Assembly: GCF_000314995.1 (NCBI RefSeq) | Contig: NZ_BAEO01000006.1 | Span: forward strand, 62,001-126,000 | Length of the DNA: 64,000 bases | DNA from: Paraglaciecola arctica BSs20135 | Lineage (GTDB): Bacteria > Pseudomonadota > Gammaproteobacteria > Enterobacterales > Alteromonadaceae | Reading direction: 5' to 3' | Shown: one piece after another, positions 1-64,000 of the stretch | Layout: the number at the start of each line of letters is the position of its first letter | Numbering within the stretch: the stretch's first letter is position 1 | Notes under the pieces: generated by a model | Seen by the model: the letters and a program-made list of their open reading frames with translations, nothing else | What the model was told of the DNA's origin: nothing | Databases searched by the model: none | Translations under genes and position numbers: made by a program

Positions 1-635
1 GTTGCTACAGGCTCACCGTTAAGCATTTCTATTGAATACATTTTATGCTTGTCTTCAATTAATAAGGTGTTACCAATTTTAAAAACTCGGGTTCCTATTA
101 CACTTTGCTGTTTTATTCTTTTTATGTGTTTACCGTCCCACACTAAAATTGCTTGCTGGGTACTAAACACCACCATTTCTTGGTTACTGTTAACGCCTAA
201 GGTCTGACCAAAATCTTCAAGTAGATGCGCTGTGGGTATCAAAGTAAAATTAAATTCTCCTGTGTTGGTTGGGCTGAAATAGCCAAGCTCTCCCACTGCA
301 CCAGCATAGATCCTGTCGTCGTGCCAAACGGTAACAGCGCGAATACGAGTATTATTAGGTGTACTAAAACGCTGCCAATTTTCGCCATCCCAAGTTGATA
401 ACCCATTACCGGTAGCAAACAGCATTCGACCGTCAATATATTGAGCTACAGACCAAATTTGATTACTGCTTTGATGCTCTTCAATATTAAACACTCGGGC
501 AATAGGATTACCCACTTGCTGGTATTGGTTTGCATAAACGCTATTGAGGAAAAATTGTGATAAAAATATGGCAGGGTAAAATATATAAGCTAACCACAAA
601 GGTAGTATTCGTTTTGATTCATCAAAAATATACAA
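1..635 (-). CDS. Sensor protein with beta-propeller repeats, N-terminal part (partial)
   Basis: An open frame runs off the left edge of the window, so only about 211 N-terminal residues are visible. The start chosen is TTG at 635, about 10 bases after AGGT; no ATG in this frame lies nearer the beginning. Residues about 10-35 are a hydrophobic signal peptide or membrane anchor (LPLWLAYIFYPAIFLSQFF). After it come propeller-like blades such as GNGLSTWDGENWQRF and WHDDRIYAGAVGELGYF, the pattern of the two-component-regulator propeller (Reg_prop) family. In that family the periplasmic propeller usually precedes a membrane helix and a kinase or diguanylate cyclase output, which would lie outside this window. 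The output domain is therefore unknown. Confidence 0.6.
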   Translation of the reverse strand, partial: MYIFDESKRILPLWLAYIFYPAIFLSQFFLNSVYANQYQQVGNPIARVFNIEEHQSSNQIWSVAQYIDGRMLFATGNGLSTWDGENWQRFSTPNNTRIRAVTVWHDDRIYAGAVGELGYFSPTNTGEFNFTLIPTAHLLEDFGQTLGVNSNQEMVVFSTQQAILVWDGKHIKRIKQQSVIGTRVFKIGNTLLIEDKHKMYSIEMLNGEPVA

Positions 636-956
636 ACAGGCTCTACCTATATTTTTATTCTATAAATCAGTCTACGAGTACTTATCAAAAAGCACAAGAA
701 AAGAACGTTAAATCAATTGTTTGCGTGTAAAACCATAAAGTATATTCCACTCATTAATGGCTGCGATATTATTTTGGATAAACATTAATGTGGATACAGG
801 ACAAACAACTGTGGATACAGAGCAACAGCTTAACCTTGGCTTTAGGTTACCTTGTTTAGCATCTTACTGATTGCGCAAAGGCTTAGCTTTTTAACAAAAC
901 AAACTCAAACTAAACGGAGAATAAAAGTGACTAAAACATATGTAAAGGAACAAAAA
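636..956. other. Intergenic region with an 11-bp direct repeat
   Basis: This stretch separates the divergent propeller sensor and PEP-CTERM gene. It is AT-rich and holds two copies of TGTGGATACAG at 789-799 and 810-820, spaced 21 bp (two helical turns). No RNA gene or convincing terminator is seen. The repeat could be a regulator site for the gene on its right. Confidence 0.4.
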
Positions 957-1691
957 ATGGTCAAACAAGGATTAGTGAAAAAAGTGGCTTTGGCAGCATT
1001 ACTGTCGAGTGTCAGTATATTCTGCAGCCAATCGCAAGCCACTATTATCGGGAGTTTTGACACTGGTGTTGATGTGAATATTTCATCAAACATTTCAGAA
1101 AATGAATTCGGGACAGATATATTTGAAGAACTTGTTTACATTGAAGGCAACGCTTCTGGTAACAATAGTGGTAGCGATTACTCGGACATAATTCTTGGTG
1201 CCAATGAAACAGGCACCATGAGTGCAGCAGCTGATGGCCAAGTAGAAGGAGTTGCAGGTTTTGTACAAAGTTCATGGGAAACCGAAGGGTATTTTTATTT
1301 TGAAAATAATACTGGTTCGGACATTACCGTAAATATGACCTTTGATATAACTTGGTTCGCTAATATTTTCACCTCCAGTATTGACGAGGAGGCCTATGCT
1401 ACAGCTGGTGTTTTTATAGAAGATAGTTATGGCGACAGTGTGTTCGAAGATTGGATTGAATTAGATAGTCTTATTGAAGGACCAGGAGCCTTTAGTCTTT
1501 CTGATTCCTTTGCCGTCAATTTTAGTTTTGATTTAGCCGATGGTGATTATGAAGAGTATTTTTTGATCGTAGACAGTTTTGGCTTTGCTGAAAATCTTCA
1601 GCAAGTTCCTGAACCAACAGGCCTTCTTTCAGCCGGGCTAGTACTTTTGTTTGTTATGCGAAAGCGTAAGATGACTACTTTAAGTGATTAA
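957..1691 (+). CDS. PEP-CTERM sorting domain protein, unknown function
   Basis: A 244-residue exported protein. The N-terminus MVKQGLVKKVALAALLSSVSI is a signal peptide ending near SQA. The body is acidic and rich in Ser, Gly, Asn and Asp with alternating beta-type residues. The C-terminus has the three parts of a PEP-CTERM signal: VPEP, a hydrophobic helix (LLSAGLVLLFVM) and a basic RKRK tail. In this family the signal directs processing by an exosortase, often with exopolysaccharide production; no exosortase is in the window. ATG 957 is preferred because AAAGGA lies 7 bases upstream. GTG 927 after GGAGA is possible and would give a longer signal peptide; the frame is open back to 852. No specific domain was recognised. 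Confidence 0.8.
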   Translation: MVKQGLVKKVALAALLSSVSIFCSQSQATIIGSFDTGVDVNISSNISENEFGTDIFEELVYIEGNASGNNSGSDYSDIILGANETGTMSAAADGQVEGVAGFVQSSWETEGYFYFENNTGSDITVNMTFDITWFANIFTSSIDEEAYATAGVFIEDSYGDSVFEDWIELDSLIEGPGAFSLSDSFAVNFSFDLADGDYEEYFLIVDSFGFAENLQQVPEPTGLLSAGLVLLFVMRKRKMTTLSD

Positions 1692-1868
1692 ATTGAATTT
1701 TTTTATTGATAAACAGTTTTCACTTTTACCCTTGAAGTTGACTACGAAATGCTGAGGGTGTTAAGCGTTAAATAAAATTGTTTGATAAGTAAGTGCAGCA
1801 GATTTCATTACACCCGCGTTGATTAATTACGATGACCCCCATTGTAATTAATCAACTATTGTTCTATT

Positions 1869-2300
1869 TCAATTAATCAGTTCATTACTCAACAAATTTA
1901 CTATTTCACTAAACTCTTTTGACAGTAGTGCTAATGAATCTTCAATGCTAAATAAACCAACCAATATACCGTTTACATTCACAACTGGTGCACGTCGCAC
2001 GCCATAGTAATGCAAGTATTTAAGGGCCTCCTTAATATCATGAGTTTCAGTTACGCAGATCAATTCGCTGGTCAGAATATCTTCCGCCTTAACAACAGAT
2101 GGGTCTAATTTTGAGGTGAGTACTTCGAGCACTAAATCACGCTCTGTAATCATGCCTTGAGGTCGTATCTCACCTCGCATATTTTCAACCACTACTACTG
2201 AACCAACATGTTGTTCTCGCATAATTCTGGCAACGTCCAACACCGAATCCTGCTGTAAAACATATACAACATTTTTTGAACATATGTCTCCGACATTCAT
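1869..2300 (-). CDS. CBS domain pair protein
   Basis: A soluble 143-residue protein made almost only of two CBS motifs, about residues 8-65 and 72-130 (VGSVVVVE, GMITERDLVLEVL, YGVRRAPVVNVNGILVGLFSIEDSL). CBS pairs bind adenine nucleotides and act as regulatory modules. Stand-alone pairs are frequent among genes induced at low oxygen. ATG 2300 is preferred since GGA precedes it by about 9 bases; ATG 2318 is also in frame. A FixK/FNR-like box at 2359-2372 is centred about 65 bases upstream, so control by the nearby FixK-type regulator is likely. It lies just downstream of the P-type ATPase operon, on the same strand. The partner protein is unknown. Confidence 0.85.
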   Translation of the reverse strand: MNVGDICSKNVVYVLQQDSVLDVARIMREQHVGSVVVVENMRGEIRPQGMITERDLVLEVLTSKLDPSVVKAEDILTSELICVTETHDIKEALKYLHYYGVRRAPVVNVNGILVGLFSIEDSLALLSKEFSEIVNLLSNELIN

Positions 2301-2358
2301 TAAAATTTTTCCGGTCATGAAGCATAAGGTTATATTAGAAGTATTTTGGCTAGTGTTA

Positions 2359-2372
2359 TTGATTTATGTCAA
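2359..2372 (-). promoter_or_regulatory. FNR/FixK-like box upstream of the CBS gene
   Basis: TTGATTTATGTCAA fits TTGAT-N4-ATCAA with one change (GTCAA, the common TTGAC half-site variant). It is centred about 65 bases before the CBS gene start, a workable position for activation by a CRP/FNR-family protein. Confidence 0.65.
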
Positions 2373-2416
2373 AGAAGATAATCGGCTTAGGCTGGACTAA
2401 AAATGACGCCCTACTC

Positions 2417-5038
2417 CTATCTCTCTTTATTATATAAAATCCCACGTCGTATCAAGAACTTCTCCCCTTCGACTGCCCACAAAATAATCGAGGACACAGC
2501 TATGCATATTAACAGTGCATCTAGCGGCAAGGGCTGGGTATGCAGAATGTGATTAAACGCTGGGGTATAAACAACCATTAACTGTAGTAATACAGTTAAT
2601 GCAATAGACGAAAACATCGGCTTATTACTGAAGATACCTATTGTAAATATAGATTCTGATTCACTACGTACAGCTAACGAATGAAACAATTGGCAGAAAA
2701 CTAAAACCGTAAAAACTGAGGTTTGCCAGTAATTTACATTTCGTTCAATGGTCCAAGCTAAGGTAGCAATAGAGATGCCCCCTACCGTTAATCCAACCCA
2801 TAAAATATGTTGCCACATGCCATGAGTAAAAAAACTCTCTTCTACAGGACGTGGAGGTCGTTGCATAATATTCCGTTCTGCGGGTTCAGCACTTAAGGCC
2901 AATCCCGGTAAGCCATCAGTCACAAGGTTTATCCACAAAATGTGGATTGGTAATAAAGGAATAGGTAGTCCACAAAATGGAGCAAGAAAAAGAGTCCATA
3001 TTTCTCCAGAATTTGAACTCATAGTATATTTTATGAATTTTCTAATATTATCGAATATTCTGCGCCCCGCTTTAACTGAACGTACTATGGTTGAAAAGTC
3101 ATCATCCAATAACACCATATCAGATGCACCTCGAGCAACATCCGTACCTGTTTGTCCCATGGCAATACCAATATTGGCGCGCTGTAACGCCGGCGCATCA
3201 TTCACACCATCCCCAGTCATAGCCACAAATTGATTATTTTCCTGCAGGGCTTTAACAATTTTTAACTTTTGTAAAGGGGACACTCTAGAAAACAGTTGTA
3301 TTGAACAGACGTTATCTTTCAATTCTTGATCTGATATACGGTCGAGTTCGTCACCATCTAACATTTTGGGTTCACCATTAGCAATATGTAAACGTTTGGC
3401 GATTGCTAGGGCTGTGCCTCGATGATCTCCGGTAATAATAACAGGAGTAATGCCGGCAGAAATACAATCAGCCATGGCTTGTGGTACTTCAGTTCTAAGT
3501 GGATCTGTGAGCGCAACTAAGCCAAGAAAGGTTAGGTCTTGTTCAATAGTGACTGCACTTAGGTGTTCAGGCATTGAATCAAAGCTGCGTTTGGCCAACG
3601 CCAATACCCGATAACCATCATTAGCTAATTGTTCGGCTTCAGCTAAGATTTGTGTTTTGTCGATGGCTATTTGATCACCTTCTTGTTGCGTCTTTACACA
3701 ATTAGCCAACACGCTTTCTGCCGCACCTTTAACATAAGCGACAACATCAGTGGAGGTACTATGCAGTGTTGTCATGAGTTTTCGTTGACTATCAAAAGAA
3801 ATTACGGCTTCTCTGGGCATATCCATTATTAACTGATCTTTATCAAAACCACTACGTTTTGCAAATTCGAATAGTGCTAATTCTGTGGGTTCACCGAAAG
3901 GTATGCCATCCTTTTGTATAACATCATTACTTATGGCAAGAGCTTGCCCGAGAGTTTGCTCCAACTGAACACTATCAGTGGCTAAAAGGCTAGATTGTTG
4001 TTGCCCTATATACACTCGTTCAACCGACATTTTATTTACCGTTAATGTGCCAGTTTTATCGGTACAGATATATGTGACAGCCCCTAAGGTTTCGACTGCG
4101 GGTAGATTGCGCACTAAGGCTTGTTGCTTAAGTAACTTACGGGCACCAAGTGCAAGGGAAATAGTAATCACGGCGGGTAATGCTTCGGGTATTGCGGCAA
4201 CCGCTAAACTAACTGAGGTCAAAAACATTAGCAGCAATGGTTGGCCCTGAAGTAGCCCAATTACTAACAATATTGCACAGATAAATAATATAGCTGAGGC
4301 GAGATATCGACCAAACTTAGCTAATCTTATCTGCAGTGGTGTTTTGGTATCATCTTGCTGCTGTAACAGATTAGCGATTTTACCTATTTCTGTATTTAGA
4401 CCACTGGAAAATACCACCCCTGATGCTCTTCCGCTGGTAATCATACTCGCCTTAAAAACACAGTTTTTTTGATCTCCTATAAAAAGATTATTGTCTTTTA
4501 GTTCTGCCTGCTGTTTAAATACCGATTGTGATTCCCCAGTGATTGAAGATTCGTTAACTTGTAATTCTTCTACCTCAATCAAACGTATATCCGCAGGCAC
4601 GATGTTACCTGCCTCTAATAAGACAATATCACCTACCACTAACTTTTCTTCAGGCAAGGTGACTGCTTGCCCATCACGCAATACGCTGGCAGATGGGGAT
4701 GCCATTTTTTGCAAAGCCTCAAGGGATCGTTGTGCCCTAAATTCTTGAACCGTGCCCACAACCGCATTCAGTAACAAAATAATTAATATCGCCAGACTAT
4801 CAATCAGTTCACCAATTACCCCCGATACTAAAGCAGCAACTAACAACACAATAATCATAAAGTCAGCAAACTGTCTAAAAAAAAGTTGCCAGATAGATTG
4901 TGCTTTTTTGCTGGGAATGACGTTAGGCCCGTTTTTCTGTAAGCGTATTTGGGCCTGTTCACAAGACAAACCGATCTCTGACGTTTCAAGCTCACTTAAT
5001 GCAGTTTCAACGTCTAGCTGATAGTAATTTTTGTTCAC
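2417..5038 (-). CDS. P-type cation-transporting ATPase, Ca2+ (P2A) type
   Basis: An 873-residue membrane pump. From the N-terminus it has the cation-ATPase N domain (residues 5-60), TGES actuator motif (167-170), the M4 motif PEALP (284-288, PEGLP in SERCA), phosphorylation motif CTDKTGT with Asp327, the hinge [11 protein letters not shown], and M5-M6 with SSNSGE and [13 protein letters not shown]. The M4 Glu, M5 Asn/Glu and M6 Asn/Asp match Ca2+-binding residues of SERCA-type pumps, so Ca2+ efflux is the best guess; Mn2+ or another ion is possible. GTG 5038 after GGGG is preferred over ATG 5059, because homologues begin close to residues [11 protein letters not shown]. It follows the VIT-like gene almost without a gap and ends a three-gene operon. 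Confidence 0.88.
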
Positions 5039-5039
5039 T

Positions 5040-5612
5040 CTAATACCCCACAAATACAAAAATAAGCACCGCAGTTAATATGCCTACCAATAAGGTCCTT
5101 AATCCGCTTCGCCACCAAGATATACCTGAAACACGACTAAGAAATACACCCAGTAAAAATATAATCGTCATCGCAATAAGTACCGACATCAATAGAGGGG
5201 ATATTGGCAACACCATACCACTTTTAAAAAGCCATAATGGCAGCAGTATAAGCAGCGAAATAACAAATGGTGCGAGGCCATTAACTAAGGCAATTATGAT
5301 GGGAACAGTGCGCGCAGCATGAGCGTGAGAGGTTTGGCTTAAATCAGTGATCATAGATTGTTCGAGCTTGGTTAATACATATTGTCGCTCTGCACTTTCG
5401 CTCACATACGCACTGCTAATACCGCTCACACATAAAGCAATTGCGGCGCCTATACATACGTTAATAATATTATCTATATCAGTAGGATCACTGAACAAAA
5501 AACCCAAAATAAGGCCTAACATGGTTAATGCACCATCAAATCCATTGACGATAAAATAACGTCGAATAATGCCCTGAGAATGGGTAAGGGAAATTAAATC
5601 TTTTATATCCAT
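5040..5612 (-). CDS. VIT1/CCC1-family-like membrane protein
   Basis: A 190-residue integral membrane protein with about five hydrophobic helices. Near the N-terminus VNGFDGALTMLGLILGF resembles the first helix of VIT/CCC1 iron/manganese transporters (DG then TLGL). A cytoplasmic segment with SESAERQYVLTKLEQSM follows helix 2, as in that family, though the metal-binding Glu-rich helix of plant VIT1 is not evident. Transport of Fe2+ or Mn2+ is possible by homology; the substrate is unproven. It is 12 bases downstream of the DUF211 gene and directly ahead of the P-type ATPase, so the three are probably co-transcribed and concerned with divalent cations. Confidence 0.75.
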   Translation of the reverse strand: MDIKDLISLTHSQGIIRRYFIVNGFDGALTMLGLILGFLFSDPTDIDNIINVCIGAAIALCVSGISSAYVSESAERQYVLTKLEQSMITDLSQTSHAHAARTVPIIIALVNGLAPFVISLLILLPLWLFKSGMVLPISPLLMSVLIAMTIIFLLGVFLSRVSGISWWRSGLRTLLVGILTAVLIFVFVGY

Positions 5613-5624
5613 GTATGGCAGTTA

Positions 5625-5903
5625 TTAATCTTGCTGACTAAATTTTGACTGACTAATCGCATCAACTTCATCAATGCTGTGTAAGGATGCCCCCATATCA
5701 ATAATCGCAGCTTGTACTAATTCAAAATTTATATTCGGGGCCTTTATCTCAAGTTGCACAGATTCAGTATTCTCATCCACTTCAATTACAGCTAAATGAA
5801 CCTGGTATTCATTACCCAAATCAGCCAAAGTCATAGCAAATTCAGATGCTTTCGGTTGATGTGGTTTGAGAACGTCAAGAATGATCCTGCGGATTATGGC
5901 CAT
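5625..5903 (-). CDS. DUF211 family protein
   Basis: A 92-residue protein with the DUF211 signature: start MAIIRRIILDVLKPHQP, a central VIEVDENTESVQLEIKAPN, and GASLHSIDEV near the end. The predicted ferredoxin-like beta-alpha-beta fold covers nearly the whole length. DUF211 is known mainly from archaea; its function is not established. Here it is the first gene of an operon with a VIT-like protein and a Ca-type P-ATPase, suggesting a role in metal-ion handling or its control. A weak half-conserved FNR-like motif lies at 5964-5977. The family call is confident; the function is inferred from neighbours only. Confidence 0.85.
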   Translation of the reverse strand: MAIIRRIILDVLKPHQPKASEFAMTLADLGNEYQVHLAVIEVDENTESVQLEIKAPNINFELVQAAIIDMGASLHSIDEVDAISQSKFSQQD

Positions 5904-6062
5904 ATTTTATACTACTTAGTATTTTATTTAGGCAAAGTGTATAAGCTTTAAGAGCAGTATTTATTGATACAGGTCGTATATTTGCCGTTTTAAGCATGGA
6001 ATTAGGCCTTAACAAACGGCTATGATCAATACACCAGTATTTTTTGCAGTGTCTCCATTACT

Positions 6063-7016
6063 ATGTCTAAAAAAAAGTTCATTTTGTCTATCCCTAAACC
6101 TGCTCACCCAATCAGACGCAAAGAGGCATTGCCTTGGCAAAAGCCTAAACCTGTAAGCGAAGACCCCAAAATTGCCAATAAGTTGGAAACTATATTGGAT
6201 AACAGCAGCTATGTTCCCGCGATTGAAGATATTGATTTTCTACAAGGCCCAAACGCCAGAGGGATTAGGTTGCAGTTGGATTATTTAAAACCACAAATAA
6301 TCTTAAATAAACACGGTATAGAGCACACCATTGTGGTGTTTGGCAGCACCCGTATCGTAGAGCCATTAGCAGCACAAAAGAAAATAAATTCGTTAAGTAA
6401 AAAACTTGAACAAAAGCCTTTGGATAAAGAATTAAATCGAAAATTGGCCATTGCCAAACGTATCCAAATCAACAGTCAGTATTATCAAGTAGCGCGTGAA
6501 TTTGCTGGCATAGTTGGTAAGGCAGGTAATGGCCCTGAAGATTGTCGTTTAGTGATCATGACAGGCGGTGGGCCAGGTATTATGGAAGCGGCTAATCGTG
6601 GTGCTGCAGAAGCCCAAGCTGAAACCGTAGGACTCAACATTACCCTACCTAGTGAGCAATTTCCCAATCCTTATGTGACGCCTGAGTTATGTTTACAATT
6701 TCACTATTTTGCACTGCGTAAATTGCATTTTGTACTTAGAGCTCGTGCCTTAGTGGCTTTTCCTGGTGGATATGGCACCTTAGACGAAATGTTTGAGACT
6801 TTAACCTTAATTCAAACCCGTAAAATAGCACCAATGCCCGTGGTTTTAGTGGGGAAAAAGTTTTGGAAAAAAGCCGTGAACATGGACTTTTTGGTTGATG
6901 AGGGTGTGATTGATGCCGAAGATCGGGAGCTGTTCTGGTATGCAGAAACCGCTGCTGACATTTGGTCCGGTATCAATCAATGGTATGAAGAAAAAGGAGA
7001 GCGTTTGCTACCTTAA
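6063..7016 (+). CDS. LOG-family (TIGR00730-like) Rossmann-fold protein
   Basis: A 317-residue soluble protein of the 'lysine decarboxylase-like'/LOG superfamily. Diagnostic motifs are GGGPGIMEAANRGAAEA and PGGYGTLDEMFE, the nucleotide/phosphoribosyl-binding and catalytic motifs of cytokinin riboside 5'-monophosphate phosphoribohydrolases. It is longer than the usual 180-220 residues, with about 80 extra at the N-terminus and a helical insert at about 105-140, as in the bacterial long form. Family members hydrolyse nucleoside monophosphates (AMP to adenine plus ribose phosphate); the substrate here is unknown. No good ribosome binding site precedes ATG 6063. It is monocistronic and convergent with the rhodanese gene. 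Confidence 0.85.
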   Translation: MSKKKFILSIPKPAHPIRRKEALPWQKPKPVSEDPKIANKLETILDNSSYVPAIEDIDFLQGPNARGIRLQLDYLKPQIILNKHGIEHTIVVFGSTRIVEPLAAQKKINSLSKKLEQKPLDKELNRKLAIAKRIQINSQYYQVAREFAGIVGKAGNGPEDCRLVIMTGGGPGIMEAANRGAAEAQAETVGLNITLPSEQFPNPYVTPELCLQFHYFALRKLHFVLRARALVAFPGGYGTLDEMFETLTLIQTRKIAPMPVVLVGKKFWKKAVNMDFLVDEGVIDAEDRELFWYAETAADIWSGINQWYEEKGERLLP

Positions 7017-7049
7017 ACTTGCATACCATTGCATTTACTTTGCGCTAGC

Positions 7050-7400
7050 TCAGTGCTGGTGCATTTTATGTATTTCGTCCATTTTACAAGTGATTACACT
7101 GACATTTGTGTAACCAACTCGCGCTAATTGTTCCGCACCTAAGGTTGCACGCAACGAAGATGCACAATGCAAATAAATAGGCCTTTCTGGGTCTTTCTCT
7201 ATCTCCATTATTTTCATTTCCAATACGCCTCTAGGAATATTGATAGCACCAACAGCAGGCGATGCAAAATGTTCTGCTGATTCCCTAACATCTATTAACA
7301 AACCTTTGTTTTGTTTAAGTTCTTCTGCCGCTTTTTGGGCGGTTATAAGTTGCACATTTTGTGATGCTTGCTGTAATAATTCCGACATAGGTTTAAGCAT
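7050..7400 (-). CDS. Rhodanese-like sulfurtransferase, last gene of the pump operon
   Basis: A 116-residue single-domain rhodanese. The domain spans about residues 15-110: LLIDVRES, then GAINIPRGVLEMKI, then the active loop HCASSLRA with Cys79. It probably carries persulfide sulfur on Cys79; the loop (CASSLR) differs slightly from the classic CxxGxR. No signal peptide is seen, so it is cytoplasmic. GAGG lies 8 bases before ATG 7400. The gene follows the RND adaptor by about 28 bases and closes an operon headed by a BigR/SqrR-like ArsR repressor. This supports a role in handling sulfide or persulfide. Confidence 0.88.
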   Translation of the reverse strand: MLKPMSELLQQASQNVQLITAQKAAEELKQNKGLLIDVRESAEHFASPAVGAINIPRGVLEMKIMEIEKDPERPIYLHCASSLRATLGAEQLARVGYTNVSVITCKMDEIHKMHQH

Positions 7401-7428
7401 GATTAATTCCTCAATGTTTATATTTTAT

Positions 7429-8478
7429 TTAGTTAGCGCTCAAAGACAGTGTGTCACCGGAATTGAGACCTGAAACAATTTCTACTTGATTAAGCTGTGA
7501 CTTTCCTAATCGCACAAAACGTCGGCTTAAATTGCCATCTTTTAACAGCCACACCATATCTAGTTGGCCGTAACTTTTTACATAATCTACTGGGATAGAT
7601 AATATATCTTGGGTGCCATCTTCTATTATCATTCTGGCAAACATACCAGGCTTTAAATTGGGGTAGAATTCAATTCCAGCCTTAACCAAAAATGACCGTG
7701 CATTGGGGTCAGCAGCAGGCACTATTTCTACTATGGTGGCATTGATTTCTTTACCCAAAGATTCTATTTTAACCTTTATTCTTCGACCTATATTGAGCTG
7801 GGTAGCTAAGGATTCACGTACATCAGCTTCAATTTGTAAGGTAAGCGGATCATACAAGGACAAAAGTAGTTGCCCTGGTGACGCCATATTTCCCGGCTCC
7901 GCAGATCTCTCAACCACTACCCCAGTAAACGGAGAGTGTATTTTGCTATATTCAAGCCCAGTCTGTGCGGCTTGTTTACGCTCTGTTGCCGCTACTAATT
8001 CTGAGCCGTAACGGCGAAAGCTTGCGACGGCATTATCAAGTACGCTTTGCGATACCAAACCTTTTTCTTTTAGTGTTTGAGAGCGTTCAAAATTAGCTTT
8101 GGCTTCAGTTAACATCGCTTGTGACGCATCTTCCATTGCAATGGCTTGTGCCAACTGAGCCTTAAGGCTTTCACTTTCAAGGGTAACAAGTAACTGTCCT
8201 TTGGTTACTTTATCCCCTGCCCTAACATGTATCTTTTCGATCCTCGCCAAAATCTGACTTGATAACAAAGTCGCTTCCCTTGCTTTAATACCGGCAGGTA
8301 TCGACTCCAATCTAGGCTGAGTGATTGTTTGCACCGTATAGCTGGATATGGCTTTATCAGTAGGACGTTCCATTAACCCAGGGGCAACTTGACTGGTAAA
8401 TACGCCTGCCATCCAAGCCACTACAACTAATAATCCAGCAACAGTTACTACTGGGATTGCCCATTTTTTGATATTCAT
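7429..8478 (-). CDS. RND efflux periplasmic adaptor (membrane fusion protein)
   Basis: A 349-residue HlyD/AcrA-type adaptor. An N-terminal membrane anchor (about residues 5-28) is followed by the lipoyl/barrel-sandwich half-motif KIHVRAGDKVTKGQLLVTLES, an alpha-helical hairpin (about 110-180), the second lipoyl half (SPFTGVVVERSAEPGNMASPGQ) and a beta-barrel with FYPNLKPGMFARMII. It links the inner-membrane pump to an outer-membrane channel, not encoded here. Its ATG overlaps the stop of the RND permease (ATGA), showing translational coupling. No lipobox is visible. Confidence 0.92.
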   Translation of the reverse strand: MNIKKWAIPVVTVAGLLVVVAWMAGVFTSQVAPGLMERPTDKAISSYTVQTITQPRLESIPAGIKAREATLLSSQILARIEKIHVRAGDKVTKGQLLVTLESESLKAQLAQAIAMEDASQAMLTEAKANFERSQTLKEKGLVSQSVLDNAVASFRRYGSELVAATERKQAAQTGLEYSKIHSPFTGVVVERSAEPGNMASPGQLLLSLYDPLTLQIEADVRESLATQLNIGRRIKVKIESLGKEINATIVEIVPAADPNARSFLVKAGIEFYPNLKPGMFARMIIEDGTQDILSIPVDYVKSYGQLDMVWLLKDGNLSRRFVRLGKSQLNQVEIVSGLNSGDTLSLSAN

Positions 8479-11400
8479 AATGTTTGTTCCTGTAACTGTG
8501 CTTGCGGTTTATCTTCAAACACTAAGTAATACACTATAGGTACGACAAATAGTGAGAAAAGTGTTGAAGCAATGATGCCAAAAATAATGGCCAGTGCTAA
8601 GCCGCTAAAAACCGGGTCTAAAGTAATCACTAAATTACCTAACATGGTCGTACCTGCAGTGAGTAAAACCGGCCTCATGCGTACCTCCCCAGCAGCCAAA
8701 AGAGCTTCTTTAATATTCATACCATTGCCTCTAGCTAAGGTGATAAATTCCACTAAAATCAAGGAGTTTCTGACGACTATGCCTGCAAGCGCAATCATGC
8801 CTATCATAGCGGTTGCGGTAAATAATATTGGATCAGGTGCACCGGCAATTGTTCGCTCACCAAACTGATTTAAGAGCCAAAAACCTGGCATGATGCCAAT
8901 AATAGTTAATGGGATGGCCGACATAATGATTAATGCCAATGCCGAGCTAGAGGTTTGTAATTTAAGTAGAAAGAAAATACCCACTAAAGCAAACGCAAAG
9001 GCAATACCCATATCTCTGAACACATCTATGGTGATTTTCCATTCTCCTTCACCGGAAAATGAATAAGAGGTCCCCTCAGGTAATTCCCATTGCTCTCCCC
9101 CACCTGATTGTAAATAGGTTCTATTTTGCCAACTGTTTTGCCCGCTATTTTCAACTGAGTGTTCGCTAACCGACTCGCTGTTATCTGCTGTTTTAAGATC
9201 AGCGCTAAGATCTGCAATGACCTCTGCAGGTGTGCGGCCCGATAACTCTGCAGTGACGTAGATCACCGGAACAAGATCTTTATGTAATATCGGTTGTGAA
9301 ACCTTAGTTTGTTGCCATTGTCCCAACTCCGCAAGACTCACCAGTGACTGGGGTGATGCTTCTAACCCAAGGCCATTATCCAGCTGTGCAATACCGTTTT
9401 GTCCTATGACTTGCAGTGACAGGATATCGGTTAGTGACTGTCTATCTGCGAACGCTAGTTTCACATCTATTGGCACAGGAGTTGCGTCATTTTCAACCTG
9501 ATAAGTCCCCGCTCTTTTAGATGCTATAGCGACCGTCAATGCATTATTAATATCAACAGTAGAAATTCCTGACAATGCTGCTTTTTGTTTATCTGCCACG
9601 AAGCGCCAGATTAGCTGCTCGCTGGTGATTGTCGAATCAATCTCAACTACATGGGCCTCAGATTTAAGACGAGAAATCAGGCCAAGTGCAGCAGCTTGAT
9701 GAACTTCGGGACTGACAAAAGGTTCGGCATAAATTTCAGCAACAAAAGTACTCAGTACAGGGGGACCCGGTGGCACTTCAATTACTTTTAATGAAAGATG
9801 TTGTTGTTGCATGGGTGCAAGTAACTCTCTTAAACGCAAAACAATGCCGTGAGATTGATGTTCCCGCTGTGTTTTATCCAGCAAGGTGATCCTTAATTCA
9901 GCAAGATTTGATGCCTTACGGAGATAGTGCTGGCGAACCATGCCATTAAAATCTATGGGAGATGGCTGACCAATATAACTAGCTATCGCCTTAACCTCTG
10001 GTAATAATTTAACAGTCTGAATAACATCTTCGACTTGTGCCGCAGTTTTTTCTAATGATGTGCCCTCTGGCATATCGATTAATACCTGTATTTCATTTTT
10101 GTTATCAAATGGCAGTAGTTTAAGTGGCACCATTCTTAACAAAGGTAAGGCACAAGACACTACAAACAACACTAATACAATCCATAAGCCTAACTTGCTT
10201 CTACTTTTATTGGCGATAAGTGGATTTAACAAACGAGAATATATGCCGTTGGTTTTATCGGCTATTTCTGTTGTGGATGGTTTTAAAAGTTTAGACGCTA
10301 GCCAAGGTGTGATTGCAAAGGCGACAAAGGTAGAGATCACCACACTAACAGGCACATTAAATGCCATGGGTGCCATATAAGGCCCCATCATACCGGTGAT
10401 AAAAGCCAAGGGCACAAAGGCCAAAATGATGGTAAACGTTGACATAATTAATGCTGGGCGTATTTCTGACATGGCATTAATTATATTGTCACTTTTAGAT
10501 GATTTTTTGTAACCCAGAAAACGGGTGATATTGTCAATTCCGGTAATCGGATCGTCTACCAATAACCCAAGAGAAAGAATTAACGCAAACAGCGTGACCC
10601 TATTGATAGTGTAGCCAAAAGCCAAGTCCAGCATCAGCGTCAGTCCGTAACAAATAGGCACAGCCAAGGCCACTACTATGGCTTGACGCCAACCTAAAAA
10701 CACCCCAATAAATACCACTACTGTAAACACTGCAAAAGCCAAACTTGAGGTTAAGTTATTGACTTTTTCATTAGCTGTTTGGCCATAATTTCTCAGATAT
10801 TCGTAGTGAACTTCAGCTGGCAATAATTGTGTTTGTAGTTCAGCCATTTTAGCCAGTACATCATCTGCAACTGTGACAGCATTACTGCCCTTTTGTTTGG
10901 CGACGCTGATAGTCACCATCGGATATTTGTCTTGGAGTTGCTTGTTCCCAACTCCATTTGCAGCTTCATTTGCGAACTCTAACCACTGATAACTTTGTGG
11001 TTCTGAAGGGCCATCACGTATTTCGGCAATATCTTTAAGCATCACCATTTTTCCATTGATGACGTTAACAACGATATTATTTAGCGCCTGCAGATCACGG
11101 ATAACGTCGCCAGACTCAATCACTATGTTTTTTTGTCCCATAGCTAAGTCGCCATGTCTGGAAAGCTGGTTTGATAATGCCAGTGCATCCACCACGTTCA
11201 TTACACTGGTTTGGCGAGCGGCAAGCGCCTGTAAGTCAAGAGACACTTGTATCGACCGTGAACGGCCACCCACTACATTAACTTCACTGGTATTAGGCAG
11301 ACTTTGAATAACCGTAGACACTTCTTGCGCCATTCTGCGAAGTTCATAATCAGAATAAAGGTCTGGTGATGTGCTAAATAGCCCTACCATCAATATCGCA

Positions 11401-11822
11401 ACATCGTCTACTTCAATGGGTTTAACAATCCAATTAGCCGCAACTTCAGGGATTTTATCTTGGTTAGAATGTAGTTTATTGTAGGTATTGAGTAACGCTC
11501 GTTCTCTGTCTTCACCCACCTCAAATCGCAAGGTGACACTTAATCCCCCATCGTGAGACGCAGAGTAAATATGTTCAATACCCGGTACTTGTTTGATGAG
11601 TTTTTCTAGGGGAACAGTCACTTGTCGTTCAACCTGGCGTGCAGATAAATTAGGCACATCCACCCACACATCAATCATGGGCACTACTATTTGTGGTTCT
11701 TCTTCACGTGGCGTATAAATAAGTGCTATTGCACCTAAGAATAGGGCAACAACAAACACAAATTGCGGAAAGCCGCCTTGTAATGAGTAGGCAACCAGTC
11801 GATCTATTGGATGTTTTTTCAT
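8475..11822 (-). CDS. RND-family efflux permease (AcrB-like)
   Basis: A 1115-residue inner-membrane proton-driven pump with the 12-helix, two-large-periplasmic-loop layout. The first helix is followed by a docking/porter domain with PNLSARQVERQVTVPLEKLIKQ. TM4 has SLGLLVDDPITGIDN, carrying the Asp-Asp proton relay pair. PREEEPQI after TM1 is typical of a branch of multidrug/solvent RND pumps rather than the heavy-metal CusA branch. ATG 11822 is used; TTG 11831, directly after the arsR stop, is an alternative. It is the second gene of the arsR-led operon and overlaps the adaptor by 4 bases. The substrate is unknown; regulator and rhodanese suggest induction by reactive sulfur species. Confidence 0.92.
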   Translation of the reverse strand: MKKHPIDRLVAYSLQGGFPQFVFVVALFLGAIALIYTPREEEPQIVVPMIDVWVDVPNLSARQVERQVTVPLEKLIKQVPGIEHIYSASHDGGLSVTLRFEVGEDRERALLNTYNKLHSNQDKIPEVAANWIVKPIEVDDVAILMVGLFSTSPDLYSDYELRRMAQEVSTVIQSLPNTSEVNVVGGRSRSIQVSLDLQALAARQTSVMNVVDALALSNQLSRHGDLAMGQKNIVIESGDVIRDLQALNNIVVNVINGKMVMLKDIAEIRDGPSEPQSYQWLEFANEAANGVGNKQLQDKYPMVTISVAKQKGSNAVTVADDVLAKMAELQTQLLPAEVHYEYLRNYGQTANEKVNNLTSSLAFAVFTVVVFIGVFLGWRQAIVVALAVPICYGLTLMLDLAFGYTINRVTLFALILSLGLLVDDPITGIDNITRFLGYKKSSKSDNIINAMSEIRPALIMSTFTIILAFVPLAFITGMMGPYMAPMAFNVPVSVVISTFVAFAITPWLASKLLKPSTTEIADKTNGIYSRLLNPLIANKSRSKLGLWIVLVLFVVSCALPLLRMVPLKLLPFDNKNEIQVLIDMPEGTSLEKTAAQVEDVIQTVKLLPEVKAIASYIGQPSPIDFNGMVRQHYLRKASNLAELRITLLDKTQREHQSHGIVLRLRELLAPMQQQHLSLKVIEVPPGPPVLSTFVAEIYAEPFVSPEVHQAAALGLISRLKSEAHVVEIDSTITSEQLIWRFVADKQKAALSGISTVDINNALTVAIASKRAGTYQVENDATPVPIDVKLAFADRQSLTDILSLQVIGQNGIAQLDNGLGLEASPQSLVSLAELGQWQQTKVSQPILHKDLVPVIYVTAELSGRTPAEVIADLSADLKTADNSESVSEHSVENSGQNSWQNRTYLQSGGGEQWELPEGTSYSFSGEGEWKITIDVFRDMGIAFAFALVGIFFLLKLQTSSSALALIIMSAIPLTIIGIMPGFWLLNQFGERTIAGAPDPILFTATAMIGMIALAGIVVRNSLILVEFITLARGNGMNIKEALLAAGEVRMRPVLLTAGTTMLGNLVITLDPVFSGLALAIIFGIIASTLFSLFVVPIVYYLVFEDKPQAQLQEQTL

Positions 11823-11831
11823 ATTTTTCAA

Positions 11832-12131
11832 TTACTCTGTAACACAGAAAAATTCATACATTTTCTCGATTATTTGCTTTACTCTGACATCTACCACCGA
11901 GTAATAAATAGTTTGTGCTTCACGCCTTGTTGCTACTAACTCAGCTTTTCTAAGTGCAGCCAAATGTTGTGAAAGTGCAGATTGGGTAAGAGGTACCGAT
12001 TGATTTAATTCATTAACCGAGCATTCTTTTTCAATTAAACTGCATAAAATCATTAACCTGTTTTTATTAGCTAACATCTTCAAAAACGATTCTGCCTCAG
12101 AAGCATTGGCTTTAATTTGATCTAGATCCAA
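11832..12131 (-). CDS. ArsR-family repressor, BigR/SqrR-like persulfide sensor
   Basis: A 99-residue winged-helix repressor. The helix-turn-helix is about residues 38-62 (SVNELNQSVPLTQSALSQHLAAL) and the wing about 63-80 (ELVATRREAQTIYYSV). It lacks the ELCVCDL metal site of ArsR/SmtB. It has Cys30, Cys37 and Cys96; the Cys30-Cys96 spacing of 66 equals that of the Cys41-Cys107 dithiol of SqrR and the matching pair of BigR, which form polysulfide bridges. The start is TTG 12131 with GGAG about 10 bases upstream. It heads the operon with the RND pump, adaptor and rhodanese. Paired inverted repeats at 12178-12213 are its probable operators. Confidence 0.88.
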   Translation of the reverse strand: MDLDQIKANASEAESFLKMLANKNRLMILCSLIEKECSVNELNQSVPLTQSALSQHLAALRKAELVATRREAQTIYYSVVDVRVKQIIEKMYEFFCVTE

Positions 12132-12177
12132 GTTTACTGACTCCGACTTAATTTAAACTTGCTTTAGTATAAACATT

Positions 12178-12213
12178 ATATTAGGTTTGTCTAATATTAG
12201 AATCTACTAATAT
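12178..12213. promoter_or_regulatory. Two overlapping operator-like inverted repeats
   Basis: ATATTAG-N6-CTAATAT occurs twice, at 12178-12197 and 12194-12213. The two copies overlap by 4 bases, with centres 16 bp apart. They stand between the arsR-like gene (starting at 12131 leftward) and the DUF2892 gene (starting at 12229 rightward). The symmetric AT-rich layout is what an ArsR-family dimer binds. The repressor could silence both divergent units. Confidence 0.75.
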
Positions 12214-12228
12214 TAAATGAGGTGTAAG

Positions 12229-12417
12229 ATGAATATTAATCAAGGGTTAAGGTTGGTAGCTGGGATCATGATTTTAGTGTCGTTAGCCCTGACTTATTTT
12301 GTGCATGTTAACTGGGTTTATTTCACAGTTTTTATTGCAGCTAATTTAATTCAGTCGGCATTTACAAACTGGTGTCCGATGATGACAATTATGAAAAAGA
12401 TGGGAATGCAGCAATAG
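12229..12417 (+). CDS. DUF2892 (YgaP-type) small membrane protein
   Basis: A 62-residue protein with two membrane helices (about 8-24 and 28-46), followed by the conserved NWCPMMTIMKKMG, where Cys49 is the family cysteine. This domain is fused to rhodanese in E. coli YgaP and often stands alone beside sulfide-responsive genes. GAGGTG sits 5 bases before ATG 12229; ATG 12217 is too close to that site. It is divergent from the BigR-like repressor operon and directly follows the twin inverted repeats, so it is probably under the same control. Its molecular function is not known. Confidence 0.85.
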   Translation: MNINQGLRLVAGIMILVSLALTYFVHVNWVYFTVFIAANLIQSAFTNWCPMMTIMKKMGMQQ

Positions 12418-12447
12418 TCTTTGCAGTTCTATGCAATATAAATATAA

Positions 12448-12474
12448 CGGGTTCACATCTTAGCTGCGAACCCG
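12448..12474. terminator. Hairpin between convergent genes
   Basis: CGGGTTC (12448-12454) pairs with GAACCCG (12468-12474), with a further CA/TG pair inside. It sits between the ends of the DUF2892 and cytochrome b561 genes. There is no clear T-run, so termination is only probable. Confidence 0.45.
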
Positions 12475-12480
12475 ACACTA

Positions 12481-13038
12481 TTAATCTGACCTAGAATTTA
12501 GCATTGGCAACATACGTCGCAACGTATTATCTTTTTGTACGTAGTGATGAAATATTCCTGCAAGTGCATGTGATCCAATTAGGTAATATCCGACTGTACC
12601 TGCAGTCTTATGCACTTCTTCAATAGTCTCTGCTAATGGTTTATTTTGGGCTATTAATGCAGGTAAATTAAGACCAAAAAATGGAATATTCTTTCCTTCA
12701 CCACTTAAGATAAGCCAACCCGCTATTGGCATACCGATCATCAAAATGTATAAGGCTATATGTATGGCTTTAGCTAATAATTGTTGCCACCTAGGAATGA
12801 CAGCTAGGATTTCAGGAGCTGGTTTGATGAACCTAACGATAATTCTAATCCAAACTAAAATAAACACACTGAGACCGAGCATAAAATGCCAAGTTTTTAA
12901 GGTTTCTCTTAGATCACTGCCTTTTGGATAAATTTCTCGAAGTTCTATGCAGCTATATACAGCAACAAGTAACAAGAACATTACCCAATGCAGAATAATC
13001 GATAAAGTGGCATATCGCTGCTGGTTAATCTGAACCAT
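12481..13038 (-). CDS. Cytochrome b561 family membrane protein
   Basis: A 185-residue four-helix di-haem membrane protein of the bacterial cytochrome b561 type. Candidate haem-ligand histidines are in ILHWVMF (helix 1), TWHFMLGL (helix 2), AIHIALYI (helix 3) and GSHALAGIFHHY (helix 4). Such proteins move electrons between the quinone pool and partners, for example in superoxide or quinol oxidation. It starts 34 bases after the universal stress gene and is probably in its operon. The closeness of FixL/J/K-like regulators points to a respiratory or redox-stress role. Confidence 0.9.
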   Translation of the reverse strand: MVQINQQRYATLSIILHWVMFLLLVAVYSCIELREIYPKGSDLRETLKTWHFMLGLSVFILVWIRIIVRFIKPAPEILAVIPRWQQLLAKAIHIALYILMIGMPIAGWLILSGEGKNIPFFGLNLPALIAQNKPLAETIEEVHKTAGTVGYYLIGSHALAGIFHHYVQKDNTLRRMLPMLNSRSD

Positions 13039-13072
13039 TATTACATCCTAGTTTTGAACTAACAGCTTATGT

Positions 13073-13498
13073 CTATACAATCCTAACAGCCAATACATCT
13101 TGCTTTGCACCATGTAGCACTGAATTGGCAGTCGATCCCAATAATAGTTTAAGACCGCTTCGGCCATGTGTGCCTATTACAATAAGATCAGCTTTAATTT
13201 CATCTGCTAAAGTATGAATTTCATCGGCAGCATATCCAATGGGTAAATATAGTTGATTAGTGGGAATGCCATTTTTTTTAGCCATGTTATTCAAACTCAT
13301 TTTGGCTTGTTGATGTATTTCAGCAATATAATCACCACTGACATCATTAACATAAGGTTGAAAATAAGTAGCCGGCAACGTCACAAAAACAACGCTTAGT
13401 TGACTGGCTTTGTCGACCAAACTCAAAGCTCTTTTAAGTACTTGGTCATATTCAGAATAAACATCAATAGCCACTAATATACGTTGATACTGTTTCAT
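13073..13498 (-). CDS. Universal stress protein, UspA family
   Basis: A 141-residue single Usp domain. It begins YQRILVAIDVYSEYDQVLKRAL and ends with the ATP-binding motif GTHGRSGLKLLLGSTANSVL (G-x2-G-x9-G-S/T), so it should be an ATP-binding Usp. Family members help survival under starvation, redox stress and anaerobiosis. It probably forms an operon with the downstream cytochrome b561. No clear FNR-type box was found in the 113 bases before it, so control by the neighbouring regulators is not shown by the sequence. Confidence 0.9.
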   Translation of the reverse strand: MKQYQRILVAIDVYSEYDQVLKRALSLVDKASQLSVVFVTLPATYFQPYVNDVSGDYIAEIHQQAKMSLNNMAKKNGIPTNQLYLPIGYAADEIHTLADEIKADLIVIGTHGRSGLKLLLGSTANSVLHGAKQDVLAVRIV

Positions 13499-13611
13499 AA
13501 TTTAGATCCCAAAAAGTGATGTACTGTTACTATTTAACTAAAACGTCAATCTACATACTCGACAGTCTAATTTTCCGAGATGTTCTTTATATAGCGTTTA
13601 TAGTTGGCAGA

Positions 13612-14376
13612 CTAATTCAATGCTTGTTTTACTCTTTTTATATTGGATTTTTTTGCTAAAGTTTGAGAACAGTTATCTATTGCCACTATGCTGTTCAACG
13701 ATTCAAAGTCCAAAATAGACAAATAACGTAGCTTTACTGCAATAATATTTCTTTGTTGAAAGCTAGCGAATACACGACTTACTGTCTCTATAGCCATACC
13801 TAAATAATTGGCAATATCAGTACGTGTCATGCTTAACATAAATTCACTACCTGATAAGTTTCTATCGGAAAAACCGAATGATAAGTCCAGTAAAAACTGC
13901 GCGACTTTTTGTTCACTTGAACATGTACTTAAACACATCATCATTGCACTGTCGCTAGCTAAGGTATGACTCATGGATTGCAATAAACCATTGCGAAAAT
14001 CAGGACTGGTTTGTATCAGACTATTTATCTGTGATTCTTTGATAAAACACACACTACTAGTTTCTAAAAAACGTACAGTTTGGGTATGCACATGTGCATC
14101 AAATCCATCTATTCCTAACATGTCACCAGGATAATAAAATTTAGTGATATGTTCTTCACCATCTCGGGAGGTAATAAATGATTTAGCCGAACCCGAGCGC
14201 AATAGATAAATACCTTCAAAATAATTCCCAACTGAAAATAGGTTATCTCTGCGATGAAAAACTCTATGGGAATCTCGCTGCTGGGATTGGTTTATAGAGC
14301 TACTACTGCCCATATAAGTGTCCAATAGCGTAGTTGCGTTGTAATAGTCATTTTGTGGTTGATATGAAGTCTTCAT
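13612..14376 (-). CDS. CRP/FNR-family regulator, FixK-like (no Fe-S cysteines)
   Basis: A 254-residue transcription factor. A cyclic-nucleotide-binding-type beta-roll (about residues 35-150, with YLLRSGSAKSF and FYYPGDMLGIDGF) is followed by a dimerisation helix and a winged HTH (about 190-225: TRTDIANYLGMAIETVSRVF). The recognition helix has the E-x2-SR pattern of FNR/FixK proteins that read TTGAT. The N-terminal Cys cluster that holds the 4Fe-4S in FNR is absent, so oxygen is not sensed directly, as in FixK. ATG 14376 has GAGG about 10 bases upstream; a TTG at 14472 is in frame but has a poor context. It is divergent from the FixL/FixJ-like pair, which may control it. Confidence 0.85.
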   Translation of the reverse strand: MKTSYQPQNDYYNATTLLDTYMGSSSSINQSQQRDSHRVFHRRDNLFSVGNYFEGIYLLRSGSAKSFITSRDGEEHITKFYYPGDMLGIDGFDAHVHTQTVRFLETSSVCFIKESQINSLIQTSPDFRNGLLQSMSHTLASDSAMMMCLSTCSSEQKVAQFLLDLSFGFSDRNLSGSEFMLSMTRTDIANYLGMAIETVSRVFASFQQRNIIAVKLRYLSILDFESLNSIVAIDNCSQTLAKKSNIKRVKQALN

Positions 14377-14559
14377 TTTAGTTACGCCTCTGTAGGTATT
14401 ACTTGTGCCATAAAGTTTATCAACTGACATAACGCGTAATTGTCGAGCTGTCACTTTCACTTCCTCTTTCAAGTTAAATCATATACCGTAAACAAAAGGT
14501 TTCACTATCCGGAATGTCGCGTAAATCACTTCGGAAACTACGTATATTGGATGCTGTTA

Positions 14560-15753
14560 ATGCCTGAATCTGACAAGTCATTCTCGAAGCAAAGATCATT
14601 GGATAACACTGTGGGCCAAGCCCCCATCGAAGATGCTAACGCCAGGTTGACTGCCTTACTTGACGCCACAGTAGACGCCTTAATTATTATTGATGGAAAA
14701 GGCAATATTGAGGTTTTTAACGCAGCGGCGCAGAGGATGTTTTTATATTCAAGTCAAGAAGTGTTAGGTAAAAATATTAAACTTCTTATGCCTTCTCCTT
14801 TTAGTGAAGAGCATGACAAATATCTCTCCACTTATTTGGCTTCTGGTGAAACCAAAATTATTGGTAAAGGCAGAAAAGTTAGAGGTAAAAAATCCAATGG
14901 TGAAGAATTCCCCATATTCCTGAGTGTTGGTGAGGTAAAAGAATCTAGCCACACCCAGTTTGTCGGTATTATTAGAGATATTTCTGAACAAGAACAGGAC
15001 AGAATTGAGGTTCAAGAAAGTAGAGACCGTTTGTCGCACGCCTCTAGGTTAAGTTCTATGGGTGAACTCGCAGCTGGTATTGCTCATGAAATGAACCAAC
15101 CCCTTGCTGCCATAACCAGTTATGCCCAAGCGTCAAAACGACTTTTGCAATCAGCGACAGTAGACAATAAAGAAAAGGTGGCGATTGCACTGGATAAAAT
15201 TTGTGATCAAGCCATTCGGGCCAGCGATGTAATCGATAGGCTCAGATCATTTGTTAAAAAACGTGTAGCCCAACGTGAATCAGTTGACCTTAACAAGCTG
15301 ATACTTGAAACTGTGAAGTTGGCTAAAGTAGATACCCGTATTCTTGATCATCAAGTCATACTGAAATTAAGCCAAGATATAAAACCTAAACTACTAGCTG
15401 ACCCAGTGCAAATACAGCAAGTGTTATTAAACCTGATCCGCAACGGCATCGATGCCATGGAAGATTTAAAAGGCGCACCATTACATATTAGAAGCCAGTG
15501 GTTATCAGACGAGATGATTGAGGTGTCGGTTATTGATTGTGGCTATGGCCTAGATGAAGACTCCATTAGCGGTATATTTAGCCCGTTTTTCACCACCAAA
15601 GCGGCCGGAATGGGAATGGGCTTATCAGTAAGTCAAACTATCATTCATTCTCATGGAGGAACAATATACTTTGGCCCGAGCCAACCATCTGGATGTATAT
15701 TTTCATTTAGTTTACCCGCTACTGTTATCAACCAAGAAAAGATTGAGAAATAA
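14560..15753 (+). CDS. FixL-like PAS sensor histidine kinase
   Basis: A 397-residue soluble kinase without membrane helices. The PAS domain (about 30-140) has EEHDKYLSTYLASGETKIIGKGR; His85 and Arg105 are spaced exactly as haem-ligand His200 and oxygen-contact Arg220 of Bradyrhizobium FixL. The HisKA motif GIAHEMNQPLAAITSYAQ gives phospho-acceptor His176. The ATP-binding domain has LLNLIRNGIDAM and MGMGLSVSQTIIHSHGG. It is thus a likely haem-based oxygen (or NO) sensor, though non-haem PAS kinases share parts of this signature. ATG 14560 is chosen (GGA 8 bases upstream). The FixJ-like gene starts 2 bases after the stop. Confidence 0.88.
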   Translation: MPESDKSFSKQRSLDNTVGQAPIEDANARLTALLDATVDALIIIDGKGNIEVFNAAAQRMFLYSSQEVLGKNIKLLMPSPFSEEHDKYLSTYLASGETKIIGKGRKVRGKKSNGEEFPIFLSVGEVKESSHTQFVGIIRDISEQEQDRIEVQESRDRLSHASRLSSMGELAAGIAHEMNQPLAAITSYAQASKRLLQSATVDNKEKVAIALDKICDQAIRASDVIDRLRSFVKKRVAQRESVDLNKLILETVKLAKVDTRILDHQVILKLSQDIKPKLLADPVQIQQVLLNLIRNGIDAMEDLKGAPLHIRSQWLSDEMIEVSVIDCGYGLDEDSISGIFSPFFTTKAAGMGMGLSVSQTIIHSHGGTIYFGPSQPSGCIFSFSLPATVINQEKIEK

Positions 15754-15754
15754 T

Positions 15755-16405
15755 ATGAAAAATAATCAGACTGAAAGTTTGTCAACTTCCCCCATGGTAC
15801 ATGTAGTAGATGATGATGAAGCCGTTTTGGATGCTGTGGGCATGTTATTAGACAGTATTGGACAGCGAAACACTTGCTACAAAGATGCCCAGGTGTTTTT
15901 AGAAGCATACAACTCCGCAGATTTCGATAACCACAATGGTTGTATAATGTTGGATATGCGGATGCCCGTAATTAGTGGCATCGAATGCCAACATAGACTC
16001 GAACAAATGGGCTGTAGTATGCCAATCATTTTTGTAACCGGTCATGGCGATGTGCCCACAGCAGTTGAGGCAATGAAACAAGGTGCTATAGAATTTATTC
16101 AAAAACCCTTCAGAGAACAGCAACTGATAGATGCTATTCAAAAAGCATTGCAAATAAATCTTAAGTCTCAAAAACGAATCGAAAAAGTACAGGAAACTCA
16201 GGCTAAATTAAAATTATTAACCAACCGAGAGGTCCAAATTCTTGAGGCGGTGGTATCAGGTAAAGCCAATAAAGTTATTGCTATTGAGCTTCATCTGAGC
16301 CAAAGAACAGTAGAAATACATAGAGCACATGTGATGGAAAAAATGGGTGTTAAGTCCCTTGCCGAACTAGTAAAAATAGTCATTGATGCCTCCCCTACTG
16401 AATAA
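15755..16405 (+). CDS. FixJ-like response regulator (receiver + LuxR HTH)
   Basis: A 216-residue response regulator. The receiver (about 14-130) has acidic DDDE, phospho-acceptor Asp67 in MLDMRMP, Thr in VTGHGD and Lys in FIQKPF. A LuxR/GerE-type HTH follows (LTNREVQILEAVVSGKANKVIA, then LSQRTVEIHRAHVMEKMGVKS). It is the partner of the FixL-like kinase just upstream, and the two are surely co-transcribed. In FixLJ systems the phosphorylated regulator activates fixK; a FixK-like gene lies divergently 184 bases from the kinase start. The exact target sequence could not be identified. Confidence 0.9.
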   Translation: MKNNQTESLSTSPMVHVVDDDEAVLDAVGMLLDSIGQRNTCYKDAQVFLEAYNSADFDNHNGCIMLDMRMPVISGIECQHRLEQMGCSMPIIFVTGHGDVPTAVEAMKQGAIEFIQKPFREQQLIDAIQKALQINLKSQKRIEKVQETQAKLKLLTNREVQILEAVVSGKANKVIAIELHLSQRTVEIHRAHVMEKMGVKSLAELVKIVIDASPTE

Positions 16406-16504
16406 TTTACGTATAATTCCTTATTGCTCTATTCCTTCCTTTACGTGGATAATTAACTCTAAATCATACAATAAGTATTAAATTCAGTGTTATCTAGGCC
16501 TTTT

Positions 16505-16906
16505 ATGGAATCCAAGATTAATGTCGCTAATAAACAGTTGGTAAAACCAATTGTGTATCTAGTTGACGGTGACCATAAGTTACAAGTTTCACTATCTAAA
16601 CTATTAAATCAAAATAACGTGGCAGTAGAGATGTTTAGTTCTGCAGAAGACCTTTTGCAGACAAAATTAAGAACTAGAGCAGCCTGTCTAATAGTTGAAG
16701 TAAACCTACCCAATATGGACGGCATTCAATTACTCGAACATATTAATAATCTCGGCGTTAGATTGCCCACAATAGTTTTGTCATCCGACGGTAACGTTTC
16801 TGTAGCCGTTCGCGCAATGAAAGCAAAAGCCATTGATTTTATTGAAAAACCTTTTGTAGAAAACACACTCGTTAAAAAAGTACTGGATATAATAGAGTTG
16901 AATTAA
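16505..16906 (+). CDS. Stand-alone receiver with Glu in place of phospho-Asp
   Basis: A 133-residue single receiver domain without an output domain, similar to FixJ receivers. The Lys (FIEKPF) and a Ser in the Thr position (VLSSDGN) are kept, and the acidic pocket DGD is present. The phospho-acceptor Asp is Glu65: CLIVEVNLPNMDG aligned with CIMLDMRMPVISG of the neighbouring FixJ-like protein. The replacement suggests a phosphorylation-independent, perhaps permanently active-like, receiver. It could bind the FixL-like kinase or FixJ-like protein as a decoy. ATG 16505 follows AGG by 6-7 bases; GTG 16487 is in frame. It follows the fixJ-like gene by about 100 bases on the same strand. Confidence 0.8.
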   Translation: MESKINVANKQLVKPIVYLVDGDHKLQVSLSKLLNQNNVAVEMFSSAEDLLQTKLRTRAACLIVEVNLPNMDGIQLLEHINNLGVRLPTIVLSSDGNVSVAVRAMKAKAIDFIEKPFVENTLVKKVLDIIELN

Positions 16907-16909
16907 GCG

Positions 16910-16940
16910 TTGTTAAAAATACAATTTGTATCTTTAACAA
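16910..16940. repeat. 31-bp near-perfect palindrome
   Basis: TTGTTAAAAATACAA and TTGTATCTTTAACAA flank one central T, with a single mismatch in 15 pairs. It starts 3 bases after the receiver stop and has no T-run directly after it. With almost no loop it resembles an operator more than a terminator. Confidence 0.55.
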
Positions 16941-16981
16941 TAAGTATTACCCCCTCATTTTTGTTTTGAACATCAATTATT

Positions 16982-16995
16982 TTGACCTGTATCAA
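16982..16995 (+). promoter_or_regulatory. FNR/FixK-like box upstream of the DUF4136 lipoprotein
   Basis: TTGACCTGTATCAA fits TTGAT-N4-ATCAA with one substitution (TTGAC half-site). It is centred about 92 bases before GTG 17081 and may control the lipoprotein and the downstream ldhA-like gene. Confidence 0.6.
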
Positions 16996-17080
16996 GATTG
17001 CTACTGCTAATAAAGCGCAAAGTTATCTTCCATAACAGTATTTGTGTGTGTCAACAAATAACAATTCTAGGAGAATAGCG

Positions 17081-17641
17081 GTGGATAAAAATATTCAATT
17101 TACCATTAGATACGCACTTTTAGTGCTATTAACCGGCATATTGCTGGGTTGCCAATCGGTACCGACAATCCATAGCATGCAGGATCAATCGGCTCAATTT
17201 GATGAATACCAAACCTTTGGTTTTTATCCAACACTTCTGCCACAGGGTAATGAATACGATTCACTGACCTTTCGTTATATTAAGTCAGCGATAAAGTCTG
17301 AAATGCTAAACCATGGTTATAAGTATGCCGATGAACCTGATTTATGGGTAAACTTTAATGTGAATATTAAGGACAAAATAAATATCACTTCAGCTCCCTC
17401 AGCATCTTTGTATTATCACTATCGACGGGGTTACGGTGTTTGGGGCAATTATCCTATTGTTGATGATCGGATAACCCAGTATACCGAAGGAACCCTCAAC
17501 ATTGATTTAATTGACAGCAGCACTAAGCGTCTTTTATGGGAAGGTGTCGCCATTGGTAGAGTGAGCGAAAACACCTACGAAAACCTTGAAGATAAAATTA
17601 ACAAAGCTGTAGCATTAATCTTTGAAAAGCTCCCAAAATAA
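17081..17641 (+). CDS. DUF4136 family lipoprotein
   Basis: A 186-residue lipoprotein. The signal peptide ends with lipobox LLGC (TGILLGCQS), and the mature part has the DUF4136 pattern: FDEYQTFGFYP, DLWVNFNVNIKDK, TQYTEGTLNIDLIDSSTKRLLWEG, and a C-terminal amphipathic helix. It is anchored in a membrane, probably the outer one, since Gln follows the Cys. Function unknown. GTG 17081 is chosen because AGGAG precedes it by 7 bases; the frame is open back to 17042. A FixK-like box stands upstream, and the D-lactate dehydrogenase gene follows 71 bases later on the same strand. Confidence 0.82.
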   Translation: MDKNIQFTIRYALLVLLTGILLGCQSVPTIHSMQDQSAQFDEYQTFGFYPTLLPQGNEYDSLTFRYIKSAIKSEMLNHGYKYADEPDLWVNFNVNIKDKINITSAPSASLYYHYRRGYGVWGNYPIVDDRITQYTEGTLNIDLIDSSTKRLLWEGVAIGRVSENTYENLEDKINKAVALIFEKLPK

Positions 17642-17712
17642 TGGTTTTTGTTTAATCACAATATCAATAATTAAAGGGCTGACTTAGGCTCTATTTAATT
17701 GAGGATTGCAAA

Positions 17713-18705
17713 ATGAAAGTCGGTGTTTTTAGCTGTAAACCTTACGATCGTAAATTTTTAAGTGCTCGAAATAGCAACTTTGGATTTGATTTAGAGTTTT
17801 TGGATACCAGCCTTAATAATGAAACGGTTGAATTGGCAAGACCTTTCGATGCAGTATCCGTTTTTGTCAACGATGTGATTGACGTTACTGTACTCAAGGC
17901 TCTTAAATCCTTTGATATACACCATGTGGCGCTGAGATGTGCTGGGTTTAATAATATTGATCTGCAACAAGCACTAAAGTTGGGGATCAGTGTTTCCAGG
18001 GTGCCAAGTTACTCAGCCGAGTCAGTGGCAGAACACACTGTGGGGATCATCCTAGCCCTAAATAGAAAATTACTTAAAGCATCCAACAGAGTACTGGATA
18101 ATAATTATGAACTAGATGGTTTATTGGGATTTAATTTGCGCAGCAAAACTGTCGGCGTAGTGGGAACTGGATCCATAGGTCGAAGATTAGTCGAGATACT
18201 AACTGGCTTCGGTTGCCGCATTTTATGTTGTGACCCATCTCCATCTGCCAAAATTGTTGCCATGGGACATCAATACGTCAGCCTAGAAAAATTAATAAAA
18301 GAATCAGATGTGATCAGTTTACATTGCCCTCTTAATGCAGGCTCGCAACATATGATTGATCATGCTTCGATACAAAATATGAAAGATAACGTGATGCTTA
18401 TTAACACCTCTCGTGGTGGACTAATCAATACACAGGCTATCGTCGCAGGATTGAAAAGTGAAAAAATTGGCTATCTTGGATTAGACATATATGAAATGGA
18501 GTCTGAATTATCAAATAAAGACCTGATTTGCGAAACAGTCCCCGATAACACTTACCAAAGACTCGGCACATTTCCAAATGTGTTAATTACAGCTCATCAA
18601 GGATTTTTTACTGTGGAGTCCTTACAACAAAGTGCCGATACAACACTTAAAAATTTGCAGTATTACTTTGCCGGTAGAGTTTGTAATGAGACGTTTTTAC
18701 TTTAG
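17713..18705 (+). CDS. ldhA: D-lactate dehydrogenase, fermentative (LdhA-like)
   Basis: A 330-residue D-2-hydroxyacid dehydrogenase, close to the 329 residues of E. coli LdhA. The NAD-binding motif is VVGTGSIGRR (about 149-158). The catalytic triad fits Arg234 (NTSRGG), Glu263 (DIYEMES) and His295 (TAHQGF), matching Arg235, Glu264 and His296 of E. coli. It reduces pyruvate to D-lactate with NADH during fermentation, in the cytoplasm. GAGG precedes the ATG. Its place after a FixK-like box and near FixLJ-like genes suits low-oxygen induction. Another 2-hydroxyacid substrate cannot be excluded. Confidence 0.88.
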   Translation: MKVGVFSCKPYDRKFLSARNSNFGFDLEFLDTSLNNETVELARPFDAVSVFVNDVIDVTVLKALKSFDIHHVALRCAGFNNIDLQQALKLGISVSRVPSYSAESVAEHTVGIILALNRKLLKASNRVLDNNYELDGLLGFNLRSKTVGVVGTGSIGRRLVEILTGFGCRILCCDPSPSAKIVAMGHQYVSLEKLIKESDVISLHCPLNAGSQHMIDHASIQNMKDNVMLINTSRGGLINTQAIVAGLKSEKIGYLGLDIYEMESELSNKDLICETVPDNTYQRLGTFPNVLITAHQGFFTVESLQQSADTTLKNLQYYFAGRVCNETFLL

Positions 18706-18755
18706 ATGGATCTTGTAGTTAAAGATATCTAGAGTTAAAAGCAAAAGGAATTTGA

Positions 18756-19326
18756 ACCACGTAGGACACAGAGAGCACAGAGGAAAAGCAGCTGAAAAAG
18801 AGAGTTGTTAGGAATTAGAAATGACTGTCTTGAGTGTGCCAATACCTGTCAGTCATGCCTCGCTTACCGAGTTAACAGTTATAGCAGTAAACAGTTATAG
18901 CAGTAAACAGACGGTGAGGATTTTTAAGATATTACACCTCGCTGACGGCGCAGATATTGAATATATTACACGTCATTCCCTCGGAGGAGGGAACCCACTA
19001 ACATTTACCGTGCAGCCAATTTAAATCTTTTAAAAACAGTATGATATTAGTGTATTTCAATCAATTTTAACTTTGGAAATAAGATACTTTATTGAAATCT
19101 ACAGATGTTGTTGGAGGTTCCCGCCTTCGCGGGAATGATGGGGTATATACGGGCGGATGTCACCATCCGCTTATTCAGTTTTTGAAACAGTCAGCAGGCA
19201 TTAATCGTATGACCGCAGATCGCTCATTGCCGCCCAACAGGTTTAATTTGGGTCTATTGACCATGCGTGATATTTATCAGCGAACCCACAATATCTTTTC
19301 TCTGTGTTCTCAGTGCCCTCTGTGGT
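18756..19326. repeat. Gene-free repeat island with inverted end repeats
   Basis: The ends are imperfect inverted copies: ACCACGTAGGACACAGAGAG at 18757 onward, and a right end (19295-19326) that reads ACCACAGAGGGCACTGAGAA on the minus strand. Inside are two inverted palindromic units: CATTCCCTCGGAGGAGGGAA (18974-18993) and TTCCCGCCTTCGCGGGAATG (19118-19137). The layout resembles a MITE-like element or REP-type cluster. Open frames at 18821-19024 and 19092-19328 have low-complexity products and are not considered genes. No transposase is present. Confidence 0.6.
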
Positions 19327-19395
19327 AAAAAGCTTTTATCTTTTACTTTTTAACTAGTCTCTAGCAGCCAGTTACTAGCCCCTGCTCTTAACCCA

Positions 19396-20496
19396 TCAGC
19401 AAAGCATTGATTTACGACGTCGCCCCTCTGCATCAGCGGCTTTTAGGCAATGCATGACTCTTCGAGGTGTAACTTCATAGGGTTCATTATGTATGGTCTC
19501 TCCTGTTGCACAGGCTCTAGTGGCAACTTGCATTAATTCTTCGTCAGTTGGCTCTTGCATGCCAATATCGGCAAGGCAGATTGGTAAGCCTATTGATTGA
19601 CAAAAATCGAAGACTAAATCGATAGTGGCGCTGGGTCTGTCAGTTAAGAACATCATAGCTTGCAATCCAATGGCAACTTTTTCACCATGATAATACTTGT
19701 GTGTGCTAGGTATGGCCGTTAGGCCATTATGAATGGCATGAGCGGCTGCTAAACCGCCGCTTTCAAAACCGAGGCCGCTTAACAAGGTATTGGCCTCGAC
19801 TATATGTTCTAACGCTGGTGTGACTATATTGTTTTCACAGGCTTGTTTGGCTAATAACCCATATTCTAAAAGGGTTTCATGACATAATCGCGCCAATGCG
19901 TAAGCACTCATACAGCCTACTCTACCGGTCATATTCGCACCTTGTTTTAAGCGGCAATCTTCAGCCTCAAACCAAGTAGCAAACGCATCCCCCATACCCG
20001 CTACCAAAAACCTAACAGGTGCATGGGTGATGATATTGGTATCTACTAATACAACATTAGGGTTATGTGGCAAAACCTCATAACGTTTAAAAGACCCATC
20101 CGTATTATAGATGACCGCCAAGGCACTACAGGGGGCGTCTGTTGAGGCAATGGTTGGTACAACAATAATAGGGCAATTTTGTTTATTGCTTACAGCCTTT
20201 GCCGTATCAAGGGTTTTACCTCCACCTATGCCAATAATAACAGTAGCAGAATGCTCTGCAAAAACTTTCCCTAGTCTGGCTATTTCCTCGTCACAACATT
20301 CTCCAGAAAAAGGCTCAAGCTTAAAATCAAGTTGTTGCCCTAACGCTTGTTCAATCGCATCTTTACTCTGTTCAAACACAAATTTGTCGGCGATAACTAG
20401 CGCACTATTACCCTGCCTTAGAACTTCATCCGCTAAAATATTGAGTGCTTGGTCACCTTGGACATAACGTCCGGGGAAAATTGACGTTGAAATCAT
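19396..20496 (-). CDS. gldA: Glycerol dehydrogenase
   Basis: A 366-residue NAD-dependent iron-type/Zn alcohol dehydrogenase. The nucleotide motif is GIGGGKTLDTAKA (about 89-101). Metal ligands fit Asp170 (GMGDAFATWFEAEDC), His253 (AAAHAIHNGLT) and His270 (HKYYHGEK), the GldA pattern. The enzyme interconverts glycerol and dihydroxyacetone and can detoxify methylglyoxal-type compounds. AAGG lies 8 bases before ATG 20496. A perfect FNR/FixK box (20559-20572) is centred about 70 bases upstream, so anaerobic induction is probable. It is monocistronic. Confidence 0.93.
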   Translation of the reverse strand: MISTSIFPGRYVQGDQALNILADEVLRQGNSALVIADKFVFEQSKDAIEQALGQQLDFKLEPFSGECCDEEIARLGKVFAEHSATVIIGIGGGKTLDTAKAVSNKQNCPIIVVPTIASTDAPCSALAVIYNTDGSFKRYEVLPHNPNVVLVDTNIITHAPVRFLVAGMGDAFATWFEAEDCRLKQGANMTGRVGCMSAYALARLCHETLLEYGLLAKQACENNIVTPALEHIVEANTLLSGLGFESGGLAAAHAIHNGLTAIPSTHKYYHGEKVAIGLQAMMFLTDRPSATIDLVFDFCQSIGLPICLADIGMQEPTDEELMQVATRACATGETIHNEPYEVTPRRVMHCLKAADAEGRRRKSMLC

Positions 20497-20831
20497 ACAT
20501 TGAACCTTTGTTTGCTCTAAAAGAGCATTACAATTTACCCATATATTTAATGTGCATTTTGATCTGCATCAAAATGTTACAGTAATTAACCCTGCAAACT
20601 AGAGTGCTAATTCATCCTTCACTATCCATTAAAAGTAATGAGTGTTGCGTTAAGTAAAGCGCTATATTAACGACAGAAAACGTCAAAATTAATTGCTGAC
20701 GTCTAGAATGACGATAAAATAATTTATGAGCCAAAGTGCTTTTAAGCTAAACATTAGAATGAGATACAGGTTATCTCTGACAAAGCTAACCCCCTATCCC
20801 GATGACCCGTATTTAAGCTAAGGAACAATTA
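20497..20831. other. Divergent control region gldA / cbpA
   Basis: The region carries the FNR/FixK box for gldA and an AT-rich stretch ahead of cbpA. A short GCTCTAAAAGAGC hairpin lies at about 20515-20527, in the gldA leader. Nothing else was recognised. Confidence 0.4.
20559..20572 (-). promoter_or_regulatory. FNR/FixK box upstream of gldA
   Basis: TTGATCTGCATCAA is a perfect TTGAT-N4-ATCAA palindrome. Its centre is about 70 bases before the gldA start, fitting class II activation with a 25-30 base leader. Confidence 0.8.
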
Positions 20832-21791
20832 ATGGAATTTAAAGATTACTACAAAATTTTGGACGTCAAAGAAGATGCTGATCTAAAGGAAATCAAAAAA
20901 TCCTACCGTAAACTTGCCCTTAAATTTCACCCAGACATGAATCCAGATGAAGGTGCAGAAGAAAAGTTTAAACAAGTGGCTGAAGCCTATGAAGTCTTAA
21001 AAGATGACGATAAACGTGCTGAATATGACGAAATGAAGCGTTATGGTTCAAGTTCAGAGCAAGGCTTTAAAGCACCACCTGGTTGGCAGTCATCAGGAGG
21101 AGGCGCTAATCATTCTGGTTCTTCCGCTGATTTTTCTGATTTTTTCAATTCGGTTTTTGGTGGTGGTCGAGGTCAGTCTAGACACGCAGGACAACAACAT
21201 GCTGATTTTTATAAAGGTCAAGATCTTGAAATGGAAGTGCCCATTTTTCTTGAGGAATCAGTATCTGGGATCACTAAAAATATTGAGTTTATGGTACCCG
21301 TTTTTGATGGTAGACAAACACAGCAGACCAAAAAATCACTTAAAGTAAAAATACCTGCAGGTGTCGCTGATGGAGAGAGGATTAGGTTAAAAGGCCAAGG
21401 AGCGCCAGGGCAAGGTGCTGCAAGCAGTGATAAAAAATTAAACGGAGACTTGTTTCTACATGTTCGCCTAGTACCTCATCCTCTATTCGATGTGCAAGGT
21501 ATTAATCTGCTGTTAACTGTAACCCTCACCCCTTGGGAAGCTGCCCTTGGAATAAAACTTGAAGTACCCACACTTCATGGGAAAATTAATTTAAATATTC
21601 CCCCAGAAAGTCGTTCTGGTAAAAAATTACGAATTAAAGGCAAAGGGCTTAAAAACAAAACCGCACAAGGTGATTTACTGGCGATTATTAAGATTGATAT
21701 CCCCCCAGTAACAAGCGACGAAGCCAAAAAGTTATGGGAACAATTAGCCGAAGTTGAAAAATATAACCCGCGCGACGATTGGAGCAACTAA
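20832..21791 (+). CDS. cbpA: Curved DNA-binding protein, DnaJ-class co-chaperone
   Basis: A 319-residue type II J-protein. The J domain occupies residues 1-70 with HPD in [18 protein letters not shown] Gly/Ser-rich linker (about 72-125, [20 protein letters not shown]) follows, then two beta-sandwich substrate-binding domains with no zinc finger. It stimulates DnaK and binds DNA in E. coli. AGGA lies 7 bases before the ATG. The gene for its modulator CbpM follows by 2 bases, the usual pairing. Confidence 0.93.
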
Positions 21792-21793
21792 GC

Positions 21794-22093
21794 ATGACAA
21801 ACATCACATTATATATGCCTTTAGAAGAATTGTGTCTCAGCGCTGATATAAGCCAAGAAGCAATAATTGAAGTAGTTGAATACGGCATAGTGACGCCCGT
21901 AGAAGGTGAGACTTTGTCCGAATGGGTATTTGATTTAGAAAGTGCCCACTGGATAAAAAAAGCCATCAAACTAAGCCAGCAATTACAAATTGACTGGGTT
22001 GCGACAGCTATGGTTATAGAATTATTAAAATCAAAACAACAATTGGAAAAAGAAAATAGTCAATTAAAAGCTAGACTTAGTCGTTTGCTTTAG
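21794..22093 (+). CDS. cbpM: Chaperone modulatory protein CbpM
   Basis: A 99-residue protein with a MerR-like HTH-type N-terminus (ITLYMPLEELCLSADISQEAI, then VEYGIVTPV) and a C-terminal coiled coil (KSKQQLEKENSQLKARLSRLL). CbpM binds the J domain of CbpA and inhibits its co-chaperone and DNA-binding activity. ATG 21794 lies 2 bases after the cbpA stop; an in-frame ATG at 21779 lies inside cbpA. A Rho-independent terminator follows at 22125. Confidence 0.92.
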   Translation: MTNITLYMPLEELCLSADISQEAIIEVVEYGIVTPVEGETLSEWVFDLESAHWIKKAIKLSQQLQIDWVATAMVIELLKSKQQLEKENSQLKARLSRLL

Positions 22094-22124
22094 GTTGTTT
22101 TAATCAGTCGTTTTGCCTCAAAAG

Positions 22125-22154
22125 GTAGCGCCCTAAAAGACGCTACTTTTTTTT
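22125..22154 (+). terminator. Rho-independent terminator of cbpA-cbpM
   Basis: GTAGCG (22125-22130) pairs with CGCTAC (22141-22146), extended by AAG/CTT, followed by eight T. It is correctly placed 32 bases after the cbpM stop. Confidence 0.85.
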
Positions 22155-22167
22155 GAATGTTTAAGCA

Positions 22168-22193
22168 TTTACCCTGAAATATGTCAGGGTAAA
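22168..22193. repeat. 10-bp perfect inverted repeat downstream of norB
   Basis: TTTACCCTGA and TCAGGGTAAA flank a 6-base loop between the convergent ends of cbpM and norB. It may act as the norB terminator, but no T-run follows on that strand. Confidence 0.45.
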
Positions 22194-22216
22194 TACAAGC
22201 TAGCCAGTGAAGAACC

Positions 22217-24499
22217 TTATATTGCTTGGTTATTATGGTTTTTTCCTGGTACAAAGGCTTTATAAACAAAGCATACAAAAGCCACCACGCCCACACTAAA
22301 TACTATGTCTCCAGGCACTCTAGCCCAAACCAGTGCTTCCATAATAGGGCTGTGTATAAACTCAGCCGAACGGGCAAAGAAATAACCTTGATCTATACTG
22401 ACGTAAGTTTGAATGACGCCTTGTGGTAGCAGCGATAAAAAGGTCATCATCGCCAGACCAATGTTAAGAGACCAAAATGATATTTTAAGTAACTTTTGAT
22501 TCCAAAAGTCGATATTAGTGAGGCCTCGCAGACAATATAATGTCAGTCCCAATCCAAGCATGCCATACACCCCAAACAGCGCCGCATGTCCATGATTGGC
22601 TGTAGTGTTAAGTCCTTGCATATAATAAAGCGCGATAGGTGGATTGATCATAAAGCCAAATATACCCGCACCGACTAAATTCCAAAAAAGAACCGCCGCA
22701 AAAAACATAAATGGCCAGTGATAATTACGCTGCCATTGTTCCATATGCTCTACTTTGTGGCGTGTATAAGCCTCAAAACCTACCACTAATAGCGGCACAA
22801 CTTCTAGGGCAGAAAACATGGCGCCAACCGCAATAACTGATGTTGGTGTACCACTAAAATACAAGTGGTGGAAAGTACCCAGCACACCACCGAACAAGAA
22901 TATAATAGTCGCAAACAATACCATTACAGTAGCGGTAGATTTACGTAAAATGCCCATGCGTACAAACAGTAAGGAAATAATCGCAGTCGCGAATACCTCA
23001 AAAATACCTTCAACCCAAAGATGAACCACCCACCAACGCCAATAGTTCATTATGGCTATATGGGTATGTTGGCCCCACATTAGGCCTGCGGCATACAGTA
23101 AACCAATCGCAATTGCCGATACCAGCACTAAATAAATCAGCGACTTACCGCCTTTTTGCATTAATACAGGCCAGAGTCCGCGCATCACTAAAGCTACCCA
23201 AAGGAATAATCCAATGGTCAGATAAATCTGCCAGAATCGACCCAGATCAACATATTCATAACCCTGATGTCCAAACCAGAAGTTCATGGTCAAATCACTA
23301 AAGAAACGATGCACCGCAGCCCATTGCCCCAAAAACGACCCTATAACAATGATCAACAAACTAAAAAACAGAAAGTTAACCCCAAAGCGTTGAAATTTTG
23401 GTTCACGGCCTCCCATCAAAGGTGCAACATATAATCCTGTTGCCAGCCATGCGGTAGCAATCCAAAGCACCGCCAGTTGCGTGTGCCATGTTCGTGTCAC
23501 TGTGTAAGGAAGATACTCAGCAAAAGGTAGACCGTAGAGCCCCTGCCCTTCAACCGCATAATGGGCGGTAATAATGCCAAGCAATACTTGCGCGAGAAAC
23601 ATAGCACTGACCACCCAAAAATACTTTGCCGTTGCGCGCATCGAAGGTGTGACAATTGTACTATCCACTAAATCCGCTTTGGCCATGCCGGTTTCGGGTA
23701 AAGCGTCGTTTTGCCAAACATCAAATTGTTTTGCGTAATAGGCAATCAGAGCACCAGCGCCGGCTAGCAGTAACAGCACTGATGCAATGCTCCACATTAA
23801 CAGTTCAGTTGTAGGCTTGTTGCCCACTAGCGGTTCATGGGGCCAGTTGCTCGTGTAGGTAATATCCAAGTTTGGGCGATTTGTAGTGGCCCCCCAAGCA
23901 GTCCAGAAATAGAAAGATGAAAGCTGCTTTGCTTCTACTTCAGTAAGTAGGCCATGCACAGGGAAAGCATAATCACGGCGCAGTGCCAAGGACTCAGGAT
24001 CGCTGCCTACGTAGAGTCTTACAAAATGGTTTCCGACCTTTTTAATGGCCTCGGCTCTAAGGTCAGTGACCATAATATTACCCGTTGCCGGGTCATAGCT
24101 GTTGGTGCGCATCTCTTTTTGCAGCGCGGCTTTTCGTAATGCAGTATTCTGCTCTTCAGACAGCCCTGTAATAGGCGTTTTAAGCATTAACCCCAACAGG
24201 GTTTCAGCTTCTCGATGCAGCCATTCAGCGCTCCAATCTGGCGCAAGATAACTACCATGCCCCCAAATTGAACCTTGCTCCATGCCACCAATTGACTGCC
24301 ACACATTTTGGCCGGTTTCGATATCATTTAAGGTATATAGTACTTCTCCAGAAGACGAAGTAACCGTTTGTGGCATAGGTGGTGCTTTTTGATAAATTTC
24401 TGCTCCGAGAAATAGCAAGATGCCGAACATGGCAATCATTCCTACGATCAGAATTATCCATAATCGTTTTATGCTAAAAGTTTGTTGATAGGTTTGCAT
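22217..24499 (-). CDS. norB: Quinol-dependent nitric oxide reductase (qNOR)
   Basis: A 760-residue single-subunit NO reductase. An N-terminal extension with a membrane helix (about 12-35) and a periplasmic domain (TGQNVWQSIGGMEQGSIWGHGSYLAPDW) replaces the NorC subunit, as in qNOR/NorZ. The haem-copper-oxidase-like core has about 12 helices, with conserved His in TWHTQLAVLW, HRFFSDL, GQHTHIAIMNYW, VHLWVEG, GTFHHLYF and ANHGHAA, and the Glu-rich NOR pattern (WVEGIFEVFATA). It reduces 2 NO to N2O using quinol. AAGGA precedes ATG 24499. A perfect FNR/FixK box stands upstream. No nitrite reductase gene is in the window, so it may serve NO detoxification. Confidence 0.93.
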   Translation of the reverse strand: MQTYQQTFSIKRLWIILIVGMIAMFGILLFLGAEIYQKAPPMPQTVTSSSGEVLYTLNDIETGQNVWQSIGGMEQGSIWGHGSYLAPDWSAEWLHREAETLLGLMLKTPITGLSEEQNTALRKAALQKEMRTNSYDPATGNIMVTDLRAEAIKKVGNHFVRLYVGSDPESLALRRDYAFPVHGLLTEVEAKQLSSFYFWTAWGATTNRPNLDITYTSNWPHEPLVGNKPTTELLMWSIASVLLLLAGAGALIAYYAKQFDVWQNDALPETGMAKADLVDSTIVTPSMRATAKYFWVVSAMFLAQVLLGIITAHYAVEGQGLYGLPFAEYLPYTVTRTWHTQLAVLWIATAWLATGLYVAPLMGGREPKFQRFGVNFLFFSLLIIVIGSFLGQWAAVHRFFSDLTMNFWFGHQGYEYVDLGRFWQIYLTIGLFLWVALVMRGLWPVLMQKGGKSLIYLVLVSAIAIGLLYAAGLMWGQHTHIAIMNYWRWWVVHLWVEGIFEVFATAIISLLFVRMGILRKSTATVMVLFATIIFLFGGVLGTFHHLYFSGTPTSVIAVGAMFSALEVVPLLVVGFEAYTRHKVEHMEQWQRNYHWPFMFFAAVLFWNLVGAGIFGFMINPPIALYYMQGLNTTANHGHAALFGVYGMLGLGLTLYCLRGLTNIDFWNQKLLKISFWSLNIGLAMMTFLSLLPQGVIQTYVSIDQGYFFARSAEFIHSPIMEALVWARVPGDIVFSVGVVAFVCFVYKAFVPGKNHNNQAI

Positions 24500-24822
24500 G
24501 ACTCAGTTCCTTGTTCATTAAAAACATATAGGTAGGTGTTTACAACTGAGTCATTACTTTACGCAATATCCCGATAATGATTAACAGAAACAAACTATGC
24601 GAGTTTACTTATCCCTAAATTTATAATGTTGATCTACATCAATGACTAGGCTAACCAAACTCAACGTTTAAACCGCTTTACTGTACCTTTATTTGACCTT
24701 ACCCTCGTAAATCGAAGTTTTATGTTTCAAATTGAAGTTTGCAATAATACTGACTTATGTCGCCTTCGAAAGTGAGATTTCTGTCACAACCACAATTTCA
24801 TCCACAAACTGGATAACATCAC
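24500..24822. other. Divergent control region norB / adaptor gene
   Basis: The region holds the FNR/FixK box at 24629-24642, about 136 bases from norB and 187 bases from the HlyD-type gene. The remainder is AT-rich and has no RNA gene or ORF of note. Confidence 0.4.
24629..24642 (-). promoter_or_regulatory. FNR/FixK box between norB and the export operon
   Basis: TTGATCTACATCAA is a perfect palindrome of the FNR/FixK/DNR type. It is centred 136 bases before norB. The orientation is ambiguous because the site is symmetric, but norB is the likelier target. Confidence 0.8.
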
Positions 24823-25794
24823 ATGAAGAACTTGATAGAAATTACCAACATTAAGTATGTCATTGTCATATTAACCACCCTACTAGCCTGTCTTGGTTGT
24901 GAAGACGACTCACCTAGCCTTGCGTTAGGAACACTCGAACGAGATCGTATTGCACATACAGCAACTGCAAACGAAGTGGTCGTTGCTTTACCGATTGCCC
25001 GAGGAGCTCGCGTTAATGTAGGTGATGTACTAGTGCAATTAGATAATCGTCAACAATCTGCATTAACTGTTAAGGCACAAGCCTATGTGGCTGAAGCACA
25101 AGCTAATTTAGAAAAATACCGTAACGGCGCGCGGCCTGAAGAAGTCGCTGCAGCTAGCGCTAAATTACAAGGTGCTAAAGCCGCATTAACAGAGAGTGAC
25201 GCAGCTTATCTTAGAGCTAAAAATCTACTGGCAAAAGGTTTGGTCAGTCAAGCTAGTTTAGATCAAGCTCTCGCGTCTAAGGATTCAAATAGCGCGGCAG
25301 TCCAAGCGGCTCAAGAAGAGTTATTGATACTCACCAACGGCACTCGCCATGAAGACTTATTAATGGCCGCAGCTAACCTAGCAGTTATGCAAGCAGCTCT
25401 TGCTAGTGAGAATAAAAAACTTGAGGACTTAACTGTTACAGCTACCCGAGACGGGCTTCTCGATAATCTGCCGTGGAATTTAGGTGAAAGAGTCACTCTG
25501 GGTAGTCCTGTGGCAATTGTTTTAGCAGGTCACACGCCTTACGCACGTATTTATGTTCCAGAACCTTACCGGATTAAAATTAAAGCAGGTGATGATCTAA
25601 TTATTCATGTTGATGGATTAGCCAAAACTATAACAGGCAAGGTACGCTGGATTTCTAGTGAACCGGCTTTCACCCCCTACTATGCCCTTAATCAAGAAGA
25701 ACGTGCCCGCTTAATGTACTTGGCTGAAGTACAATTACCTGACAGTTATGCAGAATTACCTAATGGTGTGGCTGTACAAGTTGAACTGCCTTGA
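24823..25794 (+). CDS. HlyD/YbhG-type membrane fusion protein
   Basis: A 323-residue adaptor with an N-terminal signal (VIVILTTLLACLGC) that may be a lipoprotein signal (LLAC) or an anchor. Lipoyl half-motif PIARGARVNVGDVLVQLDNRQQSAL, an alpha-helical hairpin (about 70-185) with YRNGARPEEVAAASAKLQ and KGLVSQASLDQA, and a C-terminal barrel follow. This is the YbhG pattern. It should connect the ABC exporter encoded next to an outer-membrane channel. The ribosome binding site is weak. Its stop overlaps the next gene (TTGA). Confidence 0.88.
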   Translation: MKNLIEITNIKYVIVILTTLLACLGCEDDSPSLALGTLERDRIAHTATANEVVVALPIARGARVNVGDVLVQLDNRQQSALTVKAQAYVAEAQANLEKYRNGARPEEVAAASAKLQGAKAALTESDAAYLRAKNLLAKGLVSQASLDQALASKDSNSAAVQAAQEELLILTNGTRHEDLLMAAANLAVMQAALASENKKLEDLTVTATRDGLLDNLPWNLGERVTLGSPVAIVLAGHTPYARIYVPEPYRIKIKAGDDLIIHVDGLAKTITGKVRWISSEPAFTPYYALNQEERARLMYLAEVQLPDSYAELPNGVAVQVELP

Positions 25795-26729
25795 ATACCG
25801 ATGCAATGCCTGATTTGGTTATTCAAGCCAAGCAACTAAGCCGCCACTTCGGCGAATTAAAAGCCATAGATAAATTAGACCTAAATATCGATAAAAATCG
25901 TATTTACGGATTCTTAGGTCCCAATGGTTGTGGAAAAACCACGGCTATTCGTATGCTGACTGGGTTACTAAAGCCGACTTCAGGAGAGATACAAGTCCTC
26001 GGTCTATCATTGCCAAAAGATGCTGAAAAACTACGCTTGAGAATGGGTTACATGACTCAGAAATTTTCTCTTTATAATGACCTAACGGTTAAAGAAAACC
26101 TACAGTTTATAGCTAAAATTTATGGTATTTCAGGTACTGCTCAAAAAAGTCGTATTGATGAGTTGTTATCCATTTATGGTCTTAACCAAAAACAACAACA
26201 ATTAGCAGCTAGTATGAGTGGTGGTCAACGACAACGTCTAGCGTTAGCTGCAGCTACCCTGCATAAGCCTGATTTATTGTTCTTAGATGAACCCACATCA
26301 GCAGTTGATCCCGAAAATCGACGTGAATTCTGGGAACAATTATTCGATCTTTGTGATCAGGGCACCAGTATTCTTGTTTCAACTCACTATATGGATGAAG
26401 CTGAGCGTTGTCATAAATTGGCGATATTAGAAGATGGAGTAAAACGTGCAGATGGCACACCAGAACAGCTGATGAACAATATCGCTGCCCATGTGGTTGA
26501 AATTGAAGCTGAGGGACTACGGCATTTAAAACAACAATTAGTCACCCTGCCTGATATTGTCACTGCCGCACAGTTAGGTGCGCGCTTAAGAGTGTTGATA
26601 AAAAACACTGTGAGTGACCCTATAGGCTTTTTAGAGCATCACACTGATATTGAGTCGAATAAATTCACTATTGTGCGACCTAGCTTGGAAGATGTGTTTA
26701 TCGCTTGCACTGGGAGTAGTCGCCAATGA
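25791..26729 (+). CDS. ABC transporter ATP-binding protein (YbhF/CcmA-like)
   Basis: A 312-residue single-cassette ATPase. Walker A is GPNGCGKTT (about 44-52), the signature MSGGQRQRLALAAA, Walker B LLFLDEPTSAVDP, and the H-loop STHYMDEAERC. The Ala-Val after the D-loop Ser is typical of the DrrA/YbhF multidrug export branch. E. coli YbhF has two cassettes, whereas this has one plus a C-terminal regulatory part. The start is TTG 25791 overlapping the previous stop; ATG 25806 is an alternative. It energises the permease encoded next. Confidence 0.9.
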   Translation: MNTDAMPDLVIQAKQLSRHFGELKAIDKLDLNIDKNRIYGFLGPNGCGKTTAIRMLTGLLKPTSGEIQVLGLSLPKDAEKLRLRMGYMTQKFSLYNDLTVKENLQFIAKIYGISGTAQKSRIDELLSIYGLNQKQQQLAASMSGGQRQRLALAAATLHKPDLLFLDEPTSAVDPENRREFWEQLFDLCDQGTSILVSTHYMDEAERCHKLAILEDGVKRADGTPEQLMNNIAAHVVEIEAEGLRHLKQQLVTLPDIVTAAQLGARLRVLIKNTVSDPIGFLEHHTDIESNKFTIVRPSLEDVFIACTGSSRQ

Positions 26730-27874
26730 TAAAAAGCCTATATCGCATTCAAGCAATCTTTCTCAAAGAATTGACGCAATTAAAGCGAGATAAAATGACC
26801 TTTGCCATGGTCATTATGATCCCCTTAGTGCAATTAATATTATTTGGTTATGCAATCAATACCAATGTACGCCACATACCAGTGGCAGTGGTTGATCTCA
26901 GTCAAAGTGCATTGAGTCGTGTATTAGTACAAACCGTTGCGGCCACACAAGTTGTCACCTTTAGTGAGCAGTTTTATGATATCGAGAGTGCTCATGCGGC
27001 ACTTGAACAAGCAGAAATACGCGCCGTTTTAATTATTCCTCAAGATGTTAGCCAGCGTATCGCTCGCCACGCCAGTGTTGGCTTTGGCTTACCTGCCTCG
27101 AGCGATGAAGAAACCAGTCGCCCCATAGCACAATGGTTAGTAGATGGCTCAGACACCATGATAGCTGGTGCAATTAAAGGGCTGAGAAACATGCCATTGG
27201 CAGAACTACTGAGTAAACCAAGCAATCGCACTATTCCAACTTTTGAAGTCACATTATTATACAATCCAGAACAGCGCACCGCAGTCAATATTGTGCCTGG
27301 TTTGGTGGGTATTATTCTAACCATGACGATGATCATGTTTACATCTGCCGCTATAGTGCGCGAACGTGAGCATGGCAATATGGAGATGTTAATAACCACA
27401 CCTATTCGTCCAATAGAGCTTATGTTAGGCAAAATAATCCCTTATATATTCATCGGATTATTGCAGGTTTCAATCATTTTAGGATTGGGATATATGCTAT
27501 TTAGCGCGCCTATTAATGGCGGTTTATGGGCATTGTTTTGTATTACGTTACTATTTATTGCTGCAAGCTTAACTTTAGGTTTGGTTATTTCAACCATAGC
27601 AACCAATCAACTACAGTCCATGCAAATGACTATATTTGTGCTACTACCGTCGATTTTATTATCAGGTTTTATGTTTCCATATGAAGGCATGCCCCTAATA
27701 GCTCAATATATTGCCGAAGCACTACCCGCCACTCATTTTATGCGCTTAGTTAGAGGAGTTATATTAAGAGATGTAGGTTTTACCGATATGCTGCCAGATG
27801 TGTACTGGCTTAGCCTATTTACTATCGCTGGTCTTGCTATTGCATCTTTACGTTTTAAGAAAAATCTAGATTAA
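26726..27874 (+). CDS. ABC-2 type export permease (YbhS/YbhR-like)
   Basis: A 382-residue ABC-2 permease. It has one N-terminal helix (MVIMIPLVQLILFGYAI), a large periplasmic domain (about 45-175), then five helices with VREREHGNMEMLITTPIRPIELMLGKIIPY, the conserved coupling region. Its start overlaps the ATPase stop (ATGA). E. coli ybhGFSR has two permeases; only one is here, so the exporter would be a homodimer. The substrate is unknown, perhaps drugs or cations as for YbhFSR. Confidence 0.9.
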   Translation: MIKSLYRIQAIFLKELTQLKRDKMTFAMVIMIPLVQLILFGYAINTNVRHIPVAVVDLSQSALSRVLVQTVAATQVVTFSEQFYDIESAHAALEQAEIRAVLIIPQDVSQRIARHASVGFGLPASSDEETSRPIAQWLVDGSDTMIAGAIKGLRNMPLAELLSKPSNRTIPTFEVTLLYNPEQRTAVNIVPGLVGIILTMTMIMFTSAAIVREREHGNMEMLITTPIRPIELMLGKIIPYIFIGLLQVSIILGLGYMLFSAPINGGLWALFCITLLFIAASLTLGLVISTIATNQLQSMQMTIFVLLPSILLSGFMFPYEGMPLIAQYIAEALPATHFMRLVRGVILRDVGFTDMLPDVYWLSLFTIAGLAIASLRFKKNLD

Positions 27875-27919
27875 CAGAGCGTCAGTAACCTTTTTTGTCG
27901 TATTCAGAGCCCAGGGGAT

Positions 27920-28957
27920 TTAATCACTCTTGGCATCTTGTTTTTTTAGACGCTCTTGCTCTTGATTAAGCTGCTCATTTAACACTCCTAATTTTTCTTC
28001 AATAGCCTCACGTTCTTGATGACTCAAAGTTTCTTTTGATTGTTTTAGTTCAGCAGCTAATTGTTCGATGACAGTCTCAACGTTAGTAATTGATGACGCC
28101 ATTTCTGCTTTTTCAAAGGCTAATTTTTCTAACTTATTATCACTAATTTCTGTCTTCATAAGATCTGGCTTTGGAATGATTGGCTGTTCTTTTATGGCCC
28201 TAGTGTTCATAAAATTAGGCGACACAATCTCTATATTATCAGCGTGTAAACGATCAAGTACCGCGTTATATAAATGGGCTCTTACCGACAGTAAATTGGA
28301 GGTATCTTGCAAATGGCCTGCTATGCGATAAGTAACAGAAAAATCGCCCAAGTTTCTTATTTGAACAAAACCATCTGTCAAACCGGCGTCTTCCGATGCA
28401 AGGCATAGTTGTTTGCTTATCTGCTGCCGAGATATGTCGTACCCCAGCGAGATATCGATTGACACAATAGTACCTGAACTCCGCACAACCTTAACTGGGT
28501 AAGTCACCATGTGGATATTCGGGATAGTGACAAGATCACTTTGTTCCGTTTGAACTTCAACATGCAATAAGTTCATTTCTGTAGCTCGGCCAGTGATATT
28601 GTCTACAGTAATGTAATCACCTAGTTTGATATTTTTGATTACTCGTAACATCACTCCTGCCAATATATTGCCAATAAAAGTAGTGGAGGCAAATGCTATC
28701 GCGGCACTCAGTAATATGCCAAATAATGATAGTAATTGTCCCCGCAGCGCATCGCTAAGAGGCAGAACAATAATGATGACCACAACGGTAACGATAGATA
28801 GACTGAGCATCAAGAATTGGAATAAAAATTTACGTTTTTCCCAATATTTACTGAGATAGCGATTCAGTAACGTCAGCAAAATAAAACAAAACAATATAGT
28901 AGCAACTAGCTTAATGGTGCTACTTCCGGCTAAAAGCAGGTCAAATATACTGGCCAT
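27920..28957 (-). CDS. MscS-family mechanosensitive channel
   Basis: A 345-residue membrane protein. Helices lie at about 12-32, 45-65 and 70-110. The pore helix TM3 reads LLSAAIAFASTTFIGNILAGVMLRV, then the beta domain with VDNITGRATEMNLLHVEVQTEQSDLVTIPNIHMVT, the MscS signature. The C-terminal 70 residues form a charged coiled coil (KLEKLAFEKAEMASSITNVETVIEQL, QLNQEQERLKKQ) not found in E. coli MscS. It releases solutes upon hypo-osmotic shock. It is monocistronic and convergent with the ABC exporter. Confidence 0.88.
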   Translation of the reverse strand: MASIFDLLLAGSSTIKLVATILFCFILLTLLNRYLSKYWEKRKFLFQFLMLSLSIVTVVVIIIVLPLSDALRGQLLSLFGILLSAAIAFASTTFIGNILAGVMLRVIKNIKLGDYITVDNITGRATEMNLLHVEVQTEQSDLVTIPNIHMVTYPVKVVRSSGTIVSIDISLGYDISRQQISKQLCLASEDAGLTDGFVQIRNLGDFSVTYRIAGHLQDTSNLLSVRAHLYNAVLDRLHADNIEIVSPNFMNTRAIKEQPIIPKPDLMKTEISDNKLEKLAFEKAEMASSITNVETVIEQLAAELKQSKETLSHQEREAIEEKLGVLNEQLNQEQERLKKQDAKSD

Positions 28958-29146
28958 TTTTTCTGGATCCCTTATATGATAAATACTGAACTAAGCTCTA
29001 ATTATTGATGATTATACGCTTGATTAAAGATGTAGAACTATCCCTGTTTTAATTAGGCTGTTGTGTTCCAATTTCCTTTAGATGTCATCCCAGTCAATCG
29101 GACCATGAAATAACACCAGGCGGTAAGTTAGTCAGAATGACTTTGG

Positions 29147-29170
29147 CTATGACTATGACTATGACTATGA
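29147..29170. repeat. Hexanucleotide tandem repeat (CTATGA)x4
   Basis: Four exact CTATGA copies lie in the intergenic stretch between the MscS and symporter genes, outside any gene. It is a short microsatellite that may vary between isolates. Confidence 0.8.
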
Positions 29171-29235
29171 ATTGTGTAATTTGAAATAGGCAGAACTTGT
29201 CACATGATGAATTTAAATTGATAACCGAACTGAGG

Positions 29236-30591
29236 TTATTCAATGTTTTTTTCTAGTTTCAGAATTGGGTTGTCAGCTATACTTGGATTGCCAGTAAAAT
29301 ACTGAACCGTTGTACATGCCACAACATCACCTAATACATTCACAGACGTTCGACACATATCCAAAATTCGGTCCACTCCTAGAATGAGTGCGATGCCCGC
29401 AGCTGGTATACCAACGCCTTCAAGTACCATGCTCAATATAATGATGCCAGCACCAGGGGTGGCCGGAGATCCTATCGAAGCGGCGACTGACATGGTAACT
29501 ATAAATAGGTAGCTGGATAGACTCAAATCAACATTAAAAACCTGTGCCAAAAATACGGTCGCAACACCTTGATACATAGCAGTACCTGTCATGTTGATAG
29601 TGGCACCTAGTGGTACCAGAAATCTCGCTATCTCTGGGTTTACGTCTAGTTTGTCTTCAACTAGCTGTAATGTAATTGGCATAACAGCCGCAGAACTACT
29701 TGTGGAAAAAGCCAGTAATAGTAACTCTCTCATGTTACTAAAAAATTGCCTAAACGATTGTGTCAGTGTGACTTTGGCAACCATAAAGTACAGAGCAGCA
29801 ACAATCAGTAGGCCAAGGAGCACAGTTGCCACATAAACAGCCATTCCCGTGAGCACCTCCACCCCAAGATTTGCCACCAAACGTGTAATAAGTCCAAAAA
29901 CAGCTACGGGTGCTAATAACATTGCCCAAGACACAATACGTAAACTAACGTCCTGTAATGCACCCATTAAATCAAATAAGGGTTTCGATTGCTGTGCCGG
30001 AATGGACAACATTGCAGCTCCCAGTACTGCTGCAAACAAAATGATCTGCAACATTTCTCCGGAAGCCATTGAAGCCAATGGATTTTTGGGAATAAGGTCT
30101 GAAACTTTGTTAGGTAATTCCGATATGGCTGGAAAGCCCTGTACAGCGTTACCGCTTACAGAAACTGTGGACACATCCACTAATGCACTGGCATCAACAA
30201 ATTGCCCAGGCTGAATACTGAGAGCTAATGTGATCCCGACCACTGCTGCTATTGCGGTTGATAACACAATAAATATCAGAGCAATCAAGCCATTTTTCTT
30301 AATCGCTGCCGGATTATTGTTCGCAGCTAACCCTCTGACGATTGAGGCAACAACTAATGGCACAACAATCATTTGAATAATGGCTAAAAAAACTTGTCCA
30401 GGCAGTGCTAGCCATGCCGTTATTGGTTTAACCAATTCAGTATTAACCAATCCTAAATCTGGTCCTAACAATATTCCTAAGATTACACCTAACAGCAGTG
30501 CAATTAACACTTTCAACCAAAGCCTTCCGCTGATGAGGTGATCGAACTGATCTGCAAGATTTTTAAAGGGACTGCCAATAAAGGTTTTCAA
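29236..30591 (-). CDS. Dicarboxylate/amino acid:cation symporter (DAACS, GltP-like)
   Basis: About 451 residues from the preferred start. The membrane core carries DAACS hallmarks: the serine-rich reentrant hairpin LLLAFSTSSSAAVMPITLQLVE, helix 7 with GATINMTGTAMYQG (NMDGT in most family members), and hairpin 2 SIGSPATPGAGIIILSMVL. It takes up glutamate, aspartate or C4-dicarboxylates with H+ or Na+. The frame is open to 30666, but that extension is very basic and unlike the family, so TTG 30591 after GGCGGT is preferred; this is not certain. A FixK-like box lies upstream in the region shared with ndh. Confidence 0.88.
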   Translation of the reverse strand: MKTFIGSPFKNLADQFDHLISGRLWLKVLIALLLGVILGILLGPDLGLVNTELVKPITAWLALPGQVFLAIIQMIVVPLVVASIVRGLAANNNPAAIKKNGLIALIFIVLSTAIAAVVGITLALSIQPGQFVDASALVDVSTVSVSGNAVQGFPAISELPNKVSDLIPKNPLASMASGEMLQIILFAAVLGAAMLSIPAQQSKPLFDLMGALQDVSLRIVSWAMLLAPVAVFGLITRLVANLGVEVLTGMAVYVATVLLGLLIVAALYFMVAKVTLTQSFRQFFSNMRELLLLAFSTSSSAAVMPITLQLVEDKLDVNPEIARFLVPLGATINMTGTAMYQGVATVFLAQVFNVDLSLSSYLFIVTMSVAASIGSPATPGAGIIILSMVLEGVGIPAAGIALILGVDRILDMCRTSVNVLGDVVACTTVQYFTGNPSIADNPILKLEKNIE

Positions 30592-30704
30592 TTGATACCG
30601 CCAACAAAGTGAAAATTTGAATCGCCTGTTTTTGTTCCTTCTAAAGGAAAATATGAGGTAACTCAAAATAATATAAAATCATAACTATTAATCAGCCTGC
30701 TATC

Positions 30705-30718
30705 TTGATGTAAATCAA
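30705..30718. promoter_or_regulatory. FNR/FixK box between symporter and ndh
   Basis: TTGATGTAAATCAA is a perfect TTGAT-N4-ATCAA palindrome. It is centred about 120 bases before the symporter start and 230 bases before ndh. Either gene could be the target, possibly repression of ndh as in E. coli by FNR. Confidence 0.75.
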
Positions 30719-30941
30719 ACCTAATGAGAGCTATTTCATATTCCTAAGGATTTAGGAATAAACCCAATTGGTATAAACCCATATATAAGTATCTAGACAG
30801 CTACGCAGGATTTGTGCATGATCTTTATATCGCGTTCTTGATTTGCAGTTACCGTGTTTTTACTCGTTATACATTTACCTATCCTTTCATCAATATTGCC
30901 TTCAGACGCCTCCAATTTTTATTTAACCTTTAGGAAATACC

Positions 30942-32234
30942 ATGCAGAAAATCGTTATTGTAGGCGGAGGCGCGGGTGGCTTAGAACTCGTTAGTCGATT
31001 AAGTCGAACATTAGGCAAAAAAGGCTTGGCACAAATCATACTCGTTGACCGGCAGCCGACCCATGTTTGGAAACCGTTGCTCCATGAAGTTGCGGCTGGG
31101 GTAATTGATAAAAACTCTGATGGTGTGGATTATCGTATTCATGCTGCTCGGCACAATTATCAATTTCAACTTGGTACTATGAGTGATATCGATTCGATAA
31201 GTAAGCGAATAAAACTTGATCCTATTAAGGATGAGCAAGGCGATATTTTAATCCCAAGTAGAGAGATTGACTATGATTTTTTAGTGTTAGCTATTGGTAG
31301 TGTCAGTAATGACTTTGGCACTCCAGGTGTAAGTGAAAATTCCTATTTTCTAGACTCACTGGCGCAAGCTGAACGTTTTCACAAAGCTTTGTTAAATCAA
31401 TTATTAAGGATCAATCAACATTCTGACCTTTCCAGTACTTTAAAAGTTGCGATTGTTGGAGCGGGCGCCACAGGCACAGAATTAGCGGCGCAGTTACACC
31501 ATGTCGCAAATTTAGCCCGTTCTTATGGCATGCCAAAAATGTCATCTAAACGCCTGGTTATATCTATTATTGAAGCTGGTGACCGGATATTACCGGCCTT
31601 GCCTGAAAGGATTGCGATCTCGGCTAAGAACGCATTAACTAAACTGGGTATTAAAGTATTGGAAAGAACCCGAATAACTAAGGCCCAAAAAGAAGGTTTT
31701 GTTACCAACGAGGAGGTACTAATTGAAGCTGACTTGTTAGTTTGGGCGGCAGGTATTAAAGCCCCCGATTTCATTCAAAATCTCAACTTATTTGAAACTA
31801 ATAAAGCCCAGCAAATTTTAGTCAATATACATTTACAAAGTACCATTAACGAACAAATCTTTGTGATTGGTGATTGTTGTGGGTTTAAACAAGAAGATGG
31901 TTCCTGGGTGCCTCCTCGTGCTCAATCTGCGCATCAAATGGCCAGCGTTGTCGCTACCAATTTGACAAATATATTTAAGTCTAAGCCACTGATAAATTAT
32001 CGTTACACCGACTATGGGTCTTTGGTGCATTTAAGTAAGTACAGCACGGTTGGTAGCCTAATGGGTAGCTTAAGTAATAGCAGCATGTTTATTGAAGGTC
32101 GTATTGCAAGGTTGGTATATATTTCCTTATACAATATGCACCAATTCGCTGTGCACGGCTGGCGTAAGGGGCTACTAGTATTACTGAGTAGAAAATTGAG
32201 TAATATAGTCGGGCCTAAGTTAAAGCTTCATTAA
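30942..32234 (+). CDS. ndh: Type II NADH:quinone dehydrogenase
   Basis: A 430-residue single-subunit flavoprotein. FAD motif VIVGGGAGGLELVSRLSR is at residues 4-21, and the NAD motif VAIVGAGATGTELAAQL at about 167-183. The C-terminal FAD motif with FVIGDCC and PPRAQSAHQMA is present, followed by a C-terminal amphipathic region for membrane binding. It passes electrons from NADH to quinone without pumping protons. AGGA lies 7 bases before the ATG. A strong terminator follows. A FixK-type box upstream suggests oxygen-dependent control. Confidence 0.93.
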   Translation: MQKIVIVGGGAGGLELVSRLSRTLGKKGLAQIILVDRQPTHVWKPLLHEVAAGVIDKNSDGVDYRIHAARHNYQFQLGTMSDIDSISKRIKLDPIKDEQGDILIPSREIDYDFLVLAIGSVSNDFGTPGVSENSYFLDSLAQAERFHKALLNQLLRINQHSDLSSTLKVAIVGAGATGTELAAQLHHVANLARSYGMPKMSSKRLVISIIEAGDRILPALPERIAISAKNALTKLGIKVLERTRITKAQKEGFVTNEEVLIEADLLVWAAGIKAPDFIQNLNLFETNKAQQILVNIHLQSTINEQIFVIGDCCGFKQEDGSWVPPRAQSAHQMASVVATNLTNIFKSKPLINYRYTDYGSLVHLSKYSTVGSLMGSLSNSSMFIEGRIARLVYISLYNMHQFAVHGWRKGLLVLLSRKLSNIVGPKLKLH

Positions 32235-32248
32235 ACAAACAGTTATAA

Positions 32249-32288
32249 AGGGATAAATTGGCTTAGGCCAATTTATCCCTATTTTTTT
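32249..32288 (+). terminator. Rho-independent terminator of ndh
   Basis: A perfect 14-bp stem (AGGGATAAATTGGC at 32249-32262 with GCCAATTTATCCCT at 32267-32280), TTAG loop, then a T-run at 32282-32288. Confidence 0.95.
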
Positions 32289-32325
32289 GCTACTTTGACA
32301 CTAACCTACTATGATTCTGCTGAAT

Positions 32326-33045
32326 TCAACGTCCTAAAATCACATCTACCAGACCAAATAGTCCGTATAAAATAGGCTGATGTATCAAATAAATAAGCAA
32401 CGAATGCTGACCTAAAAAAACTAACTTGTTAGAGATAACCCTAGGTTTAAACTTAATATTAAAAATCTCATTGTGCATTACAAACACACCTATTAATACC
32501 ACGCCTATCCAAGGGAACAAGCTAACTAAATCGACTGTTTGCGAGGGTATACCTAAATGTAAAACACTCCAGTCCCAAATAAAGTCGAAGTTTAAGATAC
32601 CTAACCAATAACCCAATATGCACCCAGAGCCAACAATTAAGGCAATATTTGGAATGCGAACAAATAACACTGAAATAGGTAATGCCACTGTAATAAAATG
32701 TATGATCCCAAAGTACACCCAGGTATTAGGATCCATAAAAAGGCTGCCGATAGTGATTAACAGTGAAACGCAGAAGAGTTTGCCCACAGTCTTAGCCAGT
32801 TTCTTTTGGTTGATGGATTTTTGATAGGCTAAATAGCTGCTCATACCCACAGCCAATAAAAAGCCACTAACGATAATGGTTCTAAAGATTCTCCATTCGA
32901 TATCTTCACCGGTATTAAAAAATGCCCAGCCAAACATAGTTAAGTCGTAGCTAAAATGGAAGATTATCATCAGTACAATGGCTATACCTCTGAGTAAATC
33001 AATTTCATAATTTCTACTAACGTTATTATTTGAAATCTTGCCCAT
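32326..33045 (-). CDS. DUF1624 (heparan-alpha-glucosaminide N-acetyltransferase-like) membrane protein
   Basis: About 239 residues with seven predicted helices. The first begins YEIDLLRGIAIVLMIIFHFSYDL, the DUF1624/HGSNAT signature with the acidic DLLRG and a conserved His. The family transfers acyl groups to sugars across membranes in eukaryotes; the bacterial role is unknown. ATG 33045 lies just after the upstream gene's stop and is preferred; ATG 33075 would overlap by about 29 bases. Tightly linked to the small basic protein gene upstream. Confidence 0.8.
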   Translation of the reverse strand: MGKISNNNVSRNYEIDLLRGIAIVLMIIFHFSYDLTMFGWAFFNTGEDIEWRIFRTIIVSGFLLAVGMSSYLAYQKSINQKKLAKTVGKLFCVSLLITIGSLFMDPNTWVYFGIIHFITVALPISVLFVRIPNIALIVGSGCILGYWLGILNFDFIWDWSVLHLGIPSQTVDLVSLFPWIGVVLIGVFVMHNEIFNIKFKPRVISNKLVFLGQHSLLIYLIHQPILYGLFGLVDVILGR

Positions 33046-33046
33046 A

Positions 33047-33298
33047 TTACTTATCGTGATCCTTAAGCCATTCATTTAAAAGCTTAATTTGCCCACATTT
33101 ATAAGCTGCGTAGGTTATGCGTAACGCATTTGATAACATTTCACTGTCTGTCCATTTAGTTTTTTCTGACAACTCTTTATAACAGTCCATCGCTTGAGGT
33201 GTGACATAACCCCTCACCTGCTTTTTGCCTGTCTCTTTTTGTCTATCCCTGAATCGTTTTTGTTTCTCAGCGTTAGCACTGCGTTTAATTATGCTCAT
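33047..33298 (-). CDS. Small basic protein, possible ribbon-helix-helix regulator
   Basis: An 83-residue protein. The N-terminus is strongly basic (IIKRSANAEKQKRFRDRQKETGKK), followed by a short strand QVRGYVTP and helices (QAMDCYKELSEK, DSEMLSNALRITYAAYKCG). This order of basic arm, strand and two helices resembles ribbon-helix-helix DNA-binding proteins, but I do not recognise a named family. ATG 33298 is preferred over TTG 33307. It lies directly ahead of the DUF1624 gene and divergent from fabA. Confidence 0.65.
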   Translation of the reverse strand: MSIIKRSANAEKQKRFRDRQKETGKKQVRGYVTPQAMDCYKELSEKTKWTDSEMLSNALRITYAAYKCGQIKLLNEWLKDHDK

Positions 33299-33425
33299 AT
33301 TCTTCAAATAATCATTTGTTTGGGGTTAAATTGCTCAAAAGGTGAAATATATCACTGTTCAGAGTTGTTTAGCGTACAACTGTTCGCTAAATTACCCACC
33401 TCAGTTTATTTAGGCAGTATATAGA

Positions 33426-33944
33426 ATGACAGAACAACAAAATAGTTTCACAAAAGAAGAACTTTTATCCTGTAGCACAGGAGAGTTATTTGGCCCAGGA
33501 AATAGCCAACTTCCAGCGCCAAATATGTTAATGATGGATCGTATTGTAGAAATTTACGAAACCGGTGGTGCCCATGATAAAGGTTACATAATAGCAGAAC
33601 TCGATATTACACCCGATCTCTGGTTTTTTGCATGTCATTTTCCTGGTGACCCCGTTATGCCTGGCTGCCTAGGTTTAGATGCAATGTGGCAACTAGTAGG
33701 ATTTTTCTTAGGTTGGTCTGGTGGACCGGGCAAAGGTAGAGCATTAGGAGTGGGCGAAGTTAAATTTACTGGTCAAGTGTTGCCAACAGCTAAAAAAGTA
33801 ACCTATCGCATTGATTTGAAACGCGTAATCAAACGTAAACTCTTTATGGGTTTAGGTGATGGTTCTGTTGCAGTAGACGGTAGAGTGATTTATCAAGCCA
33901 AAGATCTAAAAGTAGGTTTATTTCAAGATACCAGCAAGTTTTAG
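33426..33944 (+). CDS. fabA: 3-hydroxydecanoyl-ACP dehydratase/isomerase
   Basis: A 172-residue hot-dog enzyme, same length as E. coli FabA. The active site lies in [22 protein letters not shown], with His71 and Asp85. The enzyme dehydrates 3-hydroxydecanoyl-ACP and isomerises trans-2 to cis-3-decenoyl-ACP, opening unsaturated fatty acid synthesis. It is convergent with rmf, the neighbour also in enterobacteria, and shares a bidirectional terminator with it. Confidence 0.97.
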
Positions 33945-33969
33945 TTGGAATTGAGATTTAAAAAAATTA

Positions 33970-33990
33970 AAGCCCCAAACTGGGGCTTAT
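33970..33990. terminator. Bidirectional terminator between fabA and rmf
   Basis: AAGCCCCA (33970-33977) pairs with TGGGGCTT (33981-33988) with a 3-base loop. A-rich sequence on the left and T-rich on the right allow function on both strands. Confidence 0.85.
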
Positions 33991-33993
33991 TTA

Positions 33994-34170
33994 TTATCGA
34001 CTAACTAGTCCTATACCTCTATCGCCGATGGCCTCTCGCCACCCTCCTAACCATTCAGATCGTGTATTCGTAGTATGAAATGGGCAATTCTCTTTTGAAC
34101 GTCCGGTAATGCCTGCTTGGTAACCTTTAGAATGCGCCCTTGACAGCTTATCTCGTTTTTGTCTTTTCAT
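33994..34170 (-). CDS. rmf: Ribosome modulation factor
   Basis: A 58-residue basic protein, translated by hand. It begins MKRQKRDKLSRAHSKGYQAG and continues with SKENCPF and RSEWLGGWREA, the Rmf signature; E. coli Rmf is 55 residues. Rmf dimerises 70S ribosomes into inactive 100S particles in stationary phase or starvation. GAGG lies 7 bases before ATG 34170. It faces fabA tail to tail, the usual gammaproteobacterial arrangement. Confidence 0.95.
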   Translation of the reverse strand: MKRQKRDKLSRAHSKGYQAGITGRSKENCPFHTTNTRSEWLGGWREAIGDRGIGLVSR

Positions 34171-34403
34171 TGAGTTTCCTCTTTGGAATGATTAATTACC
34201 TGTGGATCTTAATAGCCACGTAGTAGAGATAGTGGATGCGGGCATTTGGTTCAATAGTAAATAACACTTATATTATTTGACATTATTTAACTCTTTGAAT
34301 AATTGTGTTTTTTTGTCCATAAACCAATTTTGTATATAAACCAGCCGTTTTAAGCCTATTTGTAATAAAAGAAAAATTGCTGGAAATACATAGCTATTTA
34401 TAC

Positions 34404-34426
34404 AAAAAACCCGCCTATAGGCGGGT
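34404..34426 (-). terminator. Rho-independent terminator of the DUF3466 gene
   Basis: CCCGCC (34410-34415), TATA loop, GGCGGG (34420-34425). On the minus strand it is followed by GTTTTTTG. It lies 22 bases after the gene's stop. Confidence 0.88.
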
Positions 34427-34447
34427 AAAAATAAAACTGTAGTCAGT

Positions 34448-36220
34448 TTAGAATGTATTTTTAGAGCGTCTCCAACCTAATAATAGTAAGCTAAGTCCAA
34501 TTATCCAGGTTAGACTGCCACCTTGCCTTTCCCTGTTTATGTCATCAATAACTTCACAGCTTTCTATTTCGCCACCTACAATAGGCACTAATTTAACTGT
34601 AGTGACTAAATCAACTATAACTTCACTACCTGTTGAATCGAGAACAACTTCCCCCCTTGAATCCCTTGATGGTCCGCGGTACAAGGCAGTTGCTGCTATT
34701 TCATCTTTATCATTAATGGCATTAGCTTGAACTATTTTGTATGGTGAATCACAACTGATTAGTTCACTAAGACCATTAAACTGCTTTGCTGTATGATCAT
34801 ATAGAAAACCTTCAGTTCGTCGCCCTGTTAAAGAAGCATCAATTTCTCCATACCCGACAACTAAGCCATTGTTATTTATATCTAAAGCAACACTCTCAGA
34901 GCCCAAGAAAAAATCAGTTGGTAAAGTTAGCTCAGACAAATTCATATCGTAAACAAAAAACTTGCTTCTATTCACGCCGTTCACTCGTTTTACTTGAGTA
35001 CCCGTCACTAAATTATTATTGTTGATGTCCTTCGCACTACTAATTATTCTTGAAGTTCTTTGTACATCACTATCGGGTTCAGGAGTAATATTAATCACCG
35101 CTCCGTTATGAAATATTACTGCATAGTTTTGAAGAAATGTTTGGGTCCCTAGGGTATGAGGTATATTTGAATTACCTACAGCAATGCCGTTGTCATTAAT
35201 CGCCACTGCTTGGCTAGAGTATTTCAAAGTGTCATCTTCTTCAGGCTCATGTAGTAACCCTAACACTGTAGTATCTAACAAGTTTCCTTGGTCATCTAAT
35301 TGCCAAATTAGTCCTCTCAACTGAGCGTAAGTAGACACAGAATTCGTCAATAAGCTAACAACTTTACTGATGCAAGATTCGACAGGAACGTTTCCTCTTA
35401 GCGGAAGATAATCTACGGTAGCTTCGTTTTCATCATCTACTATATCTTCGCTTGCGCAGTTTGTTATGGCTGTTTGTAAGGTGTCGGATAAAAATAGCGT
35501 TGTTCCAGAACCAACCACTTGATTACTCTCATTAATGCCATTAGCTTCACTAAAGCCACCTGCAATTAATGATGGTGCAGGTAAATCAATTATTGTGTTG
35601 CCATGACTAACAAATCCTTTCGTACCAAATTCCTTTACTACAAAGGTTGCTTCTACTTCTACTGTGACTTCGTCTTCAGTGGTTGGAGGAGGCAGTTTAA
35701 ACGTATAATCAACTTTATTGTAGGAACCTTCACCGCTGCCAACAGCAAAGCCTGAGTCGTTGATATCTTTAACGACAGTTGTTGTACTATTATAAAACTT
35801 GTTATCTTGTTCAGACCACGGATCAAAACCAGAGATATAACTTGTTTCATTTTCCGCTGCTAAAAAACTAATAGTATTGGCTATTTGTTGAGTGAATTGT
35901 GAACCGGCAACAGATCCTATAAAAGCTAATAGTATTTCATAGTCAGTACTATTGAAGTTTCCGTTTCTGGCTGACTCAATGTCAGTTAAGACTGACATTA
36001 AATTCTCTGATTCAAAATCTATTAAATCTAGATCAATCGGCACATTGTATGGAGACTTCACATTTACGGTGATATCGCCATCTTCATTGATTGCGCTGGG
36101 GAAGTTATTTCGTCCTTCATCTGCAACAGGCAGTTCAACTATTCTGTACTTAGCTGCTTGGCTAATAGGTGCCACCATAAGGGCTAAAGATAATGCGGCG
36201 GCTAGCCTTGTTTTAGTCAT
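34448..36220 (-). CDS. DUF3466 family secreted protein with GlyGly-CTERM-like tail
   Basis: A 590-residue exported protein. The signal peptide (LAAALSLALMVAPISQAA) is followed by repeated units around 'INEDGDI', 'INDSGFAVG', 'INESNQVVGSG' and 'INNNGLVVGYG', the DUF3466/HAF-like repeat that may form a propeller. The C-terminus GGSLTWIIGLSLLLLGWRR fits the GlyGly-CTERM signal (GG, helix, basic end) processed by rhombosortase. Likely a surface or outer-membrane protein; function unknown. It is downstream of uup, with about 57 bases between them, and has its own terminator. Confidence 0.82.
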   Translation of the reverse strand: MTKTRLAAALSLALMVAPISQAAKYRIVELPVADEGRNNFPSAINEDGDITVNVKSPYNVPIDLDLIDFESENLMSVLTDIESARNGNFNSTDYEILLAFIGSVAGSQFTQQIANTISFLAAENETSYISGFDPWSEQDNKFYNSTTTVVKDINDSGFAVGSGEGSYNKVDYTFKLPPPTTEDEVTVEVEATFVVKEFGTKGFVSHGNTIIDLPAPSLIAGGFSEANGINESNQVVGSGTTLFLSDTLQTAITNCASEDIVDDENEATVDYLPLRGNVPVESCISKVVSLLTNSVSTYAQLRGLIWQLDDQGNLLDTTVLGLLHEPEEDDTLKYSSQAVAINDNGIAVGNSNIPHTLGTQTFLQNYAVIFHNGAVINITPEPDSDVQRTSRIISSAKDINNNNLVTGTQVKRVNGVNRSKFFVYDMNLSELTLPTDFFLGSESVALDINNNGLVVGYGEIDASLTGRRTEGFLYDHTAKQFNGLSELISCDSPYKIVQANAINDKDEIAATALYRGPSRDSRGEVVLDSTGSEVIVDLVTTVKLVPIVGGEIESCEVIDDINRERQGGSLTWIIGLSLLLLGWRRSKNTF

Positions 36221-36277
36221 GTATAATTAATCCTACTTACTACTAATATGTGAATTTGTAATATTTATTTTAGTATT

Positions 36278-38182
36278 TTATTTTTTAGTCATACCTTCAA
36301 TCTCATCCCACCTTTCGTATGCTAGGTTTAGCTTTTTTTCTGTTTCAGCTAATTCTGCAAGCACGGGATCAGATTTTGACACCTCTTGAGTAAAAAAATC
36401 TGGGGCGTTCACTAATTTTTGCAAACTTTCGACTTTAGTTTCAAGTGATTCAATTTCTAATGGTAACGATTCTAATTCAAGTTGTAACTTATATGATAGC
36501 TTTTTACTTTTTACTTCTGGCAAACTGCTTTTAGGACTCTGAGTTTGTGTTTTAGTTGCAACTGGAGCAACTTTTTGTGACGACTGCTGTGAATACCAAT
36601 CGCTAATATCAGTACAACCACCTACAAACTCCCTGATTATGCCATTGCCTTCGAAGAAGTAACTGGTTGTTACTACGTTATCAACAAACTCTCTGTCATG
36701 GCTAACCAAAATAACCGTACCAGGATAATTACATATAGTGTCTTCTAATAACTCAAGGGTTTCTACGTCTAAGTCATTTGTCGGCTCATCCAGGATCAGT
36801 ATATTGCTGGGTCTTAGCATTAATTTTGCTAACAATAATCGATTTTTTTCACCGCCTGATAACGACTTAACGGGAGAATTCACTCTTTCAGGGGTAAACA
36901 AGTAGTCTTGTAAATAACTCATGACATGTTTTGTTTTGCCATTGATTGTTACTTCGCGTCGACCATCAGCAATAGCGTCAATCACTTTAAGTTCACCGTC
37001 CAACTGGTCACGATGCTGGTCAAAGTAAGCCACTTCAAGTTTTGAGCCTGACTTTACCACACCAGAGGTTGGCGATAACTGGCCTAATAACAGCTTAATT
37101 AAAGTACTTTTACCACAGCCATTTGGACCTACCAAAGCAAGTTTTTCGCCTCTTTGAATAGTAGTTGTCAATGATTCAACTATTAGCTTGTCGGCAATGG
37201 TGTAATGTAAATTTTCAGTTTCAAAAACAATTTTTCCAGAACTCTTAGACTCGCTAACACTGACCTTTGCAGTACCTAACTTGTTGGCTCTTTGGGAACG
37301 TTCAGTTCTTAATGCTTTAAGGGCACGCACTCGACCTTCGTTTCTAGTTCGACGTGCTTTAACACCCTGACGGATCCATGTTTCTTCGATACTTAATTTT
37401 TTATCAAATAGTGCATTTTGAGTTTCTTCAACTTCCAAATCATGCACTTTTTGATCGAGGTATTCCTGATAATTCCCCGGATAACTTACTAAGTTACCGC
37501 GGTCTAAATCGATAATTCGGCTGGCAACTTTACGGATAAATGCCCTGTCATGGCTTACAAACACCACAGCTCCAGCGTAACCAATAATGGCATCTTCAAG
37601 CCACTTGATCATTTCAATATCAAGGTGGTTGGTAGGTTCATCTAATAGAAGAATGTCTGGCTCACTTGCCATAGCTTTAGCTAACGCCGCTTTTCTTCTC
37701 CAACCACCAGACAAATTACTTAATTGTTGATTGGGATCTAGTTGCAGTTTAGTCAGAACTTGTTGAATACGTTGCTCTAACTGCCAGCCATTATGGTGAT
37801 CAAGTTGAGTTTGAAAAAACTCCAACTTTGCCATATTGGCATCAGACGGGTCCTCAGCGACCAAATCGGCCGTATGAAAATATCCTTTCAGATACTCCCC
37901 TACCTCAGCCAATCCTTCTGCCACATAATCAAACAGACTACACTGCACACTTGCTGGAGGATCCTGCGGCAAACGAGAAATTTTCACTTCTTTATTTACC
38001 AAACGTTGTCCGTCGTCTAGTTTGATATCTGCCTCAATAACTTTGAGCAGAGTGGACTTACCGCAACCATTGCGACCGACTAAACATAATCTTTCACCAG
38101 GATGAATGACTAGTTCTATACCATTTAATAAAGGGGGATGACCAAGGATAATACTGGCATTTTTTAACTGCAATAAACTCAA
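36278..38182 (-). CDS. uup: ABC-F ATPase Uup
   Basis: A 634-residue soluble protein with two ABC cassettes. Walker A motifs are GRNGCGKST (about 36-44) and GPNGCGKST (about 351-359). The signatures are LSGGWRRKAALAKA and LSGGEKNRLLLAKL, with Walker B ILLLDEPTNHLD and ILILDEPTNDLD. The linker between the cassettes is charged and the C-terminal domain is a coiled coil (about 555-634), typical of Uup. ABC-F proteins act on ribosomes or on nucleic acid structures; Uup affects transposon excision and ribosome assembly. The start is TTG 38182, overlapping the glutaredoxin-like gene stop. Confidence 0.94.
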   Translation of the reverse strand: MSLLQLKNASIILGHPPLLNGIELVIHPGERLCLVGRNGCGKSTLLKVIEADIKLDDGQRLVNKEVKISRLPQDPPASVQCSLFDYVAEGLAEVGEYLKGYFHTADLVAEDPSDANMAKLEFFQTQLDHHNGWQLEQRIQQVLTKLQLDPNQQLSNLSGGWRRKAALAKAMASEPDILLLDEPTNHLDIEMIKWLEDAIIGYAGAVVFVSHDRAFIRKVASRIIDLDRGNLVSYPGNYQEYLDQKVHDLEVEETQNALFDKKLSIEETWIRQGVKARRTRNEGRVRALKALRTERSQRANKLGTAKVSVSESKSSGKIVFETENLHYTIADKLIVESLTTTIQRGEKLALVGPNGCGKSTLIKLLLGQLSPTSGVVKSGSKLEVAYFDQHRDQLDGELKVIDAIADGRREVTINGKTKHVMSYLQDYLFTPERVNSPVKSLSGGEKNRLLLAKLMLRPSNILILDEPTNDLDVETLELLEDTICNYPGTVILVSHDREFVDNVVTTSYFFEGNGIIREFVGGCTDISDWYSQQSSQKVAPVATKTQTQSPKSSLPEVKSKKLSYKLQLELESLPLEIESLETKVESLQKLVNAPDFFTQEVSKSDPVLAELAETEKKLNLAYERWDEIEGMTKK

Positions 38183-38412
38183 CGTAAAAACTCACCTAAT
38201 TGAAAAGAATCGAATGGCCAAGGCAATTCACTGTGGTTGTCTTCGCGGTACAAAACCGGAATTCGTGCACCATATAAATGGTACAAATCTGAGCTAGCAC
38301 GAACATCCACTTTTTTAAGTATGGAGGCCGCGCTTTTGTCTGCTTTTTCAAGTAAAGCCTCGGCTTGTTCGCAAAGGCAACAACCTTGGCCGGTATATAA
38401 AATTAAACCCAT
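38179..38412 (-). CDS. Glutaredoxin-family protein (DUF836)
   Basis: A 77-residue thioredoxin-fold protein. The redox motif is GCCLCEQA near the N-terminus (CxxC as CCLC or CLCE), and the cis-Pro loop is ARIPVLYRE. It probably reduces disulfides or mixed glutathione disulfides; the target is unknown. ATG 38412 is preferred; GTG 38424 is in frame. It is inserted between rlmKL and uup and overlaps uup by 4 bases, so the three are co-expressed. Confidence 0.85.
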   Translation of the reverse strand: MGLILYTGQGCCLCEQAEALLEKADKSAASILKKVDVRASSDLYHLYGARIPVLYREDNHSELPWPFDSFQLGEFLR

Positions 38413-38427
38413 ACAAGTTAACACATC

Positions 38428-40572
38428 CTATTGTTTAACAAGAGACCAACAATGATGGATTTTTGGGTTACGCTGAAAATCTTCTGGCAGTGTTTGCTTG
38501 GAGATATCTTCAATACTCAGTCCTAACCCAACTAATGCTTGCTCGTCTAACTTAAATTGACGTAAGTTGTTTGAAAACAAAATTTCACCACCTGGATTGA
38601 GGCAAGTCAACGCATCTGTGATTAACGCTATATGATCTCTTTGTACATCCCAAGTACCTTCCATTCGTTTAGAATTGGAAAAAGACGGGGGATCAATAAA
38701 CATTAGGTCGTATTTACCGTTATGACGATTCAACCAAGTCAAGCAGTCGGCCTGAATAAATTCGTAAGCCCCAGTTAACTTATTGATCTTGAAATTTTCT
38801 TTTGCCCAATCAATGTAAGTATTCGACATATCCACTGTGGTCACCGATCTGGCACCACCTAATGCGGCATGTACTGAGACACTACCTGTATAAGCAAACA
38901 AGTTCAGCACGTCTTTGCCTTTGGATTTTTGTTGGATTAATTGACGTGTCACTCTATGGTCTAAAAACAAACCTGTATCTAAGTAGTCATATAAATTAAC
39001 TTGAAACTTCGCACCATTTTCAAACACTTCGATAGTTTCTTTACGTTGCGACACTTTTTGGTACTGGTTTTTACCTTTTTGTTGCTCTCTGACCTTAAGA
39101 ATAATCTTATTTGCATCAATACCTGTGACTTGAGGTAAAGACATCATGACTTCCTGTACACGCCTTTTAGCTTTATGTTCAGGTACATCTTTAGGTGCTG
39201 AATATTCTTGCACCACTAAATAGTCGGCATATCGATCCACTGCGACATTGTATTCAGGCAAATCGGCGTCATAAATTCGATAACAATTAGTGTTTTGCGT
39301 TTTTAACCACTTATTGGTTTTCACCAAATTTTTAGCTAAACGATTAGAAAAGTCATTATTAACTGTTTTGTTTTCTCGGACCTGACAATTTTTTTCATCT
39401 AATTCATAGTTAACTAACAAACATTCCAATTTTCCGTTCATTAATTTGTAATCTTTTTTAGCCGCTAATTTCATTTGACGTAACAAATCACGGTCAGATG
39501 TTAATAACGAAAGATGCCAGCTCTTAAATTCTTGTTTTAACCAACTGCCCCATTTTTGGAAAATCGGAATAAGTTGAGTTGTTTCGCTTAATCGTTCACC
39601 GTAGGGTGGATTACTCACTATGTATCCACTAGGTAAATCGGATGATGGTAAAAGACATGCGTCTTGTTGAGTAAATTTAATTAAATCTGCTACGCCCGCT
39701 GCTTGCGCGTTTTCTTTGGCAACGGCGACTATCGAGCTCTCGATATCATTTGCCCAAATAACACCTTTATGGGGCACAATTGCTTGTTCGGCTTCTTCAA
39801 TCAATCTATCCCAGCTAGATTTATCATGCTCTTTCCATGCATCTAATCCCCAGGTCTCTCGTTTTAAACCCGGCGCCATATTGGTTGCCATCATTGCGGC
39901 TTCAATGGCAATAGTGCCTGAACCACACATGGGATCGATTAAAGGTACTTGCATGTTTTTTGTCCAGCCACTTCTGATAAGCATGGCACTGGCTAAATGT
40001 TCTTTTACTGGCGCTATGCCAGTCTTACTCCGATAATGCCTTTGATGTAAGCTTTGACCTGTTAAATCAATATAAACACCCAAAATGCTTCGCCACATAC
40101 GGGCTTGAACTCTTATGTTTGGAGCGACTTTACTGACCGAAGGACGTTCATCGAAAAAAGTTGAAAATTGGTCAACTATGGCATCTTTTACTCTTAATCC
40201 GCCAAACTGGGTATTATTGATACTTTGGTTGGTGCCAGTAAAGTCCACCATAAAGGTATCGTTTACTCCAAAATGAGTTGGCCAGTTTGCTTGGTCAGTT
40301 ACTTTATACACATCGTCTGCAGTATTGACTTCACCTTCTGCTAGCTTTACCAACACGCGGTTTGCTAAACGTGACCAGATGCAGACTTTATAAGCGTCAG
40401 CGAGTTCACCGCTAAACAATACTTGTCCGGGTTTAGATTTTAGTGCTACGTCTGGGCAAATCTCTGCTATTTCTTCTAATAACATTCCGTCTAAGCCCTT
40501 AGACGTAGTGATTAAAAATTCGAACGTGGTTTGGCTCGTGGTTTGGTTCATACTGCGGCTCAAGATACTCAT
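38428..40572 (-). CDS. rlmKL: 23S rRNA methyltransferase RlmKL (m2G2445/m7G2069)
   Basis: A 714-residue bifunctional enzyme. The N-terminal half (RlmL) has a THUMP domain (about 50-165) and a methyltransferase domain with DPMCGSGTIAIEAA and the N2-guanine motif SNPPYGERL. The C-terminal half (RlmK) has DVLNLFAYTGSVSVHAALGGA and MFIDPPSFSNSKRM. Both modify 23S rRNA near the peptidyl-transferase centre. The length matches E. coli RlmKL (702). ATG 40551 is an alternative start; neither has a clear ribosome binding site. Confidence 0.95.
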   Translation of the reverse strand: MSILSRSMNQTTSQTTFEFLITTSKGLDGMLLEEIAEICPDVALKSKPGQVLFSGELADAYKVCIWSRLANRVLVKLAEGEVNTADDVYKVTDQANWPTHFGVNDTFMVDFTGTNQSINNTQFGGLRVKDAIVDQFSTFFDERPSVSKVAPNIRVQARMWRSILGVYIDLTGQSLHQRHYRSKTGIAPVKEHLASAMLIRSGWTKNMQVPLIDPMCGSGTIAIEAAMMATNMAPGLKRETWGLDAWKEHDKSSWDRLIEEAEQAIVPHKGVIWANDIESSIVAVAKENAQAAGVADLIKFTQQDACLLPSSDLPSGYIVSNPPYGERLSETTQLIPIFQKWGSWLKQEFKSWHLSLLTSDRDLLRQMKLAAKKDYKLMNGKLECLLVNYELDEKNCQVRENKTVNNDFSNRLAKNLVKTNKWLKTQNTNCYRIYDADLPEYNVAVDRYADYLVVQEYSAPKDVPEHKAKRRVQEVMMSLPQVTGIDANKIILKVREQQKGKNQYQKVSQRKETIEVFENGAKFQVNLYDYLDTGLFLDHRVTRQLIQQKSKGKDVLNLFAYTGSVSVHAALGGARSVTTVDMSNTYIDWAKENFKINKLTGAYEFIQADCLTWLNRHNGKYDLMFIDPPSFSNSKRMEGTWDVQRDHIALITDALTCLNPGGEILFSNNLRQFKLDEQALVGLGLSIEDISKQTLPEDFQRNPKIHHCWSLVKQ

Positions 40573-40598
40573 AGATTAAAACGGGCGCGATTATACGG

Positions 40599-40634
40599 TA
40601 AATGTCGACTAAGCGCATGTTTAATCGACATTTA
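40599..40634. repeat. Inverted repeat between zapC and rlmKL
   Basis: TAAATGTCGA (40599-40608) pairs with TCGACATTTA (40625-40634) around a 16-base loop, between the zapC stop and the rlmKL start. No T-run is present. It may be a leader structure or an operator. Confidence 0.45.
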
Positions 40635-40670
40635 AAAGGCGCGGTATTTGCAGGCGCTAGGATGCGACAG

Positions 40671-41213
40671 TTATGCAGTAAGTTGGGAGCTAGCTTCAGA
40701 CAAAAAAGGTTCAAGGCGGTTTTTCGCTACTTTAATTAATTCAAACTGTCGTAAATATTTATTTTCATTAAGTTGCAGTTTTGAAGATATCAACATGCAG
40801 GTCGCTAAAGAGTGTTCATCTGTCAAAACTAATACAACTGCAGAATTAAACTTATTGGAAACTCTGGCTAATCTATGATGAAAACCAAAAGATTCTATTT
40901 CATCTAAAAACCAACTTTTTGGAGACACCGGTTTGTGAAACATTATCGCGGCTGTGGCGTTGATTAAAATTTGGGTGAGCTGTGCTTCTGAAAATTGCCC
41001 ACCGCTGGCAAGCAAATGATCAGCAAAGGTCAAATAATATTCGGTGTCTGATAAATTAAACAACTGATGCGACTTTGGTAAATCGACAATCTGTTTTTGC
41101 CCAAATGCAGTTGTGCACTGCCACTCCTTTCCCATAGACAACATAAGTTGACTATTTTCAGAGAACCAATACCAATCTGACCTGGGTTGAAGCATAAATG
41201 GAAACAAACTCAA
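40671..41213 (-). CDS. zapC: Cell division protein ZapC
   Basis: A 180-residue protein recognised from the start (FMLQPRSDWYWFSENSQLMLSMG) and from its place between pyrD and rlmKL, as in E. coli. The middle has the LSDTEYYLTFADHLLA region. ZapC binds FtsZ and promotes bundling of its filaments at mid-cell. No membrane segments are present. The stop overlaps an inverted-repeat region ahead of rlmKL. Confidence 0.88.
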   Translation of the reverse strand: MSLFPFMLQPRSDWYWFSENSQLMLSMGKEWQCTTAFGQKQIVDLPKSHQLFNLSDTEYYLTFADHLLASGGQFSEAQLTQILINATAAIMFHKPVSPKSWFLDEIESFGFHHRLARVSNKFNSAVVLVLTDEHSLATCMLISSKLQLNENKYLRQFELIKVAKNRLEPFLSEASSQLTA

Positions 41214-41220
41214 TAGATAA

Positions 41221-41257
41221 CAAAGGCTAAAAAACTAACATATGTCTTTAGCCTTTG
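41221..41257. repeat. 11-bp inverted repeat between pyrD and zapC
   Basis: CAAAGGCTAAA (41221-41231) and TTTAGCCTTTG (41247-41257) form a stem with a 15-base loop just upstream of zapC. It could be an attenuating hairpin or a weak pyrD terminator. Confidence 0.5.
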
Positions 41258-41311
41258 GGCATTTTATTACCTATTTATTTAGTATAAAAGAAGCAGATCT
41301 ACGCAAGATCA

Positions 41312-42319
41312 TTATATGGAATCGACGATCTCTTTGATCACTTTTGGCCCCTGATAGATCAATGATGAATACAGTTGGATCAAAGTTGATCCGGCGTCGA
41401 TCCTTGCCTTTGCAGACTCAGCGGAGTGAATACCCCCTACCCCTATAACCGGTATTCTACCTGCGATCACTTTACAAAGCTTCTCAGTAACGGCCTGACT
41501 TTTAGCGGTTAACACAGCTCCACTAAGACCTCCCATTTCTTCTGCATTTTGTTGTCCAAGCACTTCAGTTCTATCTAGAGTTGTGTTGGTTGCAATCACT
41601 CCGTCGATCTTGGCATTGATCAAAGAATTAGACATGTCGACAATTTCTTGGTCGCTAAGATCTGGTGCGATCTTAACTAGGATCGGTACATATTTACTGT
41701 GCTGTTTTTCTAATAATTTTTGTTCTGTTTTAAGCCCTATTAAGAGTTCATCTAAAGCTTGTCCGTGCTGAAGATTTCTTAATCCAGGAGTATTAGGTGA
41801 TGAAATATTAACTGTGATATAACTGGCATAGTTATACACTTTACGCAGACAAATCAGGTAATCATTCAGAGCCTGCTCTTCTGATGTGTCTTTATTTTTA
41901 CCAATATTGATCCCTAAAATACCGGTGTATTTTGCTCGTTTTACGTTTTCAATTAGATTGTCCACACCCTTATTATTAAATCCCATACGGTTAATAATGG
42001 CCTGCCCTGCTGGTAACCGAAACATTCTAGGCTTGTCATTGCCGGGTTGTGGTTTAGGTGTAACGGTTCCAATTTCAATAAAACCAAACCCCATAGCAGC
42101 AAAGGCATCAATACATTCGCCGTTTTTATCTAAACCTGCCGCTAATCCCACTGGATTTTTAAAGTTTAAGCCGAATGCTTGTACTGGTTTATCGGCTATT
42201 TTTTGTTTGTACACACAATCTAATAAGCTATTTTGTGTGCGTTTAAGCCAATTAATAGTGAAGTCATGACTCCATTCGGCATCTTGGGTGAATAATAATT
42301 TTTGGATAAGGGGATACAT
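41312..42319 (-). CDS. pyrD: Dihydroorotate dehydrogenase, quinone-dependent (class 2)
   Basis: A 335-residue FMN enzyme, same size as E. coli PyrD (336). The N-terminal helices (about 1-30) bind the membrane. FMN/substrate motifs are [19 protein letters not shown], and [17 protein letters not shown] with the catalytic Ser. The C-terminal phosphate-binding loop includes [15 protein letters not shown]. It oxidises dihydroorotate to orotate, feeding electrons to quinone, in pyrimidine synthesis. Confidence 0.96.
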
Positions 42320-42383
42320 AATTTCTCTTTAAACATAAAAAAGCCCCGGCACGTATTAACGAAAACCAGGGCGTTGTTAGACA

Positions 42384-42403
42384 AAAAGGGCTTTAATAAG
42401 CCC
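42384..42403 (-). terminator. Rho-independent terminator of the glutamate dehydrogenase gene
   Basis: GGGCTT (42388-42393), TAAT loop, AAGCCC (42398-42403). On the minus strand the hairpin is followed by TTTTTG. It lies a few bases past the stop at 42409. Confidence 0.85.
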
Positions 42404-42408
42404 AATTA

Positions 42409-45400
42409 TCAGTTATTGGCGTTGATGCTCAGTAGCATTAACTCCCTAAGAGCAACTGAAAACTTAGCAAACTCATGTGTACTGCTGGTTTTAAATTCTG
42501 ACATCATATGATACCAGCGATCGAGCAAGACTTGGTTATTGTCCATCCAATTATTTAGAATCGATTCTGCATCTTTATTCTTTGGAGCGGCAGCCAACAA
42601 CACTGTAGCTATCGAACGTTGTTGCCAATCAAGTTCCTCGCGATACGATGCCCGTGCCAGTGCCTGCCAATGATTGCTCACTGCTTGACCATCTATTTGT
42701 GCCAAGAACCAATGTAATTCGAGTTTTGAACCTAACTTAAAGTACAAGTTAGAGACTAATTTTATATCGCGTTTCTCGCTTTCGGCAATCTGAGCTAAAT
42801 CCATACAAGGGAACATATTACTAAGAGAGGCAACTTTATAAGCAATTGGATCAGGAACACCAGCTGTAGTCAGCTCAAGACTTGCGCTTTCAAGTTGTTT
42901 GTATTCGCTTTCGACCAAATAATCTTGGATATTGGCAAATAAATCGTCATAAGTAGAACGATAACTGTCAATAGAGTCTTGAATACTAAGGGTTTTGCTG
43001 CCGTGGCGTAAATACCAGCGAGACGCTCGTCGCATGCTTCTTCGCATGCTGTCGAGCATACGTAACTGCACGTCTGAGGATACTTTGTTATCTAAATCCT
43101 CGATTTCATCCCATAAGTTTTGCATTCCAAAAATGCCTTTAACCACAGAATAGGCAGTGGCTATTTCATCAACACCAGCCCCTGTTTCTTCCTGGATCCT
43201 AAAGACATAATTCATGCCCATATCATTAATGATATTATTGGTTAACTTAGTGGCTATGATTTCGCTTCTAAGGGGATGCTGTTGCATCTGCGCTGAGAAA
43301 TTTTCTTGTAATTTCTTTGGAAAGGCTTCAATCAGTAACTTACCGTGGTATGGATTATCAGTTATAGATGCAACATTAAATTGCTCTTTCATGACCATTT
43401 TTCCATAGGCAATCAATACTGATAACTCTGGTCGTGTTAATCCAGCAGATTTTGCCAGCCGATCAGAAATTTCATCATCAGAGGGTATAAACTCTAGTTC
43501 TCTGTTTAAATACCCCTCCCTTTCTAGACCATGAATAAAGCGCATTTGCTCTCTAAGCTGACCTACTCCACCTAAAGCAGATATGGATATAGACTCAGTT
43601 TGACGATAACAGTCTTGGATCACCAAATCTCCGACTTCGTCGGTCATTTCATACAAGATCTTGTTGCGTTGTTTAGTCGTTAAATCACCGGCATTAACTA
43701 AAGAATTAAGTAAGATTTTTATATTTACTTCATTATCTGAACAATCAACACCGCCAACATTATCAATAAAGTCAGTATTGATCTTGCCACCATTGCTAGC
43801 AAACTCGATGCGTCCAAGCTGAGTTGTCCCAAGATTACCGCCTTCACCAATTATTTTAGCTTGTAACTGGTTACCATTTACTCGCACATCATCATTGGCT
43901 CTGTCACCCACTTGGGCGTGGCTTTCTTTAGTGCTTTTAACATAGGTACCTATGCCGCCGTTCCAAAGTAGATCAACAGGCATTTTTAATACATTATGGA
44001 TAAGTTCGTTTGGTGTCATGGTTTGTTGTTTAGTGCCCAACCATTTTTTCATTTCTGTTGTCAGCTTAATTGATTTAGCTGACCGGCTGAAAATGCCTCC
44101 CCCCTTAGATATAAGATTTCGGTCATAATCATCCCAACTCAATGATGGGTTTTCAAATAAGCGTTTTCTTTCTTTATAAGTAGTTTCAATATTTGGGCTA
44201 GGATCAAAAAAGATATGTAAGTGGTTAAAAGCACAAATTAACTGAGTATGGGTAGATAACAACATACCATTACCAAACACATCACCAGCCATGTCACCTA
44301 TAGCTACACAAGTAAAATCACTGGTCTGACAATCTTGACCCATTTCTCTGAAATGCCGTTTAACTGATTCCCATGCTCCTCTTGCAGTAATTCCCATTTT
44401 TTTATGGTCGTAACCAATACTGCCACCAGAAGCAAAGGCATCACCTAACCAGAAATTATATTCATTTGAAATGCCATTAGCGATATCAGAGAAAGTGGCC
44501 GTGCCTTTATCTGCCGCGACAACTAAATAAGCGTCATCTTCATCTAATCTAACCACCTCTTTTGGATGGACAACTTTACCTTCGACTATGTTGTCTGTAA
44601 TATCTAATAAACTGCGGATAAATATTTTATAGCACTCTTGTCCTTCTTTTTGGAAGGCTTCGCGACCTTGATCCATAGGCAAGTTCTTACAAACAAATCC
44701 ACCTTTAGCACCAACTGGCACAATCACAGTATTTTTAACTTGTTGGGCTTTCACTAATCCTAAAACTTCGGTTCTAAAATCTTCTTGTCTGTCTGACCAA
44801 CGCAAGCCGCCTCTTGCTACTTTTCCGCCCCTTAAATGCACACCTTCAATACGGGGTGAATAGACAAAAATTTCAAATTTAGGTCTAGGCAATGGCATCT
44901 CAGGAATAAGCTCAGGTAACATTTTGTACGAAACATAAGACTTTTCATTACCCTGTTCATCTTTTTGATAAAAGTTGGTGCGTAACGTGGCCAAGATCAA
45001 ATCCAGATAACGACGGATAATCCTATCGTCATCCAAATTAGATACGTTTTCTAATTGTTCCTTAATAGTGTTTAATGTTGCTTCCTCAACTTTGCTACTG
45101 CGTTTAGCGCTAGGATCAAATTTTTGATGGAATATTTGCACCAGTAGCGTAGCGATTTTCGGATAGTTAGCTAAAGTGTTAGCAATATAATCGCGGCTAA
45201 AAGAACTGCCAATTTGGCGCATATATTTTGCGTAAGAACGCAAAATAGTGACATTTCTACCTGTTAACCCTGCCCCCAAGACTAAACGGTTAAAGGGGTC
45301 ATCTTCTAAATCGTTGGACCAAACTTTTGAAAATGCTGTTTGGAATAACGTCTGAGCTTGCTCCATATCCATGTCGTTACTAGTGTTATGCAACATAGAA

Positions 45401-47247
45401 AAATCCATGATCCAATTAACTTGCTCTTCGTTAGGACTTATCTTAAAGGGACTTTCATCAATGACCCTTAATCCAAAATTTTCTAGCATGGGCAATACAG
45501 CTGATAAATGAATCGGCTCATTTTTATGAAACAGTTTTAACCTTACGGCTTTACTTTCTGGTCCTTCTTCTTGAGGTCGATAAAACAACATATCCAAGGT
45601 ATGTTCAGTGTTGAGCAACTCAAGTTTGTCGATATCGACTAATGCTGCGCTTGGTAAATTATATTCTTTATAACTGCTAGGAAAGGCATTTACATACCTC
45701 TGCTCTAGCCTTTTACCTTTGGCCTCGCCATGATTAGAGCGAATAGAATTGGCTAGTCTGTCATCCCAGCTTTTATTCAATTCAATGATGTTTTTCTCAA
45801 TATCCTTCACATTATATTCCGCGTTATTGTTTTTCACTCTGGCAATGTAATGCGTTCTCGCATATACAGACTCTGAAAAATAAGTGGTAAATTCGACTTC
45901 CTCTTCGCTTCCAAAAGATTGTTTGAGGAGTACTTGAGTATCTTTTCGCAATTGGGTGTTATAACGCTCTCGAGGGACAAACACCAAACATGAAATAAAC
46001 CGACCAAATACATCTTTACGTGCAAACAGCCTAGAAATACCTCGCTCTTGCATTTGGAAAATACCCAAAATAATTTGTGTTAGCTCTTTTACGCTGCCTT
46101 GCAGTAATTCATCTCGAGGATAGGTTTCAATTATATTGAGAAAAGCTTTGTGTCCGTGCGAGTCCGGATCAAAACCAGACAATTTGGAAATAGCATTAAT
46201 TTTATCCTGCAGCACAGGTAATTGTGTGGCACTGCTGTTATAAAATGAAGCTGAATATAGGCCGATAAATCGGTCTTCACCGATTACCTTACCTTCTTCA
46301 TCAAAACGTTTAATACCAACGTAATCTAAATAGGCAGGACGATGCACTCTAGAACGTGAATTGGTTTTAGTGAGCATCAAAGGATTGTTACTCAGGGCTT
46401 CTTGCCTCGCAGAAGGAGGTATATTCGACAAAACTCTGTCTCTGTCAGTTTTCGAATTTTTCATCAATCCTAAACTGGAATCATTATCAGCAACCCATCG
46501 GTAATCACCTTTTATGCCCTTGGCACTATAAGAACGGTATCCCATCAATGTGAAGTTGTGATCATTTAGCCATGCCAAAAAGTTTTCAGTATCTACTTTC
46601 TGCTCTGCGGAAATGGGGCATTTGCTGGTTGTAAATTCCTGAATGATATCTCTTAATCGGGTCCGCATAGGCTGCCAATCTTGCACTGCGAGTGAGACAT
46701 CATTAACCACTGACATTAGCTCTTCGGTAAGTTGCGCTAAGGCTAGTTTTGATGTTTGTCTGTCTACTTCAATCAGGAAAACAGTTTGCTTGATAACATC
46801 TTTCTTTTTACTTTTAGAATCTTCGAAGGAAACGAAAGTGTGTTGTTCATCACGCTTGAGGCCAATAGGACAATGCAACAATAAATGAGCTGTTATGCCC
46901 ATTTTGTTGAGCGCCATACGCACTGAGTCCACTAAGAATGGCATATCAGTGACAATTATTTCTACAATTGTATGGGTTGATTGCCAGCCATGTTTGCTAA
47001 TTGCAGGATTAAACGCGCGGATAAAAGGCGCTTCGCCTTGATAATCAACAAATTGGTTCCATAAACTTAAAGTAGCGCCGTAAAGATTATCATCGCTACG
47101 GTTATCTAAATCATCACGTGCGATGTTCTTGAAGAGTATTTTCGAAAAACTTGTAACTTGCTCAACGCGATCAGGAGCAACTTTTTTATTAATTAATTTA
47201 TAGACATTTTCAAGTAGAACCGAATGTTGGTTATCTGCAACCGTCAT
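42409..47247 (-). CDS. gdhB: NAD-specific glutamate dehydrogenase, large (GDH_2) type
   Basis: About 1612 residues, typical of the 180-kDa bacterial GDH. A long N-terminal regulatory part with ACT-like segments (about 1-700) precedes the catalytic domain, with GGKVARGGLRWSDR, VKAQQVKNTVIVPVGAKGGFV, the NAD domain (FTCVAIGDMAGDVFGNGMLLS, LWNGGIGTYVKS) and a helical C-terminal region. It deaminates glutamate to 2-oxoglutarate, a catabolic role. ATG 47247 is preferred over ATG 47259, since AAGGA directly touches the latter; both are in frame. It stands between DUF2835 and pyrD. Confidence 0.95.
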   Translation of the reverse strand: MTVADNQHSVLLENVYKLINKKVAPDRVEQVTSFSKILFKNIARDDLDNRSDDNLYGATLSLWNQFVDYQGEAPFIRAFNPAISKHGWQSTHTIVEIIVTDMPFLVDSVRMALNKMGITAHLLLHCPIGLKRDEQHTFVSFEDSKSKKKDVIKQTVFLIEVDRQTSKLALAQLTEELMSVVNDVSLAVQDWQPMRTRLRDIIQEFTTSKCPISAEQKVDTENFLAWLNDHNFTLMGYRSYSAKGIKGDYRWVADNDSSLGLMKNSKTDRDRVLSNIPPSARQEALSNNPLMLTKTNSRSRVHRPAYLDYVGIKRFDEEGKVIGEDRFIGLYSASFYNSSATQLPVLQDKINAISKLSGFDPDSHGHKAFLNIIETYPRDELLQGSVKELTQIILGIFQMQERGISRLFARKDVFGRFISCLVFVPRERYNTQLRKDTQVLLKQSFGSEEEVEFTTYFSESVYARTHYIARVKNNNAEYNVKDIEKNIIELNKSWDDRLANSIRSNHGEAKGKRLEQRYVNAFPSSYKEYNLPSAALVDIDKLELLNTEHTLDMLFYRPQEEGPESKAVRLKLFHKNEPIHLSAVLPMLENFGLRVIDESPFKISPNEEQVNWIMDFSMLHNTSNDMDMEQAQTLFQTAFSKVWSNDLEDDPFNRLVLGAGLTGRNVTILRSYAKYMRQIGSSFSRDYIANTLANYPKIATLLVQIFHQKFDPSAKRSSKVEEATLNTIKEQLENVSNLDDDRIIRRYLDLILATLRTNFYQKDEQGNEKSYVSYKMLPELIPEMPLPRPKFEIFVYSPRIEGVHLRGGKVARGGLRWSDRQEDFRTEVLGLVKAQQVKNTVIVPVGAKGGFVCKNLPMDQGREAFQKEGQECYKIFIRSLLDITDNIVEGKVVHPKEVVRLDEDDAYLVVAADKGTATFSDIANGISNEYNFWLGDAFASGGSIGYDHKKMGITARGAWESVKRHFREMGQDCQTSDFTCVAIGDMAGDVFGNGMLLSTHTQLICAFNHLHIFFDPSPNIETTYKERKRLFENPSLSWDDYDRNLISKGGGIFSRSAKSIKLTTEMKKWLGTKQQTMTPNELIHNVLKMPVDLLWNGGIGTYVKSTKESHAQVGDRANDDVRVNGNQLQAKIIGEGGNLGTTQLGRIEFASNGGKINTDFIDNVGGVDCSDNEVNIKILLNSLVNAGDLTTKQRNKILYEMTDEVGDLVIQDCYRQTESISISALGGVGQLREQMRFIHGLEREGYLNRELEFIPSDDEISDRLAKSAGLTRPELSVLIAYGKMVMKEQFNVASITDNPYHGKLLIEAFPKKLQENFSAQMQQHPLRSEIIATKLTNNIINDMGMNYVFRIQEETGAGVDEIATAYSVVKGIFGMQNLWDEIEDLDNKVSSDVQLRMLDSMRRSMRRASRWYLRHGSKTLSIQDSIDSYRSTYDDLFANIQDYLVESEYKQLESASLELTTAGVPDPIAYKVASLSNMFPCMDLAQIAESEKRDIKLVSNLYFKLGSKLELHWFLAQIDGQAVSNHWQALARASYREELDWQQRSIATVLLAAAPKNKDAESILNNWMDNNQVLLDRWYHMMSEFKTSSTHEFAKFSVALRELMLLSINANN

Positions 47248-47259
47248 GTGTTTACCCAT

Positions 47260-47934
47260 TCCTTAATAACTTGTGAGTGGAAGAAAGACCTGTGATTACC
47301 GAGCATACTAAGGTGTTTTAGTATTAGCTATACTCGATTAGACAAAAGACTGAGATATATACAGTTTTTCGTATTTTATAACTCATTCTCGCTAAAATTC
47401 TCATATAATAAAAGGCTTATATTTACTTAATTTTAACAAGTTTCATAGGTATGCAAGTTCACCGCATAAAAAAGGCAAAACCTCAGTTTTACTGCCAATA
47501 TGACTCAATATTTATGCAAATTTATTTTGTCTAACTTATCCAGTTTTGGATAGTATTACTGGCTGCTCACCTTAGTACTTATTTTCGCTTTAACTGTTCA
47601 TTAGTCACGACATACATAAAGTGTTCTAGAACTCTTTCATGAGAATGACTAATTATTCGTCAGCTAATCTAATTTAGATTATTGCCAAGACAATAAATAA
47701 GGTTGGGAGTGGATTTAATGGAATGGATTTACTACGCATTGATACTAAAAGTGATGCAGAACGTTTTTCCAATATTCAAAGGATCTAAAAAAGGTTTATA
47801 GATTGTGATAGTCATGAAGAGATTGTCGTTAGAATAGACTTTCTTAAAAAAGCCCTTTCGGGAAAATTAGACTGATATAAAAGCTGCTGTCAGTTTTAAA
47901 TATATAGTTTTAAGCAAAAGACTAATTGTGAAAA
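47260..47934. other. Gene-poor stretch upstream of glutamate dehydrogenase
   Basis: About 675 AT-rich bases. No intact gene over 40 codons was accepted. It holds a possible decayed short gene at 47723-47875. The remainder is presumably the gdhB promoter region. No RNA gene is recognised. Confidence 0.4.
47723..47875 (+). pseudogene. Possible decayed 50-codon gene with one in-frame stop
   Basis: From ATG 47723 the frame reads MDLLRIDTKSDAERFSNIQR-I, then TAA, then continues in the same frame KRFIDCDSHEEIVV and ends FLKKALSGKLD at TGA 47873. Both halves look protein-like, which suggests a gene broken by a nonsense change. GGAG lies about 13 bases upstream. The family is unknown. Chance coding-like sequence is a real alternative. 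Confidence 0.3.
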
Positions 47935-48156
47935 TCACGCAATTTTTTCAAAGCTTTTAATTTTATTATTATCATCAATTATCAACCTAAACCTGCCTTT
48001 TATGCCTATTGGACTGACATGGGGCCTTAAGTTTCTAACCGGCAATTGAATACGTTTACCGTTGTCAGCTCGCATAACAACGGTATTAGTACCGGGAATA
48101 TAAAGTCGCTCACATAATTCATATTTGAGCGACAGGGTGAAATAAAACGTCTGCAT
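47935..48156 (-). CDS. DUF2835 family protein
   Basis: A 73-residue protein with the DUF2835 pattern: a beta-strand start (QTFYFTLSLKYELCERLY), then NTVVMRADNGKRIQLPVRNLRPHVSPIGIKGRFRLIIDDNNKIKSFEK. The GIxGRFRL motif is the most conserved. Function unknown, perhaps RNA- or nucleotide-binding from its small basic beta fold. It lies between pepN and the glutamate dehydrogenase gene, a neighbourhood seen in marine gammaproteobacteria. Confidence 0.85.
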   Translation of the reverse strand: MQTFYFTLSLKYELCERLYIPGTNTVVMRADNGKRIQLPVRNLRPHVSPIGIKGRFRLIIDDNNKIKSFEKIA

Positions 48157-48249
48157 CTTTCTTTTCTTAATCTGATCTCAATGGTCTTTAACCTAGATTC
48201 AGCAGTTAAACTCGTGGAAAGAGTAGTAGCCAATGGTTTGATTGGCGTA

Positions 48250-48295
48250 GGGAAAAAATTCGTAGTCACCTTATTGGTGATGAGAATTTTTTCCC
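48250..48295. repeat. Long hairpin in the pepN downstream region
   Basis: GGGAAAAAATTC (48250-48261) pairs with GAATTTTTTCCC (48284-48295), and inside TCACC (48266-48270) pairs with GGTGA (48276-48280). The two-part stem sits between the pepN stop (48355) and DUF2835. It could be a pepN terminator or a mobile-element remnant. Confidence 0.55.
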
Positions 48296-48354
48296 ATAGC
48301 CACGCACATCAGTGGATGCTGCTATTTCTCGTGGTTTAGCTGCGGGATCTAGGT

Positions 48355-50964
48355 TTAAGGCAAACTTTTGGATATTTTCTCAAATAAGTCGTTACTCAAA
48401 CCTTTTGTATCACCAATACGCATAAGTTGGTGTTGCATTAGTTGTTGTCTGACTTTATCCACTTTTTGCCATTGTATTAAGGGGGTAATGATCCTCGCAG
48501 CAATTTGTGGGTTAACTTCGTTTAATTTTATTAAATAATCAGCTACAAATTTATAGCCACTACCATCAATATTATGGAAACCGCTCACATTAAAGAAGCT
48601 AAATGTGCCGATTAAGGCTCTCACTCTATTTGGATTGTTAATAGTAAATTGGCTGTGCCCCATTAACATGCTAATTCGAGCCAAAATATCTGGACGTTCG
48701 GTATTGGCGTGCAAGGCAAACCATTTATCTAATACTAGTGGATCGTTGTGCCATTTTTGTTCGAATAATAACATCAGTTTTTCAAATAAATCCAAGTCTC
48801 CTAATTGTGCAGCTCCAAGTACAGCAAGGGAATCTGTCATATTATCCGCGCCATTAAACTGTTCGATTAATAGTTGTTCTACATCATGCTGCCCTGAAAG
48901 AGTCAAATATTTGAGCGCCAGATTACGCATTTTTCTTTGCTCAACTTGATTTGCCTGGTAGGCATAAGGTTGCTTTTCAAACTTAGAATACTGGGTTAGC
49001 CAATTATTTTGGAATTTTTGTGCTAACGCTTTGAATAATAGTTTTCTTGACTGATTTAAGCCGTCAATATCGACTGTATCCATTTGTTGGAACAACGTCT
49101 CAAAACTAGGCAAGGTCAATATCTCGGCTTTTAATGCCAAGGATATATCCGTTGCCTCAATGATAGGTTCAAACATTGCGACAGTTTGATTAATTGAGTC
49201 CTTTTGCTGCTGTTGTGTCTTGCCCGCCAAATCATGGATACAATCACTAAATAACTTTTGACCGGCATCCCAACGAGCAAATTCATCAGGGGAACCCAAC
49301 ATAACATTGCCTAACTGCTGCTGACTGTATGGGTAATCTAACTTAACTGGTGCACTAAAACCGTGAAGTAAAGAAGGAATTGGCTTAGAGTCTATATTTT
49401 TGAATTCGAGACTTTGCTTAGAATCATGCAGTTCTAGCATTTTTTGTTGTTGCTTTGCATCACCTAATTTTATTAATTCAAGTTTGTCGTTGAGTAAACT
49501 AAATTGAATTGGAATAACCAAGTCTTGTTTTTCGTTCTGATCAAAGGTAGCAGAATGTTGCTGTTCAAATGTTATTTGATAGGTTTTTGCACTTGGATCA
49601 TAACTATCTGTTACCACAACTTTAGGCGTGCCAGACTGGCTGTACCAACGTCTAAATTGTGACAAATCTTTATCATTGGCGTCTTGCATGGCTTGTACAA
49701 AATCATCACAAGTCACTGCTTGCCCATCAAATCGTTTGAAGTAGAGTTTGATACCGGCCAAAAATCCAGTTTTACCTAACAAAGTAAACAACATTCTGAT
49801 CACTTCAGCGCCTTTATCATACACAGTGACGGTATAGAAATTATTCATTTCAATCACTTCATCAGGCCTGATCGGGTGTGACATTGTGCTCGCATCTTCG
49901 GCAAACTGGCGTTCTCGAATGATCCTGACGTTTTGGATACGATTCACTATAGGTGAAGACATGTCAGCGCTAAATTGTTGATCACGAAAAACAGTCAAAC
50001 CTTCTTTTAAACTTAATTGGAACCAATCACGGCAAGTCACCCTATTGCCAGTCCAATTGTGGAAGTACTCGTGGGCTATGACAGCCTCTATATTAAAATA
50101 ATCTTCATCTGTGGCAGTTTGTGCATCGGCTAATACAAATTTACTATTAAATACGTTTAGCCCCTTGTTCTCCATGGCACCCATGTTAAAAAAGTCCACC
50201 GCGACTATCATGTAGATATCAAGGTCGTACTCAAGACCAAACTCAGTTTCGTCCCACCTCATTGCTTTTTTTAGTGAATCAAGAGCATGTTGCCCACGGC
50301 TAAGCATGCCTTTATCTACAAACAGCTCTAAAGCAATGGTTCTGCCTGACTGGGTAACAAACTGGTCCTCCAAAAGATCGAAGTCCCCCGCCACTAAAGC
50401 AAACAAATAACAAGGTTTGTTGAATGGATCAGACCACTTTACCCAGTGCATTGAGTCTGGTAATTCACCAGAATCAACTTTGTTGCCATTAGAAAGTAAA
50501 AATGGAAAGTTCTTTTTGTCGGCAATAATAGTGACGTCATATTTAGCCAACACATCAGGTCTGTCCAAAAAGTAAGTGATTTTTCTAAACCCTTCAGCTT
50601 CACACTGAGTGCAATAAGCCCCAGCTGAAAGATATAAGCCCTCGAGGCTAGAGTTATCTTTTGGGTTTATGATGTTTACGATACGTAATTCAAATTCATT
50701 ACTATCTGTATCTATGGTTAGGCTGTTCTCTGTTTGTTGATAATTAGAAACCTCTATGCCATTGATGTGCACACTCAATAACTCAATGCCTTCACCATCT
50801 AATATAAGTGGTCTGTTATGTAGGCCGTTTCTGGTTACCTGAGAAACACATATCACTTTAGTGCTGGTTTCAGCCAAAGTGAATTCTAGATCAACATGAT
50901 TGATTAAAAAATCAGGTTGTTGGTAGTCTGAACGTTTTTTAATTTCGGGAATTATAGTGGACAT
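48355..50964 (-). CDS. pepN: Aminopeptidase N (M1 family)
   Basis: An 869-residue zinc aminopeptidase, close to E. coli PepN (870). Substrate motif GAMEN (MGAMENKGLNVFNS) and zinc motif HEYFHNWTGNRVTCRDWFQLSLKEG with the HExxH-x18-E pattern are present, followed by the Ig-like and helical C-terminal domains. It cleaves N-terminal residues from peptides in the cytoplasm. ATG 50964 is chosen, as GAGG precedes it by 6 bases; the frame is open to 51030. NhaC-type antiporter gene lies upstream. Confidence 0.96.
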   Translation of the reverse strand: MSTIIPEIKKRSDYQQPDFLINHVDLEFTLAETSTKVICVSQVTRNGLHNRPLILDGEGIELLSVHINGIEVSNYQQTENSLTIDTDSNEFELRIVNIINPKDNSSLEGLYLSAGAYCTQCEAEGFRKITYFLDRPDVLAKYDVTIIADKKNFPFLLSNGNKVDSGELPDSMHWVKWSDPFNKPCYLFALVAGDFDLLEDQFVTQSGRTIALELFVDKGMLSRGQHALDSLKKAMRWDETEFGLEYDLDIYMIVAVDFFNMGAMENKGLNVFNSKFVLADAQTATDEDYFNIEAVIAHEYFHNWTGNRVTCRDWFQLSLKEGLTVFRDQQFSADMSSPIVNRIQNVRIIRERQFAEDASTMSHPIRPDEVIEMNNFYTVTVYDKGAEVIRMLFTLLGKTGFLAGIKLYFKRFDGQAVTCDDFVQAMQDANDKDLSQFRRWYSQSGTPKVVVTDSYDPSAKTYQITFEQQHSATFDQNEKQDLVIPIQFSLLNDKLELIKLGDAKQQQKMLELHDSKQSLEFKNIDSKPIPSLLHGFSAPVKLDYPYSQQQLGNVMLGSPDEFARWDAGQKLFSDCIHDLAGKTQQQQKDSINQTVAMFEPIIEATDISLALKAEILTLPSFETLFQQMDTVDIDGLNQSRKLLFKALAQKFQNNWLTQYSKFEKQPYAYQANQVEQRKMRNLALKYLTLSGQHDVEQLLIEQFNGADNMTDSLAVLGAAQLGDLDLFEKLMLLFEQKWHNDPLVLDKWFALHANTERPDILARISMLMGHSQFTINNPNRVRALIGTFSFFNVSGFHNIDGSGYKFVADYLIKLNEVNPQIAARIITPLIQWQKVDKVRQQLMQHQLMRIGDTKGLSNDLFEKISKSLP

Positions 50965-51033
50965 TATATCCTCAAAAATGAATAGATTTAACGGGACATT
51001 CAAGACTTGCTGACTGAGCAGCAAGTCCAAATA

Positions 51034-52521
51034 TTAGGCTTTTGTTACTTGAGGTTCCTGTTCCTCTTCAAGTTCAGGGATGGGAATACGTAAAATTTTA
51101 ATACCTAAGTAAGCATAAATGATAGCTAAAACTGGATTAATCAAATTAAAAAACGTATAGAAAATATAATCTAAAGGATTAACTCCCAATACGCCATGCA
51201 TATACACACCACATGTATTCCATGGAATAAGCGGAGAGGTTAATGTGCCACCATCTTCTAAGCTACGGGATAAATTAAGTTGATGTAACCCACGTTTCTC
51301 AAATTCATTTTTGTACATTCTACCTGGCATCACAATCGCCATGTATTGGTCGGCAGTAATAATATTAGTGCCAATGCAGGTTAAAATTGTGCGAGTGATC
51401 ATATCCCCAGCCGATTTAGCACCTTTTAAAAACGCACTGACGACTCTTTTAAGAAGTCCAACTCTTTCCAATACCGCGCCAAATGTCATAGCACACATGA
51501 TTAGCCAAATAGTATTCAACATACTCGACATACCACCGCGACTTAATAAGTCATTCAAGGTATCGCTAGGTGTCGAGAAAGATACTCCATCAAACAATGC
51601 CGTCCATACCACTACAATTGAGCCTCGAAGTGCACTTACCCCCTCGCCCGCTAAACTTGTAATAACTTCAGGTTGGAACACCGCAGCCCATACACCACCT
51701 AACAAAGCACCTATAGCCACCGCAGGAAAAGCAGGTACTTTCTTAATTGCCATAGTTAACAATACCACTAGTGGTACTAACATATGTATGCCCAAATTAA
51801 ATTCTTGCTGTAACAAGGTTTGCATTTCTTCGATGCCAGTGGCTGAATCTGGTAAATCAGCTCCTAAGCCAATGATCACAAATAAAATCAGCGTAATGAT
51901 AATACTGGGTACAGTTGTCCACAGCATATATTGAATATGTTCGAATAAGTTAGTCCCAGCAATAGCCGGTGCCAAGTTTGTCGTCTCTGAAAGTGGTGAA
52001 ATTTTATCACCAAAATAGGCGCCTGACACAATAGCGCCAGCGGTAACCGCCTCTGACATGCCCATACCTATAGACACTCCCATCAGAGCTACACCTACTG
52101 TTGCTGCTGTGGTCCATGAACTACCGATACTCATGGCGACAATGGCACAAATAAGGCAACTAGCGGCGTAGAACATCGAAGGGTTTAATAAGTCCAAGCC
52201 ATAATAAATAAGGGTGGGAACTGTACCTGCCAACATCCAAGTGCCAATTAATGAACCAACAGCCAGTAATATAAGTATGGCTCCTAAGGAACGAGATATG
52301 CCTTTGACTATACCTTGCTCAATATCATCCCAACTATAACCATTTTTTAATCCAATCAAGGCTGCTATGCCCATGGAGACCAACAAGGCAATTTGGTTAG
52401 GGCCAAAAGAGGAATTATCTGCGAATAAATATACTGAGCCGCTTAACAAAATGACCAATATTACAATGGGTATAAGCGCATCAGATAACGATGCTTCTAC
52501 TTTTGGTTTTTCAATTGTCAT
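51034..52521 (-). CDS. Na+/H+ antiporter, NhaC family
   Basis: A 495-residue membrane protein with about 12 helices. The conserved region SIGSSWTTAATVGVALMGVSIGMGMSEAVTAGAIVSGAYFGDKISPLSETTNLAPAIAG is the NhaC signature; the Asp and Ser/Thr residues there bind the ions. It exchanges Na+ for H+ and so supports Na+ homeostasis, in line with a marine host. Its gene lies between pepN and an NSS-type transporter gene, all on one strand. Confidence 0.92.
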   Translation of the reverse strand: MTIEKPKVEASLSDALIPIVILVILLSGSVYLFADNSSFGPNQIALLVSMGIAALIGLKNGYSWDDIEQGIVKGISRSLGAILILLAVGSLIGTWMLAGTVPTLIYYGLDLLNPSMFYAASCLICAIVAMSIGSSWTTAATVGVALMGVSIGMGMSEAVTAGAIVSGAYFGDKISPLSETTNLAPAIAGTNLFEHIQYMLWTTVPSIIITLILFVIIGLGADLPDSATGIEEMQTLLQQEFNLGIHMLVPLVVLLTMAIKKVPAFPAVAIGALLGGVWAAVFQPEVITSLAGEGVSALRGSIVVVWTALFDGVSFSTPSDTLNDLLSRGGMSSMLNTIWLIMCAMTFGAVLERVGLLKRVVSAFLKGAKSAGDMITRTILTCIGTNIITADQYMAIVMPGRMYKNEFEKRGLHQLNLSRSLEDGGTLTSPLIPWNTCGVYMHGVLGVNPLDYIFYTFFNLINPVLAIIYAYLGIKILRIPIPELEEEQEPQVTKA

Positions 52522-52573
52522 AAGGTTTTACAATCCTGAAAGTCTAAATGGAATTCAAATTTATGTTAGGGTT

Positions 52574-53911
52574 TTAAGCCACTATCGAACGGTAAAACAT
52601 AATAGCGATAACCACTGGGCATACAAAACGTATATACCAAGGCCATATTTTCCAGAATAAACCATGTTCAGCCTGATCATTACCTTCTTTTAATTCTTTC
52701 AATATTTGGTCCCGTTTCCATACCCAACCGGCAAAAATACATAACACTAAACCCAGTAAAGGCTGACTATATTTGGTGGTTAAATCTATCACTAAGCCAA
52801 ATAAGCTATCCATATTGAATGCTATGGTTGAACTAATAACAAATACCACTAGAGTTAATGACCATACCGCCCGTTTTCTATCTATCCCCTTACTTTCAAC
52901 TACATAGGCTACAGGCACTTCTAACATGGATATGGATGATGTGAGTGCGGCTATTATCATTAAGGCGAAAAACACAAAGGCGACAAACACCCCAACACTG
53001 CCCATGGTTTCAAATAATGAAGGTAAGACCGCAAAAATAAGATTAGGACCTTCTATTAATGCGCCACTTTCAGAAAATATTTTCACGCCATTATGCAGTG
53101 CCACGTACATAGCCGGAATAATTAACATTCCAGCTAAAATAGCGACGCCAATATCAACTAAAGCAACTGAAGCACCTAAGGTCGGTAAGTTTTCTTTTTT
53201 ACTCACATAAGAGCCGTATACCAACATAGTGCCGACCCCTAATGACATGGAGAAGAAGGCTTGACCCATTGCGCTAATTAATAAATCCGGCTCCATGATC
53301 AAACTAAAATTGGGAAGCAAATAGGCCTTCCAACCAGCAGCTGCACCGTCTAATGTAGATACATAAATAATCAATAAGGCAATAATGATGAAAAGAGCTG
53401 GCATTAAACGAACTGACCATAGTTCAATGCCTTGTCTAACGCCTCCAGTTACTATACTGGCGGTTAAACATAGAAATATACCAGAGAATAGAATATCTCT
53501 AGTGTAAGAAGACGATACTAACCAAGTTGAAATGGCATCTTGCCCAAACATATCACTGATAGTCTGCAAAAAGTGAGACAGCATCCAGCCAGCGACTAAA
53601 GCATAAAACGAGAGAATTAACGAAACGGTGATAAAACCCCAGACACCCGTTGCACGACCAATATTACTACCAGAAATTTTACCTAGTGCATCTACCATAT
53701 TCGAACGAGTGGCGCGGCCTATGATTAATTCTGCCATCAGTACTGGGTAAGCCAAAAGAAAAGCCAAAATTATATAAACCAGTACAAATGCTGCGCCGCC
53801 GTTACTAGCAACTTGAGTTGGAAACCCCCATATATTACCTAATCCTACCGCCGAACCCGCAGCAGCCAGAACAAACCCCATTCGGGACGAAAACTCTCCA
53901 CGTGCAGCCAT
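52574..53911 (-). CDS. Sodium-dependent transporter, NSS (SLC6-like) family
   Basis: A 445-residue membrane protein. The N-terminal helix has SRMGFVLAAAGSAVGLGNIWGFP, the NSS/LeuT signature for Na+ and substrate binding, with GGAAFVLVYIILAFLLAYPVLMAE next. About 11-12 helices follow. It imports an amino acid or related solute driven by Na+; the substrate is not predictable. It precedes the NhaC antiporter, which may restore Na+ balance. Confidence 0.92.
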   Translation of the reverse strand: MAARGEFSSRMGFVLAAAGSAVGLGNIWGFPTQVASNGGAAFVLVYIILAFLLAYPVLMAELIIGRATRSNMVDALGKISGSNIGRATGVWGFITVSLILSFYALVAGWMLSHFLQTISDMFGQDAISTWLVSSSYTRDILFSGIFLCLTASIVTGGVRQGIELWSVRLMPALFIIIALLIIYVSTLDGAAAGWKAYLLPNFSLIMEPDLLISAMGQAFFSMSLGVGTMLVYGSYVSKKENLPTLGASVALVDIGVAILAGMLIIPAMYVALHNGVKIFSESGALIEGPNLIFAVLPSLFETMGSVGVFVAFVFFALMIIAALTSSISMLEVPVAYVVESKGIDRKRAVWSLTLVVFVISSTIAFNMDSLFGLVIDLTTKYSQPLLGLVLCIFAGWVWKRDQILKELKEGNDQAEHGLFWKIWPWYIRFVCPVVIAIMFYRSIVA

Positions 53912-53954
53912 GTGTTTCCCTTATTATTTTTATTATTATTTTTGAATCTGTAAG

Positions 53955-53971
53955 GGCTGCTTAACGCAGCC
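53955..53971. terminator. Hairpin after prc
   Basis: GGCTGC, TTAAC loop, GCAGCC lies 7 bases after the prc stop. The T-run (CTTTTTTA) is on the + strand side, so for prc, on the minus strand, it is at best a processing stem or weak terminator. Confidence 0.5.
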
Positions 53972-53977
53972 TCTTTT

Positions 53978-56017
53978 TTAATCTTCTTTGCTAGTAATTG
54001 CGTATTTACCCATGGTTAAAACATCATAGGTAATATTCGCAGCCTCTTCTAAAAACGGGTCCACCGATTCAAGCTCTTCTGGTAGGTCATCTAAGTTTTC
54101 TACTTTTTCTAAACCAAGACGAGCAAGACGTTCATTAGTACGAATAAGATTACGTTGTTCAATTTCAGCCTTTTCTTTTAATCGTTCGGTTTCGACCAAA
54201 GAAATTGTTTTATCTTCTTTTTTAATTTTGTATCGCACTATATCTTCGTTGATATAATTGAATTCTGTCTTAATCCTGTGATTGTGAAGTTCTGTTAAGC
54301 CTTTAAGGGTATTTTTATTTTCACCAAAAGTGGTGTAATTAGCCCTAGCAATACTGTCCCAAGGCAAAGCATTTTCTTCTTGGCTTTCGCCCCAGTCCGC
54401 ATGTTCTATTACTGAAGGAAATAAGATATCTGGAATGACACCTTTATGCTGTGTACTGCCACCATTAATTCGATAAAATTTGGCTATTGTGAACTGCACA
54501 CTGCCCAATGGGTTTTCATATAAGTCATAAATTCGACCTAAGGGACGGTGTTGTTGCACAGTGCCTTTACCGAAAGTCTGTTCGCCCAATATTATAGCTC
54601 GATTGTAATCCTGCATGGCCGCAGCAAATATTTCTGACGCAGACGCACTGTAACGGTCAACTAATACTGTTAAGGGTCCATTATAAAATACTTTACCATC
54701 AACATCTTTTTCTAAACGAATACGTCCAGCGCCGTCACGAATTTGCACCACAGGACCTTTATCAATAAATAAGCCTGAAAGTAATGTCGCTTCGGTTAGA
54801 GAGCCTCCACCGTTGCCACGCAAATCAACAATTACACCTAGAACTCCTTGTTCATTTAGACTGTCGATCTCTTTTTTAACGTCTTTGTGTAAGTTGTTAT
54901 AAAAAGAAGGGATTGTGATAACGCCAAGTTTCTGATCTTTGTTTGGACCATCTTTAGGGATATAAACTTCAGATTTTGCAGCTCTATCTTCAAGCTTAAT
55001 TTTGTCACGAGTGAGCTTAACAACCACTGGCACTGAGGATTCAGAAGATCCTTTTACCAATTGAAGTTTTACAATGCTGCCTTTAGGCCCCTTAATAAGC
55101 TCCACCACTTCATCCAAGCGCCAGCCTACAACATCAATAAACTCTTCGTCATCTTGAGCAACGCCTACAATTTTGTCTTCAGGTTTAATATTGTTAGATA
55201 AGTCGGCAGGTCCGCCAGGAACAACACTGCGAATAACCGTATAATCATCTTCACTAAGTAATACAGCACCAATGCCTTCAAAAGAGAGATTCATTTCCAT
55301 TTGGAAACGTTCAGCATTACGTGGAGATAAATAACTAGTATGAGCTTCAATACTACGTGCAAATGATTGCATCACAGTTTGGAACACATCTTCGCTAGAG
55401 GTTTGTGTTAAACGTTTGATGGCGCGTTCGTAACGTTTTGTTAATAATTCTTGAGTTTTAGGCCAGTCTTTACCGGCTAGTTTTAAATTAAGGGCGTCAT
55501 ATTTAACTCTTTGGCGCCATAACTCATCTAACTCTTTAGTATTTTTTGGCCAAGCTGCGTCTTCACGATCATAAACAAACTTGTCATTAGCCAGTTCGAA
55601 GTTAAATTCCTTATCTAATAAGGTTAAAGCAAATTCGTATCTCTGTGCACGGCGCTGCATATTGAGTTGATAAATTTCATAAGCAATACTTAAATTACCT
55701 CGCTCAATCGCGTCATCAAACTTAGTTTTATACGCAGCAAAACCTTGAATATCCTTCTCGGTAAATACGTTGCGATTGAAGTCTAACGAACGAATAAAGC
55801 GATCAAATATCTTAAGCGATAATTCATCGTCTAAATCAATTTGTTTATAGTGAGCTCGTAAAAATTGCGAGGACACCCTTTTTGCCGAAGCCACATGTTG
55901 CGACTCTTGCGTTAGTTTGGGTAAGTCTTTAACACCCAAACTACTCTCTATCGCAATAGAGCCAGAACTCATCACCAATAATGCTGATGCCACAGAAATA
56001 CGAATTGATTTAATCAT
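53978..56017 (-). CDS. prc: Tail-specific (C-terminal processing) protease Prc
   Basis: A 679-residue periplasmic protease, near E. coli Prc (682). A signal peptide (ASALLVMSSGSIAI) is followed by a helical N-terminal domain, a PDZ domain (about 245-330, SFEGIGAVLLSEDDYTVIRSVVPGGPADL), and the S41 domain with GNGGGSLTEA, catalytic Ser in DRYSASASEIFAAAMQDY and Lys in EQTFGKGTVQQ. It trims C-termini, for example of FtsI and lipoproteins. It follows proQ by 4 bases, the usual proQ-prc operon. Confidence 0.95.
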   Translation of the reverse strand: MIKSIRISVASALLVMSSGSIAIESSLGVKDLPKLTQESQHVASAKRVSSQFLRAHYKQIDLDDELSLKIFDRFIRSLDFNRNVFTEKDIQGFAAYKTKFDDAIERGNLSIAYEIYQLNMQRRAQRYEFALTLLDKEFNFELANDKFVYDREDAAWPKNTKELDELWRQRVKYDALNLKLAGKDWPKTQELLTKRYERAIKRLTQTSSEDVFQTVMQSFARSIEAHTSYLSPRNAERFQMEMNLSFEGIGAVLLSEDDYTVIRSVVPGGPADLSNNIKPEDKIVGVAQDDEEFIDVVGWRLDEVVELIKGPKGSIVKLQLVKGSSESSVPVVVKLTRDKIKLEDRAAKSEVYIPKDGPNKDQKLGVITIPSFYNNLHKDVKKEIDSLNEQGVLGVIVDLRGNGGGSLTEATLLSGLFIDKGPVVQIRDGAGRIRLEKDVDGKVFYNGPLTVLVDRYSASASEIFAAAMQDYNRAIILGEQTFGKGTVQQHRPLGRIYDLYENPLGSVQFTIAKFYRINGGSTQHKGVIPDILFPSVIEHADWGESQEENALPWDSIARANYTTFGENKNTLKGLTELHNHRIKTEFNYINEDIVRYKIKKEDKTISLVETERLKEKAEIEQRNLIRTNERLARLGLEKVENLDDLPEELESVDPFLEEAANITYDVLTMGKYAITSKED

Positions 56018-56021
56018 TATT

Positions 56022-56666
56022 TTACCTTTTAGAACGAGCCAACCTCAGGTTTTCCAACTGAACTTTGACCACCATTCCTGTATCAAGTTGCACTTGAATG
56101 CCATCTTTACTGACATCAATAATAGTTGCTGGCATTGGACTCTTGCCAATTTTCACAGTTACAGCGGTTCCTTCTACGATATGTTGTTGCTCTAATCGTT
56201 CAGCTGGAGGCTGTTTTACCTTAGTTTGTTCTTTTTTTACTACTTTAGAAGTAGGTTTAAATTTAGGAGCGTCTTTCTTTTTGTAAGTATTCTTTACATC
56301 GGCACCATCTGCTTTTTGTTCTTTACGCTTTTCGGCAACTTTAGCTTTACTTTCATCAAGTTGCTTTTTAGCGTGTTCTACGTGTTCATCTTCAATAGCA
56401 GCGACATCATTGCCATCTAAATCAATACGTTGCGCACCTTTTTTGATGCTATGCAAATAGCGCCAACTATTAGTATAGTGCCGCAATGACGAACGTAGCA
56501 GTGTTTTACTGACTCGCTCTTCATTTGCTAAACGTTCTGCTAAATCTTGAAAAATACCTATTTTTAAAGGTTTTGCATCACCTTTATTACTAAAACAAGT
56601 GGGAAATTGCTCAACTAAGAAATTAATAACTTCTTTGCTGTTCGAAAATTTTTGTGGATTGTCCAT
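56022..56666 (-). CDS. proQ: RNA chaperone ProQ
   Basis: A 214-residue RNA-binding protein. The N-terminal FinO-like domain (about 8-120) has VINFLVEQFPTCFS, KPLKIGIFQDLAERL and YLHSIKKGAQRIDLDG. A Lys-rich linker (about 120-165) and a C-terminal KOW-type domain (GTAVTVKIGKSPMPATIIDVSKDGIQVQL) follow. It binds structured RNAs and mRNA 3' ends. It is directly upstream of prc. Confidence 0.95.
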   Translation of the reverse strand: MDNPQKFSNSKEVINFLVEQFPTCFSNKGDAKPLKIGIFQDLAERLANEERVSKTLLRSSLRHYTNSWRYLHSIKKGAQRIDLDGNDVAAIEDEHVEHAKKQLDESKAKVAEKRKEQKADGADVKNTYKKKDAPKFKPTSKVVKKEQTKVKQPPAERLEQQHIVEGTAVTVKIGKSPMPATIIDVSKDGIQVQLDTGMVVKVQLENLRLARSKR

Positions 56667-56686
56667 TCAGTCTTCTAGTTAGTTCG

Positions 56687-56974
56687 TTAACGGGGTTCTT
56701 GGTGCTCATCATCCCAAGTTGCTAGAAGCTGGTCAACCCAGTCATACAAATCATCTTCATCTATATCGAGTAAATGTGCATCTTCTCGCCAATTTTCCCA
56801 AATATATTGGATCATATTCTCTAAAGATGTGGAATTTATGTCTTCATCTGCCTTATCGTAGAGCAAATGAAGAATTGTATTCATCCGATCTGTCGCTTCG
56901 TCAGCCCTATCATCCCAAAAATCCATATCTTCAACGGTTGCAAGTACAACTTGAATATCAATGGTATGTTTCAC
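56687..56974 (-). CDS. Acidic 95-residue protein, unknown
   Basis: A very acidic small protein (many Asp and Glu: MDFWDDRADEATDR, DIDEDDLYDWVDQLLATWDDEHQ) rich in Trp. No family is recognised. No signal or membrane segment. Its ATG overlaps the stop of the msrC-like gene (ATGA), and it precedes proQ by 20 bases, so it is a member of the msrC-x-proQ-prc transcription unit. It is likely real by its position and coding character. Confidence 0.7.
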   Translation of the reverse strand: MKHTIDIQVVLATVEDMDFWDDRADEATDRMNTILHLLYDKADEDINSTSLENMIQYIWENWREDAHLLDIDEDDLYDWVDQLLATWDDEHQEPR

Positions 56975-57471
56975 TTTACAACTTCCTTAGCTTCAAGATC
57001 ATCTCCATGGCATAAGCTTGCTTGCAATATTTCTACAATTCGGCTTAAACCCTGTTTATCTTCTAAATCAAATCGAGCAATATCTGGGCTGTCGATGTCC
57101 AATACCGCGATAATTTGCTTATTTTGTACAATAGGCAACACTATTTCTGAATTAGATGCGGCATCACAAGCAATATGACCTGAAAATTGATGCACATCAT
57201 CAATCAACTGTATGGATTTTTCTGATACTGCTGTACCGCATACTCCCTTGCCAATTGGAATACGAATACAAGCTGGTTGACCGTGAAATGGCCCCAAAAC
57301 CAATTGCTGATCTTTTACCAAATAGAAACCAGCCCAATTGACATTCTCTAATGCCCAATAAAGTATCGCACTGATATTTGCCATATTGGCGATTAAATCT
57401 TTTTCTCCAGCAACTATAGCTTCGACTTGTTGAGCCAATTGAGCATAGTGTTGCTGCTTATTTTCTGTCAT
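56971..57471 (-). CDS. msrC: Free methionine-(R)-sulfoxide reductase (GAF)
   Basis: A 166-residue GAF-domain enzyme. Cys68, Cys78 and Cys102 have spacings of 10 and 24, the same as the catalytic Cys84, Cys94 and Cys118 of E. coli MsrC. Motifs are NVNWAGFYL, GPFHGQPACIRIPIGKGVCGTA and HIACDAASNSEIVLPI. It reduces free Met-R-sulfoxide with thioredoxin. Gene order msrC-proQ-prc is common in gammaproteobacteria. Confidence 0.93.
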   Translation of the reverse strand: MTENKQQHYAQLAQQVEAIVAGEKDLIANMANISAILYWALENVNWAGFYLVKDQQLVLGPFHGQPACIRIPIGKGVCGTAVSEKSIQLIDDVHQFSGHIACDAASNSEIVLPIVQNKQIIAVLDIDSPDIARFDLEDKQGLSRIVEILQASLCHGDDLEAKEVVK

Positions 57472-57524
57472 GAATTAAAACCTAATTAAAATGTAACTAT
57501 TAATGTAATTATCTACGCAACTAT

Positions 57525-58220
57525 TTATGTACCGTCTTGCAGTGCAAAAATCACTTTAACATTTGCCTGTGTAGACATTTCTCCAGGTTGGTAGCTTTCA
57601 GATGATTTGAATTGTCTGGATTGCATCATGATTGGTGTACCTTCACTTATAGATTGCTCTAATATGGATATCACTCCGGCTATTTTCAAGTCTAATACTT
57701 TAGCCATATTGGTGGCACGCTGTTTAGCATTTAACAAAGCGTGATTTAATGCTACTTGATAATTTTCATCCGCTTGACTGTTTGTAAAATTAAATTGATT
57801 AATATTATTAACGCCCAGGTTTAATACTGTATCTATTGATTGTTCGTACTGTGATAAAGAATTCACTGTTACGGTAATTTGCCTGGTTAAAATGAAGCCT
57901 TTTTGTTCCTGAGTTTGACCATTATATTCCACCCAAGGATTAAACTGCACCTGCAATGATTGCAGTGATTTTTTATCAATTCCAATTTTTAACAGGGCCT
58001 GCACTACCCCATTGGTTTTTTCAACTATAGCCTTATTGAGCTCAGCTGCTACCCTTCCCTTTTGTTCAATAGACATGCTGAAACTAAATCGATCAGGCAC
58101 GCTAAAAACGCTACCTACACCTGTTACTTCAATTTGTCTTTGTTGTTGAACCCTAGAATGGTCTTTGGCGATTGCACTGTTAAACACTAATGTGAATAAA
58201 ACTAAAAAATATATACGCAT
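57525..58220 (-). CDS. SIMPL (DUF541) domain periplasmic protein
   Basis: A 231-residue exported protein. The signal peptide (IYFLVLFTLVFNSAIA) is followed by the SIMPL domain: IEVTGVGSVFSVPDRFSFSMSIEQKG, LNKAIVEKTNGVVQALLKIGI, and the C-terminal helix ALLNAKQRATNMAKVLDLKIAGVISI. Members include BP26/OMP28 and E. coli YggE, linked with oxidative stress defence. Exact function unknown. Confidence 0.87.
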   Translation of the reverse strand: MRIYFLVLFTLVFNSAIAKDHSRVQQQRQIEVTGVGSVFSVPDRFSFSMSIEQKGRVAAELNKAIVEKTNGVVQALLKIGIDKKSLQSLQVQFNPWVEYNGQTQEQKGFILTRQITVTVNSLSQYEQSIDTVLNLGVNNINQFNFTNSQADENYQVALNHALLNAKQRATNMAKVLDLKIAGVISILEQSISEGTPIMMQSRQFKSSESYQPGEMSTQANVKVIFALQDGT

Positions 58221-58318
58221 AGATTACCTCGGTAAATAGAAAATTCTGAATGAATTAGATATATCATGCCTATAGATTAATGAATGATTAATGAATCGAC
58301 TATGAAAACTTTGACGAT

Positions 58319-58341
58319 GGCAGCTTAAGGTCTAAGCTGCC
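58319..58341. terminator. Hairpin downstream of the S9 peptidase gene
   Basis: GGCAGCTTA (58319-58327) and TAAGCTGCC (58333-58341), perfect 9-bp stem and 5-base loop, just past the peptidase stop. No T-run is evident, so its strength as a terminator is unsure. Confidence 0.55.
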
Positions 58342-58351
58342 ATGGAGGATT

Positions 58352-60502
58352 CTAATCTATTAACTTCTGAGATAAAAAAGTATATTCCAATGCAGTTCTT
58401 TTGGCTTTTTCTTGCAAATTAGCTGACGCTGAATGCCCCCCATCAATATTTTCATAATATTCAAAATCATGTCCATACTGTTCTAACATGTAAGCCATTT
58501 TTCTCGCATGTCCAGGATGCACTCTATCGTCTTTAGTAGAGGTTACAAACATAATTGAAGGGTAATCACCCTGCGGATCAATGTTATGTAGTGGAGATAT
58601 TTTTTCTAAAAACGCTCGTTCATTTGGGATATCAGGACTTCCATATTCACCAACCCAAGACGCCCCTGCCAATAACTTGTGATAACGCAACATATCTAAC
58701 AGAGGTACCTGACAGACTACAGCGTTCCATAAATCTGGTCTTTGGGTGTACATCACGCCCATTAACAAACCACCATTAGACCCCCCCATTATGCCTAAGT
58801 GTTTGGCAGAGGTGATTTTTTTGGCGATTATATCTTCGCCAACAGCAATCATATCGTCAAAAATAACCTGTCGCTTGGTTTTAAGTCCGGCTTGATGCCA
58901 ATTTGGACCAAATTCACCACCACCACGAATATTCGCCAATACATAAACACCGCCTTGTTCAAGCCAGTTTTTTCCAAGTAGCCCTGAATAACTAGGTTTT
59001 AGTGAGACTTGAAAGCCACCATAAGCGTATTGCAAGGTAGGGTTAGTGCCATCAAATATAATGTCTTTTTGTCGAACCACAAAATAGGGAATTTTTTCGC
59101 CGTCTTTTGAGCTAGCTTGAAATTGCTCTACTACAATATTTGACGCATCAAAACGAGCTGGGATAGATTTAATCGCAGCAATTTTTACATTGCTAACATC
59201 AACTTTAAATAGGGTGTCAGGCGCAACAAAACTTTCTTGGTTAATAAATATAATATCGCTATCTTGGTTGGCTGATGAAACTGACATCGAACCATTTTCT
59301 GGCATGGCCAATTTTTGCTGTGACCATTTTTTATTAAAGTCATAAACATAGATATTACTGACTACATTTTCTAACAGAGTTAATACTAGTTTATTGGCCG
59401 TAATAGATACACCGTCAACAGTGGATCTTTCGTTGGGATGGTAAACCAGATGTAAGTCTTTTATTTCTTGCTTTTGCAGCCAATGCTCTAGGTCAAAAGA
59501 CACTAAATCACCACTATCAAAGGTTTCTTTTGAGTTCAGCGCAGACCACTGTTGCTTAAGAGATAACACTAGTTGCCCTTTGAAAACACCTTCAATGCTA
59601 ACTTTTTGAGGAATGGGTAATTGAATGGCTTGGCTTCCATCATCAGGGAGCCAAAAATATTCTGATTCAAAAAATGTTACCGCGCGCACTACCATGTTTA
59701 AATTTCTATCTCCGAACTTAATAGAAAATGGCCATACACCTACATCGGTTTTAGTTCCCTCAAAGATATGCTTTGCGTCTGTAAGTTGTTGTCCTCTTTG
59801 TAATGACTTAATGATAAAAGGATAACCACTTTCGGTCAGAGAATCATCGTCCCAATTAGTAGCAATATTAATGTTGTTAATATCTTTCCAACTGACACCT
59901 GTTTTAGCCTCAGGAATAACAAAGCCATTCTCAACAAAATCCTGTTTTGAATGATCCCATTCGCGCATTTCAACTGAGTCTTTACCACCATCAGACAGGG
60001 ATAAAAGGCACCTGTCATAATTACTTTCTAAACATTCTGAACCTTTATAAACCCAGTTTTTTTCTTCTAATGCAGATAGAGCATCTATACTCAGCAAGTC
60101 TTGCCATTTAGGTTGGGGTTTAGAATACTCATCTAAAGTGGTTCTTCGCAACATGCCTCTAACTTGGTTTTCGTCTTGCCAAAAGTTGTAAACAAAACCC
60201 CCTTTATAAGTACCATAAGGAATTTTATCTTTCGCATTAACGATTTCTAATCCAGCTTCTAGAAACTGAGCATAACGCTTATCAGCCATTAATTTATCGA
60301 GGGTAACTTTGTTCCACCCATTAACTTTAGCTAGAGCTTGTTCGCCTTCTACTTCTTCTAACCACAAGGGGGCTTCTACGACCTTTTCTGTCATGGGGAG
60401 GCTTTCTTCCAATTTGTTTTGTTGTTCTTTTTCGGAGTTACTGCAGCCAGCAATCAAACATGCACTGGCGATTGCAATGCTAGTAAATTTTAGTAGTTTC
60501 AT
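58352..60502 (-). CDS. Prolyl oligopeptidase family (S9) lipoprotein
   Basis: A 716-residue exported serine peptidase. The signal peptide ends with lipobox LIAGC. A seven-bladed propeller (about 70-430) precedes the alpha/beta-hydrolase domain with GGSNGGLLMGVMYTQRPDLW (nucleophile Ser), STKDDRVHPGHA (Asp) and NIDGGHSA (His). It cleaves peptides after Pro, or has a related specificity, in the periplasm. Members of this branch are common in marine bacteria degrading protein. It is monocistronic. Confidence 0.92.
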   Translation of the reverse strand: MKLLKFTSIAIASACLIAGCSNSEKEQQNKLEESLPMTEKVVEAPLWLEEVEGEQALAKVNGWNKVTLDKLMADKRYAQFLEAGLEIVNAKDKIPYGTYKGGFVYNFWQDENQVRGMLRRTTLDEYSKPQPKWQDLLSIDALSALEEKNWVYKGSECLESNYDRCLLSLSDGGKDSVEMREWDHSKQDFVENGFVIPEAKTGVSWKDINNINIATNWDDDSLTESGYPFIIKSLQRGQQLTDAKHIFEGTKTDVGVWPFSIKFGDRNLNMVVRAVTFFESEYFWLPDDGSQAIQLPIPQKVSIEGVFKGQLVLSLKQQWSALNSKETFDSGDLVSFDLEHWLQKQEIKDLHLVYHPNERSTVDGVSITANKLVLTLLENVVSNIYVYDFNKKWSQQKLAMPENGSMSVSSANQDSDIIFINQESFVAPDTLFKVDVSNVKIAAIKSIPARFDASNIVVEQFQASSKDGEKIPYFVVRQKDIIFDGTNPTLQYAYGGFQVSLKPSYSGLLGKNWLEQGGVYVLANIRGGGEFGPNWHQAGLKTKRQVIFDDMIAVGEDIIAKKITSAKHLGIMGGSNGGLLMGVMYTQRPDLWNAVVCQVPLLDMLRYHKLLAGASWVGEYGSPDIPNERAFLEKISPLHNIDPQGDYPSIMFVTSTKDDRVHPGHARKMAYMLEQYGHDFEYYENIDGGHSASANLQEKAKRTALEYTFLSQKLID

Positions 60503-60567
60503 TATTTGCGCTTTTAGGATTTTACTTGATGCTATTTATATCTAATATACAGTGTTTATTAACAATA

Positions 60568-60596
60568 AAAAACTCGGTCACGGCGACAGAGTTTTT
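60568..60596 (-). terminator. Terminator downstream of the aminotransferase gene
   Basis: AAAAACTC...GAGTTTTT with inner GTC/GAC pairing, symmetric, lying between the aminotransferase end (60733) and the S9 gene. It can act on both strands. Confidence 0.7.
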
Positions 60597-60732
60597 ATCA
60601 TTAATTTGCTTTTAATTTATTTTTTGTGCCGGTCAATGGGCATGTCATGACTTCTAAAGATCCGCGTACTAGAAAATATATCAAGACACTTTTCTATCGT
60701 TCGTTAAGTTTATTTCATAAACTATGAACAAT

Positions 60733-61857
60733 TTAGCCAAGTACCGCTTCTAGACTAGAAAGGCAATAATCGACATTCTTTTGGCTTGAACCACAACCCA
60801 TTAAACCAATTCGCCATACCTTGCCAGCCAATGTTCCTAAGCCCGCGCCTATTTCCAGATTAAATTCATTTAGCAATCTACTACGAACTTGTCCATCATC
60901 AACACCGTTAGGAATACGTACAGTATTTAATTGTGGCAAACGATATTTCTGTTCAACAACCAACTCCAATCCCAGTTTATCTAACCCTGACTTTAAACTA
61001 AGGTGGTTTTGATGGTGTCTAGCCCATGCATGTTCTAGGCCTTCTTGTTGCAATATTAGCAGTGATTCGTGTAGCGCATATATACTGTTAACTGGCGCGG
61101 TATGGTGATAAGCGCGTTTCGTCCCTTTTCCCCAATAGCCCATTACTAGATCCATATCTAAAAACCAACTTTGCACAGGGTGTTTACGGTGTTTAATTAC
61201 TTCGATAGCCTTTTCACTAAAAGACACAGGAGACAAGCCTGGAACACATGATAAACATTTTTGGGTACCAGAATAAATCGCATCTATATGCCAATCATCC
61301 ACTTTTAACTCGCTACCTCCTAACGATGTCACTGCATCAACTATGCTCAAACAATCGAATTCTTTGGCTATTTGACACAACGCCTTAGCATCATTTAAGA
61401 CACCAGTCGAAGTTTCAGCATGAACAAAAGCCAATGCTTTAGCATCGGGATTAGCCTGCAGAGCTTCCCTGACTTTATTAAGATCTGTAGGTTTCCCCCA
61501 TTCATCTTGCACCATAATCGCTTGGCCACCGCAGCGCTGAACATTTTGCTGCATACGGCCACCAAACACACCATTTTGACAAACAATAACCTTATCGCCA
61601 GGCTCAACTAAATTAACAAACACAGCCTCCATACCGGCTGAACCTGGTGCTGATATTGGCATAGTTAACGCATTGTTGGTTTGAAATGCGTATTGTAATA
61701 ACTGTTTGACTTCATCCATTAAATCGACAAATTTTGGGTCCAAATGACCAATAGTCGGTCTAGACAAAGCTTCGAGAACTTGAGGATATACATCAGAAGG
61801 GCCAGGGCCCATTAGTACACGTGTAGGTGGTATAAACGATGAAAATGACTGCGACAT
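60733..61857 (-). CDS. Class V aminotransferase (alanine/serine-glyoxylate type)
   Basis: A 374-residue PLP enzyme. The start SFIPPTRVLMGPGPSDVYPQVLEALSRPTIGHLDP is typical for alanine-glyoxylate/serine-pyruvate aminotransferases. The PLP Lys lies in YSGTQKCLSCVPGLSPVSF, and the Asp stacking motif is IVDAVTSLGG. It transfers amino groups to glyoxylate or pyruvate. Substrate choice is unclear. ATG 61857 is chosen since GGAG precedes it by 7 bases; the frame is open to 61869. Confidence 0.92.
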   Translation of the reverse strand: MSQSFSSFIPPTRVLMGPGPSDVYPQVLEALSRPTIGHLDPKFVDLMDEVKQLLQYAFQTNNALTMPISAPGSAGMEAVFVNLVEPGDKVIVCQNGVFGGRMQQNVQRCGGQAIMVQDEWGKPTDLNKVREALQANPDAKALAFVHAETSTGVLNDAKALCQIAKEFDCLSIVDAVTSLGGSELKVDDWHIDAIYSGTQKCLSCVPGLSPVSFSEKAIEVIKHRKHPVQSWFLDMDLVMGYWGKGTKRAYHHTAPVNSIYALHESLLILQQEGLEHAWARHHQNHLSLKSGLDKLGLELVVEQKYRLPQLNTVRIPNGVDDGQVRSRLLNEFNLEIGAGLGTLAGKVWRIGLMGCGSSQKNVDYCLSSLEAVLG

Positions 61858-61869
61858 TAAGTACTCCAA

Positions 61870-62234
61870 AACTTTGCTAATTTATAATGTAATTTTTACA
61901 GGATTAACGCTTTGCTTCAAGACAAGCATACCGAGCATAGGTAAGATAAATACTTATACCTCAATGCATTCTTAGCTTGAATATCGAATTAACTTTTAAT
62001 ACTTAAGACTGCTCACAAAGCGCCATAAGATATTGTTTTTCATTGATGATTGAAATGAATTTGAAAATTATTCATTTTTTGTTCAGGCTTGGTCTATAGT
62101 TATTAGTCAAACCTCATGATTGTTTGTTTAGAGGTGTAAGAATTTATACTTAGCGCACGGCTCTAACAAAGCCATTCCCCTAAGCCCGAACTAGTAATAG
62201 TTTCGGGCATTTTTTTGTCTGGGCCCAAGTCAAC
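61870..62234. other. Intergenic region with a possible small RNA
   Basis: The stretch upstream of the aminotransferase gene contains no ORF but ends with a strong + strand terminator at 62184-62216. Possible -10 elements are TATAGT (62095-62100) and TATACT (62145-62150), each with a poor -35. A transcript of about 60-110 bases is conceivable. Confidence 0.4.
62184..62216 (+). terminator. Orphan Rho-independent terminator, + strand
   Basis: GCCCGAACTA pairs with TAGTTTCGGGC (one bulge), with a T-run of seven at 62210-62216. There is no protein-coding gene on the + strand upstream. Confidence 0.8.
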
Positions 62235-62753
62235 CTAACATAGCTTTAATTCTGAAGAGAATCGTTTAGCATTTTTAACATAGTGTTCCGCTGATTGTTC
62301 GAGCATCTTTTGTTGCTGTTCAGGGATTGGTTTAATGACCTTAGCAGGTGATCCCATAACTAATGAACCATCAGGTATCTGCATGTTTTCAGTAATCAAA
62401 CTGTTAGCGCCTATTACACAATACTTACCAATTATTGCACCGTTCAACACCACACTGTTGATCCCAATTAAACTGTAATCGCCTATTTCACAACCATGCA
62501 ACATGACTTTATGACCAATGGTAACGCCTTTGCCTATGGTTAGAGGCACACCAAAATCAGTATGTAACACTGCTCCATCTTGCACATTACTATCTTCGCC
62601 AATTGTAATGACATCACAGTCGCCCCGCACCACAGTATTAAACCAAACACTGCTATTGGTTTTCATCACGACTTTACCTATGACGTGGGCACCAGGGGCG
62701 ACAAATACTCCCTCTGCTAATTGAACATGATCATCACCCAAAGAGTAAATCAT
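62235..62753 (-). CDS. Gamma-carbonic anhydrase family protein (YrdA-like)
   Basis: A 172-residue left-handed beta-helix protein. Hexapeptide repeats cover about residues 12-140. Metal-site pattern: [48 protein letters not shown], giving His ligands. Carbonic anhydrase activity is not certain; YrdA/PaaY-type members are often thioesterase-like. Its ATG shares bases with the tesB stop (TAATG), so it is translationally coupled with tesB. Confidence 0.9.
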
Positions 62754-63613
62754 TACTTATCTCCTATTTTACGCATTAGGCCTTCTTGCATTGTTGAAGC
62801 GACCAATTTGCCTTGTCGATTAAAAAACTGCCCTCTCACTAAACCTCTGGCACCGCCAGAAAAGGGACTTTCAGCACAATATAATAACCATTCGTCAAAA
62901 TCGAATGGATGATGAAACCACATCGAATGGTCAATAGTTGCCATGATCAGGTTTTTATCGCTAGTCGACACACCATGAGGGTGAAGTGCAGTTGATAAAA
63001 AATGATAATCTGATGCATAAGCCAACATCACTTGGTTAAGGTTAATATTGCCAAATAATGCTTCTTGTGCCTTCATCCAAATGTAACGTTTGGGTTGTTG
63101 CACTATGACTTTATCAGGATCAACAAAATCAACGGTGCGCATATCAATAGGTTTGTGATACCCAGCACTTTCACACATTCTATCTGACATAGCTTGATTG
63201 TTACCAAAGGCTTGGATATCGGATTTAATATCCTCCGGTTGCGGCACATCGGGCATATCGGCATATTGGTGATCTAGCCCCTTCTCAGGCGTTTGAAAAG
63301 AAGCGGTCATGTAAAATATGTTTCTACCATTTTGAATGGCTATCACTCTTCTAGTTGAAAAGCTGCGACCATCACGCACGTTTTCGACATCAAACACAAC
63401 TGGCTTATTAGCATCGCCCGGAAGCAAAAAATAGCTATGAAATGAATGGCAGATACGACCTTCTGGTAAGGTGAGCTGAGCGGCGGCAAGCGCTTGACCT
63501 AATACTTGACCACCAAATAACGCTCGGAAACCTAAATCCCAACTTTGACCACGAAATAAGCCTTCTTCAAGTTTGTCTAAGGTTAATAATTCTACTAATT
63601 TTACTTCTGACAT
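62753..63613 (-). CDS. tesB: Acyl-CoA thioesterase II
   Basis: A 286-residue double hot-dog enzyme, same length as E. coli TesB (286). The start is [34 protein letters not shown], with [12 protein letters not shown] next. The C-terminal domain has [16 protein letters not shown] and [21 protein letters not shown], with the catalytic Asp in the first and Gln/Thr residues near the end. It hydrolyses acyl-CoA to free acid and CoA. Confidence 0.95.
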
Positions 63614-63651
63614 AAGTTCTCAGTCTATTCAGTACACTATGGGATCTTACC

Positions 63652-64000
63652 CTAAGTAAGTTGATAAGGATCTTTAGGGTAAAACTTATCAGGTAATTGA
63701 CCTTGATGGGTAAAAAATCTGGTGTCTTTAAATGGTAACTTCATAAAGCCTGAGATCCCAAGCCCTTTAATAGTTGGAATAAGATCAATCACATCTTTTA
63801 ATAAACTCTTAAACTCTAATTCCAAACCATGGTTAAGTAACTTGTAATCACTATGTATTTTAAGGTGTGTAGGTAAAGATTCAAATATGATACAGCCGGT
63901 ATGATGGATACTGTTTAATTGCCTGATCACTGCCATTAATTGTTTAGGAAGCGTTAATAATTCGTCAGGATCATCACCATCTTCAAAATAAGAATGCATA
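63652..64000 (-). CDS. Uncharacterised protein, C-terminal part (partial)
   Basis: About 115 residues visible, ending GISGFMKLPFKDTRFFTH, then KFYPKDPYQLT. The first Met seen (63999) is at the window edge, and the gene may start beyond it. No family is recognised; no membrane segment. It is on the tesB strand and ends 38 bases upstream of the tesB start. Confidence 0.55.
   Translation of the reverse strand, partial: MHSYFEDGDDPDELLTLPKQLMAVIRQLNSIHHTGCIIFESLPTHLKIHSDYKLLNHGLELEFKSLLKDVIDLIPTIKGLGISGFMKLPFKDTRFFTHQGQLPDKFYPKDPYQLT

What the first reader, a model, noticed from the sequence alone, without database searches (positions are those of the whole stretch)
13612..16906. FixL-FixJ-FixK-like oxygen control module plus a pseudo-receiver
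A PAS kinase keeps His85 and Arg105 at the FixL haem spacing of 20 residues. A FixJ-like regulator follows, and a divergent FNR-type protein has no Fe-S cysteines, as in FixK. FixLJ-K is best known in alphaproteobacteria; a compact copy in an Alteromonadales-like genome with an extra receiver is unusual.
Basis: partly seen in the sequence, partly recalled or inferred. Interest (0 to 1): 0.8.

Follow-up and report, generated by a model that had tools for sequence, protein, structure and literature searches.

The report
FixL-FixJ oxygen switch with a pseudo-receiver
A marine bacterium carries a FixL-FixJ-type gene set, a kind known for oxygen sensing in nitrogen-fixing root bacteria, whose extra receiver protein has lost its phosphate-accepting residue and may act as a built-in brake on the sensor.

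Summary
The kinase keeps His85 and Arg105 in a FixL-type haem PAS (best solved matches are FixL, E 3e-30). A FixJ-type regulator follows. The divergent FNR-type protein lacks the three N-terminal cysteines. A single receiver follows fixJ.

The interpretation needs correcting. (1) A receiver behind fixJ is common: 23 of 50 other fixLJ pairs have one, at the position of fixT (FixL inhibitor) of Sinorhizobium. All 23 keep the phospho-Asp. (2) Here the Asp is Glu in 13 of 13 orthologues (one truncated), found in 13 of 22 same-genus genomes (Paraglaciecola) and 0 of 373 others of the family. One orthologue is PDB 3kto. (3) The kinase is a separate branch, not a rhizobial import. (4) The 'FixK' is an FNR paralogue that lost its cluster ligands.

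Best model: O2-controlled FixL phosphorylates FixJ, which activates the FNR-like gene; the pseudo-receiver, under its own conserved promoter element, inhibits FixL without being phosphorylated, like FixT. Haem, O2 and inhibition are inferred. The promoter evidence is suggestive: a FixJ-like site in the divergent region passes a shuffle test in 3 of 6 genomes; the element before the pseudo-receiver is conserved but unassigned. New variant of a known kind.

The parts
13612..14376 (-). FixK-like CRP/FNR regulator, an FNR paralogue without the three N-terminal Fe-S cysteines (ORF open to TTG 14472; ATG 14376 favoured by relatives)
   Evidence: Pfam cNMP_binding + HTH_Crp_2; no Cys motif, IETVSR recognition helix; groups with Alteromonadaceae FNR, 100/98; the genome's intact FNR lies elsewhere
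14377..14559 (.). Divergent promoter region fixK-like/fixL
   Evidence: conserved blocks in clade A relatives; the densest 16 columns (TTAAATCATATACCGT, not the FixJ-like site) hold 12 invariant, 0 of 5000 permutations
14532..14544 (-). FixJ-like site TACGTAGTTTCCG, facing the fixK-like gene
   Evidence: 9/10 to the published SELEX consensus GTAGTTTCCC, letter-shuffle p 0.003 in this region; only exact TAMGTARTTTCC in the 64 kb and only TANGTAGTTTCCG in the 5.96 Mb genome; the bare number of such sites is not above chance or control
14560..15753 (+). FixL-type PAS histidine kinase, 397 aa, PAS from residue 29
   Evidence: PAS, HisKA, HATPase_c; FixL tops the PDB matches of whole (as kinase chimeras) and of PAS; tree
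14812..14814 (+). His85 codon, position of the FixL haem His (BjFixL His200, SmFixL His194; numbers recalled)
14872..14874 (+). Arg105 codon, position of the FixL distal Arg (BjFixL Arg220; number recalled)
15755..16405 (+). FixJ-type response regulator (receiver + LuxR HTH), 216 aa
   Evidence: Pfam; NCBIfam FixJ 223 bits, cut-off 255; acidic pair and phospho-Asp present in the alignment
16408..16427 (+). Conserved element TACGTATAATTCCTTATTGC in the fixJ/pseudo-receiver gap, followed here by GATAAT 20 nt on; probable own promoter of the pseudo-receiver gene
   Evidence: 6 of 6 clade A gaps aligned; 0 of 5000 permutations; the pattern, shaped on these six, has one zero-mismatch copy in each of the six genomes and none in three clade B genomes
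16505..16906 (+). Pseudo-receiver (single receiver domain, 133 aa from ATG; 139 from GTG 16487), at the fixT position
   Evidence: Pfam Response_reg 75 bits; PDB 3kto best; 13 orthologues
16697..16699 (+). Codon of the Glu that replaces the phospho-accepting Asp
   Evidence: 13 of 13 orthologues; Asp in 23 of 23 other fixT-position receivers of the sample
16982..16995 (+). FNR/FixK-type box, 1 mismatch, before the DUF4136 gene; not necessarily part of the module

Best explanation
The genes form an oxygen switch of FixL-FixJ type. At low O2 the haem-PAS kinase autophosphorylates and passes phosphate to FixJ, which activates the divergent FNR-type gene through a FixJ-like site between the two genes. 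The Cys-less FNR paralogue then acts as an O2-blind relay on FNR-type boxes, beside the genome's true Fe-S-type FNR. The third gene makes a receiver that cannot take phosphate in the usual way (Glu for Asp) and probably has its own promoter. It most likely binds the kinase where FixJ would and holds autophosphorylation down: a phosphorylation-independent negative feedback as FixT gives in Sinorhizobium and Caulobacter. Shown: gene content, residues, conservation, gene order, conserved promoter elements. Inferred: haem, O2 as signal, FixJ as activator, and inhibition by the pseudo-receiver.
For: The PAS matches solved FixL, E 3e-30. H85, Y88, Y92 and R105 are kept in all module kinases compared and in L008; 0 of 34 rows of the more distant kinases (L011-L083) that span the PAS keep both H85 and R105. 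In S. meliloti a single receiver (fixT by position and recall) sits directly behind fixJ, followed by fixK, as receivers do in 23 of 50 other fixLJ pairs, 17 of them with an FNR-family gene close by. FixT inhibits FixL autophosphorylation, and phosphorylation of S. meliloti FixT was not seen (PMC7078487, sections 4 and 13); Osp does the same to CckA (PMC9430884, passages). Glu 13/13, purifying selection. FixJ-like site facing the fixK-like gene. Dense conserved element before the pseudo-receiver in both clades; in clade B it is TTGATCYAGCGCAA, like an FNR/FixK box. Within the genus the Cys-less FNR paralogue was found only in clade A; six of six clade B genomes gave only a Cys-bearing FNR.
Against: No experiment. 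The SmFixL Arg200 position is Thr91 here. NCBIfam cut-offs for FixL and FixJ are not reached. The pseudo-receiver is not an orthologue of S. meliloti FixT in the tree, which has few columns and long branches. The clade A element before the pseudo-receiver does not match published FixJ consensuses better than shuffles; the divergent-region site is not significant in L114, L116 and L117; against the longer S. meliloti site none of the six divergent regions is clearly better than shuffles (p 0.06-0.33); the clade B box is not significant in any single sequence (p 0.12-0.19). Counts of the FixJ-like pattern in window and genomes do not exceed shuffles or the reversed control. Three sister loci (L008, L188, L226) have fixLJ without the pseudo-receiver; 9 of 22 genus genomes lack it. 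In the 13th genome, G012, it is truncated (from residue 38) with no fixL or fixJ on the 8 kb fetched.
Confidence: 0.55

Rival explanations
1. The pseudo-receiver is a positive partner: Glu mimics phospho-Asp, the domain sits in the active form and dimerises with the FixJ receiver, giving FixJ a basal, phosphate-independent activity.
For: Glu in place of Asp is a partial phosphomimetic in many response regulators (PMC12632262, passages); the Lys of the switch is kept in 12 of 13; heterodimers are among that review's models.
Against: The switch Thr is Ser in clade A and Ala in clade B, which a locked phospho-like state would not favour. The fixT-position receivers that were tested inhibit the kinase.
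Confidence: 0.2
2. The pseudo-receiver acts on a target outside the module, such as an adaptor protein or another kinase of the genome, with no effect on FixL.
For: Single receivers work by protein-protein contacts (PMC7078487, section 4); the genome has a second FixLJ-like pair and a triple FixL-type PAS protein.
Against: It stands directly behind fixJ in 12 of 13 loci (and for the window); the 13th is a truncated copy without fixLJ.
Confidence: 0.15
3. The kinase PAS holds no haem and senses another cue, the His and Arg being relics.
For: In the genome's second FixL-like kinase the His is Tyr, so loss does occur; the residue at the SmFixL Arg200 position differs.
Against: H85, R105 and the hydrophobic positions 100, 101, 121 and 123 are kept in all module kinases compared, with Val, Ile and Ile at 100, 121 and 123 in L008; SmFixL R200 variants still show FixL haem spectra, though they autoxidise (PMC10765370, passages).
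Confidence: 0.1
4. The pseudo-receiver is a decaying copy of a receiver without function.
For: Part of the Mg site is lost in most and the site is phosphate-dead; one genome has a truncated copy.
Against: dN/dS 0.09-0.28 over 15 clade A pairs, invariant Glu, own conserved element upstream.
Confidence: 0.03

Closest known systems
Rhizobial fixL-fixJ-fixT-fixK cluster (Sinorhizobium meliloti pSymA)
   Same: FixL-type PAS kinase, FixJ, single receiver directly behind fixJ, CRP/FNR regulator without the N-terminal Cys motif close by (fixT and fixK named by position and recall)
   Different: The fixK-like gene is divergent, not downstream; kinase on another branch; receiver not orthologous to FixT in the tree and with Glu at the phospho-site; FNR-like protein of separate origin
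FixT of Caulobacter crescentus (PMC7078487)
   Same: Single receiver domain acting on FixL as feedback inhibitor
   Different: No 4-Cys motif here; phospho-site is Glu
Osp of Rhodobacter sphaeroides (PMC9430884, passages)
   Same: Receiver-like protein, not phosphorylated, that inhibits a histidine kinase in a feedback loop
   Different: Osp keeps the Asp and lacks the acidic pair and the Lys; target is CckA
CmrRST of Clostridioides difficile (PMC12632262, passages)
   Same: Kinase, regulator and a pseudo-receiver protein in one operon
   Different: CmrT is called an atypical response regulator there; this one is a bare receiver
PDB 3kto, response regulator receiver protein
   Same: Orthologue of the pseudo-receiver: identical at 125 of 126 aligned residues to that of relative G006, which is 45% identical to the window's
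   Different: The entry's name gives no function or partner; organism recalled as Pseudoalteromonas (Paraglaciecola) atlantica, not shown by a call
FixKf of Rhizobiaceae (PMC4999443, passages)
   Same: FNR-type paralogue thought to have lost its Fe-S ligands independently of FixK and to do the same job
   Different: Alphaproteobacterial; controlled by hFixL-FxkR there

Membership tests
FixL | PAS domain homologous to FixL haem PAS with His and Arg 20 residues apart | tested here: met
FixL | Haem bound and O2 switches kinase off | not testable with these tools
   needs spectra and kinase assay
FixL | Falls within the group that holds S. meliloti FixL | tested here: not met
   10 module kinases entered form a clade with three other Alteromonadaceae kinases (100/99); S. 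meliloti FixL is in a separate group of 54 rows (99/83)
FixL | NCBIfam FixL equivalog NF041777 cut-off (850 bits) | tested here: not met
   best family of all, but 373 bits
FixJ | Receiver with acidic pair and phospho-Asp plus LuxR HTH, next to fixL | tested here: met
FixJ | NCBIfam FixJ cut-off (255 bits) | tested here: not met
   223 bits, best family
FixK | CRP/FNR protein without N-terminal cluster cysteines, with E-x-x-S-R recognition helix | tested here: met
FixK | Groups with S. meliloti FixK | tested here: not met
   groups with Alteromonadaceae FNR; NCBIfam FNR 168 bits against FixK 90
FixK | Gene under FixJ | tested here: inconclusive
   FixJ-like site in the divergent region, p 0.003 to 0.51 by genome
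FixT | Single receiver gene directly behind fixJ | tested here: met
FixT | Not phosphorylated | tested here: inconclusive
   phospho-Asp is Glu in 13 of 13, which argues for it; biochemistry not done
FixT | Orthologous to S. meliloti FixT | tested here: not met
   separate place in a weakly resolved tree with long branches
FixT | Inhibits FixL autophosphorylation | not testable with these tools
   needs kinase assay
FixT | Gene induced by the FixLJ system | tested here: inconclusive
   conserved elements in both clades; no significant FixJ match in the gap; FNR-like box in clade B
Pseudo-receiver | Receiver domain lacking a residue needed for phosphotransfer | tested here: met
   Pfam Response_reg, Glu for Asp; solved orthologue 3kto, E 4e-24

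The most novel reading that the evidence does not exclude
A FixT-type kinase brake that evolved apart from rhizobial FixT and was made permanently phosphate-dead by a fixed Asp-to-Glu change. It would be a receiver that imitates phospho-FixJ, the product of the kinase, so that FixL is inhibited by a mimic of its own output. Its promoter would be wired to the FixLJ branch in one clade and to an FNR-type box in the other. The crystal structure 3kto would then already show a kinase inhibitor.
Probability: 0.3. Interest if true: 0.7.

Novelty: new variant of a known kind. Interest (0 to 1): 0.5.

Why it matters
How bacterial pseudo-receivers are switched is called a mystery in a 2025 review (PMC12632262, abstract and passages). 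Here a pseudo-receiver has a likely partner in the same gene cluster, a solved orthologue, and a well-studied analogue (FixT), so the question comes down to a kinase assay. The comparison also suggests that a receiver behind fixJ is a frequent part of FixLJ loci (23 of 50 sampled).

Tried and rejected
A recent import of the cluster from rhizobia: not supported by the kinase tree. The pseudo-receiver as a recent duplicate of its own fixJ: not supported, it forms a clade (99/94) away from the module's FixJ (97/99). The FNR-like protein as true FixK: not supported. Fe-S binding like Caulobacter FixT: no 4-Cys motif in the 13 aligned sequences. Rhizobial FixJ consensus in the fixJ/pseudo-receiver gap: best matches no better than shuffles, so the element there is called conserved, not FixJ-bound. 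An FNR box between the fixK-like gene and fixL: none above chance. Paper searches for FixL with FixJ and Alteromonas, FixL with FixJ and pseudo-receiver, and Paraglaciecola with FixL found 0 papers each; the library holds open-licence papers only. FNR-box targets were looked up only near the window, one C6 stretch and ccoN, so the regulon was not mapped. No structure was predicted.
Full report
What is there. Four genes make the module: an FNR-type gene (minus strand, ATG 14376), a PAS kinase (14560-15753), a FixJ-type regulator (15755-16405) and a single receiver (16505-16906).

The kinase. Whole protein and PAS find FixL at the top of the solved relatives (the whole-protein tops are chimeras with the FixL kinase part), and NCBIfam ranks FixL first at 373 bits, under its cut-off of 850. 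His85 and Arg105 fall on the FixL haem ligand and distal Arg. Tyr88, Tyr92, Ile100, Ile101, Leu121 and Val123 are also kept in all module kinases compared; the related L008 has Val, Ile and Ile at 100, 121 and 123 and Ser at 104. The roles of these residues in FixL are recalled, apart from SmFixL R200 and I209. R200 corresponds to Thr91. Two named alphaproteobacterial kinases in the same alignment (L185, L186) have His there, and SmFixL R200 variants keep FixL spectra but autoxidise (PMC10765370, passages). Of the more distant kinases (L011-L083), 34 rows span the PAS and none keeps both His and Arg; the other loci were matched only in the kinase part. I read the PAS as very likely haem-bound, not shown.

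Descent. In a tree of 84 kinases the 10 module kinases entered (L117, in several frames, and L123 were not) form a clade with three other Alteromonadaceae kinases, L008, L188 and L226 (100/99), near a second Alteromonadaceae kinase type. The outgroup rows have long branches that meet, and the root is for drawing only. In 398 genomes of the phylum, 57 matches in 48 genomes reached 372 bits or more; three of these genomes are of this family, 45 of other classes. Other same-class or same-order matches stayed at or under 298.3 bits; only five candidates per genome were scored. FixLJ of this type is thus rare in Gammaproteobacteria as far as sampled; L009, a Pseudomonadales MAG, is one more case.

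The third receiver. Its best PDB match is 3kto, whose sequence is that of the orthologue in G006 (125 of 126 aligned residues). A profile of 13 orthologues, searched in 395 genomes of the family, found 13 genomes at 169.6 bits or more, all of the genus (13 of 22), the next match being a full-length regulator at 95.7 bits; 0 of 373 other genomes had one (11 candidates per genome scored; the 13 hits are the sequences the profile was built from). The phospho-Asp column is Glu in 13 of 13. The acidic pair is D-x-D in clade A (D-D-D in L116; not covered in L118) and D-H-H/Q in clade B; the switch Thr is Ser or Ala; the Lys is kept in 12 of 13. dN/dS has a median of 0.17 over 15 clade A pairs and 0.13 over the 4 of 15 clade B pairs with finite dS; fixJ, fixL and the FNR-type gene are lower, 0.08-0.11.

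In 12 of the 13 genomes the gene stands directly behind fixL-fixJ. In G012, a fragmentary genome (690 contigs, 84% complete), it begins at residue 38 right after a stretch that looks like the fixK-like/fixL promoter, with neither fixL nor fixJ on the 8 kb fetched: a deletion or a misassembly.

The position. In S. meliloti the order is fixL, fixJ, single receiver, CRP/FNR gene. The 1021 record has no annotation there; other S. meliloti records annotate fixL and fixJ at the match; fixT and fixK are named by position and recall. I fetched 54 further FixL-type loci, holding 55 of the 57 matches; the other two are the window and the own second pair. In 50 of 54 a fixJ-type gene adjoins on the same strand; in 23 of these 50 a single receiver follows directly; all 23 keep Asp. 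One of the 23 (L204) is an over-long ORF reading. An FNR-family gene lies near in 26 of 54, and in 17 of the 23 (counted from its list). Outside this set, L009 has the same four-gene layout with Ala at the phospho-site and an FNR with its cysteines; Azospirillum (L185) and Qipengyuania (L186) have Asp; R. tropici (L184) and L008 have fixLJ without such a receiver. So the fixT position is a frequent part of FixLJ loci, and dead phospho-sites may have arisen there more than once.

In a receiver tree the pseudo-receivers are one clade (99/94), apart from the module's FixJ (97/99) and from the S. meliloti FixT group. Few columns and long branches leave the deeper order open. Both clades of the genus have the gene, whereas L188, L226 and L008, whose kinases fall among theirs, do not, which points to an old gene with losses.

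The FNR-type protein. It is an FNR paralogue: with the own genome's Cys-bearing FNR (CQHCAMSGMC) and others it forms a clade (100/98; with L009 99/94) away from the S. meliloti FixK. The Cys-less form stands beside fixL in the window and in L114-L117, and also in L008 and L226 of other lineages. Six of six clade B genomes gave one match each, all with the Cys motif; so did G021 of clade A; G012 is fragmentary. The ORF filter returned no row for L243, L259, L256 and L261; L243 is the Cys-less gene of G001 already seen. This parallels FixKf of Rhizobiaceae (PMC4999443, passages).

Control regions. The divergent region holds TACGTAGTTTCCG (14532-14544, minus strand, towards the FNR-type gene). 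Against the published SELEX consensus GTAGTTTCCC (PMC4999443, passages) it scores 9/10 in the window (p 0.003), L115 (0.020) and L119 (0.010), 8/10 in L114 and L116 (0.13, 0.16) and 7/10 in L117 (0.51); the other two published FixJ sequences gave nothing clear (300 letter shuffles each). The pattern TANGTAGTTTCCG, shaped on these, occurs once in G000 and once in G017, both times here, twice in G021, once here, and once elsewhere in G007; the reversed control pattern is commoner, so the number says nothing, only the place does. The same holds for the window counts. The gap before the pseudo-receiver holds a dense conserved stretch in both clades: TASGTAYAANNNCTTATTGC in 6 of 6 of clade A, TTGATCYAGCGCAA in 6 of 6 of clade B; 0 of 5000 column permutations reach either. 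The clade A element is not a FixJ site by published consensus; the clade B one resembles an FNR/FixK box but is not significant alone. FNR boxes are enriched in the window (19 against 4.9 expected with up to one mismatch); perfect ones stand before the glycerol dehydrogenase, NO reductase and SDF symporter genes.

Model and scores. See Best explanation. The precedent is close: FixT and Osp are receiver-like, were not found phosphorylated, are transcribed under the system they brake, and inhibit the kinase. What I could not show is inhibition itself, haem, and which transcription factor drives the gene. I score interest 0.5: a new variant of a known kind that makes the question of how pseudo-receivers work testable with an existing structure.

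Noticed in passing
L148:3349-6358 (G000:C67:13.3-16.4 kb, outside the window): Second FixL-FixJ-like pair of the same genome; its kinase has Tyr at the haem His position while relatives L126, L128 and L129 keep His: a possible loss of haem.
   Followed up: partly
L147:2622-4487 (G000:C32): 621-aa protein with three FixL-type PAS domains in a row, each with the His and Arg of the haem signature, followed by a single receiver-like gene.
   Followed up: no
window 22217-24499 (-): Nitric oxide reductase subunit B with cytochrome c-like domain and a perfect FNR/FixK-type box 130 bp upstream.
   Followed up: partly
window 20559, 24629, 30705 (perfect), 16982 (1 mismatch): FNR-type boxes are about four times commoner in the window than in shuffles, 19 against 4.9 with up to one mismatch, as if this stretch were an anaerobic gene island.
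   Followed up: partly
L117:4022-5216 (G001): fixL of this relative matches in three overlapping stretches in different frames, and the FixJ-like site upstream is not kept there: decay of the sensor or sequencing error.
   Followed up: no
L118:1107-1406 (G012): Truncated pseudo-receiver next to a promoter-like stretch, fixL and fixJ missing: deletion or misassembly.
   Followed up: partly
L009:4935-8262: Pseudomonadales MAG with fnr (cysteines intact) divergent from fixL-fixJ and a single receiver with Ala at the phospho-site.
   Followed up: partly
L179-L183: Other genomes of the family have single receivers of 126-141 aa near PAS kinases and FixJ-like regulators.
   Followed up: no
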